DNA from: Paramecium tetraurelia
Lineage: Eukaryota; Ciliophora; Oligohymenophorea; Peniculida; Parameciidae
Direction of reading: 5' to 3'
DNA: 64,000 nucleotides
Assembly: GCF_000165425.1 (NCBI RefSeq)
Contig: NW_001798960.1
Coordinates: forward strand, 124,001-188,000
In this document: positions 1-64,000 of the stretch, in pieces
Position numbering within the stretch: position 1 is the first letter of the stretch
Layout: each line of letters opens with the position of its first letter
Translations under genes and position numbers: made by a program
Notes under the pieces: generated by a model
What the model was told of the DNA's origin: nothing
Seen by the model: only the letters and a program-made list of their open reading frames with translations
Database searches by the model: none

Positions 1-1
1 G

Positions 2-659
2 AAAATTTAGATACTAATTAGGTAAGATTTGAGGTATAAACTGTTAATAGAAAAAAGAAATAATTATATTCCTAAATTGCCAAAGGAATTGCATGAATAT
101 ACTCATTTTACTGGAGATTAAAACGTTTTTGGAGATGAGACTGCAACCCATGTTAGATTGGTTGGAGATGTCCGAACAGTATTTTTGGAAAATAGTAAAT
201 TCTTTAAGCATTGCGGTAAATAGACAAGCTGATTCTTAGATCCAAATGAAAAGAATAATAAGCTGATTTAATACAATTCTTCACATACTGTATACTTATT
301 AGTAAAATAAAATGGAGTTTGGGGATTTCCAAACATCAATATTGAAGAAAAAGAAACTTTTTAAGAAACACAAACAAAATTATTCGAAAAAATGACACAA
401 AATTCTTGGCAAGTATTATTACCATCTCATTTAGGTATATTATTTCAACAGAGATCCAAGATTAGTGACCGTCAATCCTAATTCTGATGAAAATTCAAAA
501 ATTAAAGGAGTCAAAACAATCTATTTTTAAGCAAAGCATTTATAAGGGAAAGTCAAGATTTTCGGATATGATGATTGGGCCTGGGCTTCCAGGTTAGAAA
601 TGAATAAATACCTAACAGAAAATGCATATAATTAGGTTATTCATGCTTTAGATTTATGA
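2..659 (+). CDS. MRPL46: Mitochondrial ribosomal protein L46 (mL46), 5' end outside window
   Basis: Component of the large subunit of the mitochondrial ribosome, with a NUDIX-like fold. The frame is open from base 2, so the start codon lies upstream of the window; about 200 residues are visible. Two introns are removed: about 24 nt after FFKHC, and an unusually short one of about 19 nt after WQVLLPSHL. Family landmarks are the VYLLVKQNGVWGFPN segment and the C-terminal block GVKTIYFQAKHLQGKVKIFG followed by DDWAWASRLEMNKYL, which matches the VKxxFFKA...DHVWVTKDEL region of MRPL46. It ends with TGA at 657-659. Recognition rests on motif memory, not alignment. Confidence 0.75.
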
Positions 660-708
660 GTTATATATTTTTAAGTATATTTAAGAAAATAGTATATTTT
701 CTATTTTG

Positions 709-2826
709 ATGATAAAGTAATTAACAAACGATATTAATCAAATTTTAAACTTAGGTTTCAGAGACTTCTTTTTTGGAAATATTTCTCTATTCTCCTTATC
801 ACAATTTGGTTCTTGTAAAGAATAACTAATATTTCTTAATGGTTATTTCGTTATCAATTCAATTGAATAATTGTGTCTTTTCTACAAAGGAGTATTAGTT
901 GAAAAGTCTTCATTAATATTATTTGAGATTTATTTCAGCTTCTTTTTCAAATCTTAATTCGTAGAACTTAATTTTTATATAGCAACTTAATGCTCTTGAT
1001 GAACCAATTTTAAAGCTTAAATTTCTTAACCATAACCATCCAAATTTTTTGCTAAAAACCTTTCGAATTAAAACAATTATTTATTTATGTTGCTGATCAT
1101 CTAATTATGATCTATTTTCAAATTTATTTCTCTAATTACCCAAGCACAAAGCTGTTTATACTCTATTAATACAAATTCTAAGATATTATTGTTGCTTGTG
1201 TGCGATTTTTTCGATAAACAATTTTATTAAGATCCCCCACTAAAATGAAGATAAATTAACTACTTGAAAGGTACTCTTAATGGAGTTATTGATTATTCTG
1301 ATTTACAGGAGGCTCTATAATTTTGAGAAATGTTTGAAATTGTACTCTTTAATGTCTTCATATTATTCGTTAAAATAATAATCAAAATTATATATTATTA
1401 GACAATACTAATTATCAAATGTTTATTATAATTCAAGTCAAACGGCATAACATCATTTTTATTTATAGGCAGAATGAGAATTAATCATTTTTGATCTTCT
1501 TTGAATTATTAATAATGAGGGGTAATAACGATAGAAATAAATTCTAAAGAACCTTACACTTTTAACACCAAGTGAAAAACTTTTCTTACCAATTTAATTG
1601 AAAATCAAAAACTACAACAATAACTACTTTAGAAATTGACTATCTAAATATAATAAAAGATAATTATTAATCTTAAATTGTAAAAATAAATTTTGCCATT
1701 TAAGTACAAACATCTTTGTCTTATATAAACTCTCATATGACATTATAATTATTGAGATTTTTTGCTCATAATTTTTCATCATTGAATACATCCCTTAAGC
1801 CATAAGAATTTGTGCTTTGATAGCAATAAAATCTTCGAAGCTTTCAAAATTGACTGTTTTCTTTATTTGTGTTTTTCTTTTCAATGCTGATTATTTAAAA
1901 AAACTTTTTCAATATTTTTTATTCCTTTCAATTTATATTCTGTTAGATGATTATTTTTTTTATTATAATCCTATACTTTAGAAAGGGATTTTTCCTTCAA
2001 TTTTCTTGAGTTTTTTGAAATTTATTTGCATGGTTTAATTAATTGGCAAAATCTTTTTCAAACTTTATGAATACTAATTTGGGTTATTAACACTACCTAT
2101 ACTCTAACCTTAAGTTGAATAATCATAATTCTTAGCATAATTTATCTCAAGTATGATTAAATTATTTTTGTACCTTTTAGTTAAATTTTATAAAAATATA
2201 TAAAAAAAGTATCGAAATTTTGATTAAGTAGAATATTAAAAAAATAAATTACCAGAGTCAATTCTAATAATTTTTCAATCAAAGTTGGATGATCAACATG
2301 GTGATCAGCTCAGTCAGCAACTCTTATTAGAGATAACAATAAGTTAATCAAAAAGTAGCAATAGCTTAAACAAATCTTTAGCACTTTAGACCCTAAAATC
2401 ACTCAACTATAACAAAAGAGCACTTAATCATTAAGCTTAAATCGTTTTTAATACTAAATTAAACTTTAAAATTTATAATTGAAGACCAAAGGAAATGTTT
2501 AAATTATCCAAGGCTCTGACTCTTTTTAACAAAAATTTTATTGAAGATGTAATTTTGGCTAATTTATGACAAAAGTAATGACTTGGCATTTTTAAAGGAA
2601 AAGTAAAGGAACTTTTAGATTGTAATTTATAGAAAGTTCATCAAAAACAATTTTGGAAAATGCCAAAAAATCTATTGGTCAATAAATAATATCAAAAGGT
2701 TAGTAATCATATGATAGAGAAATTCAAAATTTGATTTAATTATATGATATAATTAAAATTTATTTATTAAATGAAACCAATAATAATTCTTGTTCTTAGT
2801 CTACTTCTGTGTTAGGTATTAAATGA
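709..2826 (+). pseudogene. Coding-like frame broken by repeated in-frame TGA codons
   Basis: A frame starts well at 709 (MIKQLTNDINQILNLG...). After a 22-nt intron near 970 it continues in a single frame to 2480, but meets TGA at 1094, 1265, 1475, 1502, 1637 and 2480. The stretch 1640-2479 is open for about 280 codons and looks like protein: hydrophobic segments first, then a Gln/Ser/Lys-rich part. From about 2490 a second frame carries convincing coding sequence (FIESSSKTILENAKKSIGQQ...) to TGA at 2824-2826, with one more TGA near 2541. No set of standard small introns that I could find removes all the stops. It may be a decayed gene or a many-exon gene I could not resolve. No family recognised. 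Confidence 0.45.
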
Positions 2827-3011
2827 TTTGCCTCAAATTGAAACTACTCTAAGATTGATACTGTAAATGATATAAGGAAAGGACATGATCTGTCTCCAGT
2901 ATTCATTTATTTCCAAATGCTGATTCCAATTTAGGCTTATATTGACTTTTCAACTAAGACATATCTTATACTTTAAAAATTTAAATTAATCTTATAATGT
3001 TTATTATAAAT

Positions 3012-6000
3012 TCAAGCTAATGACAAGAAATTTATTTCTTCTCCAACATTATTTATTTAATCTACTGAACTCTTAGATTGTAAAGTTGTCTAACCTTATA
3101 TTTGATTAAAATCATTTTTCAAATACAGGTTAATCACAAGTTCATTTGGATAATTAGTGGTTTTACTTAAAACGATTTAAGGATCACTTCTCATTTAATA
3201 TTTTTCTACAAGATATTCATCATATCTAGCATCATAGTTAATATTAACAGACAAGTATGGCTAAATTTAAGAAATAAAATTACATAATTAGACCCAGCAT
3301 TTTTGTTGAATATCATAAAAAAGTCTTCACTGGTGATTAGTTTATGATAATCAGCTGAAATAGAATGTGTAAATGGTGTAATTTTGGCAGATGATGGTCG
3401 ACCACTTGTTAGAGGATAAATTCCAATGACTACTTTGTATCCATCAGTGTAAGGGATTGCCACGTTACCATCTATGTAAGAAGCTTTGTTTAGAGAAGGC
3501 CAATTTCCATAAGGGGTTAAAACATATAATAAAGATGTGCTTGATTTTTTAATAGGAAGCCCGAAGGATGGTTTTGAAGCATCTAAGTCAAAAGCAAATA
3601 CATATTGAGCTTAATTATTAGTGGTAATTAACACATTCAGTTATAAAATGTTTCCATTTAATTAAGATGAAATAACCTTCACCTATTAAAACTTGGTGTC
3701 TTAATTGATAAAGAATTAATCATCAGAGAAATTGATTAGCTTAAATAATTCATAGGAAGTTTTAAATAATTATCCTTAATCATTATATGTAAAATGAGCA
3801 AAATAGATGCCATTGTTGGTATCAGTAAACAGGAGAGTAGAATATACATAATTATTAATTTGGTATTTGATAAGGTCAAAATCACCAATGAATAATTAAT
3901 TTGTTGCAACAAATTAGTAATTAATAACATACTTATGGGAAATGGTGAATTGAGTGCCATCATCATCCAAGTTAGCCACAACTATAAAATTTTGTTAAAC
4001 AGAAAAATTGTCAGGACTATTTAAAATGATGATATTTTTTGAATCAGGCATGTAAGTTTTGGAGATCTTTTGCAACCCTTTGAAAGTTTAGATACCTTGT
4101 CTAAATTGAGAACAAGCATCTTAGTACTTGCATTTATGAATAAATAAACCTGCCTCATTGTTAGCATTTTAAAAAGCTGACAAGATGAAATTGTAATCTG
4201 CTGAGATTGAAATAGAATTGCACCTTTCAGTTTTCAAGTCCATTAATATTTTAAGCTTGAATTATCCATTTATATCTTCAAACATCAAAGCGTTTCTTGT
4301 TTAATATACTTATCCAGCTAATCCAAATGATGCGCCATCCATAACTTGACCGTAGGATTAACCATCTACAACCTTGTAAATATTTGATATTATATGGAAT
4401 GATCCTGTGCATTGAGAGCATTTTATATCAAAATTTGTAACCTAACCTGAATACCAATCATTTCCCATATTTATAAATTAAATTCCAGATTATTTTACAA
4501 ACTGGTATATCTTCTTTTTGCTATCAAATAAGGATTATGAAATGAATAATTAACTTTAGGTGTTGAGTATAGTCATTAAAGATTATTGATATAATGGAGT
4601 AACCCCAGAAAATCCAGCGATCTATATTGCTACAATTTAATTATTAACGTAATCCGCTTGATCTGCTTTTGGAGTGAAGTAAAGGAAAGGTTTTGAGAAA
4701 ATGCTGACAAATTGATGTTGAGAAAGATTTTTGTAATACAAAAACATTTAATCTCCACCATCAACGGCAAAATCAAAATTCAATCCATCCTTTACAAGTC
4801 GTTTTGTTTCTATAACTTTGTTTAAAGAACTGTGAACTAAGACATTTGGCTCATATACTAATATAACTGTTTATAACCCATCAGTTGCTCTTAAATATAG
4901 CCATCCGTTCTTCAATGAATAATCTACGGTTAAAGGTTTTTAGAGTTTATAATTGAACAATGGAAGGTCTTTTAGTTTAAATATGTTTTGAAGATGTTAG
5001 TAATTATATTCTTCGATTCGATCTACACCTTTCAAAGTTTGTACAACGAAAAAGGTGTCAACTCCAATAGCTACTCCTAATTCCGATCCAGCTGAAATAG
5101 AAATATCTTTGTATATCTCAAAGGAAGGAGAATTCTTGTTTGAGAAAGCTCCAACCAACAAAGAAGTTTAGGTTTGTATAAATGCCAAATTATTACTTTT
5201 ATGCCCAAAAACTTTAATTGGAGTAAAAGATCCATTAATCTCAAACCTTTGTATCTTATCCTAATCAATTATAAGTAATTATTAGTACGGACCTTATAAT
5301 TAATAAATTGAAATTTTCTTTAATCCAGATTAGACGATATAAATGTAATCATTGATTATTGCTACTGATGATATCTTATTTAAAAAACTTCTATCATCAT
5401 ACATAAGTCTAAAAACATTTGACACTTTCCCATCCATAACAGAATAAATGTTGACTATAAATTGTGAGTTTTGATGAATAATTATTAATTGGTTATAATT
5501 AGTGAACCATGAAAAGTGACCCACATTTTGATCTATGATAGAAGGAAGTCCAAATGTGTTATAATTTTAGCATTCCGTGATTTCTAAGTTTGGATATATT
5601 TGCTGGCAAGTATAAATATAGACTATTTTGGTCTATACTTAAAACAACAAATAAAATTGGGATGGATTTTCATTGACTAAAATATCTTAGTAAATAACAT
5701 CTGAGGGATCTGGCATATGAATATTTCCAATTGATAATTTCATTACTTATTAAATTGTGTAAGAAATCTTGTCTTATAATTCATTTTCTACTTAATCTAC
5801 TGATGTAAACTGTAGATTAGGTCCTGAAGCAATTTATTCTAAAGGCAATGGATTAGATGGAATTGTGATAATAGGATTAATTGGATTATTATTAAAGTTA
5901 AGAATTTATGGATCATTCTATTTTAGAACTTTTAAATTAATAGTCAATGAACATTATTTTGATGGTTATTCTATAGTTTCAGCTTTTAGTGTAACAATTT

Positions 6001-7439
6001 TATTATTAGAAGTAGCTTTATCCTGTCTATTCAATTTTAATAAACCATCATTGAGGAAAAATCGTTTTGCAGTTAAAGAATTAATTCCAATAACGTCTTC
6101 GTAATTGGGATTAGCCAATATTTTATCGAAATCTTCCTCCTGTGAAATGACCTTTTTTCCATTTTCTACTTTGTAAATATATATTGTTTTTCTTATTTTA
6201 AGAATAATATAATGTTGAGTCAATTTGATTTAAAATGTATTATACCATTCTATAACAGGTATTTATATTCCAAATTTTATTAATCCATTTTCTAACAATA
6301 ATAGCTTATTTGTATAAACGAGAACCATCCTCTAGGTAACAGTCCCATCCTTATTAATGAAGTTATGAATATTAAACCCAAAACAAGTACTCACAAATAC
6401 ACTGGTAATCACATTCTCTAATTACCACTCTTAGTTTTTTTCCTTAAAATTTAGTACATATACACCATTAAATGCATCTAAAACATTTATTCTACCATTA
6501 GCTTCTATTTATAAATCGACCAATTAAAATGTAAATTTACCCTCATCGACCCCTAATAATTTTGCTAAAACTGTTTTTGTTAAAACTGTAACAGGAGTTG
6601 GCTATAAAAGTGTAAATTTGCTTGTAAATGAAAATACATTTATTTTGCTATCTTACTCTAAAATCTATTTCTATTATGCCCTTTAAGTTCCCCAAGCGGG
6701 CTCACTTCTAAATAATAAGCGTGCTTCATTTTAATTTTCAAATGTAGACTTATGGAATTATAGTATTCTATATTATGTATCATTGTAATCTTATGTATCT
6801 TCAAGTAATTCAATCCCAAAATAACTCTATTCTTTAACATCTATTATAAAGAAACCACTTATAGGAGCTTCTGTTATATCAGAATACGGCAAAGTGCAAT
6901 CAATAACAATTTTTGTTTCTGATATGAAATCCAAATCAAAGCATCTAAAATTATCTGTAATTTCTCTCACTCTGATGGATTCATTAAAAATTGGAACGTT
7001 TACTTGATTTAAAATACCACTAAAAATATTGCTTATATTACTCTTAGGAATATAAAACTTGATAATATGTTTAGTTCTGACCTAAAGCTGCGAAAGCATT
7101 AGCCCAACCTCCATTGTCGTTTTAATGTAAAGGTTTAAAAGAAAGAATCTTCACCTCTAATCAATTTAAAATAATTTCATACCATAAGCATTTTTTGATG
7201 AGCCAAGTTGATGTAAAGGATTTAAAACTTCAAAAAAATTGCTTTCTTGAGTGATGTTGAACTTTAAACTTTCTCCCGTAAAAAATAAGGTGTTCATGTC
7301 CCATTCCTAAGTCTCATTCTCTGACGCAAATATATCGTAGTATTAGACGTTGGAAACTATTAATTAGATTTCATTATATACCACACGATAAAGCAGATGC
7401 GTATAAAATTATACAGAATATAGTTAAGCCAATTTTCAT
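3012..7439 (-). CDS. Very large secreted protein, beta-propeller-like, function unknown
   Basis: About 1,439 residues after removing four introns (25, 26 and 34 nt near the 5' end, 23 nt near the 3' end); the spliced length is divisible by three. It begins with a signal peptide, MKIGLTIFCIILYASALSC, and no later membrane anchor was seen. The body is a long run of short beta-type segments of the form hydrophobic-Y/F-hydrophobic spaced by polar turns, as in degenerate propeller repeats (for example YLYLRATDGLQTVILVYEP-like strands), with few cysteines. Not recognised as a known family. Its 3' end faces the broken frame ending at 2826, 185 nt away. Likely extracellular or in a secretory compartment (inference). 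Confidence 0.75.
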
Positions 7440-7949
7440 AAATAAAAAAATAATAAAATATCTTCTTGATCGAGTAGTTTAATAATAAATTCCCGATCAA
7501 TTTCTATGTATATTCTAAAATCCAATTTTATGTTGAATGAATTAAATTTATTCTTTATTAAAAATATCGGTTGCATACTCTATTTCATCAAAGGAGAACA
7601 AGCATTCTTATTGCTAATCATTAATAAATAATAAATGTAGGAAATATATAATTTAGTTTATCAACTTCATTTTATTTATTTTAAGGAAACAAACAATTAA
7701 TTTTAGATTTACTTAAAATTGTTAAATATGTATAAAAGTACGAGAATAAACTATAAGAATTTGTAGTATCAAACTTGATTATTTGTATAGACTCTTTTTA
7801 AGTATCTTTGGTAAAATAATTAAACACTTTGGGATTTAATATATTTATTAAAAGTACAAAATAAATTATAGAGAATCAAATAATACTCAATTCATTTTTG
7901 TAAGTTGAATAATAAAATAATCAAAATAATCAAAAATATATATAGTTAT
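7440..7949. other. 510-base gap between two genes
   Basis: AT-rich sequence between the 5' end of the large secreted protein and the 3' end of the cyclic-nucleotide-binding gene. An 81-codon plus-strand frame (7532-7777, starting MLNELNLFFIKN) is possible but has no supporting motif. A short inverted repeat, TTGATCG...CGATCAA, lies near 7467-7500. Nothing else supportable. Confidence 0.4.
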
Positions 7950-9624
7950 TCATACTTTATCAATAATTAGATATTGTTTTTCCTTCCCATTTTTAAGGAT
8001 TAATTTTTATTAAAACTTTCCTTGTTTAGGTTAAAATGATGGTATTTCAGGCAAAGGAGAGTATCTAGAATTTTAAGATTGTCTAGCCTATTTAAGCAAT
8101 AATGACTAATTAATAAATTCTTATTTAATATTAGTACTACCATATTTTTATTCAGGTTTTAAATTTAACAATTTTTCAATAGGGTTTTAGTCATTCGGTA
8201 ATTTTTACATCTTTTCTGATTTCTTAATTAGTTTAGTTTTATCGAATGATTTATTTTTATGTAATTCTCTTTCAATTAAATAATTTATCCTTATTTATAA
8301 TTTTTTCTTTTCTTTATGTTTTTCATCAGAATTCTCTAAGGTGAAAGAACTACAGTTTATAGTCTGATCATTTTGTTTGAGACTTGTTCTTAATTTGTAG
8401 GATTATTGCAGATTAGATACTAAATCATCTGGCAATAAAATGCTATTTTCTAATAAAAAGGATCTAGGCTTGGATCTGATCTAATGTTCATATGGAATTG
8501 GTTCTAAAGTTTCATAATGCATAGGCTTAGTTGATCTTTAAGTTGATGAGCTTTGATTTTCATATAATTATACTTAGATGGAATGAATTCTGTTTCTATA
8601 ATAATTTCTTTTTGATATGATGTCTAATAACAATTTATATTCCCTTAAATTAAAAACCTAATTGAATTTGGCAAAGAAAATCTTAAGCGGAAATTTGATT
8701 ATTTTACAATATTTGGTTGAACACTGAACTTAAAAAACCCTAGCATTTTGCTTTTAAATATATTCTTCAAAACCAAAAATATCATTTTCTGATATTTCTG
8801 CAATAGGTTTGACTTAGGGTTTTTCTTTTGTTGATTCTGACAATAAAATAGATGGAATTTATTCAAAATGCCTCCTTTATATAGATCCAACTTTTTTGCC
8901 AATTAACAATTTTCCTTCAAGAATAATGTACAAGAATTCAAGGGAATCGTTAATTGTATAAATTTTTTAACCTTATTCATATAATTCTGTTTAAGCCACA
9001 GAAGATAATTCTTCAATGTCGTATAGTTATAATACATTTAATAATGGATGATTAATTTTTATCGTTTTTTTAAGATTAGCTTAACGTGAGAATTTATGAA
9101 GAGATGCTCTAAAGATGAAGGCATTTATAATAATGAAGGTTGAATTCTTTTTTGTAATGTATTCTGATTTGTTAGGTGTAAGTTTTGTAAGGATTTCTTC
9201 GAAGAGAGCATCAGCAACATTTGAAACATTGCATTGAGCTTCATTAACTTGCATTACTTACCCTTCTATAATGAAATAAAAAGCATTAGGTTCCTCATCT
9301 ATTTTATTTTCTTTAGTTACTTTTTTTAACGATGATCATCTCATTAGGAACGCTAATCAACTATGCAAATTATGACAGTCTGAATAAGCATTCTTATCCG
9401 TGAAAATTTTTAATTTTTCTAAAGTAAGTGAATCCCATTAAATATTCAATGATAAAAATGATCTCCTCATAAGTTCTATCGTCAGATGGTTTATTGAGTA
9501 TAGTCTTTAAATTTAAGTTTAATGTTTAGGATTAAGCCTAAGCTTTATATTTAAATATTTGGTTTTCATCAAGTTCCCATAAAGGCAAATCTAAATCATT
9601 AAATAATGATTTACTAGGTTTCAT
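7950..9624 (-). CDS. Cyclic-nucleotide-binding-domain protein, non-kinase
   Basis: 550 residues after one 22-nt intron (near 9320). The N-terminal third holds a degenerate cyclic-nucleotide-binding fold: MGFTYFRKI...LFRLSQFAQLISVPNEMIIVKK followed by NAFYFIIEGQVMQV. A second copy follows (LQLYDIEELSSVAQTELYEQGQKIYTINDSLEFLYIILEGKL). The canonical phosphate-binding cassette (FGE...RAA) is not evident, so nucleotide binding is uncertain. The C-terminal half is Lys/Gln/Ser-rich and low in structure. Ciliates have many such proteins. It ends at TGA, complement of 7950-7952. Confidence 0.65.
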
Positions 9625-9645
9625 TATATTAATTAAATTTATCAA

Positions 9646-11083
9646 ATGAAATCACATGACAAAATTAATAGAAACAAAAACCTTTAAGAAATTTATGGAA
9701 AATTAGGATAGAAAACAAAGAGAGTGTAAATTAGAGAAATCAGTTAATATAACTCAATTGTAATTTAATCACTAATAATTAGGCTATAAAAATCAAAAAG
9801 AAAGAAAATTAAGTAGTATTTCCTGACATATTACTAGTAGAAAAGAGAGTAGTTAAGTTAACTATTAAGCAATCAAAACAATCAGGGAAAGAGAATACGT
9901 AAATGTACAAAATTTGATAGAATAAAACACTATGGTTTTGTCTCAATCACTTCTACTTTCAATTTATTAGCAAAGTTAGAATAACATAGAAGTTTTGATA
10001 GTTGAGTTCAAATTTAAAGATAACTATCCTTAGATATAATATCAAAGATTAAATGCAAGTAACTAAAAGATCAATAGAACTTTAAATCTATGCTAATCTC
10101 TTAGATTTTACTATTGAATAATAGAAAGTTGTCTAAAATACATAATCAAAATGTTTAAATGGATTTATATTGAAAAATTATATATCAATGATAAATAATA
10201 GCAAAGTTAATAGTTTAGTATTCATAAAGCAAAGAAAGCCTCAATGTTCTTCTCTCAAAAAGCGTTATAAAGAGAGAGTAAATCTTAAGAAATACTCCTT
10301 AGGAAAGAGCTTGGAATGATAGGATAATTATATCTGAATAAATCTTGCATCTTAGGACAAAAGAGAGTTTCAATAGGAAGAGACTGCCAAAATTATAAAA
10401 TACCACAGCATCAATAGTAGAAAAATATATCAACATTCATAAACATCAGCAAGAGTACGTTGAACTTGTTGAGTGCGAACAAAGAATATTTGAAACCAAA
10501 TTAGAATAGTTAAAACAACTTTATAAAGTGTATTGTATACCTCAAGTCCATTAAGTATAATATTTATGTCTATTTTCTTAAGAATCTATTCAATGCATTA
10601 TTAGAAGCATCCTCGAATAAAAGAGCTGTTGTAGAAGAGGAGCTAAATCTAATGAATCAGAAATTAGCCCCAATACAGCATTGTATGTTTGTGATTGCAG
10701 CCAGAGAGAACTGTTTTAAATAAGTCTTAACTTTGGTAAAACAGAATTAAAATCAAATTGACTAAATATCAGAAAAATTAAAAGACCTTAGGATGCTTAA
10801 TATAACTACTTTAGAAAGCATTGTTAAATGGCAATAATATTTCCAAAATAAAAATTTAAGGTAAGTATTCCAATTAGATGAAAATCCTCCTTATCATGAG
10901 AGATTTTAGAATGATTATTTAGAATTGAAACCTTAACTTACCAATTTGTTCAAAGTTTCAGATCAGGCAGATCCTTTCTTTGTTTAATTGTTAGGCAAAG
11001 GATAGTAAAGATTGTATATCAGAATAAGAAGAGCAGAAGCTGAATTAATGAATTTGAATTATAATAATATTTATATTAAATGA
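9646..11083 (+). CDS. IQ-motif / coiled-coil protein
   Basis: The frame opens with MKSHDKINRNKNLQEIYGKL and carries an IQ-like calmodulin-binding motif (IVIQSLIIRLQKSKRKKIKQYF). Further exons are Glu/Lys/Gln-rich helical sequence (VEKYINIHKHQQEYVELVEC, then NLFNALLEASSNKRAVVEEEL) ending [15 protein letters not shown]. One intron of 28 nt at about 10556-10583 is clear; at least two more between 10000 and 10330 are needed but not fixed. The TGA at 11081-11083 overlaps the ATG of the next gene by two bases. Possibly cytoskeletal or ciliary (inference); no family assigned. Confidence 0.55.
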
Positions 11084-12620
11084 ATTAATTACCAATTAAA
11101 CAAGAATATCCCCAATAAAGGCTACTTGGAAAAGGATCATATGGGTAGGTGCGTTTAGTGAGAAGAAGATTGTAAAGGTTAATTATATCTTAAGATTTTA
11201 GCTCTCTTAAGGCCGAAAAGGTAATAAAATTAGATGGGAAAAATGAAAATCAAATCCAAAAGAAGTTAATATTCTTAAATCTCTAATCTCATACAAATAT
11301 AATATAATTTAGAGAAGCTTACAAAACTTAAAAAGGAAATGTGCATATTGTAATGGAATATGCAGGCGGTAGTGTTTATATCAATTCTAGATGGTGATTT
11401 AGAAAAAAAAATCAAAGATGCTAAAGGCAAATATTTCCATGAAAGTAAAATATTACATTGGTTTTATTAAATATGTTCGGCAATTAACCATATACATAAT
11501 AAAAATATAATTCATAGAGATATTAAAGCAGAAAACATTTTCTTAACAAAAAAGGTGATATTAAAGTAGGAGATTTCGGAATATCAAGAATTTTGGAAGA
11601 ACCATTTGAAAAAGTGCAATCTTAGATTGGGACAACTATAATTTAAAGTCCTCAAATTATTAACAAGGAACCTTATACAACTATGACTGACATTTGGTCT
11701 TTAGGAGTTTTACTGTATCGATTATGTGCTTTAAAGTACCCATTTGAAGGAGATTAATAATATTAAGTTTTATAATCAATTGCTAAATGTAGTTATCAAC
11801 CAATTCCTAACAAATATTCTGATAGTATGAAATAACTTATAGAAAGTATGTTGTAAATAGATGAAACAAAGAGACTTACTGCATAATAAATATTAGGTAA
11901 AGATCATGTTTACTTCTAGATTAAATTAAAAATCTACCTAATTAAAATTTAGGTTTTCCATCGATAAAACCTAAAATCTCACATGCTCCTCAACTAAGAC
12001 TAATACCGCCTCTTCAATCAAATTAATAAGTTATAAAAAATTCCAACAATAATAATTGCAATTAAAATAAATTACAATAACAATAAAAATAATAGCTAAT
12101 TTAACAATAAGTATAAAATCCTTTTAGGAAAAAGAATTAAAAAATATAATTAGCACCTCTCCCACCATAAGGAGGAGCTTATTTAACTTCTTAGTAGAAA
12201 AAGGACGTAATGCAAATTCCACAAACAAACGACAAAGAAATTTAGTAAAAGATTTCTTCATATAAAGATTAAGCTACTTAACATACGAGAAAAATAAGAA
12301 AAATATAAAATAAAATTTAGAGAAATCCAAAAGTTATAACAGGGCCACCATAAGCTTAATAGCCTCCAATAAGAACTTAAAATTAATTGTCTCGGAGGCT
12401 TCTTTTACAAGTTAAGAAAGGATAGGACATCTTTAAAAAATAATACAAAGGCATTGATGATTCAGAAATGTAATATCAGTATCATTTTGAATTATCACTT
12501 CAAAACCAGATATTGTAGAAAAAATAGTAGGAAGAAACTTTCTAAATTTAAGAGAAAATCAAAAAAATTTTACTCAAAAAATAAGAATAAAGCACAAATA
12601 GACGCCTTATTGAAAATTGA
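11080..12620 (+). CDS. NEK-like serine/threonine protein kinase with an apparent frameshift
   Basis: Kinase domain in about the first 270 residues: glycine loop [14 protein letters not shown] with the ATP lysine, NIIQFREAY, catalytic loop [14 protein letters not shown] (the HRDIKxxNIFL form is typical of NIMA-related kinases), [10 protein letters not shown], and [12 protein letters not shown]. The tail is Gln/Lys-rich, ending [10 protein letters not shown]. Introns of 24, 22 and 23 nt are removed. Just after IFLT the frame must gain one base: the A run at 11548-11553 has six A where seven would keep [15 protein letters not shown] in frame. This is either an assembly error or a real break. NEKs act in cell cycle and cilia in ciliates. 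Confidence 0.75.
11548..11553 (+). other. Single-base frameshift in the NEK-like kinase
   Basis: Reading upstream gives the catalytic loop; reading downstream one base out gives [10 protein letters not shown]. Both halves are strongly conserved kinase sequence, and no intron signal lies between them. A homopolymer A run sits exactly at the switch. Confidence 0.65.
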
Positions 12621-12765
12621 AATTATAATACGATAATGGCATTTAATACAATTGTAATTTTATTATCTATTATAATTTCTTGGATTTTCATATAATATTT
12701 TTTATCATCACATCATTATCTTTGATTTGAAGATAGGATTTATAGAAATAAATTTATATAAAACT

Positions 12766-13212
12766 ATGCAAAACAATAGTTTAGAGTAATCATTCGCTAA
12801 TTACGTTAATAAGTTAAATAGCTATTCTGTTCTAAAAATTAATTAGGATTCACAATACAAATTTCGAACATCAAATTTACCAAAATTAATAGTTCCATCT
12901 CCTTTTGAATCAAGTGAAATGCTGAATTATTTAGAAAGGGCTAAGTTCCCTAAAAAATCTGATCTTAATAAAAGTGCATATATTGACTTGAAATAAGAAG
13001 ACACTAGAAGTTTTAATTAATTACCAAATGATCTATACTAATAATTGGAGCCAAAAACTGTTAAACTATACAGAAGTGTACAAAGGTTGAATTTTAGAAA
13101 ATTTTAATTAAAAATACCAAAAAGTTAACAGCAGTTGATGAGAAGCAGACAAAAATAATTTGATTAGCTATTGATTAGGCAATAAAGAACAATAAAAACT
13201 GAATTTGAATGA
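12766..13212 (+). CDS. Small basic protein, unknown
   Basis: 148 residues, a single exon in the ciliate code, from MQNNSLEQSFANYVNKLNSY to KTEFE-TGA. Ser/Asn-rich first half (NLPKLIVPSPFESSEMLNYL), strongly basic second half rich in Arg, Gln and Lys (VQRLNFRKFQLKIPKSQQQL). No signal peptide or membrane segment. Not recognised. Composition suggests a nucleic-acid- or microtubule-binding protein, but that is only inference. Confidence 0.55.
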
Positions 13213-13545
13213 GAATTCAATATAGTAATGAATTATAAATAATGTCTATGAATGTATTATCACATGAATTTATATAACAAAACTGAGGTTATAATTTATA
13301 AATACAATATTATTAATGAAGATTAATTTAATATTTAGGAATATAAATCAATTTAGGGTACTAGGAGAGATAGGAAATCAATAAAATATTAGTTTATATT
13401 ATATAATTGATGTGTGATCAGAGAATTTTTATTTTTTATAGCTAATAGAACTAATTAGAGACTTGCAATTATATTCTCATGATAATCAATTCATTATATT
13501 CTTATCATAGTCAATTTTTTTAATTAAAATATTTAAAACACCAGT
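13213..13545. other. 333-base gap
   Basis: AT-rich spacer between the small basic protein and the proteasome subunit gene; presumably holds the promoter of the latter. No coding frame or motif seen. Confidence 0.5.
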
Positions 13546-14289
13546 ATGACAGATTTTGCTTTGACAACCTTCAGTAGCAAAGGCAAGTTGTTGTAAATTG
13601 AATATGCATTAAATGCAGTGGCAAAGGGAGATACTGCTATAGGAATTAAGGCTAAAAATGGGGTGGTTTTGGTTGTTGAAAAGAAATAATCATCCATTTT
13701 GATTGAAGAATCAAGTGTTCAAAAAATAGCTTCGTTGACAGATAATATAGCAGCTACATATGCTGGTTTAGGACCAGACTTTAGAGTGTTATCACAATAA
13801 GCAAGAAAATTAGTGAAGAAATATGATTTGAAATATCAAGAGGAGATTTTCGTATAAACATTAAGTAGAGAATTGGCAGAGGTATAAATATAGAATAAAA
13901 CTAGGATGTACAAATAGCTACATAGAGAGGTGGAATAAGACCATTTGGAGTGTCTATTCTTATAGCTGGATATGATGAGGAGGGACCTCATTTGGTGTAA
14001 CTCGATCCCAGTGGTGCCTATTATAGTTGGAAGGCAACAGCAATTGGCAAACAAGCCAAGAATGCAAAGGCATTTTTAGAAAAGAGATACAATGCTGATA
14101 TGGAAATTGAAGATGCCATTAATACAGCCTTATTAACTTTGAAAGAAGGTTTTGAAGGTATAAATATAAATATATATCAAAGGATAAATAACACCCACTA
14201 ATATCGAAGTAGGAGTGATTAGGGATGATCACGTATTTAGGATCTTGCCACCCTCTTAAGTAAAGGACTATTTGGAGGAATTAGAATGA
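13546..14289 (+). CDS. PSMA2: 20S proteasome subunit alpha type 2
   Basis: 231 residues, close to the usual 234, after introns of 23 nt (near 13882) and 25 nt (near 14158). It opens [20 protein letters not shown], the alpha-subunit N-terminal signature, followed by [20 protein letters not shown]. Then [52 protein letters not shown] and [20 protein letters not shown] match the alpha2 subgroup, including the RPFGVS motif. Alpha subunits form the gated outer rings of the 20S core and lack a catalytic threonine. End: [11 protein letters not shown]. Confidence 0.95.
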
Positions 14290-15774
14290 TAATTGATTAT
14301 GAGATATTTATGAAATATAAATCAACCTTAGATAAATCGTTTTTATAAATATTGAGCAGATTCATAAACAATAGAAAATAGAACTAATTATTGATAATGT
14401 TGTGAAGAAATTATATATTAATATTACTAGCAATTAAAATATAATTATTGCAATTCTGATAAATTATTTTTAATTTTTGAATTAATATATCTACAATTAG
14501 AAATATAAAGGGTACTAAATATACGAAAAAAGAGCTTAAAATTTCATCAGGATAGAATCCAAAGTTGAACATAGATATTATGAAGCCAATTGCATTTTTG
14601 ATAGATTTCAGATTCAGTTTGAAGCACTTATCAAATCCAATTCCCACAAAGCAAGTATTCAATCATTACTCATCCAATTGAGTGTGAATCCAAAAAACTC
14701 AAATTTGAACTGATATTATTTTACAATTTATGCTTTGACATAATTTAAAATTGAAGACCATAATAATCACTAATAAATCAATTTTATGAAATGCATCAAA
14801 CAAAGTGAAATACCTCTTGGGGATATCTAGAATGAATACTTAACCCTCTAATCAAGTACATCATTACTGCATCATATTGAAATTCATAAATACGTTTTGA
14901 TCCAAAGGAGTGAAATAAAAGAATAAATCAATACTAGATTAACAATTTAACATAATTTGGTCTATTATTTTTAATATTGTCATGATACCCAAGCAAATTA
15001 GAGTAATAAAACCTTCAAATAATTACATTTGCTATTCAATAAGTTAAGGTAGTCTATATTATATATATATATATATATAATTTAATTAAATCATTGAGGT
15101 TTTGATTTATGAACGTTGGCAGAATAACTTTGTAGCTATTGTTAACGATATTACTACATTCTCAAATCTCTCATTAAGCCACTGTTAGCATTCTAATCTA
15201 TAGGGTTCCCTCTATTAGTAAGCAAGATCTAACAGATTTTCAGCTTCAAGTATAGGTTAAGGATAATTATCAATTAGTTATTCTAAAACTATTAAATATA
15301 AATTACTTGATAATATCATATGACAGATAGAATATGCTAATTATTATTCACATAGACTCTCTAAATCAATTTCAATTTATGTGCAATTGATAATAAATTC
15401 TATCCAATAGGACTGTTACTTTTATTAAGGAATTATCCATACTTTTAACGAAGAATATCGCCATTTTGTATGGAAATGAATCATATTTATATAAAAGTCT
15501 TAGCATAAATTTTTATAATTATGGTTAATATTACATAAGATTTATGGATTCATAATAATTTTTCTTAGTAATCCTCCTCACTTGATTAAATTCTTATCAA
15601 TATTAATGGATCTTTCTAAAATATTCAACTCTTATTGTTCGATTAGAAAAATGTTTATTTAAGCTTTTAGGATTTTCTGAATTTCCTCTTTAGTATCCTT
15701 TGTGAATTTCGATTTAACAAATAGATTACTTATTTAATATGTTATGTTAATAATTTAGTATTAAATAATATATT
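14290..15774. other. Unresolved 1.5 kb with competing antisense reading frames
   Basis: Both strands give protein-like frames. Plus: 14786 onward (MKCIKQSEIPLGDIQNEYL, about 90 codons) and a frame at 15112 with a signal-peptide-like start (MNVGRITLQLLLTILLHSQ), joined by a possible 30-nt intron (15380-15409) to TGA at 15583. Minus: 15372-15720 (SKFTKDTKEEIQKILKAQ..., then NYYESINLMQYQPQLQKF to TGA at 15372), a fragment near 14900 (YEFQYDAVMMYLIRGLSIHS), and a hydrophobic frame at 14410-14660. These overlap and cannot all be real. The minus 15372-15720 reading has the most natural charge mix, but lacks a clear ATG. Confidence 0.4.
15054..15080. repeat. (AT)n microsatellite
   Basis: About twelve consecutive AT/TA dinucleotides. 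It lies inside the unresolved region; its length may vary between alleles or assemblies and could disturb any reading frame crossing it. Confidence 0.85.
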
Positions 15775-18365
15775 ATGATTTATGTACCTATCTTGAATAG
15801 ACACTTGGCCATGTTAGGTCTTTCAGTGATTGATTTAGCATTCGGGGTGGTGAATAACTAAATTTAAACAATCATTCTCAATGCCGCCCTTCTCGGAATC
15901 ATTTTATGTAAGTTTGTTCTAACATATTCAAGTCATTATACTTTATAAATACAAATACTAGAAGAAACCTAAATTGTTAGAAATTTCAGTTATGCTTTAT
16001 TACTGCGCTTATTAACTTTCATTAAAAGGGGTTCCTTACATTTGGTTTAGCCTGCTTTCTATAGCAGCAAATAAACATATTGTCTAATTCATAATTTTAT
16101 TGCTAATAATCGTCGTAACATCTGCTTAGATTGATCCCATTTGTCCAATATGTCACTTATAGTTGTTATTAGAATAAATATTCCTGATGGGATTGCTCAT
16201 ATTAAATCGATTTAACTTTTTAACTTAGAAGAAGAAGGCTTAAAAGCAACTATTAAAGTAGATATTTCGAAAAATCAGATATTGTTTATACGATGAAAAT
16301 CTGATGGATGTTGATACCAATAAGTAGAGCGCACCAGAAATATCTGTTCTATCTGGAGTTTCCTTATATTCCAATCGACTAGATAACCAATAATTACAGT
16401 TTAAATCATAAAAGGATTTGAAAATTAAGTGTTACTCTATTAGTAATGGTAATGAGCAAGAATCTCGTATTTTTGGTTCAAAGCCATTGGTATTTGATAG
16501 TATTAGTGGTTTTCTTGAAATATTTTAGAAGGAATTCAAAGAGATGCAAAATAAAATTATTTTGGCATCTGAACTAGATAATCCAACAGGATAAAAATCA
16601 AAGAGGAGAATTTATGTTTAATAGTTTTGTAATTTAGGTAAAAAATACAATTTAATTGCAATGTTACAATAAGATGATAACTTAATGAACAAATAGAACA
16701 AAAATATCAATAAATTCAAATTAAGTTTATCCAAAATATTTACTCATAAGTTGAAAACTCCCTTGAACACAACTCTTGGGTATTTGTAAACTGCCATTTC
16801 AGAAAATCTTAATGTAGATGAACAATTAAAAAGTTAATTTTTAAAACCTGCTTTTATTAATTCAAAAATTTAATTTTATTAAGTGCAAGATATTTTAGAG
16901 TACATTAATTAAGAGGATTTATTGTAATTTCGAATAGTGAAGGTGAATCTGAATAAAACCCTAGGTCTTATTTATGATTTAATTGAGTTGTAGTGTAGAG
17001 CAAAATAAATAAAAATAGAATTTTTGATAAATGAGAAGCCATTTAACACAAGGGAGAAGTATTATTATTAGTTAATTTTAGGCCTATTTATATTTAAACA
17101 GATTAATAGAGATTGGAAAGAATTCTCTTCAACCTATTGAATAAGTCTTACAGACACACTCAAATCAACGGTAGAATTTGTCTTCATATTCTAATTGATT
17201 CTGAGTTGAATCAGGTATAGTTTAAGATTAATGACAATGTTTTGGGATTCAAATAAGAATAAGTCGATTAAATCAACTCTTTTGCTTAACAATAGAATAA
17301 ATCAATCTCTTAATTTAGGAATTCCATAGTCAAGAAATCTAAGTTCAAATTTAGTTTGACATTACAAATCACTAATAAATTAATCTTTTTCTTAAGTGAT
17401 ATGCAATGTTCACTTCAAGTCAGAAATACGATTGAAGAAGGTGCAAGTTATTATTTCTTTATCAGTATGAATTGCCAACAAGGAAGTTTCCAATAGACAA
17501 CGGATGTACAAGCCCTTAATTTGAGTTCTTAACATAAAAGTACAATCACTTTAAAGCAACCCTTAAATAGCTATCCTTTTCTTGGTTACACCAGAAGCCA
17601 AAATCAAATGAGGTAATTTCTATGATTATATCTATCTAGCAAAGAGAGAATCTACGACGGTTTAGATGTGGATGAAGAACCCTGCGCTAATAAACCGTTT
17701 TGTTTGAGTACCTAAAATTTCTCCTATTCTCCCTAATAAACAGTTTTGAGAACTCAATAGGCTTAATAGAGCATAATTCAATATCAGAAAAACATCTATT
17801 AAAGGGATTTCAATGAGAAATCACTAACAATGTCTTTAGCATTTGAAAGATCATTGAATATGAAAAGAATTGGAGATTCAGTAGACATCAGACAAGATTT
17901 CAATTAGACAATTATGTTAGTGGATGATGAACCCTTTAATCATGATACATTAAAACTTATGTTGAAAAGTCTTGGTTTCAAAAACTTCATCAGTGGATAC
18001 AATGGTCAATAATGTATAGAATTAGTATAAAAACATCATACTTCGATTAAAATTATATTTATGGATTTAGACATGCCCATTATGGGAGGAATCAGAGTAA
18101 AATTACATATAAATCATAGGCAACTAATATTTTGATTGAACTGATGCAATAGAATGAAATTGACTATATTCCCATATTGGCATGTACTGCTCATGATGAT
18201 AAAAATACTCAAGAAGAGTGCCTTGAAGCAGGAATGCTATGTGTCATTGCAAAGCCAGTATTTGTAAGGAGTTTGCAAGAGGCTTTTGTGAGAGTGAATG
18301 AAATCAAGCAAAGAACTTTAAATGTCTTTGCTGGATCTAAAGTCATATCATCAAGTATAAAATGA
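15775..18365 (+). CDS. Hybrid histidine kinase 1 (membrane; ATP site degenerate; intact receiver)
   Basis: 830 residues after introns of 25, 23, 27 and 23 nt; spliced length divisible by three. Several membrane segments occupy residues about 1-150 (LNAALLGIILFIILYKYK, IVQFIILLLIIVVTSAQ). The H box is FTHKLKTPLNTTLGYL with the phosphoacceptor His. The N box (RLERILFNLLNKSYRHT) is recognisable. The G1 motif DxGxG is replaced by NDNVLGF and the G2 glycines are gone (FSLTLQITNKLIFFLSD). The C-terminal receiver is complete: VDDEPFNHD, MDLDMPIMGG with the phosphoacceptor Asp, ACTAHDD with Thr, and AKPVF with Lys. First of three tandem paralogues; 72 nt before the next. Expected role: membrane phosphorelay, possibly without autokinase activity (inference). 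Confidence 0.85.
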
Positions 18366-18437
18366 TTTATCATTATGATTCTCTTCTTATATCTGTCTAT
18401 TATAAATTGAATATTACATATTATTATTAATTATTAG

Positions 18438-20851
18438 ATGACCCACAATACAGCATAGTTTTGTATTATGTTTAGTGCTGTAGTTCTCTTGGATTTAATC
18501 TATAGTATATAGGTCAATGAAATCCCGATGGTGGTGTGCAATTCATTGATTTTATTGTTTTCCATAAGTAAATTCGCCCATTTAAATATCAAGTTCATTA
18601 GTTCGTCAAATTCAAGATCAATAAATGTGAATACCTTCTGATAATCGTCTTGTTCTTTCACAATGCCGTATAAATATACTATTATGGAAGGAAATCATTG
18701 TGGTTTTTGATTTATCTTTTACAAATATTCAAATTGGAATAACATACTCAAATACTTAAATATTGTAAATTTACTTAATTAGCTGTCAATATTATTATAT
18801 ATTCTATTCAATATGATGGTCAAATCAATTTTGCCTATTTTCAGTAACTCAATTATTGTATTTTCATCTTAATTTATCAAATTTACAATTAAAACGAACA
18901 GGTGTCAGAAATCGACATTGCCCAAAATTAAATTATTGAAGATATCAAGTAATTAATAATTTTTAAACTATTTGATCAGAAATGTAATGATCTCTCCAAA
19001 AATGCCTCTAACTTCAACTATAATTAATTGCAGACTACTCCAAACTAAAACAATGATAACCAAAACTTTCAAATCAAAGCTTATTAAGATAAAGAGTTTG
19101 ATAGTCCTGCTTAGAATCAATGTGGATGGGAACCTAGCATTGTATTTAATGATTATCAGACATTTATAGAACATATCAAAAGTTAAGATAATTAAGATTC
19201 TTAATATCATTATGTGGCTATATAAACTGATTTTATCAAGAATATCAAAACAAAATATAATGTTTTATACAAAAAATTCGGAAAAAATGAGTTAATTACA
19301 ATTGCATTAATTAGAATTGACAGTTTCCACCAAAGATTAATGATTTGGAAGTTCAATAAATTCAAAAAATACTTCTATGACATCTTTGCTCATAAATTAA
19401 AAACTCCCCTAAACGCTTCCTTAGGTTTCCTATCATCTGCCTACAACTATACTGAAATGGATAATGCTATCAAACAGAATTATATTAAACCTGCATATAT
19501 CAACTCTAAATTGTAATATTTTTAAATATCAGATCTTCTGGAATTTCTTAATCCATAAAGTGATTAAACCAGAATCTAATATTATAAAATTAACATGAAA
19601 TCATTTCTATTTACACTTAATGAATTGATAGAATCTTAATGTTAAAACAAAAAGATACTATTCTAAGTTTTTGTGGAGAATGTTCCATTAAATAATATCG
19701 ATAAGTATAATCTTAGAAATAACCATTTTATAGATTCTACATTTTATCAGATTTACTCAAGTTAGAAAGAATTCTCTACAATTTGCTTAACTTAACTTAC
19801 AGATACACTCCATAAAATGGCCAAATTACACTTAATCTATGCATAGATAAGAAAAATTCAGAGGTCTTATTTATCATTAATAGTAACGAATTCTTGTTTA
19901 ATAATGAAGAACTAGAAAATATAAATGAATGCATTAGATGCTAAGTGGAATTTCAATATAAAAAAAAGTCAATAGCACTTAAGAAAGAAATTAAATTGTC
20001 CTTAGAAATCACTAATCATTTAATTAATATACTAAATGATTAAGAATACCATCTTGAGATTTCTTAATCAGATGGTGGGACTGAATTCAAATTCAAATTA
20101 ATCATTAAGGAAAATAAACTAACTGAAGGATCTTTGGAATAGTTCACTATTGGTTTTATGTTGAAATAGAAAAGTACTAAAACTGTAAATTATGGAACCA
20201 ACGAATAATCATGTAATAGTTCCAATTTGATTAAACCAAAATCATTATCACTATTTTCATCCTCAAAAGTTGTGCATGAACCATAAGCAAACACTCCTAT
20301 TACTACTCCAATAAATTAACCGAAGACGTTCAAGACCCCAGCCTTGAAAAGGTTACGATCATCCTTTGCAGATAGAGTTTTGATAGACTTTGATCAGAAA
20401 ATTTTAATTGTTGATGACGAACCATTCAATCATGACATTTTGATTTTGATGATGAAGACTATGGGTTATACTTAATTCCTAAAAGCATATAATGGACAAC
20501 AAGCAATCGATATAGTCAAAGAAAAGAAAGGACAAATTTCCATAATAATTATGGATTTAGACATGCCTATAATGGGGGGAATCGAAGTATGTTTGCATAA
20601 TAATTATTAAGGCTACAAGAATTCTGGTAGAAATGATGTTGGATTAAAAATTAGACTACATACCCATAATTGGTTGCACTGCTCATGATGACAAGGAAAC
20701 CATAGATAAGTGCCTTTAGATTGGGATGCTTTATGTTGTGGTGAAACCTGTATTTGTAAAAACACTAAGGGAAGCATTCTAACAAATAACTAACATGGGG
20801 GATGGGAGAAGAAGATCTTTGTTATGTTTCACTTCTTAATTACAAATTTGA
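18438..20851 (+). CDS. Hybrid histidine kinase 2 (membrane; ATP site degenerate; intact receiver)
   Basis: 777 residues after introns of 26, 29 and 25 nt. N-terminal membrane segments (MFSAVVLLDLIYSI; EYLLIIVLFFHNAV; FLIYLLQIF), then a linker, then the H box FAHKLKTPLNASLGFL. The N box is LERILYNLLNLTYRYT. In place of G1 it reads INSNEFLF, with no DxGxG, and G2 is SLEITNHLINILND without glycines. The C-terminal receiver is canonical: VDDEPFNHD, MDLDMPIMGG, GCTAHDD, VKPVF. Its nearest relatives are its neighbours, and it starts 72 nt after the first and ends 31 nt before the third. Likely accepts or removes phosphate in partnership with another kinase (inference). Confidence 0.85.
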
Positions 20852-20882
20852 TTTAATTATTATTAATATTAACAATACTAAT

Positions 20883-23255
20883 ATGTTTAATGAAATAGAT
20901 CAAAATGTTAGGATCATCTTTTTACTACAATTAATATCAATTCCATTTTCGATTATCGAACAGAAATATATAGTGTTAATATTGAATTTAATAGAAGTTT
21001 CATTGATTATAGGTATACACTTTATATTTTATGTTAAGTACATTTAATCACTATAAAATTAGACTGTTATATTTTTCATTCAAAGGTGATTATATTGCTA
21101 TTTCTATTAGCAAGGTCATTATCAATGTTTGGTTCAACTGATTTTTGGATTGTAATTTATATATACAACCTAAAAAAAGACATCGTAATACTTAATTAAT
21201 TTGCAGTTATTTCAATGTTAATAGTTTGCATCAACTAATTTAATAGTGTTCACAATAAATCATATTAGTAAACTATTATAGAATTAGTAGTCTTATATTT
21301 GTTTGATGCCTATTTGCAGTACAACAATTATAAAAGCAATGAGAAACCAAACAAAAATCAATTTTATAGGAAATTTAACATTGCTCATTAAGAAATCCTG
21401 AATTCTTGTCATGATCAAAAAACAACGTAATCTAAACAGCATAATCAAAGAAAGAATGTGTTAATTGTCAATCAATGTCAAATTAATGAATCTCGCTATT
21501 AAATTTACTAGGCATAAGACTCAATTCCGAGTTTAAAAGATATATTTTATCCCGAATGGAAAAAGACTTACTATTGCTCTTCAGAATAAGAATTACTAAA
21601 TGTATATGATAAAGAAAATTCGAATTTATTTTATATTCTATATATACCATCAGAGAAGAGCAAGGAAATTTACAGAGTGCAAATTACAAAAACTAAGGCT
21701 TAGGATTATATATTATACTATACTAAACTAGATAGTCTCTTGTACTTCAAAATGAAAGGATCAAAAAGAAAATTCAGATAAAATTTATCTTAAATATTCT
21801 CCCACAAACTCAAAACTCCATTAAACTAAGCTTTGGCTAAGATTACATCAATGCTTACTGATAAGAATGTGCTTCCATATCAAAAAGTCATTCTTTCATA
21901 AATCTATATCCAATAGAAATGTCAATTGTATGGCATATTGGACTTTTTAGACTATGTTAATTCAGATTCCATGACTTTCTAACCTTCTCGTATTACCTTA
22001 ATGTAGATTATCTAAAATGTTAAAGATCTAATTAGAGAGTAATGCAAAGCCAAATCAATCAAATTACGTATACTAATTGAAAGCAAACAATTAAAAGATT
22101 ATAAAGGGTATCATCTTTAATAATATATTGTAGAATGATTGTACTATTTACTGATTCATTGAAATTGGAAAGAATTCTTTACAATTTGTTAAATAATGCT
22201 TATCGACATTCTAATCAGAATGGAACAATTCATTTAACTGTGGAATTGGTTTAAGGAACGTTGAATTTTGCAATAAAAGATTCTGGAATAGGAATGACGG
22301 TTGAAATGATGGCGGATTATAATTTATAATTTTAATGTCTTCAAAATCCTTCGAAATCAATCAAACGCTCTTGGAACCACAAATTAGGAACTACTTTATT
22401 AGTGACCAACAAATTGGTTCATTTATTAAATGGAAATAAGGGTCAGATCTAAATTCTTAAATAGAATGAGTCTGAGTTTAAGTTCTCCATCTTACAAGAA
22501 TTGAATATAAACAAAGGAGTGTCAGACATAGGGTTTGGCAGTTTGAGTTCAGATAGATCAGAAATGAATGTATTAATTAATTAGTAAGATCACATGGATG
22601 AAATTTAAGAAGAGGATGATTATATAGTAAATGAACCAAAGAGTTAGGAAATAAAAATAGAATAGATCAAACATGCAAGGAATTATAAATAGATCACTCT
22701 ACTACCTCAATCTCAAGGTCAAAGTAAACATTCATAATTGTTCAATAAGAGATCTTCATCTATTTTTGATGTGAATTCCTTTTTGAGATAATTTAGTTTT
22801 AAGGACGGTGGGATAGAGTCCAACCAAGAATTAATTATAGATAAAGATCAATATATTATGATTGTTGATGACGAACCATTTAATCATGATGCTCTACTAA
22901 TGATGTTGATGAGATTAGGATATGGTAATTTCATGCATGCTTACGATGGAAGCGATTGCATAACTAAGACAAAGGAGAACCACTCTAAAATTAAATTCAT
23001 TTTAATGGATTTGGATATGCCCATTTTAAATGGATTTAAGTAATTAATAAATATTAATTCAGAGCCACATCCTCACTTATTGAACTAATGAAAACTAACT
23101 AAATTAAAATGATTCCCATTATAGCATGCACTGCTCATGATGATTACTTAACTGAAACACAATGCAAATCTGTCGGTATGATAGACATCATCATCAAACC
23201 AGTCTTTTTAAAGCAACTATAAGTTGTACTGAAAAATATCCCTAAAATCCTATGA
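20883..23255 (+). CDS. Hybrid histidine kinase 3 (membrane; canonical ATP site and receiver)
   Basis: 764 residues after introns of 29, 26 and 23 nt. N-terminal hydrophobic segments (IIFLLQLISIPFSII; IVLILNLIEVSLIIGI). H box FSHKLKTPLNQALAKI. The ATPase domain is complete: N box LERILYNLLNNAYRHS, G1 IKDSGIGM, G2 LGTTLLVTNKLVHLLNGNKG. The receiver has VDDEPFNHD, MDLDMPILNG, ACTAHDD, and IKPVF. It is the only member of the tandem trio that looks able to bind ATP and autophosphorylate. The receiver intron sits at the same place as in the other two, which supports local duplication. Ciliate two-component proteins are little studied; signal unknown. Confidence 0.9.
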
Positions 23256-23582
23256 AACTTCTCATGATATTGATAATATAAATATTTTATATCAAATAAA
23301 TATACATATGATACTACTGTATATTGTAATAATACTTAAATTTCACAAACTACAAATATTTATTATAATCAACTATTTTTAAAATATTATAATTTAAATT
23401 ATCGTCACTATTTTTTTAAGTCATTTAAATATATTAAGTTATGAATATTCTTATTCACTTCTTTCTAAACTTACGTATTTTCAACAAGTTCTTCCATATA
23501 TAATGCAGATGGTTAGACAATTAGAAATATGATGCAGATAAAGAAATGATAAAACAACTAAAATCAAATTGAATATATGTTT
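23256..23582. other. 327-base gap
   Basis: AT-rich spacer after the histidine kinase array. A 43-codon plus-strand frame from 23441 (MNILIHFFLNLRIFNKF) is possible but unsupported. Confidence 0.4.
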
Positions 23583-23756
23583 TCAAATGGAAAAATTGAT
23601 TTTGTTCTCTTCTTAATCATTTTCTAAAAATAATAATTGTTTCTTAATTGGATTTTATTCTTAATCATTAAAACTATAAGTGCAGTTCTTCCTTTTCTTC
23701 GGTGCTTATGGGTGTAGTAAGGACTTTTGCTTTTTCTCTGGAGTTCTTTAATTCAT
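23583..23756 (-). CDS. Possible small basic protein
   Basis: 57 residues, one exon: MNQRTPEKKQKSLLHPQAPK, then KRKNCTYSFNDQEQNPIKKQ, ending INFSI-TGA. The KKRK run resembles a nuclear localisation signal. Composition looks genuinely coding, but there is no family match and further exons are possible. Confidence 0.4.
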
Positions 23757-23961
23757 TATTAATAATAATAATGAATTTATAATTTTAATAGCCTAAATAA
23801 TAATTTTAGATAAAGCTTTAAACTTCTGGATAATTAATTGTGGGAATAATAATTAGGAATGTTTTTAAATTAATTTTTAGATTGATATTTGAATTTAATG
23901 TAAATGAGATTGAAGCGAATTTTCTAGAAATTATATGATTAATAATAAATAAATATAAATA

Positions 23962-26900
23962 TCATTTAGATACATGGATTTGTGATTTTGATCTCATACT
24001 TCTGTGTTAACTTCTCATAGAATAAAGATCCTCCAATTATTAAAAAAAACTTTATGAATAATTCTAGATGACTCCTGCTAAATCCTATATAAATTAGGCC
24101 AACATAACTTAGTTTTGATAAACTATTCTTCCCTCCTAAGCTTGAATCTTAGAAAGAACAAAAATAATTGTCTAACTTACATGCTTGTGGGTATCATCTA
24201 CCTTGTATATGTATTAAATTGAAGAATCTTGATTTAAATCATCTTGAAGATCATCCACTTCTGCGAGTCTTTATCTTACTTAAGAACCCATAGTCAAATA
24301 GTTTAGACTACAACTATTTTTTTTATCGTGAGTTCTTGGAGTAGTGGTATTGGTTGGTTAAAATTTTGAATTTTTAATTTAATACAATACGATAGTACTT
24401 CTGACATCAATTTTATTTGAATCTATCTCAAATTATTTAGCCATCTTGTTCATACTGGAATGAAATTATTTAATGTGAAATTTAATTTCTTAATTTTTTT
24501 GATCCTTCATAAATTTAAGATTTTCACATATTCTCATTTGACCTGTCTCAAACAACAATTTTTCATATGTCCAAGGACCATTACCTATTTTAGTGAAAAC
24601 TATCTAATTATCTTCAATACTAATTAAATACCACCTACCATCAATAGAGTGAATTAATTTAAAGAATGAAGTATCTGGAAGCAATTAGTAAGTAAAGTAA
24701 TTTTCAATTAAATATAAAATCTAGAAAAAATATTTAAGATTTGGTTTTGGAAATTTTAAGATTCCCATTAAAGAAAATAATATCTTACTCTCTACTTTAA
24801 ATTTATTTTAAAATTTTAACTCTTTGATCAACTCGAATTTTTGTCCAAACTCGTGCTTTAAGAATTCTTCTTCTTATTTTTTTATATATACTTCACTAGT
24901 GTCTCTCAATACTGCATTCTATATCAATAGATCATGATTGGAGATATTAATCTGTTTTCTCTTAAACATTTCATCCTTTTTGATTTCATTTCTTATATGG
25001 ATTATATATTCTGATGTTACATTATAAATATTATGAGATTCTCTTATGAATTTCTATTCTAAAAATTCTTGATAACCAATAAAATAATCACAATAAATCT
25101 TTTGAATTTCAAACATAGATTCCTCTATTATTTATATAAAATCTCCTTATGGTTTTATCTTCTTTGTCACTTTATTACTATTAATACCAACATTTAAAAT
25201 CTTATTATATGCTTTGATTTCTATTTGAGGTTCAATTTCTATTGGAATCTCAATTAACTCGTCTTAATTGTGTTTCAATTTAGAACTTCTGCGTTTAAAT
25301 TGTAACACATCTGGGTTGTCATCATTTAAAATTGCTGTTTTTTTCTATAATTGTAAAGCATTACTCAGTTCTGATCCACTTCTCAGATCATTATCTGTTC
25401 CAAAACTACTACCTAATATTGCTTCATCTTAATAATTCAATTCTACTGCTGCTCTCTCTTCTGGTTTGTATTGTTCCAATTCTTATTCAAATAGAGTCTT
25501 TGATACCACTGTGAATACTTCCCAAACTAACCCTCCTATTAAAGCTAATAAAAAAATAGACAAGAAAACAAAAGAACCCACAAAAATCATCGGAACTGCT
25601 AAAGTGTTAGTATCATATGATAATTCAAAAACTATTTAACCCCAAGAGGCAGCTGTAAATATTTATAGCATCAATAAATATGATCCACCCAATGAATTAA
25701 AATCTGCATATTTGCATTATCCCCATTAAAATCTAAACTCATTTGGATCACATGAATTATTCTGATAAGGATTCTGTTCATCATCTTATAGACCTCCATA
25801 TATATATATTCCAACACAAGCATATGTGAAAAACACTATTTAGACTGGCAAAATCAATCTAAGGATAAGTGGTATACAAATAATGATTTTATATAGTAAA
25901 TTCTTCACATGAGCAAATATTTCTAGGCCTTATAGCAAGTATCCAACTAATTTGATTGACCTAAATGCTCTAAATATTCGAAATGCTTTTTAAATTTTTG
26001 CTATTCTTAATATTCTATTTGCTTTAATTGATTAAACAATATTTCCAGTTACAAAATTAAATAAAACATAATCAAATAGAATTTATAGAAATATTATACT
26101 TACATCAAACACATTCCTAATTTTAGTTATTTATAATTATACCATCCATCACTAAAGAAATCCACAATTCCAATTCCTATCATTTTAACCAAACATTCAA
26201 AGATATATATCCCTAAAAAAACTGTGTCAATAATGTCAAAAACACCTAAAATTTCAAGATCATCAATAAAAAATGCTGTTATAATGAGAGCACAGTTTAA
26301 TATTGTTATTGCTAGCATGAATAATATGAACCCCTATTTTCAAATAGATATATTACCCAAGATTCGATAAACTTTTTCAATCCGTATTTATTGCAAAATC
26401 TTTGGAATTATTCCCAACATTTTAATGATTTCATTCGAGGCAGTGATATCCTTTTGCTATTCTATAACACTGCTAACAATTAATTAAATTCATCAAACTA
26501 TATCTTATCACTATTTGAGACAATACTCTTACTTAAAATCTTTATCAATTTCTTAAAATATGATTTGTATTTGATCATCTGTTAACTGACCTCGGTAAAA
26601 GGTTCTAAGGAATTTCTTGAATTGACTTTCAGTTAAGTAACCCACATCATTTGAATCAAGTGAAATGAAGCTGGCCATCATAGCTGATTTTTATTTGATA
26701 ATATCTTAAATGGCTATTTACATTCTATGTTTTCGAAATCCTTCATACACAATAGCCAAAGGGATGGGTTAAAAGAGAAATAAAAATAGAATTATATATA
26801 TCACAAAAAAGAATACATAATAAGTTCCTTACATTAACACAGGTATCATTATATCTGGATAGAAATCAAGAGTTGCAGTCATAAATAACATATTAAATAA

Positions 26901-27716
26901 TTGAAAGAAATCTCCATAATCCTAAGTATCCTAGTCCACTGTTTACAATTAACCAATTAAGTTTATTCCGATAAAGGAAAATGTTGATATAATAATTACA
27001 TAGAGTAAAAATAATAGAAGCAAGTCTCTGCTTGCCTTTGCAATTCCTTTGAGATTTCTTCTAAGGTCTTTTGAATAAAATATCATGAGTAAAGGTCTAA
27101 TCAATCGACTAAATCTGAATTAAGTTTGATCATATTAATAGTTTATAAAATCTGTTCCGCACAATAAGATAAATATCAATTTTAACATTCTCTTAGTATT
27201 AAATTAGAAGCCACCATCATTCTTTTTTGTTGCCAATAAAATGAAGGTAATAGTAAAATCGACAAACAACAAAATCAATATAATGAGCTCCAATTTAGAG
27301 ATGGATGAACTTTCTTAATAATCCGAATTCGGAAAAGGCTTCTCAAAGAATGTGAGAATCTGATAAAATAAAGTAATTGTGAAGAGCAATCCACCCCAAT
27401 TCCTGCTGTTTTCAATTTTCCATAAATTTTTTAATAACACTTTATCAGCCATATCAATATCATTTCTGATTGTTCTAAGATAATAAGCATCATATATATG
27501 TCTCTCAGCCTTTAATTATCTGTCATCAGAAGGCATATGCTTGACAATCTTGTAAATTTAAGCCACCAACATGTCATTTTTCTCTTAATACTTGCTATCC
27601 AATTTAGTTAGATTGACGGCATTAGTGGCCTTAAAAATTGCTGATCGTCTTGGATTTGGAAGCTTGGGTATGTAATCATCACGCAATTAAGGAGACTATC
27701 CTTCATCATATTTCAT
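23962..27716 (-). CDS. Two-domain (two-pore-channel type) voltage-gated cation channel with EF-hands
   Basis: 1,227 residues after introns of 22, 23 and 26 nt. Two six-helix channel domains. Domain I has a pore region DYGDFFQLFNMLFMTATLDFYPDIMIPVLM, matching the YPDxMxP of two-pore channels. The linker carries two EF-hands; the second, DKDFNDKIQFDE, has a good Ca2+ loop, as in plant TPC1. Domain II has SDGWNVFD, an S4 with regularly spaced Arg/Lys (RILRIAKIQKAFRIFRAF), and a pore LLMLQIFTAASWGQIVFEL. A roughly 470-residue cytoplasmic tail, unusually long for TPCs, ends RSKSQIHVSK. Likely an endolysosomal or surface Ca2+/Na+ channel gated by voltage and Ca2+ (family knowledge; localisation inferred). 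Confidence 0.85.
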
Positions 27717-27848
27717 TTTTAAATATATATCATAAATCTGAATATGTCAAATCACCTTATTCTAAAATATTATATAATTTTATTAAATCCTAAAAAAATC
27801 ATAAATTAGAAATGTTCAATAATTAATACCTCTCAAGCATATTGAAGT

Positions 27849-27992
27849 TCAGAAATATTCTCTTAAATCCCAATTTTTCAATAAATATTTTTGCAACATA
27901 ATTCTTATATAAAAAATTTAAATAGTTCCCTTTTTTTATGATTTCTACACTACCTAAGACTTGGATTACAATTGAAATTTTGGATCTGCCAT
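27849..27992 (-). CDS. Possible small protein upstream of the channel gene
   Basis: 47 residues: MADPKFQLQSKSQVVQKSQK, KGTIQIFYIRIMLQKYLLKN, then WDLREYF-TGA. It lies in the 470-base interval between the channel start (27716) and the kinase start (28186). Could be a small gene or chance; a 24-nt in-frame intron is also possible. The rest of the interval shows nothing. Confidence 0.3.
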
Positions 27993-28185
27993 CGTTTATC
28001 TATTTTTAGATTTAAGATAATTTGTAAAAATTTGGTAGTTTGGTGAATAATTGAAATGAATTCATTTGTTGATTAATAGTCCATGAATTGAATGCATAAC
28101 AATCTTTTATAGGCTGTTAAAATATTTAATCTTAATTATTTACATCAAATGTTTTATAAGAAAGGAATTAATATTTATTATAAAT

Positions 28186-30131
28186 ATGACTTCCAAAATT
28201 AAAGTGGGACACTACAACATCAATACTGATGAAATGCTAGGAAAAGGTTCATTTGGGATTGTTTATAGCTGTCAAAGCGATACTTTAAAAAATAAAGACT
28301 TGTGTGTTAAAGTAACCATATTGTTAATTAGATCATTTCTTGTAAAAATGCGACAGTTTAAGCTCATAAAGAAATTCAGCTACTTTAATTGCTCTAAAGA
28401 GTGACAAATCCGAATTTAATTACCATCTACGATGTGATTTAAGATTAAAATCAGATATATGTATTTATGGATAGGTGTAGAGGAGGAGACCTTAAATCCC
28501 TTATTTAAGACTACAATTTGAAGAAAAAATAGTTTACCTTAGAACAAATTGCAGATATGGTTAGTTAGATTGTATGTGGATATGAGGCCTTAATATAAAA
28601 CAAAATGATCCATAGAGATCTCAAACCTGCTAACATTTTATTTGAATTTAAGACAAAGGAGAAAATAACATTAAAAGTAATGTTCATCTAAATCAGATTA
28701 GTTAACAGATTTTGGGTTGTCAAAAGTATTAGATGACATTAGTATTAAACAATACATGACAAGAGTGGGAACTCCTGCTTATATGTCCCCACAAATTGCA
28801 TTGGGAGATAAATTTTCTGCAAAATGTGATATATTCTCGGTAATATTGTTAAATTATTCTAGTTGGGAATCATTATCTACGAATTAACATTTCTAGAAAT
28901 ACCATCCTAAGGGATGAACCCTTTGATACGTAATCTATTTTAAAAGTCTCTAAAAACTAAGCCGTTTGTTTGTCCTAACCTAAATCAGTAGCAACCTGCT
29001 TAATTGAAATGCTTGATTTAAGATTTAATTAACAAGATGCTCAGTTTTGAAGAGGAGAAGAGACCAAGTTGGGATTAATTAATAAAATCAGAAATAAGTA
29101 ATAACTATTCCATATCATTTAGTGACTATAGGTAAATAAGTCGTAGCTATCCCTATTGAGGTTAAATAAAAAAAGGAAGAAAACAATTTATAAGTTACAT
29201 TGTATAAACATGAGAAGAAGTTAAATAGGGAAAGATATTTTCATTAAACTTAGTTTCTTAGGTTTAATGAAATTAAATAAAATTTCAAGGGCAAAAATGA
29301 TCTTTTGAGAAAATCCTATCTTATTATATATACTATGATATGCAAAGCCCAACTATTATACAGTTTGCAATATTAATTTCAATCAGTAGTGTATTTAAAT
29401 ATAAATAATATAGAAAACAATACTTTCCAAATTTTGATGCCTATCATTTTGAGCTAATTTAGACATGCTTTATTGGATATCGCTTTAAGATTCTTGAGAA
29501 TGCTTTCGGATTTTGTAACCAAAAGTTAGACTTAATTGATGAATCACTCAAGAAATAATTTGAGAATTAATTTTTGTAAATGACATAAGAAATTTATCAA
29601 TCAAATGATTTAGAGATACAAGAAATTAAAAAATTTGTTTATGATTTTCTCCTATAAACAAAGGATATATTCCAATAAGCAGAAAACGAATTAATAAATT
29701 CTAAAACAAAAAATTAATATCCCAAGAACATAGAAAAGTTTTATAAATTGATTTCTTAATAAGATTTTACAGACTTTGGAATATATGCTAAATGGTTTTA
29801 TTTTTTTTGGAATCAGCATCTTCGCAAATTATTGAATTATGATAAAACCAAATAGAACGACATAAAATATTAATTGTAATTGATTCTTTAAATTGTAGAC
29901 TATTAATCTAAATTGAGAGATTTCTTAATTTGGAAACAGACCATCCTTTTAAAAAATATGAGAAATTTGATGAAACCTCAATACTATTATTATTTGAAAA
30001 TTCTGCATAGGATGATCTAGAGAGATAAATATAAATAAGAGTATACATTTGAAAACAGAATAATAGATATATAACCAATTTATTTCATTTATTAATTTAT
30101 TTATTTTATTATCAATGCTCCAGAAATTTGA
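28186..30131 (+). CDS. Serine/threonine protein kinase, ULK-like, tail structure uncertain
   Basis: The kinase domain is clear after introns of 20, 25 and 23 nt: MLGKGSFGIVYSC, VK lysine, HKEIQLLQLL, YVFMDRCRGGDLKSLI, catalytic loop MIHRDLKPANILFE, LTDFGLSKVL, VGTPAYMSPQIALGDKFSAKCDIFSLGIIIYEL. Ciliate genomes hold many of this ULK-like group. At about 29120 a 29-nt intron lets the frame run on (KKEENNLQVTLYKHEKKLNR); without it the protein stops at 29156-29158. A further exon set reading FELIQTCFIGYRFKILENAF runs to TGA at 30129, but the join near 29310-29400 is not resolved. The final codons overlap the next gene's ATG, so the true end may be earlier. Confidence 0.7.
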
Positions 30132-30931
30132 TGATAATCAAAGAATATAGTTGGTTGATATTCAATAATCACCATTCAATGCTCAAACTTTATTACAAGT
30201 AATTTTAAAAAGGGATAAACTATTAAATGGCTTAGTGAATTGGTTGCATGAGGCAACGAAAAAATCTTTGTTAGATGATAAGCATGGGCAACTATACCTT
30301 AGAATAATGAAGGTTTGCGCCATTCATTTTGCCTATTATCAATTATTACAGGGATTCAATTTTATTGCTACTGAGGAAAATTATGCTGGGATATCTAATC
30401 ATTTTTTTAAGATATTTGAAACTGAGGAGGATTACAAAGACTAAATTAGAAAATTTTAAAAAAGTGATACTAGAACCGTAAAAGCTATGCAAGAGGAATT
30501 CGAGAAAAGAATGTTCACATTAAAAAAATGGAAAAAAGTATTAAAAATATTTAAGATTAGAAATTTATGGACGATTATGAATAAATAAAAAAAGATTTTA
30601 AGGACACTGATAACGAATATATTAAGTTCCATAAATTAAAATAATAGATTGAGATGGAAAAACAAAAAGACTTCGACATTTACTAATACTACTTTACATT
30701 GTTCTATTAGGAAGAATGGTTTAAAGAACCATTTGAAGATTATTCTATTGAATTATTACGGTAATAGAATTATTTAAATTTATTAGTTTGTTTAGTCTGA
30801 TCAAATAGTTCTTAAGATTGGACACTTTATATCCAATTGAATAATACGCCAACTAGTCGTTAACTCTTTTAGACATCAATGAACAGGAGAAATCAAAAGA
30901 TTATTACATTAGAATTATTAAATAAAAATGA
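30115..30931 (+). CDS. Coiled-coil protein, unknown
   Basis: 253 residues after introns of 32 nt (near 30460-30495) and 23 nt (near 30785). Begins MLQKFDDNQRIQLVDIQQSP; a globular helical part (LYLRIMKVCAIHFAYYQLLQ, NFIATEENYAGISNHFFKIF) is followed by Lys/Glu/Gln-rich coiled coil (IREKNVHIKKMEKSIKNIQD, DEYIKFHKLKQQIEMEKQKD-like) and ends YYIRIIKQK-TGA. No family recognised. Its ATG lies 17 nt inside the end assigned to the preceding kinase; one of the two boundaries may be wrong. Confidence 0.6.
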
Positions 30932-30985
30932 ATTAAAAATATATAAAAAAACATGTAAATTAAAAACATTATTAATTTGAATAAA

Positions 30986-31698
30986 TCAATTATCAAATAA
31001 ATTCTGATTTTCATCATTCTCGTTAATTACTTTATTAATAATATATGAATAGATACCTTCTTTTTTTTCACTTTATTGGTTTTAAATTTAATCTTCGAAA
31101 TCAATTTATTCGTGATCTTAAGGTTATTTTACTGCAGATTCATTTACCTATAATGGCAATGGTTCTTATTCAATGCTTTGAGATACAACTTATTTTGGTT
31201 GAGGCTAGAATGTTAATTTATTCCAATACTTATGGTGGAATCAATTCATTGGCAACGTGGTATTATCCTGATCTTTCATAAATAATTCCACTTTCCTCTG
31301 CTTAAGCCAAAAAACTATGAACAGCTTATTCTTCAACCTCGTTTGTATAGAACAAAGTGAGGTTATTTGTAATATCTTTTAATGGTGCAGATGTTCCATA
31401 TGAAGCAATTACATTAATTACATTTTCTTGTAATTAATTTGGGAATTATTGATTAGGAGTTTCAGGGTAATAAAGTTTATCTTATTTCAAATTAAAAATT
31501 ACTAAATCTATCCTTTGTAGCCTTTGGTTTCTTTTCTTATGGTTATTTTTTTCCTTTTTTAATAGGAGATTGAGGTTGTGATGCAGACTATTCAGCTGGT
31601 TCATCATTAGCTTTTGCCTTTTTTCCTTTTTTAATTTTCTTATCAACAACTTCTGGTGTTTTAACTTGTTCTTATTTGCTTTACTTTCCTTTTGGCAT
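30986..31698 (-). CDS. Lys-rich protein with a winged-helix-like domain
   Basis: 221 residues after introns of 22 and 25 nt. The N-terminal 70 residues are repeats of Lys/Gly/Gln (MPKGKQSKQEQVKTPEVVDK, KKGKKAKANDEPAEQ). Next comes a compact helical block, ENVINVIASYGTSAPLKDIT followed by LFYTNEVEEQAVHSFLAQAE and SGIIYERSGQYHVAN, which has the helix-helix-recognition helix-hairpin pattern of winged-helix domains. The C-terminus is acidic. The layout recalls eS25 or small chromatin proteins, but the residues do not match eS25. Its stop lies 55 nt from that of the preceding convergent gene. Confidence 0.6.
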
Positions 31699-31803
31699 TA
31701 AACTTTTCTAGATGATATAATTTAAATATAAACTAAAAGCGGCAAATATTTGTATAGATTATAATCTTATTTATTATTGAATTGGCCAATAATATTGTAG
31801 ATA

Positions 31804-32641
31804 ATGAGTGATAAGAAAAATAATAACATACCATAAAATAACAATCAGGCAGAGGATCCCAATTATGCATTGCAAATGTAGATTATTGCATTTTAAGATT
31901 AAACCATCAATAATTTAAAAAATATTATCATTGAAAAAGATTCTGAGCTTTAAGTATGATCAATATTGTAATAGAAAAAAAATCAAGAAAATGCCTAATT
32001 GAGACAACAGATTCAAATGATCGAGAAATAGCAATCGCAATAATAAATGTCTCATTAGTAGGAAAATTCAAATATTTTAAATTTATAATCTCAATATCAG
32101 AAAACATTGGATGAGCTCAAGAAATTGAAAGTGATTTTCAATTAGAACTCTAATCCTGATATAGTCATGGAATCACTTGAAATCAAGTAATAGTGAATTT
32201 AATATAAATCTATAGAGAATAATTAGTCTTAATTTAGCAATAAAAAAATAAACTTGAAATTGAATTAAAAGTATTTATCAACTAAATCACAATACTAGGA
32301 AGCATAAACGAGACTCATCCAATCTCAAGGCATCATTTAAGAACTCTAGAGAGAAAATTACCAATTAAAATCATTTTCAATGCCCTCATTTTCTAATCAG
32401 CCCCCAATGCAATAGGCATCTATTAGTTAGAGTTAATTCTTATAATAACAATACCCATCAAACAACTAAAGGTATTTTCTCTATTGTATTTAGTTAAAAT
32501 AACGAGGAACTTTAAAGGAATCAAAGAAAACTTCAGCTAAAAAATGAATTAAGATAAATTCCCTCTTAAGGTAGAACATAAGCATAATAAAGAAGAATTC
32601 AATAAATTGAGGATGAATTAAATTACTTAGAATAATTTTGA
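31804..32641 (+). CDS. Gln-rich coiled-coil protein
   Basis: 245 residues after four introns (21, 29, 28 and 22 nt); the spliced length is divisible by three. Almost the whole protein is heptad-like helix rich in Gln, Glu, Lys and Leu: NYALQMQIIAFQDQTINNLK, NAQLRQQIQMIEKQQSQQQM, LDELKKLKVIFNQNS, RLIQSQGIIQELQRENYQLK, and IQQIEDELNYLEQF at the end. No catalytic motif, signal or membrane segment. Probably structural (basal body or cytoskeleton), by analogy only. Confidence 0.6.
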
Positions 32642-32775
32642 TAAATATTAAAATTCATATATTATTTAGTCTAACTTGGTCCTATATTCAGCTCTGTTAA
32701 AAAAAATATCAAAAACCTTTCTGATTGTATATATAATAAAATCAAAATTGGTTTGGTTTTTATTTATTAAATAAA

Positions 32776-33538
32776 ATGAGCAACGATTATAATTATATGT
32801 TCAAATTCATAGTAGTAGGAGACACAAGTAACATAATCATTAAAACCATTTAAGATGTAGGAAAATCTTGTTTATTGTTGCAATTTACAGAAAACAAATT
32901 TTGCGATCATACGGAAAGCACAGTAGGCGTCGAATTTGGCTATAAGACAATAAAATTAAATGATTAATCGATAAAACTGCAAATTTGGGACACAGTAAGA
33001 AAAATAAATAAAATTTGTAAGGCAGGCTAAGATTCGTTCAAATCGATCACAAGATCTTATTATCGAGGAGCGATTGGAGGATTACTTGTATTTGATTTTA
33101 GTAGAAGATCAACATTTGAAGACATCAAAAAATGGTTAAGAGAAATAAAAACTTTTTCTTGCGATAAGATTGAATTAGTACTTGTTGGCAATAAATCTGA
33201 TTTATAAAAGAAAGATGTAACAATTTAAGAAGTTGAAGAGTATGCATAATAAGAGAAGTTAGATTTTTATGAAACTTCAGCTAAAACAGGGAAGAATGTA
33301 GATGTTGTCTTTGAAAGTGTAGCTAATAAAATTTTAAGAAAAATCGAAACCAAATAAATTAATTTAGATGATTAAGTAAATAATTGATTAAAAATAGATG
33401 TTAGGAATTAAGGTGAATTTTAATGGGAAAATGAAAAAAAAGTAAAAGTCTCAAAATAATCTTTCTCCATCTTACAATATAACATTGAATGGAAAATAAA
33501 ATGAAGAAGAGAAGAATGACAAAAAAAGTTGTTGTTGA
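32776..33538 (+). CDS. Rab-family small GTPase (Rab2/Rab4-like)
   Basis: 228 residues after introns of 27, 27 and 22 nt. All G motifs are present: G1 GDTNVGKSCLLLQF (an intron splits it), switch I HTESTVGVEFGYKTI, G3 [20 protein letters not shown], G4 NKSD, G5 ETSAK. After the GTPase core comes a long basic stretch (VNFNGKMKKKQKSQNNLSPS) and a C-terminal SCC, a double-cysteine geranylgeranylation end typical of Rabs. Controls vesicle traffic when membrane-bound in the GTP form. Switch and [12 protein letters not shown] residues resemble Rab2/Rab4; subfamily not certain. Confidence 0.9.
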
Positions 33539-33650
33539 CTGTTTCTTAATTTTTTGTAATTTATTATATTAATGTTTGTGTGTGTGTTATTCTAGAAATA
33601 CTTTTTGAGTAGATCAATTTTGAATAAAAATAATAGCAATTTGAGTCATT

Positions 33651-34875
33651 TCATACCATTAAAGATTTCTGATTATTGTATTTTCTTAATTCGTATTCCA
33701 TAACATAATTGACAATCTTTATAATTCCAATTGCTATAATAGTGCAGCCAATCAATGTGAAGAAGTTCTTGAGTAGATTCTTTTAATTTGATTCTTAATA
33801 ATGAATGGACTCAACTAAACCAATCTAACTATTTTGTTTATCAAATATTGTGTAATACTTCCTCATAAAAGGACTACCTAAAATCATTAATTAGTCATTA
33901 TGTGATCTAATATTTGATATCAATACATAACATATAGGTTCGTGATTATTTGTGTGAATATAGAATTATGGTTCTAATGAGAATTCTTAGCTATCTAAAA
34001 GTATTTTTATTGTAGGAAATTCAGAAATATCATTAGTTGGACAGGAGCATTTAATGATTTCTGTCCACACACAGTTAGTGAATACATTTTATAAATTCAC
34101 TAATATATTTTTAGGGAAGATCAGTAAAGAGCTTCCAGAATCGATCATGGCATAAAGATCAACTCCTAAAATGCCATTCATGTCTATTTTTTCTGATGAA
34201 ATGATCCATTATTCATCGGATTTAACATATCTTATTTCCTTGTTGAACAAGCTCTCATCATAACCTCCAAAAGTTATTGAAGATTAACGATTAGAGTTTT
34301 CAAAATTATAATAAAAACTGATGGGCCACTCAATAAAAGAATGATTAGATGATTATTATAGTCCTACTACTCCATCATAGATTGCTCCTTCCATTCCAGT
34401 TACTTCATCAACTAAAATAAACTGAGATTCATCGAAATGCTCGTTTATTGAGAACATGCCCAAACATTTAACTCCAATTAATGCTCCCACATGATAAGTT
34501 ATTGAAGCTTATTCTTATGATGGAATGCATGTTGGTTATTCACAAACAATTCCAATTTAATTTTTATTACATCTTTGACAATTAATACTTGGTAACCACA
34601 TCTATGATGAACCTGTATCAAAAATTACTTTGAAGCTATACATAGTATAATGTTTACTGTAATATTGAGTCTTTAGAAAGAACTCTGATTTGTCCCACAT
34701 ATTGATAATTATAAAAGTTTTGCAAGTCTAAGGTTTAGTTTTTTTCTTATTGAGTTGAGTTGATATCAATTAGGAGGGAACTTTCTTAAACTTGTTGGGT
34801 GTCTAGAAATATTGTATACTTGGCTAAAACAAGGTGTATGCATGCAACACTAATTAACAATTAAACTATTATCAT
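33651..34875 (-). CDS. Pepsin-like aspartic protease 1 (family A1), membrane-anchored
   Basis: 400 residues after one 22-nt intron. Signal peptide MIIVQLLISVACIHLVLAKY. First catalytic motif FKVIFDTGSSQMWLPS, second DLYAMIDSGSSLLIFP (DTGSS/DSGSS, both Asp present). ILGSPFMRKYYTIFD near the C-terminus is the conserved A1 block. The C-terminal hydrophobic helix NFFTLIGCTIIAIGIIKIV plus short basic tail suggests membrane anchoring. Only a short region precedes the first Asp. Likely a lysosomal or digestive-vacuole protease (family inference). It starts 19 nt beyond the end of its upstream neighbour on the same strand. Confidence 0.85.
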
Positions 34876-34893
34876 ATATAAATTATATACAAA

Positions 34894-35749
34894 TCATTAT
34901 AACATTCTATACTAGGTTTAAGGTTTAGAAATGAGTAATAATAGACTTAATTGAAATCTTCGATTCTTATCCAACTTAACGTAGGTTCTTTTTCTTTCAT
35001 TTGATGTCAAATTCTTCAGTAATTCAGTTTAAAATTTACTCATACTTTCCATTAATATTACATATTACATTTTATACTCAGGTATTCTTGTATTATGTTT
35101 AAGAATGATACTTGTTTTGATTAAACATTTCGATTACGAAATTACTTTAAAACAATCGAGTAGCTTATGGAGTAGTTGGTTACTTGACCAATTTTAATTC
35201 AGGGATCTTTTATGCTTTCAAAAAAGGAGGCAGTTTATTTTGTAGACTATTGTTCTTTCGATGCACTCTCGTAGAGATCTAATTGTGTTTGGAATTGAAC
35301 TGAAATGATTATTTAAATTCGCTTTAACTAGCTAATAAAGTAGATTGAATTAATTCTGTATTTTCAGGAGTGCCTCCCAAAAGATTCTTTAATTTTAGCC
35401 TTGTAGCAGGCAGTTAATTATCATGCAAACTACTTGTGTTTGAAATTGAGTTCTTGCTTAGAAAGTTGTGACTACTTTTTGGAGAATTAAAGATACTGGA
35501 TGCATCACTTTTTCTTTTTCTATGATAAGATTCACTTGATATCAATCTACCCATGCTATCTCTTTCATTGAGGAAAGGTACAAAAGTTTGCTTTTTTTCA
35601 ATTAACTGATTTAATGGATGCTCATAGTTGGATAATGAATCTATGATCAATGCTCTTTTAACAGCATCTGTTTTATGTAAAGCTGGAAGTTGTCTGTCTT
35701 TATAAAAAACACAATAATCCAATAGATTTTCAGAGGATTGCTTTTTCAT
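34894..35749 (-). CDS. Ser/Lys-rich protein, unknown
   Basis: 276 residues after a 25-nt intron near 35102. Starts MKKQSSENLLDYCVFYKDRQ and is mostly predicted disorder rich in Ser, Asn and Lys (RKRKSDASSIFNSPKSSHNF). Basic patches follow (ISTRVHRKNNSLQNKLPPFL), then FVIEMFNQNKIPEYKMQYVI and a C-terminal ELLKNLTSNERKRTYVKLDK helix ending YRMLQ-TGA. No signal peptide. Not recognised. It diverges from the ERF4-like gene only 24 nt away, so the two may share a promoter. Confidence 0.6.
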
Positions 35750-35772
35750 TATTTATATATTTGTAATTAATC

Positions 35773-36255
35773 ATGAGTTACGAAGCATGTGATTTATAAA
35801 CAGATTCAAGATATCCTTTTGATCCAAGAGCCAATGCTTTTGAGTTAGCTAAAATGGAAAGTATCAGAAGAAAGCAGCATCCCCTTATATTAATAACAAG
35901 TGTTAAATCAAGTGGAGTGCATTACTTTATAGGGCCATCAAAATCCTATTCTCATGATTACCCAGTTGAACTGGAGCCTTACATAACAAAGGATGATTTC
36001 GAAGCCTTCATTTCAGAGGTAAATGATGTAATAGTAAAATATTGGCCTTGCTTTTTCACTTTCATTTTGGCATTCGCTTTTTCGGTTGTCACTTGTTTCC
36101 TAAGTCTGTATCTACCCAGGGTTTGTATTGAAGATGTGTAAAGATTTCTGGGATATGTATTAGAGAGATGGAACGAGACTTGGGAACAAAAGGGTATTAA
36201 AGTGGAATACAAAAGAAACCTTTTAAATAGTGAATTATAATTTTATAAATTATGA
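35773..36255 (+). CDS. ERF4 / GOLGA7-domain protein (palmitoyltransferase accessory subunit)
   Basis: 160 residues, one exon. The core PSKSYSHDYPVELEPYITKD followed by DFEAFISEVNDVIVKYWPCF corresponds to the GOLGA7/ERF4 pattern of RDYSxG...FPxELxxxIxxxxFexxIxxIN. A hydrophobic segment (FILAFAFSVVTCFLSLYL) follows, then a helix ERWNETWEQKGIKVEYKRNL, as in GOLGA7 where the block ends in an amphipathic helix and a QGLLLTDP-like strand. In other eukaryotes this subunit stabilises a DHHC enzyme that palmitoylates Ras-like proteins at the Golgi/ER. Another coding-like stretch downstream (36251-36345, VLFQQVIGESIHEDNLEVLD) is out of frame and may mark a missed 3' exon. Confidence 0.7.
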
Positions 36256-36476
36256 AAATGTTCTATTTCAACAAGTTATTGGTGAATCTATTCACGAAGA
36301 CAATTTGGAAGTTTTGGATGTGTACTTCCAAACACTCTTTTGATAAAACTGGAAAGTGTAATTAAATTGGTTTAATTTGAAAAATTTCTATCATTCAATT
36401 AGTCTTAATCCTGTTTATTAAATTAATGAGTAAATTATAAGAATCATATACATTTGAAAATAACAGGAAATATAAA

Positions 36477-38227
36477 ATGAAAACAGAAAGAAGTGCCTTA
36501 ATGGCATCTCCAAAGAACAAGGAATTTGATGTTTCAGATGATTTTGTGAAGAAATCGAATGAGAATTACAAGAATTAATAAAAAGAATTAGAGAAACTGC
36601 ATTCAGTTGTTGGAAATAAGGAAGATTAAATAAGAAAACTATAAGATCTAGTAAAGCTGCAACAAAAAGAGATTGATCGCTTAACTCATATAAATGAATA
36701 TTTGATGTAGGCTAATTAGACCAAATTGAGCATCTTAAGGGATGAGAGACAACTAAATCAAGGAAGTAAATAAAGTATGAAAAATAAGAATCATAAATCT
36801 TTAATGCCTCTAGAGAAAAAGATTATTAAACTACCAGAAGATAATACACAATCAATTAAATTATTCAGAAGATCAACATTTCGTAATCCAACATTAATGA
36901 AATTCCATCAAGAGGAAGGAGACACTTTTAAGAGCGAAAGGAATACTTCTGGATCCTCTAATTTTTATGATATTCTACAACAGGAGGATTGCTTCAGAAC
37001 TAATGCTATTTTAAATATCTAATTATGTACTTAAGATTTTGAGTTATAATAGCTGATGAGGATGCAACTACTCAATACAATCAAGATGGGACAGTGTCAT
37101 TAATGAAAGTACTTTTGGATTCAGAAGAGGTCTTTAATGAAATCATCTAATCAATATCTGCTTAGAAGTTGTCGTTTCTATTTGATAAATTTAAAAGAGT
37201 CATGTCAGATCACTAATAATTATTCCTATTAGTCTTGAGATTAAAGAAGATTGTAACTGGTGCTTTACAAATGAATACATCTGTCCTTCTGGATGATGCA
37301 TTACAAAACATTATAGATAAATGTGTTGATTGTTTGGAATGTGATAGAGCTTCATGTTTCATTGTAGACCAAACTAAAAAGGAATTGTGGACTAGAGTAG
37401 CCAAAGGAACTTCCACCACTATTCGATTGCAAATTGGATAGGGATTGGCTGGTTTTGTTGCATAGAATCACACAATCTTGAATATTGAGGATGCTTACAG
37501 AGATTAAAGATTTAATACACAATAAGATACAAAAAACAATTACAAAACTAAGACACTTTTAGTCTCTCCAATTCTAGATGGCGACAAATGTGTTGGTGTG
37601 CTTCAATGCGTCAATAAGTCTAATGGATTCTTTACTAAAGATGACGAAGCATTACTATAAATAATGGCTGAATTTAGTAAGAGTGTACTTAAGAATGCTT
37701 TGAATAATGATGCCTAGATACTTATTTAGAATAAACTCAGACATATCATCAAAACAGGAGTCATTTTACAAGGAAAATAAGATAATCTCTTAGAATTATT
37801 GCTTTCTTCTGAAGAGCGTCTTCGTTCATTAATGAATGTCGATTATGCAAAGGTTATTTATTGGGATAACTGTTTGTATCATGTCAATAAGGATGGTAAG
37901 ATGACAGAGACTTAGAATCTATTAGGAATTGTAGGAAAATGCATTGAAGAACAATAAATAATGGCTGTAACTAATTGCTACAATAGTCCAATATTCAATC
38001 CAAATATTGATATAGAAACTAATATGCCAATAATTTGCATGCCTTTGAAAACATAAAGTCATTAAATTATTGGAGCCATCCAAGTAATCAATGTTAAGGG
38101 TATTGGAAATATTTCTTCACATAGTGATACCAAGATTAATCCTATAGATCTAGACATGCTGGAGCTTTTCTGTTAGCTTTGTTCATAATCTTTATTGCAA
38201 TGCAAAATACACAAATAATAATTATGA
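36477..38227 (+). CDS. Double GAF-domain protein
   Basis: 574 residues after one 26-nt intron (near 37026). The N-terminal 100 residues hold a coiled coil (LQDLVKLQQKEIDRLTHINE). GAF 1: LKKIVTGALQMNTSVLLDDA, DCLECDRASCFIVDQTKKEL, QIGQGLAGFVAQNHTILNIE, TKTLLVSPILDGDKCVGVLQ, with the NKSNGFFTKDDEALLQIMAE end. GAF 2 is weaker: EERLRSLMNVDYAKVIYWDN, NMPIICMPLKTQSHQIIGAI, QVINVKG. No PDE or cyclase catalytic domain follows. GAF domains bind cyclic nucleotides or other small ligands; the canonical NKFDE motif is not complete here, so the ligand is unknown. Confidence 0.8.
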
Positions 38228-38257
38228 TGATATTAATTAAAATATTTATATATAATT

Positions 38258-39552
38258 ATGGGCAATTCATAAAAAAATGATTCGAAACTAATCTCCACTG
38301 TTTGGTTAGGTGTTAATGTAAAATGCAAATCCTAAGATAGGATGATTGGACTTCGATTATGAAAGAAAGATTATCTCGCATTTCTGAAGAATGGGCTGTT
38401 CCTTCAATCAAATGTTTGGATAGATTTGTTTATAATGAACAGAAAAAATTTAGACATAAAATTAAACTAATTTGTATTTTTGTGTCTTATGAATAGTAAC
38501 TAAGACAATGAAAGATGAGTAATATGATAAGCTATTACAATCAAGTTTGGTGTTTTTGTAAATTCATTTCAATTTATTATGTTGTTTATAGAAAAACTAA
38601 TGAATATCTTCGTCAAGATTTGCAATCAACCACCGGAACATCTGATCTTACCATCTCCACTAATTCTAATTCAAGTAATTACTTGTGAAATAGCATAGTT
38701 GGTAAAATCAATGAGAGTCAATCCATATCATCCAAAATCTTGGAAAGTATGTACCCAGAAAATCAAAATTCTTAAGTATCATAATTCTATGTGTTTTTAT
38801 CTTGTATTAACGATGCCCTAAGTTACCAAAAGCATCCTTTTATTCATATCATTAATTTCTTTAGAGAATGGGCAATCAATCAATTAATTAGTATGAAAGA
38901 TCCTCAAAATACTACCCATTAATTAAAATTAAAACTCTAGAAATTTTAGAGCTCATCTGATCTATTTTTGAATTTCCTTGTGTTTTCCTTGAATGAGTAT
39001 TTGGGAGATTTTGGAGATGATATAAGTGATGAAGGGATATTTAAATACATCAAAGACAAATAAAATTATTTTAATTTATTTTTAGAACATGTAATAATTC
39101 AAACTTATTTATCCTAGACATTTGATGACACATTAATTATTCATTTAATGGAGGTGCTCAATTACCTACATAAAAATAATAATAACAATTTTATTGAAAA
39201 AATAAAGCATATTAGAAAGAAACCAGATTTTTTTGAGATTCCTAAGAAATATCAAACTCAAGAAACACCTTTCCTTTAAGAAATCTCTTGTTTAAATGAA
39301 GTCCAATATCTAAAACGACCAGCTGCCATATTTTGCTGCTTCACAAAAACATATTTGATGATCAAGGATCATTTGACTCGATCTGCTTCTAATTTTTTGT
39401 TTTTCTAAGTAACCAATTATGTGATTGTGCATTCTAATATTGAAAATTTTCATGCGCTATTACATTTATTAGAACTCTTCTATTGTAATTCGCCTATTTT
39501 ACTTAAATATAATTAATCCTTGGAATTCATATAAAATATTATTATTTCTTGA
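38258..39552 (+). CDS. Helical protein, possibly VPS9-like
   Basis: 394 residues after four introns (29, 23, 34 and 24 nt); spliced length divisible by three. Starts MGNSQKND, a possible N-myristoylation signal. Helical body (INDALSYQKHPFIHIINFFR, NYFNLFLEHVIIQTYLSQTF). The C-terminal block LTRSASNFLFFQVTNYVIVH, SNIENFHALLHLLELFYC is reminiscent of VPS9 domains of Rab5-type exchange factors (ADxxLPxLxYVIIxANxxNLxSNIxFI), but the key Asp/Pro are not conserved. The assignment is weak; unknown is equally fair. Confidence 0.55.
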
Positions 39553-39610
39553 ATGAGAAAAATGATTAAATAAGTAACAATATAATTTATATTTATTAAT
39601 AAATAATAAA

Positions 39611-41155
39611 ATGCAATAAAATCAAAAACCTCTGCTGATTATTGATTCCAGATACACACTCTATGACATGAGACAAAAAAGAGCATATAAATATAATGCA
39701 GTTCTGTAAAAATCATTTCTGCTGTTGTAAGAACATTTTCAAATATAAGTGATATTTTGTCACTCTAAACCTAATACAAATGACTTTTTTTATAATGAAT
39801 TTCAAAAGAATTTTAAGGATATCAACTCAAGAAAACTCTCAATCCAAGAATTAAAGGAGAGTTAATTTTAAAATCAAGAAATACTTATTGTAACTCATAA
39901 TTATGAATAATTCACTCTCACTTAGAATTATCAATTATACTATTTTTCTAGTGTCTCTTAAAAATTAAATAAGAAAAAGGAACTAGAACTTAAATATTAC
40001 CAACTAAATCCTAAAACAAAATTTCACGTATCGCACCTTCAATAAGTCATGTCATATTTTTCAAAATCAGAAAATCCTTTTTGCGTAGGCTATTATTTTT
40101 ACCCTAAAAAATTTAATGAACTGGTTCAGTTTGATATATTTATCAGCAACAGCAACTTTAATTATCTGCCCATAGACTTTAGGTTTTAAAATAAATATCA
40201 AGAAATTGATTTGTTATTTCATAAAATTATGGACATCTATAAGAGTAAGGAAATCAACATGAAATAAGATGAGGTTGAATTATTCTAATAAAATTATGAC
40301 AAATTCACAACAGAAAATGCCTATATTCCTGTAATAGACTCAACGGAATGCTTAGATATGTTAATCTAGCGAGACGAACTCAATACTAAATTAGAATCTA
40401 TCATTGTTAGTCCTGAATTTTAAAAGGCTGTTTAGGAACATCATATTAAAATTATGACCCCAGAATAAATAGTGTTCAACAATAATGACTAACCTTAAGA
40501 TTTGTCAAATTTGAAATATCCATTAATAGTAAAAAGTAAATAAGGAGCACTGACTGCTAATTGTCACATTATGGCTATAGTTATCAATGAAAAAGGACTC
40601 AAGGAGTTATTTAAGCATGAATAATTTAAGTATCAGATTATTTGTAGATTAGAGGATAATTAATTTTGCAGTAAATTATTAATCATAACAGCATTATATA
40701 CAAAATATATCAATTAGGAAGCAAAATGATAGTGTAAAAGCGTAAATCTATTCCGAATATAGAAATTAACAATTTCAAATTTGATGAAGTAACAAATAAT
40801 ATTTATTGGACTTAGGGTTTCTACATTTTTGACACTTAAAAAGACCTATTTAATAACGTTTCACAGTGTCTTATATAGGTTGATGAAGGAATTCATGAAT
40901 GTTCAAACGAAGCTTAATTGTTAAAGTAAATTGAATTATTATCTTCAATGATATCAAAGGAATTTAAACTACATCTGTTTGGATTTGATATTATAGGAAT
41001 GAATTGGGAATTTTATATAATTGATATTAATCATTTTCCAGGTTATAAAAATGTATGAAAGTTCACCACTATTATAGGTTGAGAATGTTAAAGAACTTTT
41101 TGAATAGTTATTTATATAAGCATCAAAGAAAAAGGATGATCAAATCCAAAAATGA
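39611..41155 (+). CDS. ITPK1: Inositol 1,3,4-trisphosphate 5/6-kinase / ITPK-type ATP-grasp kinase
   Basis: 488 residues after introns of 25, 28 and 25 nt. The C-terminal ATP-grasp half matches ITPK1: KYPLIVKSKQGALTANCHIM then AIVINEKGLKD (human HEMAIVFNQEGL), IINHNSIIYKIYQLGSKMIV QKRKSIPNI (human INHNAVLYKVFVVG...QRPSLKN), and LHLFGFDIIGMNWEFYIIDI NHFPGYKN (human LFGIDIIINNQTGQHAVIDINAFPGYEG), which supplies metal-binding Asp/Asn residues. The N-terminal half is longer than in animals. Phosphorylates inositol polyphosphates on the route to InsP5/InsP6. Confidence 0.85.
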
Positions 41156-41193
41156 TAATATATTATAAAAAATTTGTAAATTTTAATTGTTAA

Positions 41194-42282
41194 TCAAATT
41201 AATTTAGAAAATTCAGGAGCCAAATTTATGATTTCGATTTCTTCATCCTCATTTGATTATGGTGGTGCTCTTGTATTTCTTTTACTTGGGGTTGTCAGAA
41301 TATATGAAATTTATTTACTTTGCCTTCTAGGACTTATGTATTTAGAAGAAGAATTGTAAGAGAGTTTTGAGCTATTTTATTTATTATTCTCTCTAGGTTT
41401 ATATAAAAAGATCTAGTTGTAATGAATAATATGTTATTTTTTTGGGGACTTAGGAGTTTTAAGTGGGCTTTTCTTAGAACTCCTTTTTTGATTACACTTT
41501 CTACCAACACTTTATCTTTAAGAATCATTTGGACTACAAGCCCATAGTTTCATTCCAGATTATTATTACTATTAGGTTTAATCCTAGTATATTACTTCAG
41601 GCAATTCTTTGATTACTTATTCAATATCATTTTTATCTTGATTACTTGATATTTTCTATTTATCTTATCTCTGATTATAAATATTGAAAACTTCATTAGA
41701 TGTTTATTATTCACAATACTTTTGTAATTACTCAATTTTATGAATATGATCTCCATTATTTTTAGAATCCTAATTTTGTTTAGACTTTTCTTAAGAAATT
41801 AGTTATAATTCTTATTTCTACACCTTGGGCATATCAAACATTTTAAATTGTTCAGGCGATTAATTTTAATGAGACACCCTTTCAGTACTGTTATTATTTA
41901 TGTTAGATTGTCTCTTCTTTTGATAGAACCGTTCTTACGATTCGCTCATTATTTTTTCATGTGTTGAATTCACTTTAGTTAATTTTATGTCATTTAAGTC
42001 ACTGATGGGAGTTTCCCTGCTTGGTGTACAATCTGTGCCTTTGAAAGTAAACTTATTCTCTCTTATTGGTGTAGGATTTATTTTCACTAAAGAGTAAGAG
42101 AGTGGGCTAATTGTAGTCTTGGAGCTCAATCTGTAGAAGGAAGGAGAAAGGGATCGACAAGTAAATAAAGGCCTTGTGACAACAAATGCTGGGACAGGGT
42201 GGAATTTGCGATCGATAGAGCTGATATGTTAACGAATTTATTGAATCTGATATTGCATTGTTTTATATATTAATGCATTCAT
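41194..42282 (-). CDS. Disordered Gln/Ser/Lys-rich protein, unknown
   Basis: 362 residues, a single exon. Starts MNALIYKTMQYQIQQIRQHI; no signal peptide or membrane segment. Mostly low-complexity, with Ser/Pro-basic clusters that look like kinase target sites (TPSRETPISDLNDIK; KRSSKKSPLKTPKSPKKQHI) and a poly-Gln run (DQTQQQQQSG). Ends with an acidic patch SNEDEEIEIINLAPEFSKLI-TGA. Not recognised. It converges on the inositol phosphate kinase, the stops being 38 nt apart. Confidence 0.6.
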
Positions 42283-43282
42283 CAAGAAACCCAATATTTC
42301 AAAACGAATATCCAAAAAGGCAAAAGTAAAAGGCTGCTTCTCTTTATAAATAACTCATTATAATAAAATAGGTATCAATAAAATTTATTTCTTTTTCTTT
42401 TAACCATTTTAATTTGATTTAATCTGTTTAATTAAGCCATTTGCGGGGTGGTTGACTTGGTATCTATTTGCTAATTAATTTCTTAATGATAAAAATATAT
42501 ACTTTTAAATACATCCCTAATAATAAAATATTTCCTAATTTATAAATTTCATAAAAAGTAACTTAAAATAATAAAATATTCAATTAAAATACTTCTTTTG
42601 ATGAATTCAATAGTTTTTAAGTTACTTTCTATTTTAAATAGACTAAATAACCTGAAAAACCAAATCTAGAAGACAGTAAATAATATTAAATAAAATTAAG
42701 CTAATTTGTGAAATAATTTTAAACAAAAATACATTTTTTTGATCGTTTTATTTCTATAAAGATTACTCTTAGCTTGTAAACACAAAACTAGGATTTTTAT
42801 ATTTATTTATTTATGAAGATTGATTTAAATTCCTTATTACAAAATAACAATATCGATTAAATTAACATTTTTATGAATTTAGAATAAAAAATGTCAGGAT
42901 GATTAGCACACTTGTTCTAAATGATTTTATCAGTATAATAATAATGCCCAAATTCTAATTCTTCTATCCACTGTTATAATTCCAATTTTTATTACAGGAA
43001 GTTCGGATATTTAAGTAAAATTCTAAATCAGAATGGAATGAAATATCATAAAATTAGGGTAAGAGTACAAATACGAACTCTAATAAAAATATGCTTATAT
43101 TAATAAATATAATTATAAAATGTCTAATGTGTAATAATTCAAATTTTAAATATTCAAAATGCATCTTGTAATTTCCAGATTAGAGTGAATAAAGAATTCT
43201 TTAAAGTGATTGGTATAGGGATATTTAGTGAGTTCTTTAATAAATAGAATTCATAAAAATAATTTGATAATATAATTTAAAA
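42283..43282. other. 1 kb without a confident gene
   Basis: AT-rich. Between 42811 and 43275 all three plus-strand frames have long open stretches (for example MKIDLNSLLQNNNIDQINIF from 42811, and ILILLSTVIIPIFITGSSDI near 42960), suggesting a small multi-intron gene, but no consistent splice pattern was found. The remainder, 42283-42810, shows nothing and presumably includes the promoter of the disordered-protein gene. Confidence 0.35.
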
Positions 43283-46200
43283 ATGAAAACGAAGGAGCTT
43301 TGGACATACACAATTGATAAGCCAACTGAGCCAAATTCAAATCTAACAAATCAAGTATTTGCTTGTGCTTTTTTAAAAGGTAAAGTAATGCGAGATTTGA
43401 TTAGATGGAGATGTTGTTGTTGCCGCTGTGGGAAATGCTTTGCTATTATTCGATACTTAAAAATCTGAAATGCTACGACCACCTATAAGAGGACAACATA
43501 AAGACACAATTACTTGTTTGGCTGCATCTAAGGATGGAAATAAAATGGTAACAGGGAGTGCGGATAAAACAGTTATTGTGTGGGGATTCAATATAGCAAG
43601 AGGTGAGAAGATGTTGGATGCAGAAAAATTCTTTTCACATAGTGAGGCTATATAATGCGTTGCTATCAGCCCTTTGATGTATTAGATATTTACAGGCTCA
43701 AATTAAGAGTACTCTTTATGGATTCCTGGAATGAGTAATATTGAAAGGTAAAAGTACAAGGACAAGATAATATGCGCAGCTTGGAGTGCTGATGGACAGT
43801 ATGTTTCTTTTGGGACAATCAATGGTATATTTGAGTTCTATTCACATTAGGACTGATTGTGATTACGGATAGATAAGCACATTAGTTGAAGGAGATTTAG
43901 ACTTAGAAGGGGGGACCAGTATGGTGTATGGAATGGACTCCGATAACTTCAGAGTATTAATAGTCTCAATTGACAATTGGAGTGTGGATGAATTCATTAT
44001 ATTAATTTGATTGCAATGGTTAATAAATTGGTGCTCGAACAGAATTGCCATTCGATCCCTTGCATATCAATTACTAGAATAATGGTGAGTATATGGCAAT
44101 AGCTGGAAATAATAATAAGATCAACCTCTATACAAGAGAGGGGGGATTCTTGATAGAAGCCTGTTCTCTTAATGACTGGATTTGGTGTACTAAAATAAAG
44201 CCAAAATCTACAGTAATTGTTTGTGGTACTAATGATGGTGACATTGTTGTATAAGAATTACTTTCAGAAAATGTTACTGCATTATATGATGATAAGTTTG
44301 TTTAGAGAGAGCAGTTAACAGATGCCATCATATTGTCAATGATTTCTAATTAGAAGGCAAGAATCAAATGTAAGGAATTAGTCAAAAGAGTGGCTATCTT
44401 CAAGGAGAAAGTGGCTATCTTATGTGGTATCAAGGTTTTGATTTACACTTGTGTTATTAAAGGGGATGATTACATGAAATACAAGCAATTCAAGAAATTT
44501 TAGAAGAGAGTGGATTGTGAGCATTTCTAATTGGCATCATCAAATGTTTTGATTGGAGCAGGCTAGAAATTAATTGCATTCAATTTTAATGGAGATATGG
44601 ACAAAACTTGGAGTTTTGAATCTCCAATTACTTTTGTTTCTTGTCAAGGTGGTGCACCTAAGAGAGAACTCGTATTGGTTGGGTTAGAGAATGGAGGTGT
44701 TTACAAAATCTTTTTGGATAACTCATTCCCTATTCAAATTCATAAGGTTAATACACCTATTAAATATTTGACTATGTCTTAAACCAAAAGAAAATTGGCA
44801 TTGATAGATGGCAATTAGAATTTATAAGTACTAGATACTATAAGTAAAGAAATTTTGTTTGGAGAAATGAGTGTTGAAGGTGTTGCCTTTAATCAAGAAT
44901 TTGAGGATTTGATTGCTTATTCTGGTAAGGGATTGTTATTTTTCAAATGCATTACATTCCCAGCTTTAAATTAAAAGATAACGGGTAATGTAATAGGGTT
45001 CAAGGGATGCAAATTGTTCCTTCAACATAACAACAAAGTCTAGACAATTGACATTTAATAAACAGCCAATATGCAGAGATATCTAGAAAAGAAGGACTTC
45101 TAGAATGCTTTGAAGATAGCTTGTCTTGGTGTAACAGAATAAGATATAAGGGCTTTGGGAATTGAGGCTTTGATTGCAGGGGAGTTTGAAATAGCAAGAA
45201 GAGTATAAAAGAGTATGATTATTTATAGTGTTTCTTGAGAAATAAGGACTACTAATTCATTGATTTGCTATTGAAATATGAGAAGAAAAATATGGACGCT
45301 CAAACACTGAATGAGTTGAACGCAGAGGCTTTGGCATATCAAGGGAGATTCATGGATGCTGGTAATCTCTTAATAAAGGTTGGGTAGGCTGATAGAGCAG
45401 TGTAGTTATTTAAGGAATTAAGGAGATGGGATGATGCCATAAGTAATTAATTATTGTAATGTAGACTTTGCTAAAAAGGGAGATGTTGCTTATAGGGCTG
45501 TGACATCTGGTGGACGAACTGGCACTGGAGTTAGAGCACCAACTTCATAGGGAAGAACAGGTACTGGTAGAGGTTAGGCAGTTATGCCATAACCATAAGA
45601 TATAGCCCCGCCTAAGATAGAAATGAATATGTTGTTGAGAGAACAAGCTGAATGGACCAAAGAATCTGGAGATTGGAAAGCAGCAGCTGATTTGTTTGTC
45701 ACTTGTGGAGAATATAAGAAAGCCATTGAATTATATGGTTAGAATAAAAATTTGGATGGATTGATCAATGTTTGCAGAATGTTGGACAGATAAGAGAATT
45801 CAGATAATATAGTTTTGTGTGCTAATTATTTCAAGAAACTCAAACATCATGGAGGAGCCAAAGAAGCTTATCTTAAATTAAATGATTTGAGGAATCTTAT
45901 GACTTTACATGTTGAATTTCAGAAATGGCAAGAAGCCTTTTAGATTGGAAGATCTAACAAAGAACTTCTTGAAATTGCCAAAGTACCCTATGCCGATTAC
46001 TTATTGCTAAATGATCGATATGAAGATGCTCTAAAAGCTTATAAGAGTGCTGGAAGATTTGATATCACAATGAAGATGACAAAAGACATGGCCAAAAATT
46101 GCATAGAAGAACAACGATATCATGATGCAAGTCAATACTTATGGAACTTAGCCATAGATTGCTTATCTCAAATTCAAGACTATTAGAATCCATCAGGAGA

Positions 46201-47138
46201 TGATGTAAAAGCTATCACTTAATATCGTGATTATAGTGATTTAGCAGATGTCTATTATGCATATCAAAAGATACACAGCTTCATCTGTGAACCATTTCAA
46301 CCTTTATCTGGTGAAAATTATTTCCTATAGATTATGAATTCTGCCAGGTTTATCATATCCAAATGGAAGAGCATCTATCAGGGAATAAAAATGAGTTACG
46401 TCTATTATGCTTTAGCCAAGTGTGCTATTCAACTCACTTGTTTCAAAACTGCTCGTACATGTTATGAAAAATTAAATGTACTTATTTGTCAATATGAAAT
46501 TTTAGCAATTCAAAATCCCTGCAGAATGGAGTGAAGAAATAGATCTTCAATCCTTATTAGTTAGATCAAAACCATATACAGATGATGAATCTAGATTACC
46601 ACTCTGTATGAGATGTTAGACTTACAATGCCATCATCAATGCAACTGAGAAATTGTCCGTTTGCAATGCTTGTTTGCATCCTCTTTTTTGTTCATTCATT
46701 AGTTTTGCTTCTCTACCACTTGTTGAATTCAAAGTTGATAATTCACTATCCAGAGAAGATGTGGAAAGATTGTTAAATAGTGAAAAAGTATTCCACAATA
46801 AGAGACCAGGTTAACCATTTCAAGATAAAATCAATGAAATTATTTAATAATAGCACACATCCTAAGATTAATATTTAGTTGTTGAATTGGATGAAGCTGC
46901 AATTCAATCACTATCACCAGAGGAGGTCTTGATTGTCGATTATAGATAATATTGCAGATCCATAGAAGTCAAATATTATAAAAATATGATTGGAGAGTAA
47001 CCTATTCATGTCTGTTCTGATTGTGGAAGATTTTTCTATGTTGACGAACATGAATTCGAATATGTCTAAAAGAAATGTTGTCCATTTTGTAGAATTTCAG
47101 ATAAAAAAATACCATAAAAGGATGTTTTTGATATTTGA
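43283..47138 (+). CDS. IFT122: Intraflagellar transport protein 122 (IFT-A core)
   Basis: About 1,240 residues with several introns of about 25 nt. WD40 repeats fill the first half (LLLFDTQKSEMLRPPIRGQH, MVTGSADKTVIVWGF, HSEAIQCVAISPLMYQIFTG, IICAAWSADGQYVSFGTING). Then blocks typical of IFT122: [15 protein letters not shown] (human [20 protein letters not shown]), ELVLVGLENGGVYKIFLDNS, RKLALIDGNQNLQVLDTIS. The TPR-like second half includes FQNALKIACLGVTEQDIRAL and YADYLLLNDRYEDALKAYKS. C-terminal Cys pairs (CMRCQ; CSDCGRF; CCPFCR) match its zinc-binding end. IFT-A drives retrograde transport in cilia. Stop 47136-47138. Confidence 0.93.
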
Positions 47139-47316
47139 AATAAAAATAAATAATTATAATTAATTGAGATATAATATTGTAGTACTCTTTTGTAAAGAAT
47201 CATCTCCAAATTTGAGATCATGTTTCTCGTTTTTAATAATATAGATTTTTTCTCGAACTCATAAATCATTTAATATTTAAATTTACAAATAAGATAAATA
47301 TCTAGAGTATATTTTA

Positions 47317-48826
47317 TCAAGCTCCGAAAGGAATTCCAATATTTTTATGAAAAGTAAATGTGAGTACTAGGATTAGATAATTATTTACCCTCTTCTTCAA
47401 GATGCAAGGTTTCAAATATTAATAGCCATGGCAATTCATAAGCTTTCTAAAATCTCTCCAGTTTCTCTTTGTTAAATCTACCTTAAAATATGCATTAAAC
47501 CTCTTCATCCTAAGTTAATTTAGTTGTTATAGTCAAAAATTCACTATTTCTATTCTCAAAAATCAAAATAATAAATATTTATAAAATACTAACAATGGTT
47601 TCTATTTTTTCATTGCATTTATAGTTTAACTTAATCTTTAAATCTTAATAGAGTAAAATTGCATGGTTTAAGAAATCGTTAAGATTGATGGTCTTTATTT
47701 TTAACTTGTTTTGCACATTAATCATTAAATGAACGAGAATAAGTTTTCTCTAGATCATTAAGTATTAAATCTCAAAAAATTATGCTCCTCTGATTTTCTC
47801 TAGTATTTTAACAATCAATTTGATAGCATTTCCAAATTGCTTTTGAATTGCAACTGGATTGATTTTATTTTCAAGAAAGAAATTTCTAAATATCAATAGG
47901 ATGGTGGGTTAATCGCCTTTATAGATAGAAATTTCAGTTCTGATAGTTTACTTTTAATAGTTTATTAAAATGGTTTCATTGAAGTTGTTATGTGTAGTCT
48001 TTTCGAATTCAATCATACTTTTATGGATAACATTTTGAAGTAAATTATTATGATAAGTGGCTGATCTGAGGAAATTCTGGGCTTCCTCTTATGTTTTAAA
48101 CATTTTCTCACAATTCTAAAAATTCTTGATCGTGTAACGCAAAGTGTCTTCTTAAAATTATAAAATCAAATAAGATTATTGAATTTACAGCTTTTATAGA
48201 ATTTCTTCCCATCGACAATCTGCCAAAGAGAGCAAATATTACGAGCGCTTTGCTTTATTGTATAAAAAATTGAAATAATTTATATACAGGATGAGTAACA
48301 TAGATGTAATAGGAGCTGAATATTAGACTGATTCGCATTTCACTAAAACCCAACTAATTCTAAATATTTAGAGGGAAATAATAGTTAACATCCCATCAAT
48401 GTACTCTCCTGTTAAAATTAGTAGATAACTTGCAGCCATTTAATTAACACCCTAAAGCATGGCCATCTAATTATCAACTTCTGATCTATCCTCGAAAACA
48501 ATGAAGTATATCGTCACAAAATGATTAAGTATTATGATGCCTACTCTAAGATACTTACTTTATTTCCAAAAAACACCTAATTATAAGCACAGATAAGAAA
48601 GAATAGTGATATTGAGATAAAAGGCGTACATATTGTCTTCGCTTATTGATTGGATTACTTTTATCAAGAACGCTAAAATAAAACCACTACTTATGGAGAT
48701 AAAAGTGATCAACCTTTTCGAATGTTGATTTTTTATTTGGTAGGATTCCTCAATTTGAGCATCTTTAAAAGATAAATAAAAACGATGCATATACAATTTA
48801 TGCAAATTGAAATAATAATTTATCAT
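47317..48826 (-). CDS. Stand-alone degenerate histidine-kinase-like membrane protein
   Basis: 495 residues after one 22-nt intron near the 3' end, which turns the tail into LEEEVLTFTFHKNIGIPFGA-TGA. About six membrane helices in the first 200 residues (LITFISISSGFILAFLIKVI; VGIIILNHFVTIYFIVF; SMLLILYINYFNFLY). The cytoplasmic part follows the histidine-kinase order: a helical DHp-like region (ATYHNNLLQNVIHKSM), then KIKTINLNDFLNHAILLYQD and VSILQIFIILIFENRNSEFL TITTKL, the X- and N-box positions. H-box consensus, N-box Asn and G boxes are not canonical, and there is no receiver. Converges on IFT122. Related in layout to the tandem trio at 15.8-23.3 kb. Confidence 0.6.
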
Positions 48827-49159
48827 TAAAAATCATTAAAAAAAATTTAAAAACAGATTATTAAATTCTCTTATTCTAAATTCACTTTAAATCCAAGATG
48901 AATTTCATATACACAGGAGTCTAATGGGAGAGTTTATTTCTTATGAAGACGTAAACAGAAGAATTGTAAATGAACCAATTATATTAGGGTTTGAAATATA
49001 TAAATTTTAAAATAAACTTCACATTTATAATTGATTAAAAAAGATATGATTGAATATATAATATGTTATCATAAATCAATTAATAAATCAAATAATTTGT
49101 ATTTTTTTATGTTTAAATTCAAAAGTGAAATTTATGATTTACATTAATATTAAATACTA
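48827..49159. other. 333-base gap between divergent genes
   Basis: AT-rich interval between the start of the histidine-kinase-like gene (minus) and the start of the first CDPK-like gene (plus). Presumably both promoters. No coding frame seen. Confidence 0.5.
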
Positions 49160-51300
49160 ATGGGGGTTTGTAGTTCAACAAAAAAATCTTCATCTAAGAA
49201 TTCTTAGGATAAATTTAATCCAGCCTTGGCCAACACAGCAGATGTTTAATAAACCTAAAGAGACCATGCTTCCACTTAAAATGAATAAAAAATTAATTAG
49301 AACTTAACCGTCCAGAGGAAGATTAGAAAGTCAGGAACGCTGAGCTACTTCGAATACAATCAGGATAAGCTCTAAGCTGAGAAACGCCCTTGTAAAATTT
49401 ACAATATGAATATTAGAAAATAATAAAAAAGTTGGATCCAGTGCTCCTCAATTGAAAATCAAGATCACTGACTCAATAGCATCAAAAGAGTACTCGGTGT
49501 ATAAAGGGCATGTGAAAATACCCACCAAGGCAACGCTTAGGGTTATGTAGCACAATAGCGATGGGCAACTAGTCGTTATGGAATAACTGCCTTACGATTA
49601 GGAAGGAAAGGACTATATTGACTGGCTCCAAAAAACAAACTTGGTATTTATATAGGTGAATGTAGGAGTTTTATCACATTGCTAAGGTTTAAGAAATCTT
49701 TGTTTATGGACACTAGTTTTAGATAATGCATGAATATTGCACAGGTGGTCCATTATCAGAGTTATTACATCACAAACTGTCTGAATAGGTGGTGTGTACC
49801 ATTTTGGATTAACTTTTTAAAATAGTCAACTTTCTTCATTAAAATAAGTTAACACACAATAAACTGACAATCGATAGTTTTTCATTTTATTACGATTTGT
49901 AAAATTATTTAATTAAGTTGACGGATTTAAGTAGTTTGCATAAGCCTCCTAGAGAGATTTCACTTTAGATTGCTTAATATGCCTCTCCTGAAGCTCTGAC
50001 ATCCAATAACCCTCATAGGTCAAATGACATTTGGTCTTTAGGAATTATTGCTTATCAATTAATGACTAGAAATTTAATTTATGAAGAAGATCAAGATTTA
50101 ACCAATATCCATGAGGTTAAAAAAGCAATTATCAAATGGACAAAAAAATATGAGATAAATGATGAAATATCTTAAGAGTTTGAAAATCTAATTTTGATGA
50201 TGTTAAATCCTGATAAAACCTTAAGACTTACTATAGAAGAATGCATAGACCAAGAATTTATCCAAAATTATCAATCTTAAAATTTGAATTGCCATTTCAA
50301 ACACCTTTTTACTAGCAGTTTCTGCGATAATCTGCAGAAATAATTTATGATTTATCTAATAAATAACTATGAGCGTTCTCACTAACAGGTCGGACGTAGA
50401 ATCTTCGATATTCTAGATAAAGATAAAGATGGGAAACTGAATATTTAAGAACTAGAAGACTTTAAACGAAGACTCAAGTAGGCGCAAGGATAAGAGAGGA
50501 ATATTTAAGTTATATAGAATTTAATAGATACTTAAAGTGAATTAGGATTAGAAGATTTCATCCTGATTATATCGAATAAATCTATATACTTAACACACCA
50601 CAATCTTGATCATAGTTTCGCTAAATTTGGTAACAAAAATTAAGAAGTCACTGTCAAAACTTTATCCAAAATTCTCAATATATAAGAGGAAGAATTGACT
50701 CAAGAATTCAAGAACCGCTAATTTTGTTATTAGGTAACTTACATTATTCTATATAGAATTATTGCATTCCTTTAGAAAAAGCATAATATGAATAGATATT
50801 AAATTCAATTTTAGAAGTTTAATCGGAATGATGATGAAAATTAATTGATTATATCATTAAAAATAATGTTTAAATTGTAAAATTCTTCAGAAAACAGCCA
50901 CTAGTTCCTATTCTAATTAAAAAGATATCGTCCTTCCTTAACAATTCAAAGTGAACCAAACTATTTAATAACTAAATAACAAATTTCCGACCTTTTGAAC
51001 TTCAAATAGTCTGGCTATCCCCAAACAAGTCAGCCTGGAATACAAAGAAACTTGAGAATAAGACCTTCCTTAAAGTTAACCAAGATTACTCCATCTGTGA
51101 CTGAATTAGCCGATCACTTTACTCCAATTAAAAAGAGGACTATATCTCTAGGGAACTTGAAGAAAGTTGACTTCAACCCTTCAGTTTTGGTGATTTATTC
51201 AGAAAACGGAGTTAAGAAGAGAGAGAAGTTAATAGATGATTGTAAAGTTAAAAGGAAAGGTACGCGAAAAAACTGTATGATTTTAATTAAAAATAAATGA
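49160..51300 (+). CDS. CDPK-like pseudokinase 1 with EF-hand and basic C-terminal tail
   Basis: 697 residues after introns of 25 and 22 nt. N-terminus MGVCSSTKKSSS is a myristoylation plus palmitoylation signal. The kinase fold is plain (MHEYCTGGPLSELLHHKLSE, VCTILDQLFKIVNFLHQNKL, YASPEALTSN, NDIWSLGIIAYQL) but catalytic residues are missing: the ATP lysine position reads VVMEQL, HRD is HNK (LTHNKLTIDSF), and DFG is TDL. One canonical EF-hand, DKDKDGKLNIQE, follows, then a further EF-like region. A 190-residue basic tail (RPSLTIQSEPNYLITKQQIS; TPIKKRTISLGNLKKVDFNP) continues in frame to TGA at 51298. Probably a Ca2+-responsive scaffold (inference). Confidence 0.8.
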
Positions 51301-51351
51301 GAATGCAAAAATCAACAATCTTGATTATAATATTGAGTATAGATTAAACAA

Positions 51352-52477
51352 TCACATGTAAAAGCTTTTCTATATTTAATCTTTCACTTTCATGGCCTAT
51401 TAAGGTGTTAATTTATGATTAACACTTAATTTGATCATAAATTTATCCAAATTCTAATTCTAAAATAATATATATTTTATTTTTACAAACTCTTTTAGCA
51501 TTGACTTTGACAATTTTATCATGACTCACTTTAACAGTTGTCGTAATCTCGTCCTTAGTATATTTTTCATCAATGCTTTCTCCACTTAACAATTAAATCT
51601 GGATGACCTCATTGACTAGCCGATTGAATTTCTATTCATCATAATGCAATCCTGTGGAATAATAGAAGTTCCGAATGCATTCTTATGGATCCTGATTCCT
51701 GTATACTGGAATATCCCCTATGTATTAACCAGATTAATAGAGCTTAATCTTTCCAATTGTGCAATTCTTATCGACTAATTGGTATTCGGATAACAAATCC
51801 ACTTGCATCTCATCTTCTAAGTCTTACAGAAAACTATTATTTTTATAGGCTTATGCTTTCCATAAGGCACTATCAATTTTACCCAATCGATTATAATTGA
51901 TCCAATCGTACAACCTAGTCATATACATTTCTATTGTTTGTTAAATGATGTCTGCAGTTTTTGAAATGATTGCTGCTGTCGTTGATATACTTAATTCCTA
52001 TAGTAATTTATGCGTCAAGGTGAAGGATGTGTCATCAAGAAACACAGGTAATTTTATAGTTCTATACTTTAGATCAAACTAGAGTGTGAGTAATTAAATT
52101 GACTATTTTAATTGTTATGGAGATTTGGACTTTGAGATGGTTACAGGTTACAGAGGTACTTTCTATTTAGAATTCCCATTTTTTTGGATGTCAATTTATA
52201 ATGTAGGAATGGGAGATTGCTTTGAGTAGGTTAAGTTTTAATCGGTATCTGATTCAATTATGGCTGATTTAATTTGTTGTTATTAATTCTCATCTGAAGA
52301 GTCTGGACTTGAACAATTTTGGAATGATCGGAATTGTTGTATTTAACTGTTATTTATTTAATTGCTGTTTTTCTTAAATTTTTTTCTGAATAGACCATTA
52401 TCAATTTTATTTGGATGAGTTTATCTTTCAGTGCCAGATGAACTACTAATAAAGGATGCTCTCAAAAATTCAGTCAT
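51352..52477 (-). CDS. Unknown protein between the two pseudokinases
   Basis: 364 residues after one 31-nt intron near the 3' end. Disordered Ser/Gln/Asn-rich first 120 residues (RASFISSSSGTERQTHPNKI), then a folded part: KYRTIKLPVFLDDTSFTLTH KLLQEL, YNRLGKIDSALWKAQAYKNN, KIKLYQSGQYIGDIPVYRNQ, TGLHYDEQKFNRLVNEVIQI. Ends LTPQQAMKVKDQIQKSFYM-TGA. No signal peptide, membrane segment or catalytic motif. Not recognised. Its stop is 51 nt from that of pseudokinase 1. Confidence 0.65.
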
Positions 52478-52585
52478 AACAAATTTTTAATTATAATATT
52501 AATAAAGAGGAAAAAACAACTAATTTTAATTGTGTTTTATATATAAATGAAGATTCGTTTTAATCAAACTATGGGGATGGGAGTT

Positions 52586-54304
52586 TCATAATTAATTAAG
52601 AACTCTCTATACTCTTTAAGATCTAACTATGGAATATAGATAATATATTCTTACAACATCATGAAGATTGAATGTATTAAAATCTTATTGAATCAATTGC
52701 TCATTACAATTGTTTACAAATTTGCATATAGATTTTTAAGTGACTAGATTTGATTGTCTAGATAATAATTTAAAACTGGATTCGATATTATCTTCTGTTA
52801 GAATAATTTCTTTATTGGAAGCCAAAAGTAAGAACTCATCTAAAGTCAATTCTTGTTATAGATCCAGTTGTTCAATTAGATCCTTTCCCTCAATTGAAAA
52901 TAGTTCCTTCAATTCTTCTAAACTCAAACTTCCATCTTGATTTGTGTCAGCTGTTATAAATATCTTAGTCAAGACTTTTAAATGATCATGAGCATAATTG
53001 TGAAGAAAATAAGAAAATAAACATTTATGGACATATGTCATATTCTTGCACTTTACCATATTTTTTAGAGGTTGCAACAAATCTTATGGCTAGACTTGTT
53101 TCATCTTAATGAGGTATGGGTGTTCTAAACATTTCTTTAAGGAAATTCTATCATTACGATTATTACGTAACATCTCAATTAAAAGTTAATTCATCTCTGA
53201 AGGATGATTATTCAAATACTCTTCAGGATTAAATAAATGAATTTTAGAAATTTCATAAGGTAATTCTTTATTTCTTAATTATAGAATAATGACTGCTAAC
53301 GCCCAAACATCATTAGATTTATCTCTGGTCTTGATTGCAACCTGGCTAGCCTCATGGTGTTTATTTTTTTGTTTATGATTTTAGTGCTTTTAAGGAGGTC
53401 GATCCTCATATTATTGAGCTTCTTTTGGATACATCAATTAATAGATGCTTCTAATATCAGATAACTTGATAAATGGAGTAGAAGAATCATCAAATACTGA
53501 AAAGCTATCAATAGTCAATTCGTCGTGACTTAATCCTAATGAATGTACATAAGCTAAAGCTTCTATCATTTAATATAGTATAATCCCTATTGTATTATCA
53601 CTCAGCCTACGACATTCCAGTAGTTTCGACAATGACCCTCCAGCACAACATTCATACATTATTTAATATGTTTTTTTATGATGATGATCTACAAGAGTGT
53701 CTATAATTTTTACAATATGCATATTATCCTAGGTTATTAATATCCTTACCAACTTAATTTCTTCCAATTTCTATAAGTACTCATGATTTTTACTCTCAAA
53801 CTTGAGTACTTCAACTTAAACCAATTAGCCTGATTCATTGTGTTGCATAACCGTTTTGCCTTAATTGTCTATATAATATATTCAAATACCTAGATTTTTG
53901 CTTGAAACGATTGAAAAGTTTTTAGAGGCTGACACCAATAGAGTTTTGTTCCCTTTTCTAATGTTGCTTCTTTAATAAGAAAGATTTGAAAATGATCCCG
54001 TTTTTTATTACTCTTATATTGATGAAGACTAAATGATCAATGTCTTTGTTGTCATTGTTGTGGCATGAGAGGCTCTTCTAATCGCCTATGTACCATTTTT
54101 AACCAAATTCTGCTACACTGGAGTTGCGGCTTAATTCTGAGACAGCCTCCTTCTTGGTGTAATGGTTCTTTGGTTCTCTTGGAATTAGTTAATACCATTC
54201 TTCTACTCAGCTATCAATGAAATTTATTTATTTATTTTGGTTACTGTTTCCTCTTATTTTTGTTTCTAATTATTTTTAGAAGTTGAAGAAGTACAAACTC
54301 CCAT
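52586..54304 (-). CDS. CDPK-like pseudokinase 2 with EF-hand
   Basis: 565 residues after one 21-nt intron. Starts MGVCTSSTSKNN, a myristoyl/palmitoyl signal shared with pseudokinase 1. Kinase fold: IMYECCAGGSLSKLLECRRL, IILYQMIEALAYVHSLGL, NDVWALAVIILQLRNKELPY. Catalytic residues are lost: the lysine site reads LVQVEVL, HRD is HDE in LSHDELTIDSF, DFG is SDI. EF-hand DTNQDGSLSLEE is canonical; a second EF-like stretch follows (LQQELTLDEFLLLASNKE). It lacks the long tail of its partner. Same signature HxxLTIDSF in both, so they are clearly paralogues in opposite orientation. Confidence 0.82.
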
Positions 54305-54397
54305 TAATTATAAATAATCAAATTTAATTTAGGGCCAATAAGTTGTTTATACATATGATTAAAAGTTTAGAATAAAAATTTCTGAATTTTGAATAAA

Positions 54398-55474
54398 TCA
54401 AACACACGCATTCGAAACTATATTGCACTTGGCCAAAATGCACAATGTCAGATCCGTGATGCCACTGCAATTATCAGGAATGGTTGGGGTAACAAATAAA
54501 TAATTGCCTGGTCCATATACACTAACTGTGCAGTATCCACTAATGCAATTAGGCAAATATTCAGCATCATATAAGTTCATAGAGACTAAATCAATCCTCC
54601 TTAATTATACAAAGTCAGTAGTAGTTATTGCCCATTTCATCGTGTATTATAAGTTAATTTAATTCGTTGTTCTGATCATGAATATAGGACTAACGGCTGA
54701 TTGGATACCAAATATTTATGGGTAAATGACTGTTAATGAAAAGAATCCATTTTCTGGATATGTGGTCCAGGATAATTCAATTAAATTTTAAAATGAAAAT
54801 CCCAAATATTTAAAGTGAATGTGATTGAAATTCACAAAATTATAAAAAGTAGAGTACTTTTCTGAATATGTGTTTAATCTCTAATAATAAATATCTATCA
54901 ACTCTAATATCTTAATCATTGTATCGCTTCTTTCTGATTTAATTATTTTAAGATCATCTCTAACATTTTGTAAACTTTCATAAATTGCCCTCTCCAAATA
55001 ATATGGGTGAGAATATTCTCCAATCAAAATTGGTGCTTGATTTAGATATGAATCAAGGATATTATTCAATTCAAAATTAGAACTAGACAACAAATCAAGT
55101 TTATATAACTTTTCCATTGCTTCCACACTAGGTTATTCAATTGTAACTGAGGTTTGGAATCTATCTTCTGGTGATAAGTCTGAGATAAATCTATATAGAT
55201 AAATCTTCTATTTAGTATAGGCAGAACTATAGCAAGATGCTACAAATTAAGGAGGAGTATAAGAAACTGGCTTACAACCAATTTATAATGCTCCTCCAGT
55301 TCTGCATGCGTTCTATTCAGTCACTAAATGGCAAGGTTGTGGATTGCATTAAAAGTCATCCCAATAACAATACCCAGATTAAAAACACTCGGACTCATAA
55401 AAGTCTGAACATATCGTCTATCCAATTTGTCCATAACAATTACAAATTAAAGCAATAAAGATTATAATAATCAT
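54398..55474 (-). CDS. Secreted cysteine-rich protein, unknown
   Basis: 358 residues, one exon. Signal peptide MIIIIFIALICNCYG. An N-terminal Cys-rich module of about 70 residues (TICSDFYESECFQSGYCYWD, CNPQPCHLVTEQNACRTGGA, IGCKPVSYTPPQFVASC), a helical middle (ERAIYESLQNVRDDLKIIKS, ILELIDIYYQRLNTYSEKYS), a beta-like part, and a C-terminal Cys cluster (LPNCISGYCTVSVYG; DNCSGITDLTLCILAKCNIV SNACV). No membrane anchor. Not recognised; an extracellular or vacuolar location follows from the signal and cysteines. Confidence 0.75.
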
Positions 55475-55790
55475 TCTAATTAACTAGTTATATTTTTTAT
55501 TTTTATTCCAAAGGTATTTCGAAATAAACAAATTGATCTTTATGCTTGTTGCATAATTCAACTAGAGATCTAAATATTAATGTATATGTTAAAAGTTATC
55601 GATATTTATTTTTTGAAATAAATTAAAATATAATTGTGGTAGAGTGGTGACATAAAAATAAGGTGAAGATGTTATACTTTAAATTATATAATTTTTTTGA
55701 ATGGTTATATATTTATTTTCTAAGAAGCGGGAAAGACATTTCTTGAGATGATTTATTTTATAAGAGCATTAATTTGATTGAAATATTAGT
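55475..55790. other. 316-base gap between divergent genes
   Basis: Spacer between the secreted protein start (minus) and the thymidine kinase start (plus). AT-rich, no coding frame supported; presumably both promoters. Confidence 0.5.
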
Positions 55791-56497
55791 ATGTACACAG
55801 GAACAATTTCAGTAATCTATGGTCCAATGGTATGGTTCTGATTCTATGATAGTTTTCTGGTAAAACTAGTGAGCTCATGAGATTGGTCAAGAGATTTACT
55901 ATTTCCGAGAGAAAATGTGTGGTCTTGAATTATGCAAATGATAACCGATACTCAGAGGAATAGTGTATTTCAAGCCACGACAAGTAAGTTATCCATTCTA
56001 AAATGAAGACAATTTTTGAAAGCTATAAAAGTATGCAAATTGAATGAAGCTTATGAGAAATGCAAGGAGAGTGATGTTGTGGCTATTGATGAAGGTTAAT
56101 TCTTCACAGATGTAAATGTTCTAACAAAATGTGTAGATTGTGGAATTTAGTGAGAAGATGGCAAATTTAGGAAAGATTGTAATAGTTGCAGCTCTTGATG
56201 GAACTTTTGACAGGAAACCTTTCCATAACATCCTAAACTTGATTCCTTTGGCTGAGCGCATAACTAAACTAACAGCTGTGTGTTGGTTCTGTAAAAAAGA
56301 AAATGCCTCTTTCACTAAAAGAATAGTATAATCACAGGAGAGTAAATTAAATAAATTAAATTGTAGTTGAGTTGATTGGTGGTGAGGATTGTTACAAACC
56401 TGCATGTAGAGTATGTTTCCATCTTGCAGAAACACAATCAAAATCATAATCGATGTATAATAATCAAGACAATCATTTCGAGTAAAAAAAAATTTGA
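55791..56497 (+). CDS. TK1: Thymidine kinase (type II, TK1-like)
   Basis: 204 residues after four introns (23, 19, 25 and 25 nt). ATP loop [17 protein letters not shown] (split by the first intron), [20 protein letters not shown] with the DEGQFF magnesium motif, [18 protein letters not shown], and [23 protein letters not shown] plus [17 protein letters not shown]. The CxxC pairs CWFC and CRVC form the structural zinc site. Phosphorylates thymidine to dTMP using ATP in the salvage pathway, normally S-phase regulated. The C-terminal tail is short and lacks a clear KEN box. TGA at 56495-56497. Confidence 0.95.
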
Positions 56498-56546
56498 TTT
56501 GCTGAGCAAACACTATAATTAATTTATTTTTAATTTTTACAACATC

Positions 56547-56867
56547 ATGAGTTTTAATGGAAATGCACTACTGACACCTTCACGATATGGTGGAGAATCA
56601 TGGAATGCCCAAACATGCTTTGCTGCACAAGAGGACTATTTCGAATGTTTGGATAGAGAAAATTCAACTAATGGTAATTGATTTATTAATGCAGTCAATC
56701 GAAAACTTTGTGGCAGAGAACACCAATTGTGGAAGGATGTATGCCCTGATAGTGATAGAAGAGCATAAATGATATTTAGAAGACTTGAGAGATAAAATTA
56801 AGCATTGTACACATCAGAATAGCTCAGATTATATAATAATCAATAAAACAATAGAATGTTCAAATGA
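56547..56867 (+). CDS. CHCH protein with CX9C/CX10C (COA6/COX6B-like)
   Basis: 99 residues after one 21-nt intron (start near 56669). The cysteines form CFAAQEDYFEC (CX9C) and CGREHQLWKDVC (CX10C), the pattern of cytochrome c oxidase assembly factor 6 and subunit 6B. NAQTCFAAQEDYFECLDREN resembles COA6 around its first helix. The C-terminal helix is Arg/Gln-rich (RRAQMIFRRLERQNQALYTS). Expected in the mitochondrial intermembrane space, folded by the Mia40 pathway and acting in complex IV biogenesis (family inference). COA6 versus COX6B cannot be decided by eye. Confidence 0.8.
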
Positions 56868-56877
56868 TTAATAAAAA

Positions 56878-57610
56878 TGCACAAGATAAATCAAACATTA
56901 TTATTATTATTAACTCTTCTTGCATGCTACCCATTTCTTCTGAAATTAATTAGTGATGAGGATGTTTATTTTCTAATTAAATACTAAGTCTAATATAAGA
57001 ACAAGTAATACAAAGATATCAAGGATATTTATAATATTTGTATATCCAAACATATTTGAATAATATATTAATTTAAAAATCTAAATTAATAGTTTTGGAA
57101 TAATAATTTTCATATAACTATCATAAAGTTTAGGAATTAAAATTAATATCTAATTGATGATTCTATTTTATTTGGAAAAATAAATCATAAAAATGGAGAG
57201 TATGTTGTGGTGCAGGATAATTTATATTTAAATAAATAGAAAACATTCTAAAATTTGAAGAAAATTGTTTTTGGAAATTTATGGATTAAAAGCTTAATCA
57301 ACATATAAGTCATAATTAGGATAAATTACAAGAACTAATAAATGATGATGCTTTTTTTAGTGAATCTAACTAAAGATCATGGAAAATAGGATTTCAGAGG
57401 AAATATATGAAATTTAATTTTTATATGATAAAATTATTAATATAATTTACATAAAGTCAAGACAATTTCAATTCTGATCTTTAGAATACTTTGATTATTA
57501 CTCTAATTTATAAAGAACTACCATACTAGTGCTATAAAATGAATGTTGGGACAATCTGCTAAACTTAAATTCTTCAATAAATCTTAGTATAGCTCTCTGG
57601 ATGCTTTTGA
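56878..57610 (+). CDS. Possible multi-exon gene, structure unresolved
   Basis: Starts well with MHKINQTLLLLLTLLACYPF, signal-peptide-like. Coding-quality exons include YLIDDSILFGKINHKNGEYV joined by a 26-nt intron (57267-57292) to LNQHISHNQDKLQELINDDA, then SWKIGFQRKYMKFNFYMIKL and YKMNVGTICQTQILQQILVQ to TGA at 57608. The join between the first exon and the second block (56990-57120) contains a TGA and is not solved. No family recognised. Confidence 0.4.
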
Positions 57611-57970
57611 GATTAAACAAAAATTTAAAAGCATAGATTCAATTTTATGAAAGGGTTAGTAATTATTTAATCTACTTAAATGGTTTTCACACAAAACATG
57701 AGAACTTAGAGGAAAATAATATTTCTAAATCAATTTTGAAATTCCTATTTAGCTTTATGTAGATTATGAAAAATAATAAATTTCTCGTTATTAAATTAAA
57801 TAATAATAATGTAGTTGTCATGTATGTTCTGTGATCATAAAGGGAGTCTGCCAGGATTATTGAATATGGTAATCATCAAAAACATTCAAGGCTCTTTACT
57901 CAAGGTATCAGACTGATTTTTGTTAACTATAATTACGCAGCCAAACTACTATTCGCTTCTAGGATTAGGC
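57611..57970. other. 360 bases without a settled gene
   Basis: A plus-strand frame covers about 57585-57832 (SILKFLFSFMQIMKNNKFLV) and another covers 57815-57920 (CMFCDHKGSLPGLLNMVIIK). They may be 3' exons of the preceding gene or 5' exons of the next. No splice pattern was established. Confidence 0.35.
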
Positions 57971-58648
57971 ATGTTTAGAGGAGTTAGAAGAGTATCTCAA
58001 ATTGTATAAGCTCTAGTTATTTAGTATAGTTATTACACCTTTCCACATTTGAAAGATAATCAAAAGCAGCTGATTGAATATTATAGATATCATAGAGACA
58101 TCCCTAGGATTTTCATCAAGAACATTACTCCTTAATTGGAAGCTTATCATGAGAAGCAAAGAGAGATTAGATACAAGAAGATAAAGAAATAATTAGGGAT
58201 GCACGTTTAGGACACAACTAGAGATAATATGATATATTCATTTAAGGCTCTGAAAGGGCTAAGTGAACTATAGACAACAAGATAATTACAACAATTGGTC
58301 AAATAGATCAAACCTCTTTTTTATGATAAAAGTGCGATTGCTACATTGATATAACAACAAAAGTAGTAAATGGTACAATCTCCTCAACTGAAGAAATTAT
58401 TGAAAATGGATAATATTAATACTGTTACTACTCAAGCGACGAAGAGAACTTATCATACTTATCATACGCTTTAAGATGTAAAAAAGAAGGGTCACAAAAA
58501 ACAACTCACTTTATGCACAGAGCATTCTCCTGAAGATAGGAATGATTTCTATAAGAGATGGTCTGATGTTTTAAGTCATAGATAATTATAATATCATAAA
58601 AATAAAATTAAAAATACTCTTCTCAACAAAAAGACATCACTTAAATGA
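57971..58648 (+). CDS. Basic helical protein, possibly mitochondrial, unknown
   Basis: 225 residues, one exon. The N-terminus MFRGVRRVSQIVQALVIQYS has the Arg/hydrophobic pattern of a mitochondrial targeting peptide. The rest is charged helix: FPHLKDNQKQLIEYYRYHRD, IPRIFIKNITPQLEAYHEKQ, REIRYKKIKKQLGMHVQDTT, SHRQLQYHKNKIKNTLLNKK. The HRDIPRIF stretch recalls small mitochondrial ribosomal or NADH dehydrogenase accessory proteins, but no match is claimed. TGA at 58646-58648. Confidence 0.6.
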
Positions 58649-58672
58649 TTTTTATAATTTTGTATTTAAAAT

Positions 58673-59305
58673 ATGAATAAAGCTGTAAGAATAAGATATC
58701 TTCTCTTGATGATTATAGACTACTACTAACAGAAATCAAGACATTATTGCCAATACTCAAATCATTAAATATCATATTAAGAATCTCCATTTCAATTAAA
58801 TTATTATTTACTTTAGAGATGTAAAGCTATCAAGGAAATCAAACTATATCTTAAGGATATCTACTTTAGGAAATGATAGAACCAGATTTACACTGAGGTG
58901 ATTCGTTTGAACTTGATTCACAATGCTGAAGATTCCAATCCATAAATAGATAGACAACTTTGTTTTTTCAAAATTTCAGACTTAATTAATTTCTCAAAGC
59001 AACATTAATAGAATACAAAAGGGATAAAATTATTAATATAAGTGGAATAGCTTAGTTTTGAGATTAATCTACATGAAAATGTAAAGGATACATGAAGGAT
59101 ACTTATTAAATTTAGAAGAACATCTGATATCATTAACAATATTACCATAATATCAGCAAAAAAAGCATTGACAAACCATGAATAAACTCACAGATAAAAT
59201 AAACCCCTTTTTCACTATGAATAAGATCTCTTTAAAGGAGGCTTAAATACTCAAATTCAAGAATTTCAACTTTTAACACCATAAACAAGAAACAATGCAA
59301 AATGA
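58673..59305 (+). pseudogene. Single frame with two internal TGA codons
   Basis: One frame runs from ATG 58673 to TGA 59303, 211 codons, broken only by TGA at 58874 and 59093. Coding-quality text flanks both: KEIKLYLKDIYFRK-stop-QNQIYTEVIRLNLIHNAED, and FEINLHENVKDT-stop-RILIKFRRTSDIINN. The end, LFHYEQDLFKGGLNTQIQEF QLLTPQ, looks like a real C-terminus. Tryptophan would fit both stops, each one base from TGG. An alternative using a 34-nt intron after MNKA gives TTTNRNQDIIANTQIIKYHI then LSRKSNYILRISTLGNDRTR but soon stops too. Pseudogene, assembly error or unresolved splicing. Confidence 0.4.
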
Positions 59306-59349
59306 CTTAATATCATTAGCTCTTATATCTTAACAGAATTGAATGATTA

Positions 59350-60105
59350 TCATTATAACTTCATTTGTAATTCTTTAATTTGTTGATTCTTCTCTTAGAT
59401 CATCTATTTCAGAGTTTTGAATTGTACACAATCATTTAATTTCTTCTCCATCTCTTATTTCAATTGCTAATTCTCTTATTTTAATTAATTTATCTAATCT
59501 TGAAATGAACCTACTTGATCAGCATCTTAAACCTACTCCTTTTTTAGCACGACCAATTCATTCTATAGTTTTTGATTGTACTATTTTAAGAAATCATTCT
59601 CTTTAACCGTCTCCTCCATCTATTCTTATCAAATAAGATGATGATCTTACTTTATAGAGCAGTGTCGAGTGTTGGCAATCTCGAATATCTAACTTTCGAC
59701 TAGAGTGGCTTATCCTCAACAATGGTACCTCCTTTTTCAAGTATTTTCATCTACTCTATAATTTTACTATGATTAGAATGCTAATTACACATTTTCTATG
59801 AAATTGAAATCTGCATGAAAATCTTGATCAGAACACACTGATAAAAATATTTTGACATAGACACCGCACATATAAATTATTTTAGACACTTCTTTATTCA
59901 TCAGCACTTCCAAACTGCCCTCCAATTTCTTAAAAAGTTCTTAGACATCATCCTTATTGTATAAGGTGTCTTGCACTTAGAATTTGGAGAAATCCTTGAA
60001 TTCTAATTCTATTTCTCTCATGGCTTCTTATTTTTTGAGATTGAAGAAATTCAGGAAGGTCTAAAGTTCCTTTTGTCCATCTGAAGTGAGATTTGAACCG
60101 TCCAT
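59350..60105 (-). CDS. LZTFL1: Leucine-zipper transcription factor-like protein 1 (BBSome regulator)
   Basis: About 233 residues with two introns. The N-terminal part, ELEFKDFSKFQVQDTLYNKD DVQELFKKLEGSLEVLMNKE, aligns with the LZTFL1 block SCFQDLKESRLVEDTFTIDE VSEVLNGL. The C-terminal coiled coil ends EKKLNDCVQFKTLKQMIQEK NQQIKELQMKLQ, matching EKKFQQTAAYRNMKEILTKK NDQIKDLRKRL. The second intron (26 nt) is firm; the first is either 28 nt (after KIFLS) or 37 nt (after FIEN), and the latter fits the family better. LZTFL1 controls BBSome movement in cilia, a fitting companion to IFT122 in the window. Confidence 0.82.
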
Positions 60106-60146
60106 TATGTATTTTAATATACTTAAATACTTAAATAATCAAATAA

Positions 60147-61390
60147 TCAAATAACTAACAACAATGCTATATATAATATCAGCATTTGAGCAAAATTAAC
60201 TAGGTGTCTTGTTTTCACATGTAGTTTCAAACCCTTATTATTTATTGAATGCGCAAACCCCATCTACTTATCTGTTTAATCAAACACAGTATAATAACTA
60301 TGTAGGAAAGCATCGCCTAACAATAAGATGTCATCACTCTAAGATCTTTCTAGTTTCGTATTACATTTCGATTAGCTGCCATCTAAGATTGTACAAGCTA
60401 TAAGGGAATAAGGATCAATTTATACAATAGAGATAGTCTTATGGATTTAGGAGCAATTCAAAAGAACTATTGACTCTTATTTTTATAATTGGAAATGAAT
60501 CTATAATTCCTTGTTCATTTGTAGCATTTACAAAGCAATGCACAGTGCAATAGGAAGGTGCATAGTTTTCAACTCTGTAGGAACATTCTACTCCCTTGGC
60601 TGCAAAGACTTGCAACATATCATCCATTGCAACTGCAGGAACTGTAAGACAACTGGTTCCACTGTCCACAAGAGCTGTTGTAATAGAGAACAATTCATCA
60701 TCAATTGACATTCCTTCTATTCCCATAAGATATGAGGTATCAGAAATCAGAGGTACATAAGATATCTTTTGATCCTTTTGTATAAATTCCATATCAATGC
60801 CTCCAAAGAGAATATAACTACCAAATTCACCTTCATCCTTTAAATACAATGAGAAGTATTTTTTAGATATCAGCTTTTATTAGTAAAGTGACTCTAAGAT
60901 AGATGGATTGGGATTGGCTGCATTTGAATTGAAACCAAGTCCAAGAATGCCTCCACTGGATGCCATATTCCCACTTGCTCTTTCAATCAATAGGAACGAC
61001 TAATTAAATTTGATATTATGCATCCACACTTAGTCCCAAACCAATGTACCTGAAATGGGACCGTCATCATAGAAAACTGAGTAACTGGAATGAGTATTAA
61101 TACAAGTTGAACTTCCCTTACAATCATATCGATTGACTGCTATTAAATTCAATTATTATACCATTATTAAGAAATCCTTTTGCATCTATTGATGGGATCC
61201 ATAGATCAGAAGACCCAGTATCAATAATCAACTCCATCGGTTATTTCTGAGATCCAAATTGCATTTGAACTCTGTATTCTACTTGATGAATATCATGAAT
61301 GGGATCCATAATAGTTTAATGCCTTTGTATTTAGTATCTGATGCTTTGAGCTTCTTAAAATAATATTCCTAGCAATACTGTTATAATCAT
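60147..61390 (-). CDS. Pepsin-like aspartic protease 2 (family A1)
   Basis: 397 residues after introns of 22 nt and 28 nt. Signal-like start MIITVLLGILFQEAQSIRYQ. Active sites LIIDTGSSDLWIPS and ALVDSGTSCLTVP. Other family blocks: YDDGPISGTLVWDQV (flap region), GGILGLGFNSNAANPNPS, EFGSYILFGGID, and ILLLGDAFLHSYYTVFDQTD. Six or more cysteines suggest disulphides. A C-terminal hydrophobic stretch (FAQMLILYIALLLVI) is a likely membrane anchor or GPI signal. The catalytic Asp lies only about 60 residues in, so there is little or no propeptide. Diverges from protease 1 enough not to be a recent copy. Confidence 0.9.
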
Positions 61391-61479
61391 CAATAATGAA
61401 TTTTTAGTATTATTAATTCATATATAAATATTTAAATACGTTAATTTAGAAACCAAGCAGTTAGATTAGGAATTATTGA

Positions 61480-61782
61480 ATGAAATAAATACTCAATTTG
61501 AATGCAGAATTCCAAGAAATGTCTGATCAATAAGAACAATATGATTATGGGAGTAATTATTGGATTTCAGATTGTTATTATAAATATGGAGCTCTTCTAT
61601 TAATAACTATTCAAAGAATTAGAACACTTATAATGTAAAACTACGAAAGAGAATATATAAAAAGAATTGATAAGCAATTCTCAATAGCATAATTAATCTA
61701 CTTTCGAATAAAAATAATTTAAACATTATATAGAATCAAGTTTAATAAATAATTCAATCCAAATTCAAGCTCCTATTTTTGA
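61480..61782 (+). CDS. Possible small protein, unknown
   Basis: 100 residues, one exon: MKQILNLNAEFQEMSDQQEQ, YDYGSNYWISDCYYKYGALL LITIQRIRTLIMQNYEREYI, ending NPNSSSYF-TGA. An overlapping frame from 61502 is also open (MQNSKKCLINKNNMIMG), but the first has the better composition (acidic start, basic helix). No motif. Confidence 0.4.
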
Positions 61783-62274
61783 TATGTATTAACTTTGATT
61801 CCTCTTTATATTGTATGATCCCTACTTTCAATAATTTTTATAATTCCAGTAACAAATTTAACACCTAAACACTTTAATAAAAGATAATATCATATATTTT
61901 CTCAACATATACTTTAATCGAAACATTCAATCAATCAATAGAACTACTTTGATTTGTACTTCACTAGTAATTTTAACCTAAATGATTATAAAATAAAACA
62001 AAGACCCAAAATGCATTTAATTTGACGTATTTGAGAATTAAATAAATGTCAGCAACATGATTATGAAAACTTTAGTATTCAATTTTAGATAGGATATTAA
62101 AATTTTTTCTTTTCTATAGAGTTATTAACCTTTTTAAGATTAATTCAATAAAGAAAATAGAAAGACGATTGATTATCTTATTGATTCCAACTTCATAGCC
62201 TGGCCTATCCTCATCATTCTACTAAACCACCACCCCAAAATATATATAATATGATTATAAATATTGATGAATAT
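61783..62274. other. 492-base gap
   Basis: AT-rich sequence, no coding frame supported on either strand. A run of C (CCACCACCCC) near 62226 stands out in composition but matches no motif. Confidence 0.45.
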
Positions 62275-62781
62275 TCAGCTATTTTATTCTGAATAAACAT
62301 CTGGCTAATCCCATGGAGAAGGGAGAAGAGATTTCTCATCTTATTACAACTTTTCATTAAAATAATTGAAACCATTCTTTTTAAGTAATTTAACTATTGT
62401 TTCCTTATTTAAAATCTAGTGAATTTAATTGTTTTGTTCTCCTCCTTTTTCAGTTGACGGATTAACAATCTACTGAGTTTAAATACATGCTTAGCTATTA
62501 CTGTTTATATATGACGATTAATTATTAAGGAATTAAGTTTAAACTTTTATTTTATACATTTAGTTCTAATCTTTCGATTATTACTATGTTTCTTCATCTT
62601 TTTTTTTAGCTTATACATCATCCTTCTTCATAGAAACATCTTCATTAATTTCACTATTTAATAGATTTTTGTTATCATTTTTATCTCCTTTATTTTAAGT
62701 CATTTCAGTTGTCTCATTGCTTTGATTTTATTCAAAACCACTATCTTAAACCTTATGTATTTTCTAACTTTAAGGATCCAT
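62275..62781 (-). CDS. Gln/Lys-rich disordered protein, unknown
   Basis: 168 residues, one exon: MDPQSQKIHKVQDSGFEQNQ, acidic/basic low complexity (MKKDDVQAKKKDEETQQQSK), then a short conserved-looking end, HQILNKETIVKLLKKNGFNY FNEKLQQDEKSLLPSPWDQP DVYSEQNS-TGA. No signal or membrane segment. Not recognised. Confidence 0.55.
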
Positions 62782-62977
62782 TGTGTTGTAATTTTAAGAA
62801 ATAATTTTATATATTAATATAATTAATGATGAAATGATCTATGACATTTCAAGTTAATGAAAAAAATATTTTGCTAGAGTTTGATTCTTTATTGAATTCA
62901 TATTTCAATCTTTTTCAAGATTTATAATTAAAATTATATAACATTTAAATGTTTTTCATTTCGTAATACACTTTAAA

Positions 62978-63826
62978 TCATATTGCACAATTTTGGTTTA
63001 AGCAATTTGTACAATATGATAAAATGATAGTCTTTCTTTTGCTGCCATCATTTATCCAAAAGAAATTGCAAAATGAATTGAGGCATTTTTCAAAATCTTT
63101 GTGTTTAAAAAATTTAGTTTTTAGTTTCTCATATTAATTATGAAAATATCTTTAGATAATTAGTATATTAGAATTATTTAGAAGAATTTATTAGGGTATT
63201 TTGGCTTTGCAATGGCAATGGATTTATGAATATCCCTTTTTTATACACTTTTCTAAATATTATTAAAAGCATTCATAATGATAAAAGTGATCGCATGGAA
63301 TTTACACTATTCTTCCATTACGTGATTTTGTGCAAACTTAACAATTTTAAATGATCAATTAATTTGCAGTAAAATCTTTCATGTTCTTCTAGATTGGATT
63401 GATTAATTTAGCTTGTTGTATAGTTTTCTTTGGACTTTAGAGTTTATTTGGGCTCTGTTATTCAAGATTAATAAGTTAATAGAGTAATTAAACGTCAGTC
63501 TTTAATTTCTGATTTTGGTTATTAATTTCTTCAGTAGTAAAAGTGAATTTAGACTTTTAGTTCTTAATATTCTTTGAAGTTGAAGCTAAGCTATATAAAA
63601 ATCTGTCTTTGTCATTCTTCTATGATTGATAATTGCTTGAACTTCGTGTCGGTATTTTATTTTTGCTTTAATAATAGTTTGCTCTCTCAACTGATAATGA
63701 ATGATCATACATATAACTTCCTTTTGCTTTCCTATATTTTTATTTATACTTACTATCTCTTAAGGAGTCTTCATACTTTTAGATAATAATGGGCAGCTAT
63801 TTCTTATTCTTTTAGTTGTTTATCAT
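62978..63826 (-). CDS. RING-finger protein, RBR-like
   Basis: 282 residues, one exon. The N-terminal half is basic and disordered (MINNQKNKKQLPIIIQKYED; SRSSSNYQS-like) with a coiled coil (EINNQNQKLKTDVQLLYQLI). Then CQVCTKSRNGRIVQIPCDHF YHYECFQQYL...CHCKAKI, a RING with the C-x2-C, C-x-H and CHC spacing of RBR RING1 domains. IQRYFHNQYEKL and CLNSFCNFFW...CTNC resemble the start of an IBR domain. The protein stops soon after (NQNCAI-TGA), without a RING2 and its catalytic Cys. Probable E3 ubiquitin ligase or remnant of one. Confidence 0.65.
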
Positions 63827-63905
63827 TGTTATTATAAATAATTTATAAATAAATAGAATTCATGCAAAAAGTAGTCAATAATTTGAGATCTAATATTCAA
63901 TAAAT

Positions 63906-64000
63906 ATGGCAATTCAAGTTATTAAAAAAGACATGGAGATGAGTTTTGTAATTAGAAAGTTCATATTAAAATAATATGAAATTTTATTATTATAAAAAGA
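63906..64000 (+). CDS. Start of a gene running off the window end
   Basis: ATG at 63906 begins MAIQVIKKDMEMSF, followed by a GT that could open an intron. VIKKxDMxxS is loosely like the start of LC8-type dynein light chains, but too little is visible to assign it. Confidence 0.3.

Follow-up and report, generated by a model that had tools for sequence, protein, structure and literature searches.

Three hybrid histidine kinase genes in tandem

Three open, intron-bearing genes for hybrid histidine kinases, HK1, HK2 and HK3, lie head to tail on the forward strand of the window, the 64,000-nucleotide stretch of Paramecium tetraurelia DNA analysed here; all coordinates below refer to that strand. 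Gene models were built with genetic code 6 and spliced introns of 23–29 nt (the genome, 69 Mb in size, has TGA as its sole stop codon). HK1 (15775–18365; exons 15775–15907, 15933–17058, 17082–17612, 17640–18096 and 18120–18365) is predicted to encode a hybrid pseudo-histidine kinase of 830 residues. Its model was unchanged across three intron penalties, and paralogues are present at loci C83 and C70. After a gap of 72 bases follows HK2 (18438–20851; exons 18438–18567, 18594–19704, 19734–20586 and 20612–20851), a predicted hybrid pseudo-histidine kinase of 777 residues with paralogues at C56 and C83. HK3, 31 bases further on (20883–23255; exons 20883–21037, 21063–21085, 21111–22107, 22134–23039 and 23063–23255), encodes a 757-residue hybrid histidine kinase that retains the N box and G1. 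Introns 1 and 2 of HK3 were chosen by hand; the automatic model begins at 21125, and the protein has 693 residues with that start. The array is flanked by a kinase-like gene upstream and a channel gene downstream. As evidence of synteny the kinase-like gene is weak, because its family yielded 1,074 candidates and 74 of these were scored; the channel gene is better.

ATP-site motifs

The sequence-only reading of this locus had held that HK1 and HK2 lack the ATP-binding glycines and that only HK3 has G1, and the alignment bears out both points. G1 reads NDNVLGF in HK1 (DNVLG, 17233–17247; the copies at C83 and C70 read DNVQG) and INSNEFLF in HK2 (SNEFL, 19882–19896), and the G2 glycines are absent from both; HK3 retains KDSGIGM (DSGIG, 22279–22293), as seen in the alignment and in a frame scan. 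The losses extend beyond those first noted, since the N-box Asn is also gone. It is replaced by Lys in HK1 (NLLNKSYRHT, 17143–17145), as in both other HK1 copies, and by Leu in HK2 (NLLNLTYRYT, 19792–19794), whereas HK3 keeps it (NLLNNAYRHS, 22195–22197). The G2 proposed for HK3 (LGTTLL...GNKG) stands in part: GTTL is at the aligned position, but GNKG lies downstream, outside the aligned G2. Moreover, this G2 is atypical, with GTTL against GLTL, GLSL or GISL in relatives that keep ATP motifs; all eight other histidine kinases examined from the same genome have GVGLGL there. Thus, of the canonical HATPase_c motif set, HK1 and HK2 lack all three elements and HK3 has the N box, G1 and an atypical G2.

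A scan of the three forward frames at each locus found DxGxG in HK3 only (at 22279, with a chance second match at 22525). The N box, G1 and G2 sit in one unbroken exon per gene, which makes rescue by alternative splicing unlikely. Open copies at other loci show the same losses, and sequencing error and alternative splicing were therefore set aside as causes.

Pfam HATPase_c scores, the profile check proposed for these domains, place HK1 (25.7 bits) and HK2 (14.2) below the cut-off of 26.4 and HK3 (43.7) above it. The separation is not clean across copies, however, as the ATPase segments of the C83 copies of HK1 (35.1 bits) and HK2 (30.9) exceed the cut-off. HisKA scores are 13.5 for HK1 and 13.6 for HK2 (cut-off 26.9), with no HisKA entry for HK3. 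AlphaFold models of the exons that encode the ATPase part of HK1 and of HK2, made from three-sequence alignments, have mean pLDDT values (48.5 and 48.2) too low to confirm the fold, and no weight is placed on the HATPase-like succession of helices and strands in them.

Phospho-acceptor histidine and receivers

All three genes keep the H box and a full receiver, as the sequence-only reading had stated. The H box reads FTHKLKTPLN in HK1, FAHKLKTPLN in HK2 and FSHKLKTPLN in HK3, with the phospho-acceptor His codons aligned at 16745–16747, 19391–19393 and 21803–21805. The receivers (approximately 17908–18300, 20398–20790 and 22855–23235, each spanning an intron) carry DDE, MDLDMP, CTAH and KPV and score 66.8, 72.1 and 60.7 bits, respectively, against Pfam Response_reg. 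HK1 and HK2 are thus very probably, judging from their motifs, pseudo-ATPases that retain the phospho-acceptor His and the receiver.

The trio belongs to a same-genome family of at least 17 paralogues (a lower bound, as only the best candidates were scored). Receiver DD, D, T and K residues are kept in all 17, as is Thr at H+4, and the phospho-acceptor His is present in 16, the exception being C159 with Asn; it is retained in 8/8 members of the HK1, HK2 and C185b/C187b groups. At H+1, where Glu or Asp is expected, every one of the 17, HK3 included, has Lys. This residue is rare elsewhere in the genome: among 120 of the 124 Pfam HisKA matches (three or four of the four left out being partial), 117 have His-Glu/Asp, one has Phe for His and two have His-Lys, and these two (C155 and C200) are themselves family members. 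The DNA pattern HKxxT[PS] gave 26 matches, against 21 with a reversed control, and 16 of the 26 are family members from the protein search.

In the bacterial HisKA kinases CrdS, HK853, HK4262 and HK1190, kinase activity is reported to need the H+1 acid, and phosphatase activity to be independent of it but to need Thr or Asn at H+4 (PMC3510030). Lys at H+1 is nevertheless no proof of kinase loss, because HWE/HisKA_2 kinases with HRxxN are described as phosphorylating regulators in vitro (PMC5898713).

History of the losses

The closest relatives found to HK1, HK2 and HK3 are paralogues from this genome. Of the 17, 8 have both the N-box Asn and DxGxG and 9 have neither (three HK1 and three HK2 copies, the second genes at C185 and C187, and C172); the G2 Gly is missing in 8. 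All three HK1 copies keep the G1 Asp and last Gly (DNVxG). At both C185 and C187 a gene with the ATP motifs stands in tandem with one that lacks them, and C159, with N box and G1 intact and Asn for the phospho-acceptor His, shows the complementary loss. A single origin of all ATP-motif losses was rejected: C172 stands apart from the others and groups with C164 and C178 (100/100), so that there were at least two separate losses. HK1 and HK2 may have lost their motifs independently: a grouping of HK1 with the first genes at C185 and C187 is not rejected (p-AU 0.43), and support for HK1 with HK2 is as low as 45/21. Gene order favours the inference that HK1 corresponds to the first gene of those pairs. 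Relics remain in duplicated segments, of HK3 at C56 and of HK2 at C70, together with a 40-base HK1 match at C56.

Purifying selection on ATP-motif-less domains

Purifying selection acts on the ATPase domain of three recent pairs that lack the ATP motifs. Omega for this domain is 0.081 for HK1 C83/C70, 0.044 for HK2 C7/C56 and 0.144 for C185b/C187b, and omega = 1 fits these pairs far worse (2 delta lnL of 59.9, 69.6 and 38.3, respectively); two pairs that bear the motifs have values of 0.061 and 0.014. Among the ATPase segments dS is borderline for HK2 C7/C56 (3.65) and C164/C178 (5.05); older pairs are saturated (dS about 4 to 66) and their omega values were left out. The ATPase/receiver distance ratio is 1.53–2.21 in those three ATP-motif-less pairs and 1.20–2.37 in three ATP-motif-bearing pairs, with overlapping intervals. 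Within HK2 the ATPase part outpaces the DHp part (ratio 3.17, interval 1.70–6.76), a sign of partial relaxation.

HK3 and the proposed local module

It had been suggested that one active kinase, HK3, serves its inactive neighbours. The inactive side of this proposal is consistent with HK1 and HK2 as pseudo-ATPases and with the mixed pairs at C185 and C187, but several observations speak against the role given to HK3. Its H+1 residue is Lys and its G2 is atypical; its terminal branch, at 1.69 (median 0.13), is the longest in the tree; and its sole other detected copy, at C56, is a broken relic that lacks the ATPase segment. HK1 and HK2 survive at C83, as does HK1 at C70, and no trace of HK3 was detected in the next 2,111 and 2,672 bases downstream, respectively. 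This persistence, together with the fast evolution of HK3, argues against an HK3-driven local module. The clade-wide Lys at H+1 and the fast evolution of HK3 change the reading of the trio.

Discussion

The preservation of HK1 and HK2 in ATP-motif-less form suggests that they may pass phosphate on or remove it rather than make it. Our leading reading, to which we give a probability of roughly 45%, is that they are conserved pseudo-kinases, phosphotransferase- or phosphatase-like rather than autokinases, whose ATPase-like domain would have given up ATP turnover and kept a structural role in the dimer. A receiver or an ATP-competent paralogue would supply phosphate to their His, which would then hand it to a receiver Asp or, conversely, strip it off one, in the mode of Spo0B, ChpT and PhyT or of HisKA-type phosphatases. 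An HPt domain gave no match at E ≤ 1 in six frames with one Pfam profile, searched without a eukaryotic positive control, and proteins of the HK1/HK2 type could fill the His step missing there. Because 8 of the 17 paralogues keep the N box and G1, some family members may still be kinases.

Degenerate ATPase domains alongside a working phosphotransfer His are described for PhyT, Spo0B and ChpT; ChpT has an ATPase-like fold and no autophosphorylation, and the ATPase domain of PhyT is degenerated (PMC5898713, PMC3433190). HK1 and HK2 resemble these proteins in their motifs, with a DHp His and a predicted ATPase-like domain lacking ATP motifs, phosphotransfer by HK1 and HK2 being a prediction. They differ from Spo0B and ChpT in carrying a receiver of their own as well as hydrophobic segments at the N terminus.

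It is possible, though we consider it doubtful, that HK1 and HK2 instead act in heterodimers, in which an ATP-motif-bearing relative (HK3, the first genes at C185 and C187, or C159) would phosphorylate their His in trans. In its favour, both C185 and C187 have retained a mixed tandem pair, and the loss in C159 is complementary. There is also a bacterial precedent: the Pseudomonas hybrid kinases RetS, GacS and LadS are described as interacting by heterodimer or receiver-to-HPt relay, and GacS is kept from autophosphorylating by RetS, which binds it (PMC4866733). HK1 and HK2 differ from that network in lacking ATP motifs, in a genome with no HPt detected by the one profile. Against heterodimers stand the state of HK3, fast-evolving and a relic at C56, the copies at C83 and C70 that have no detected HK3 neighbour, and the Lys at H+1 that the putative active members share.

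A quite unlikely reading, which dispenses with phosphotransfer by HK1 and HK2, makes them phospho-specific sensors, in which the pseudo-kinase core would bind a phosphorylated receiver and shift the state of its own protein. Caulobacter DivL, a kinase core with weak ATP binding that is described as having neither kinase nor phosphatase activity, senses DivK~P in this way (PMC4211667). DivL, however, has Tyr for His, whereas HK1 and HK2 have lost the ATP motifs and kept the His, and its retention throughout the HK1, HK2 and C185b/C187b groups points to its being used. That HK1 and HK2 are cryptic kinases, binding ATP in a non-standard way and still autophosphorylating, is very unlikely: purifying selection on the ATPase domain, DNVxG in the HK1 group and the two copies above the Pfam cut-off speak for it, yet the N-box Asn, the G1 pattern and the G2 Gly have been lost jointly. 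Decay, with the ATPase part unused, its motifs lost and the genes disappearing, is the least probable reading. It is consistent with the relics and with the raised ATPase/DHp ratio of HK2, but after old duplications several loci still have open reading frames, and across the ATP-motif-less domain omega is well under 1, a result that largely refutes decay.

A wider proposal, which we regard as unlikely, is that, in a ciliate lacking a recognisable HPt protein, an expanded HKxKT clade of hybrid pseudo-histidine kinases took over phosphotransfer, with His and ATP site divided among its members (HK1 and HK2 as against C159) and mixed dimers or receiver–His–receiver relays as its only working units. 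Canonical HisKA hybrid kinases, many of them in the same genome, share with the family the order DHp, HATPase_c, receiver and Thr at H+4; they differ from it in the residue at H+1 and in the N box and G1 that 9 of the 17 have lost.

Plant ethylene receptors are known pseudo-histidine kinases, and such proteins have so far been known mainly from these and a few bacterial cases. The sequence-only reading had called sets of this kind little described in ciliates; consistently, no ciliate case like HK1 and HK2 was found among the literature matches listed. Here a eukaryotic lineage has retained hybrid kinases that lack the ATP motifs and bear both His and receiver across several rounds of duplication, within a whole clade that lacks the acidic residue thought necessary for HisKA autokinase activity. 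This raises two testable questions: how phosphate moves in a eukaryote that has many hybrid kinases but no HPt detected by one Pfam profile, and what purpose is served by a histidine kinase that is unable to use ATP.

Architecture and ATP-motif loss of the kinase trio

The three hybrid histidine-kinase genes, HK1 (15775–18365; 830 amino acids), HK2 (18438–20851; 777 amino acids) and HK3 (20883–23255; 757 amino acids, or 693 in the automatic model, which starts at 21125), lie head to tail on the plus strand, with spacers of 72 bases (HK1–HK2) and 31 bases (HK2–HK3). All three are spliced gene models; TGA was treated as the sole stop and introns as 23–29 bases long. Each product carries N-terminal hydrophobic segments (three in HK1, two each in HK2 and HK3, by a simple hydropathy window) and a DHp domain (HKLKTPLN), followed by an ATPase-like domain and, at the C terminus, a receiver. 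The N-box Asn is replaced by Lys in HK1 and by Leu in HK2, the G1 position reads DNVLG and SNEFL, respectively, instead of DxGxG, and the G2 Gly is absent from both. HK3 retains the N box and G1, and its G2 reads GTTL. HATPase_c profile scores are 25.7, 14.2 and 43.7 bits for HK1, HK2 and HK3 (cut-off 26.4), and no DxGxG occurs in any plus-strand frame of the HK1 and HK2 loci. The alignment, profile scores and frame scan confirm the sequence-only reading that HK1 and HK2 lack the ATP-binding glycines and that HK3 has G1; loss of the ATP step in HK1 and HK2 is strongly suggested.

Protein searches of the genome (69 Mb, 231 contigs; window, G000:C7:124001-188000) yielded a family of at least 17 modelled members, the window genes included, a lower bound since only the best candidates were scored. 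HK1 has copies on contigs C7, C83 and C70, and HK2 on C7, C56 and C83. Tandem pairs (a and b) occur on C185 and C187, the b genes clustering with HK2 in the tree (support 100/99), and single genes on C159, C164, C178, C172, C155 and C200, besides HK3 on C7. N-box Asn and DxGxG are both lost in 9 of the 17 members and both kept in the other 8. The C159 member (L020, C159:37148-39449, minus strand) is a mirror image of HK1 and HK2, with the opposite loss: N box and G1 are intact and the phospho-acceptor His is Asn. Eight predicted introns of 24–30 bases, in HK1_C70, HK1_C83, HK2_C56, HK2_C83, a_C185 and a_C187, are multiples of three without TGA, so that retention would leave the frame open.

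Pairwise codon models of the ATPase domain in five paralogue pairs gave omega values of 0.081 (HK1 C83/C70), 0.044 (HK2 C7/C56) and 0.144 (b C185/C187) without ATP motifs, and 0.061 (a C185/C187) and 0.014 (C164/C178) with them. Omega = 1 was strongly rejected in all five; dS is about 1–1.5 in three pairs, 3.65 in the HK2 pair and 5.05 in C164/C178. ATPase/receiver rate ratios are similar, with wide intervals (1.53–2.21 without ATP motifs versus 1.20–2.37 with). Thus, the ATP-motif-less domain is maintained; it is somewhat relaxed in HK2, where the ATPase/DHp rate ratio is raised (3.17; 1.70–6.76).

Proposed role and the residue after the His

HK1 and HK2 are most likely pseudo-kinases whose His and receiver remain in use. 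They would act foremost as phosphotransferases, for which Spo0B, ChpT and PhyT offer precedents, or as phosphatases, and, as our second choice, as heterodimer partners; the direction of phosphate flow through them is one that we infer. No HPt profile match was found in the genome at E <= 1, with a prokaryote-only control (8 of 14 prokaryote genomes positive).

All 17 members have Lys directly after the His (H+1) and Thr at H+4. Of the 124 genomic HisKA matches, 120 were read: H+1 is Glu in 97 (81 called by script and 16 by eye), Asp in 20 and Lys in 2, and both His-Lys matches belong to the HK1–HK3 family. Four bacterial kinases of the HisKA type, when assayed, needed the acid at H+1 to act as kinases but not as phosphatases; the phosphatase activity required Thr or Asn at H+4 (PMC3510030). 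Judged by this bacterial rule, all members of the clade, including HK3, look kinase-poor and phosphatase-capable. The rule has exceptions: HWE/HisKA_2 kinases carry HRxxN (PMC5898713). The idea of a local module in which HK3 serves HK1 and HK2 is only partly upheld: the two partners have lost their ATP motifs, but HK3 also has Lys at H+1 and is fast-evolving, its terminal branch being by far the longest in the tree (1.69 versus a median of 0.13). Among the 120 matches, one (L156, C173:448610-448801) carries Phe where the phospho-acceptor His would be (FELRTPL), and a subgroup (L162, L173, L179, L181, L182 and L184) reads HELGTxLN, with Gly at H+3 and Thr without a following Pro.

An 'atypical histidine kinase family' is greatly expanded in ciliates (PMC3341644), as are phosphorelay sensor kinases in hypotrichs (PMC10946202), and histidine kinases rise in P. 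bursaria bearing symbionts (PMC4029085). Paramecium, Tetrahymena and ciliates go unnamed in the main text of a domain survey covering HK, HPt and RR (PMC4558063) and likewise in a review of archaeal and eukaryotic histidine kinases (PMC6944256). In paper searches that covered few subscription journals, we found no published description of ciliate hybrid kinases lacking the ATP motifs.

Duplication history and flanking genes

Downstream of the trio lies an Ion_trans channel-like gene (Pfam; 23962–26148, minus strand), whose close paralogues adjoin HK genes at C83 (72%) and C70 (71%); remoter ones are on C159, C164 and C218 (50–54%), and C159 and C164 also hold family members. With its paralogues, this gene is a handy marker of duplicated segments. 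Upstream of HK1, a frame-broken stretch (about 15200–15510, minus strand), common to C56, is one that we take from its Cys pattern to resemble a [2Fe-2S] ferredoxin; its window ORF has no Pfam match, and the C56 counterpart (L041, bases 1–400, minus strand) is open, with ACEQSLACSTCH. The copies of the channel gene and of the upstream stretch fit nested segmental or whole-genome duplications, after which HK1 and HK2 each survive at three loci and HK3 solely at C7. At C83 the 2,111 bases downstream of HK2, and at C70 the 2,672 bases downstream of HK1, showed no trace of HK3. C56 carries an HK3 relic downstream of HK2 (L042, L189), with broken frames and the ATPase segment missing, and a 40-base HK1 match; C70 carries an HK2 relic. 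An ORF at 11443–13209 (plus strand) matches the C-terminal half of Pkinase (83.3 bits, profile positions 131–260) and belongs to a large family.
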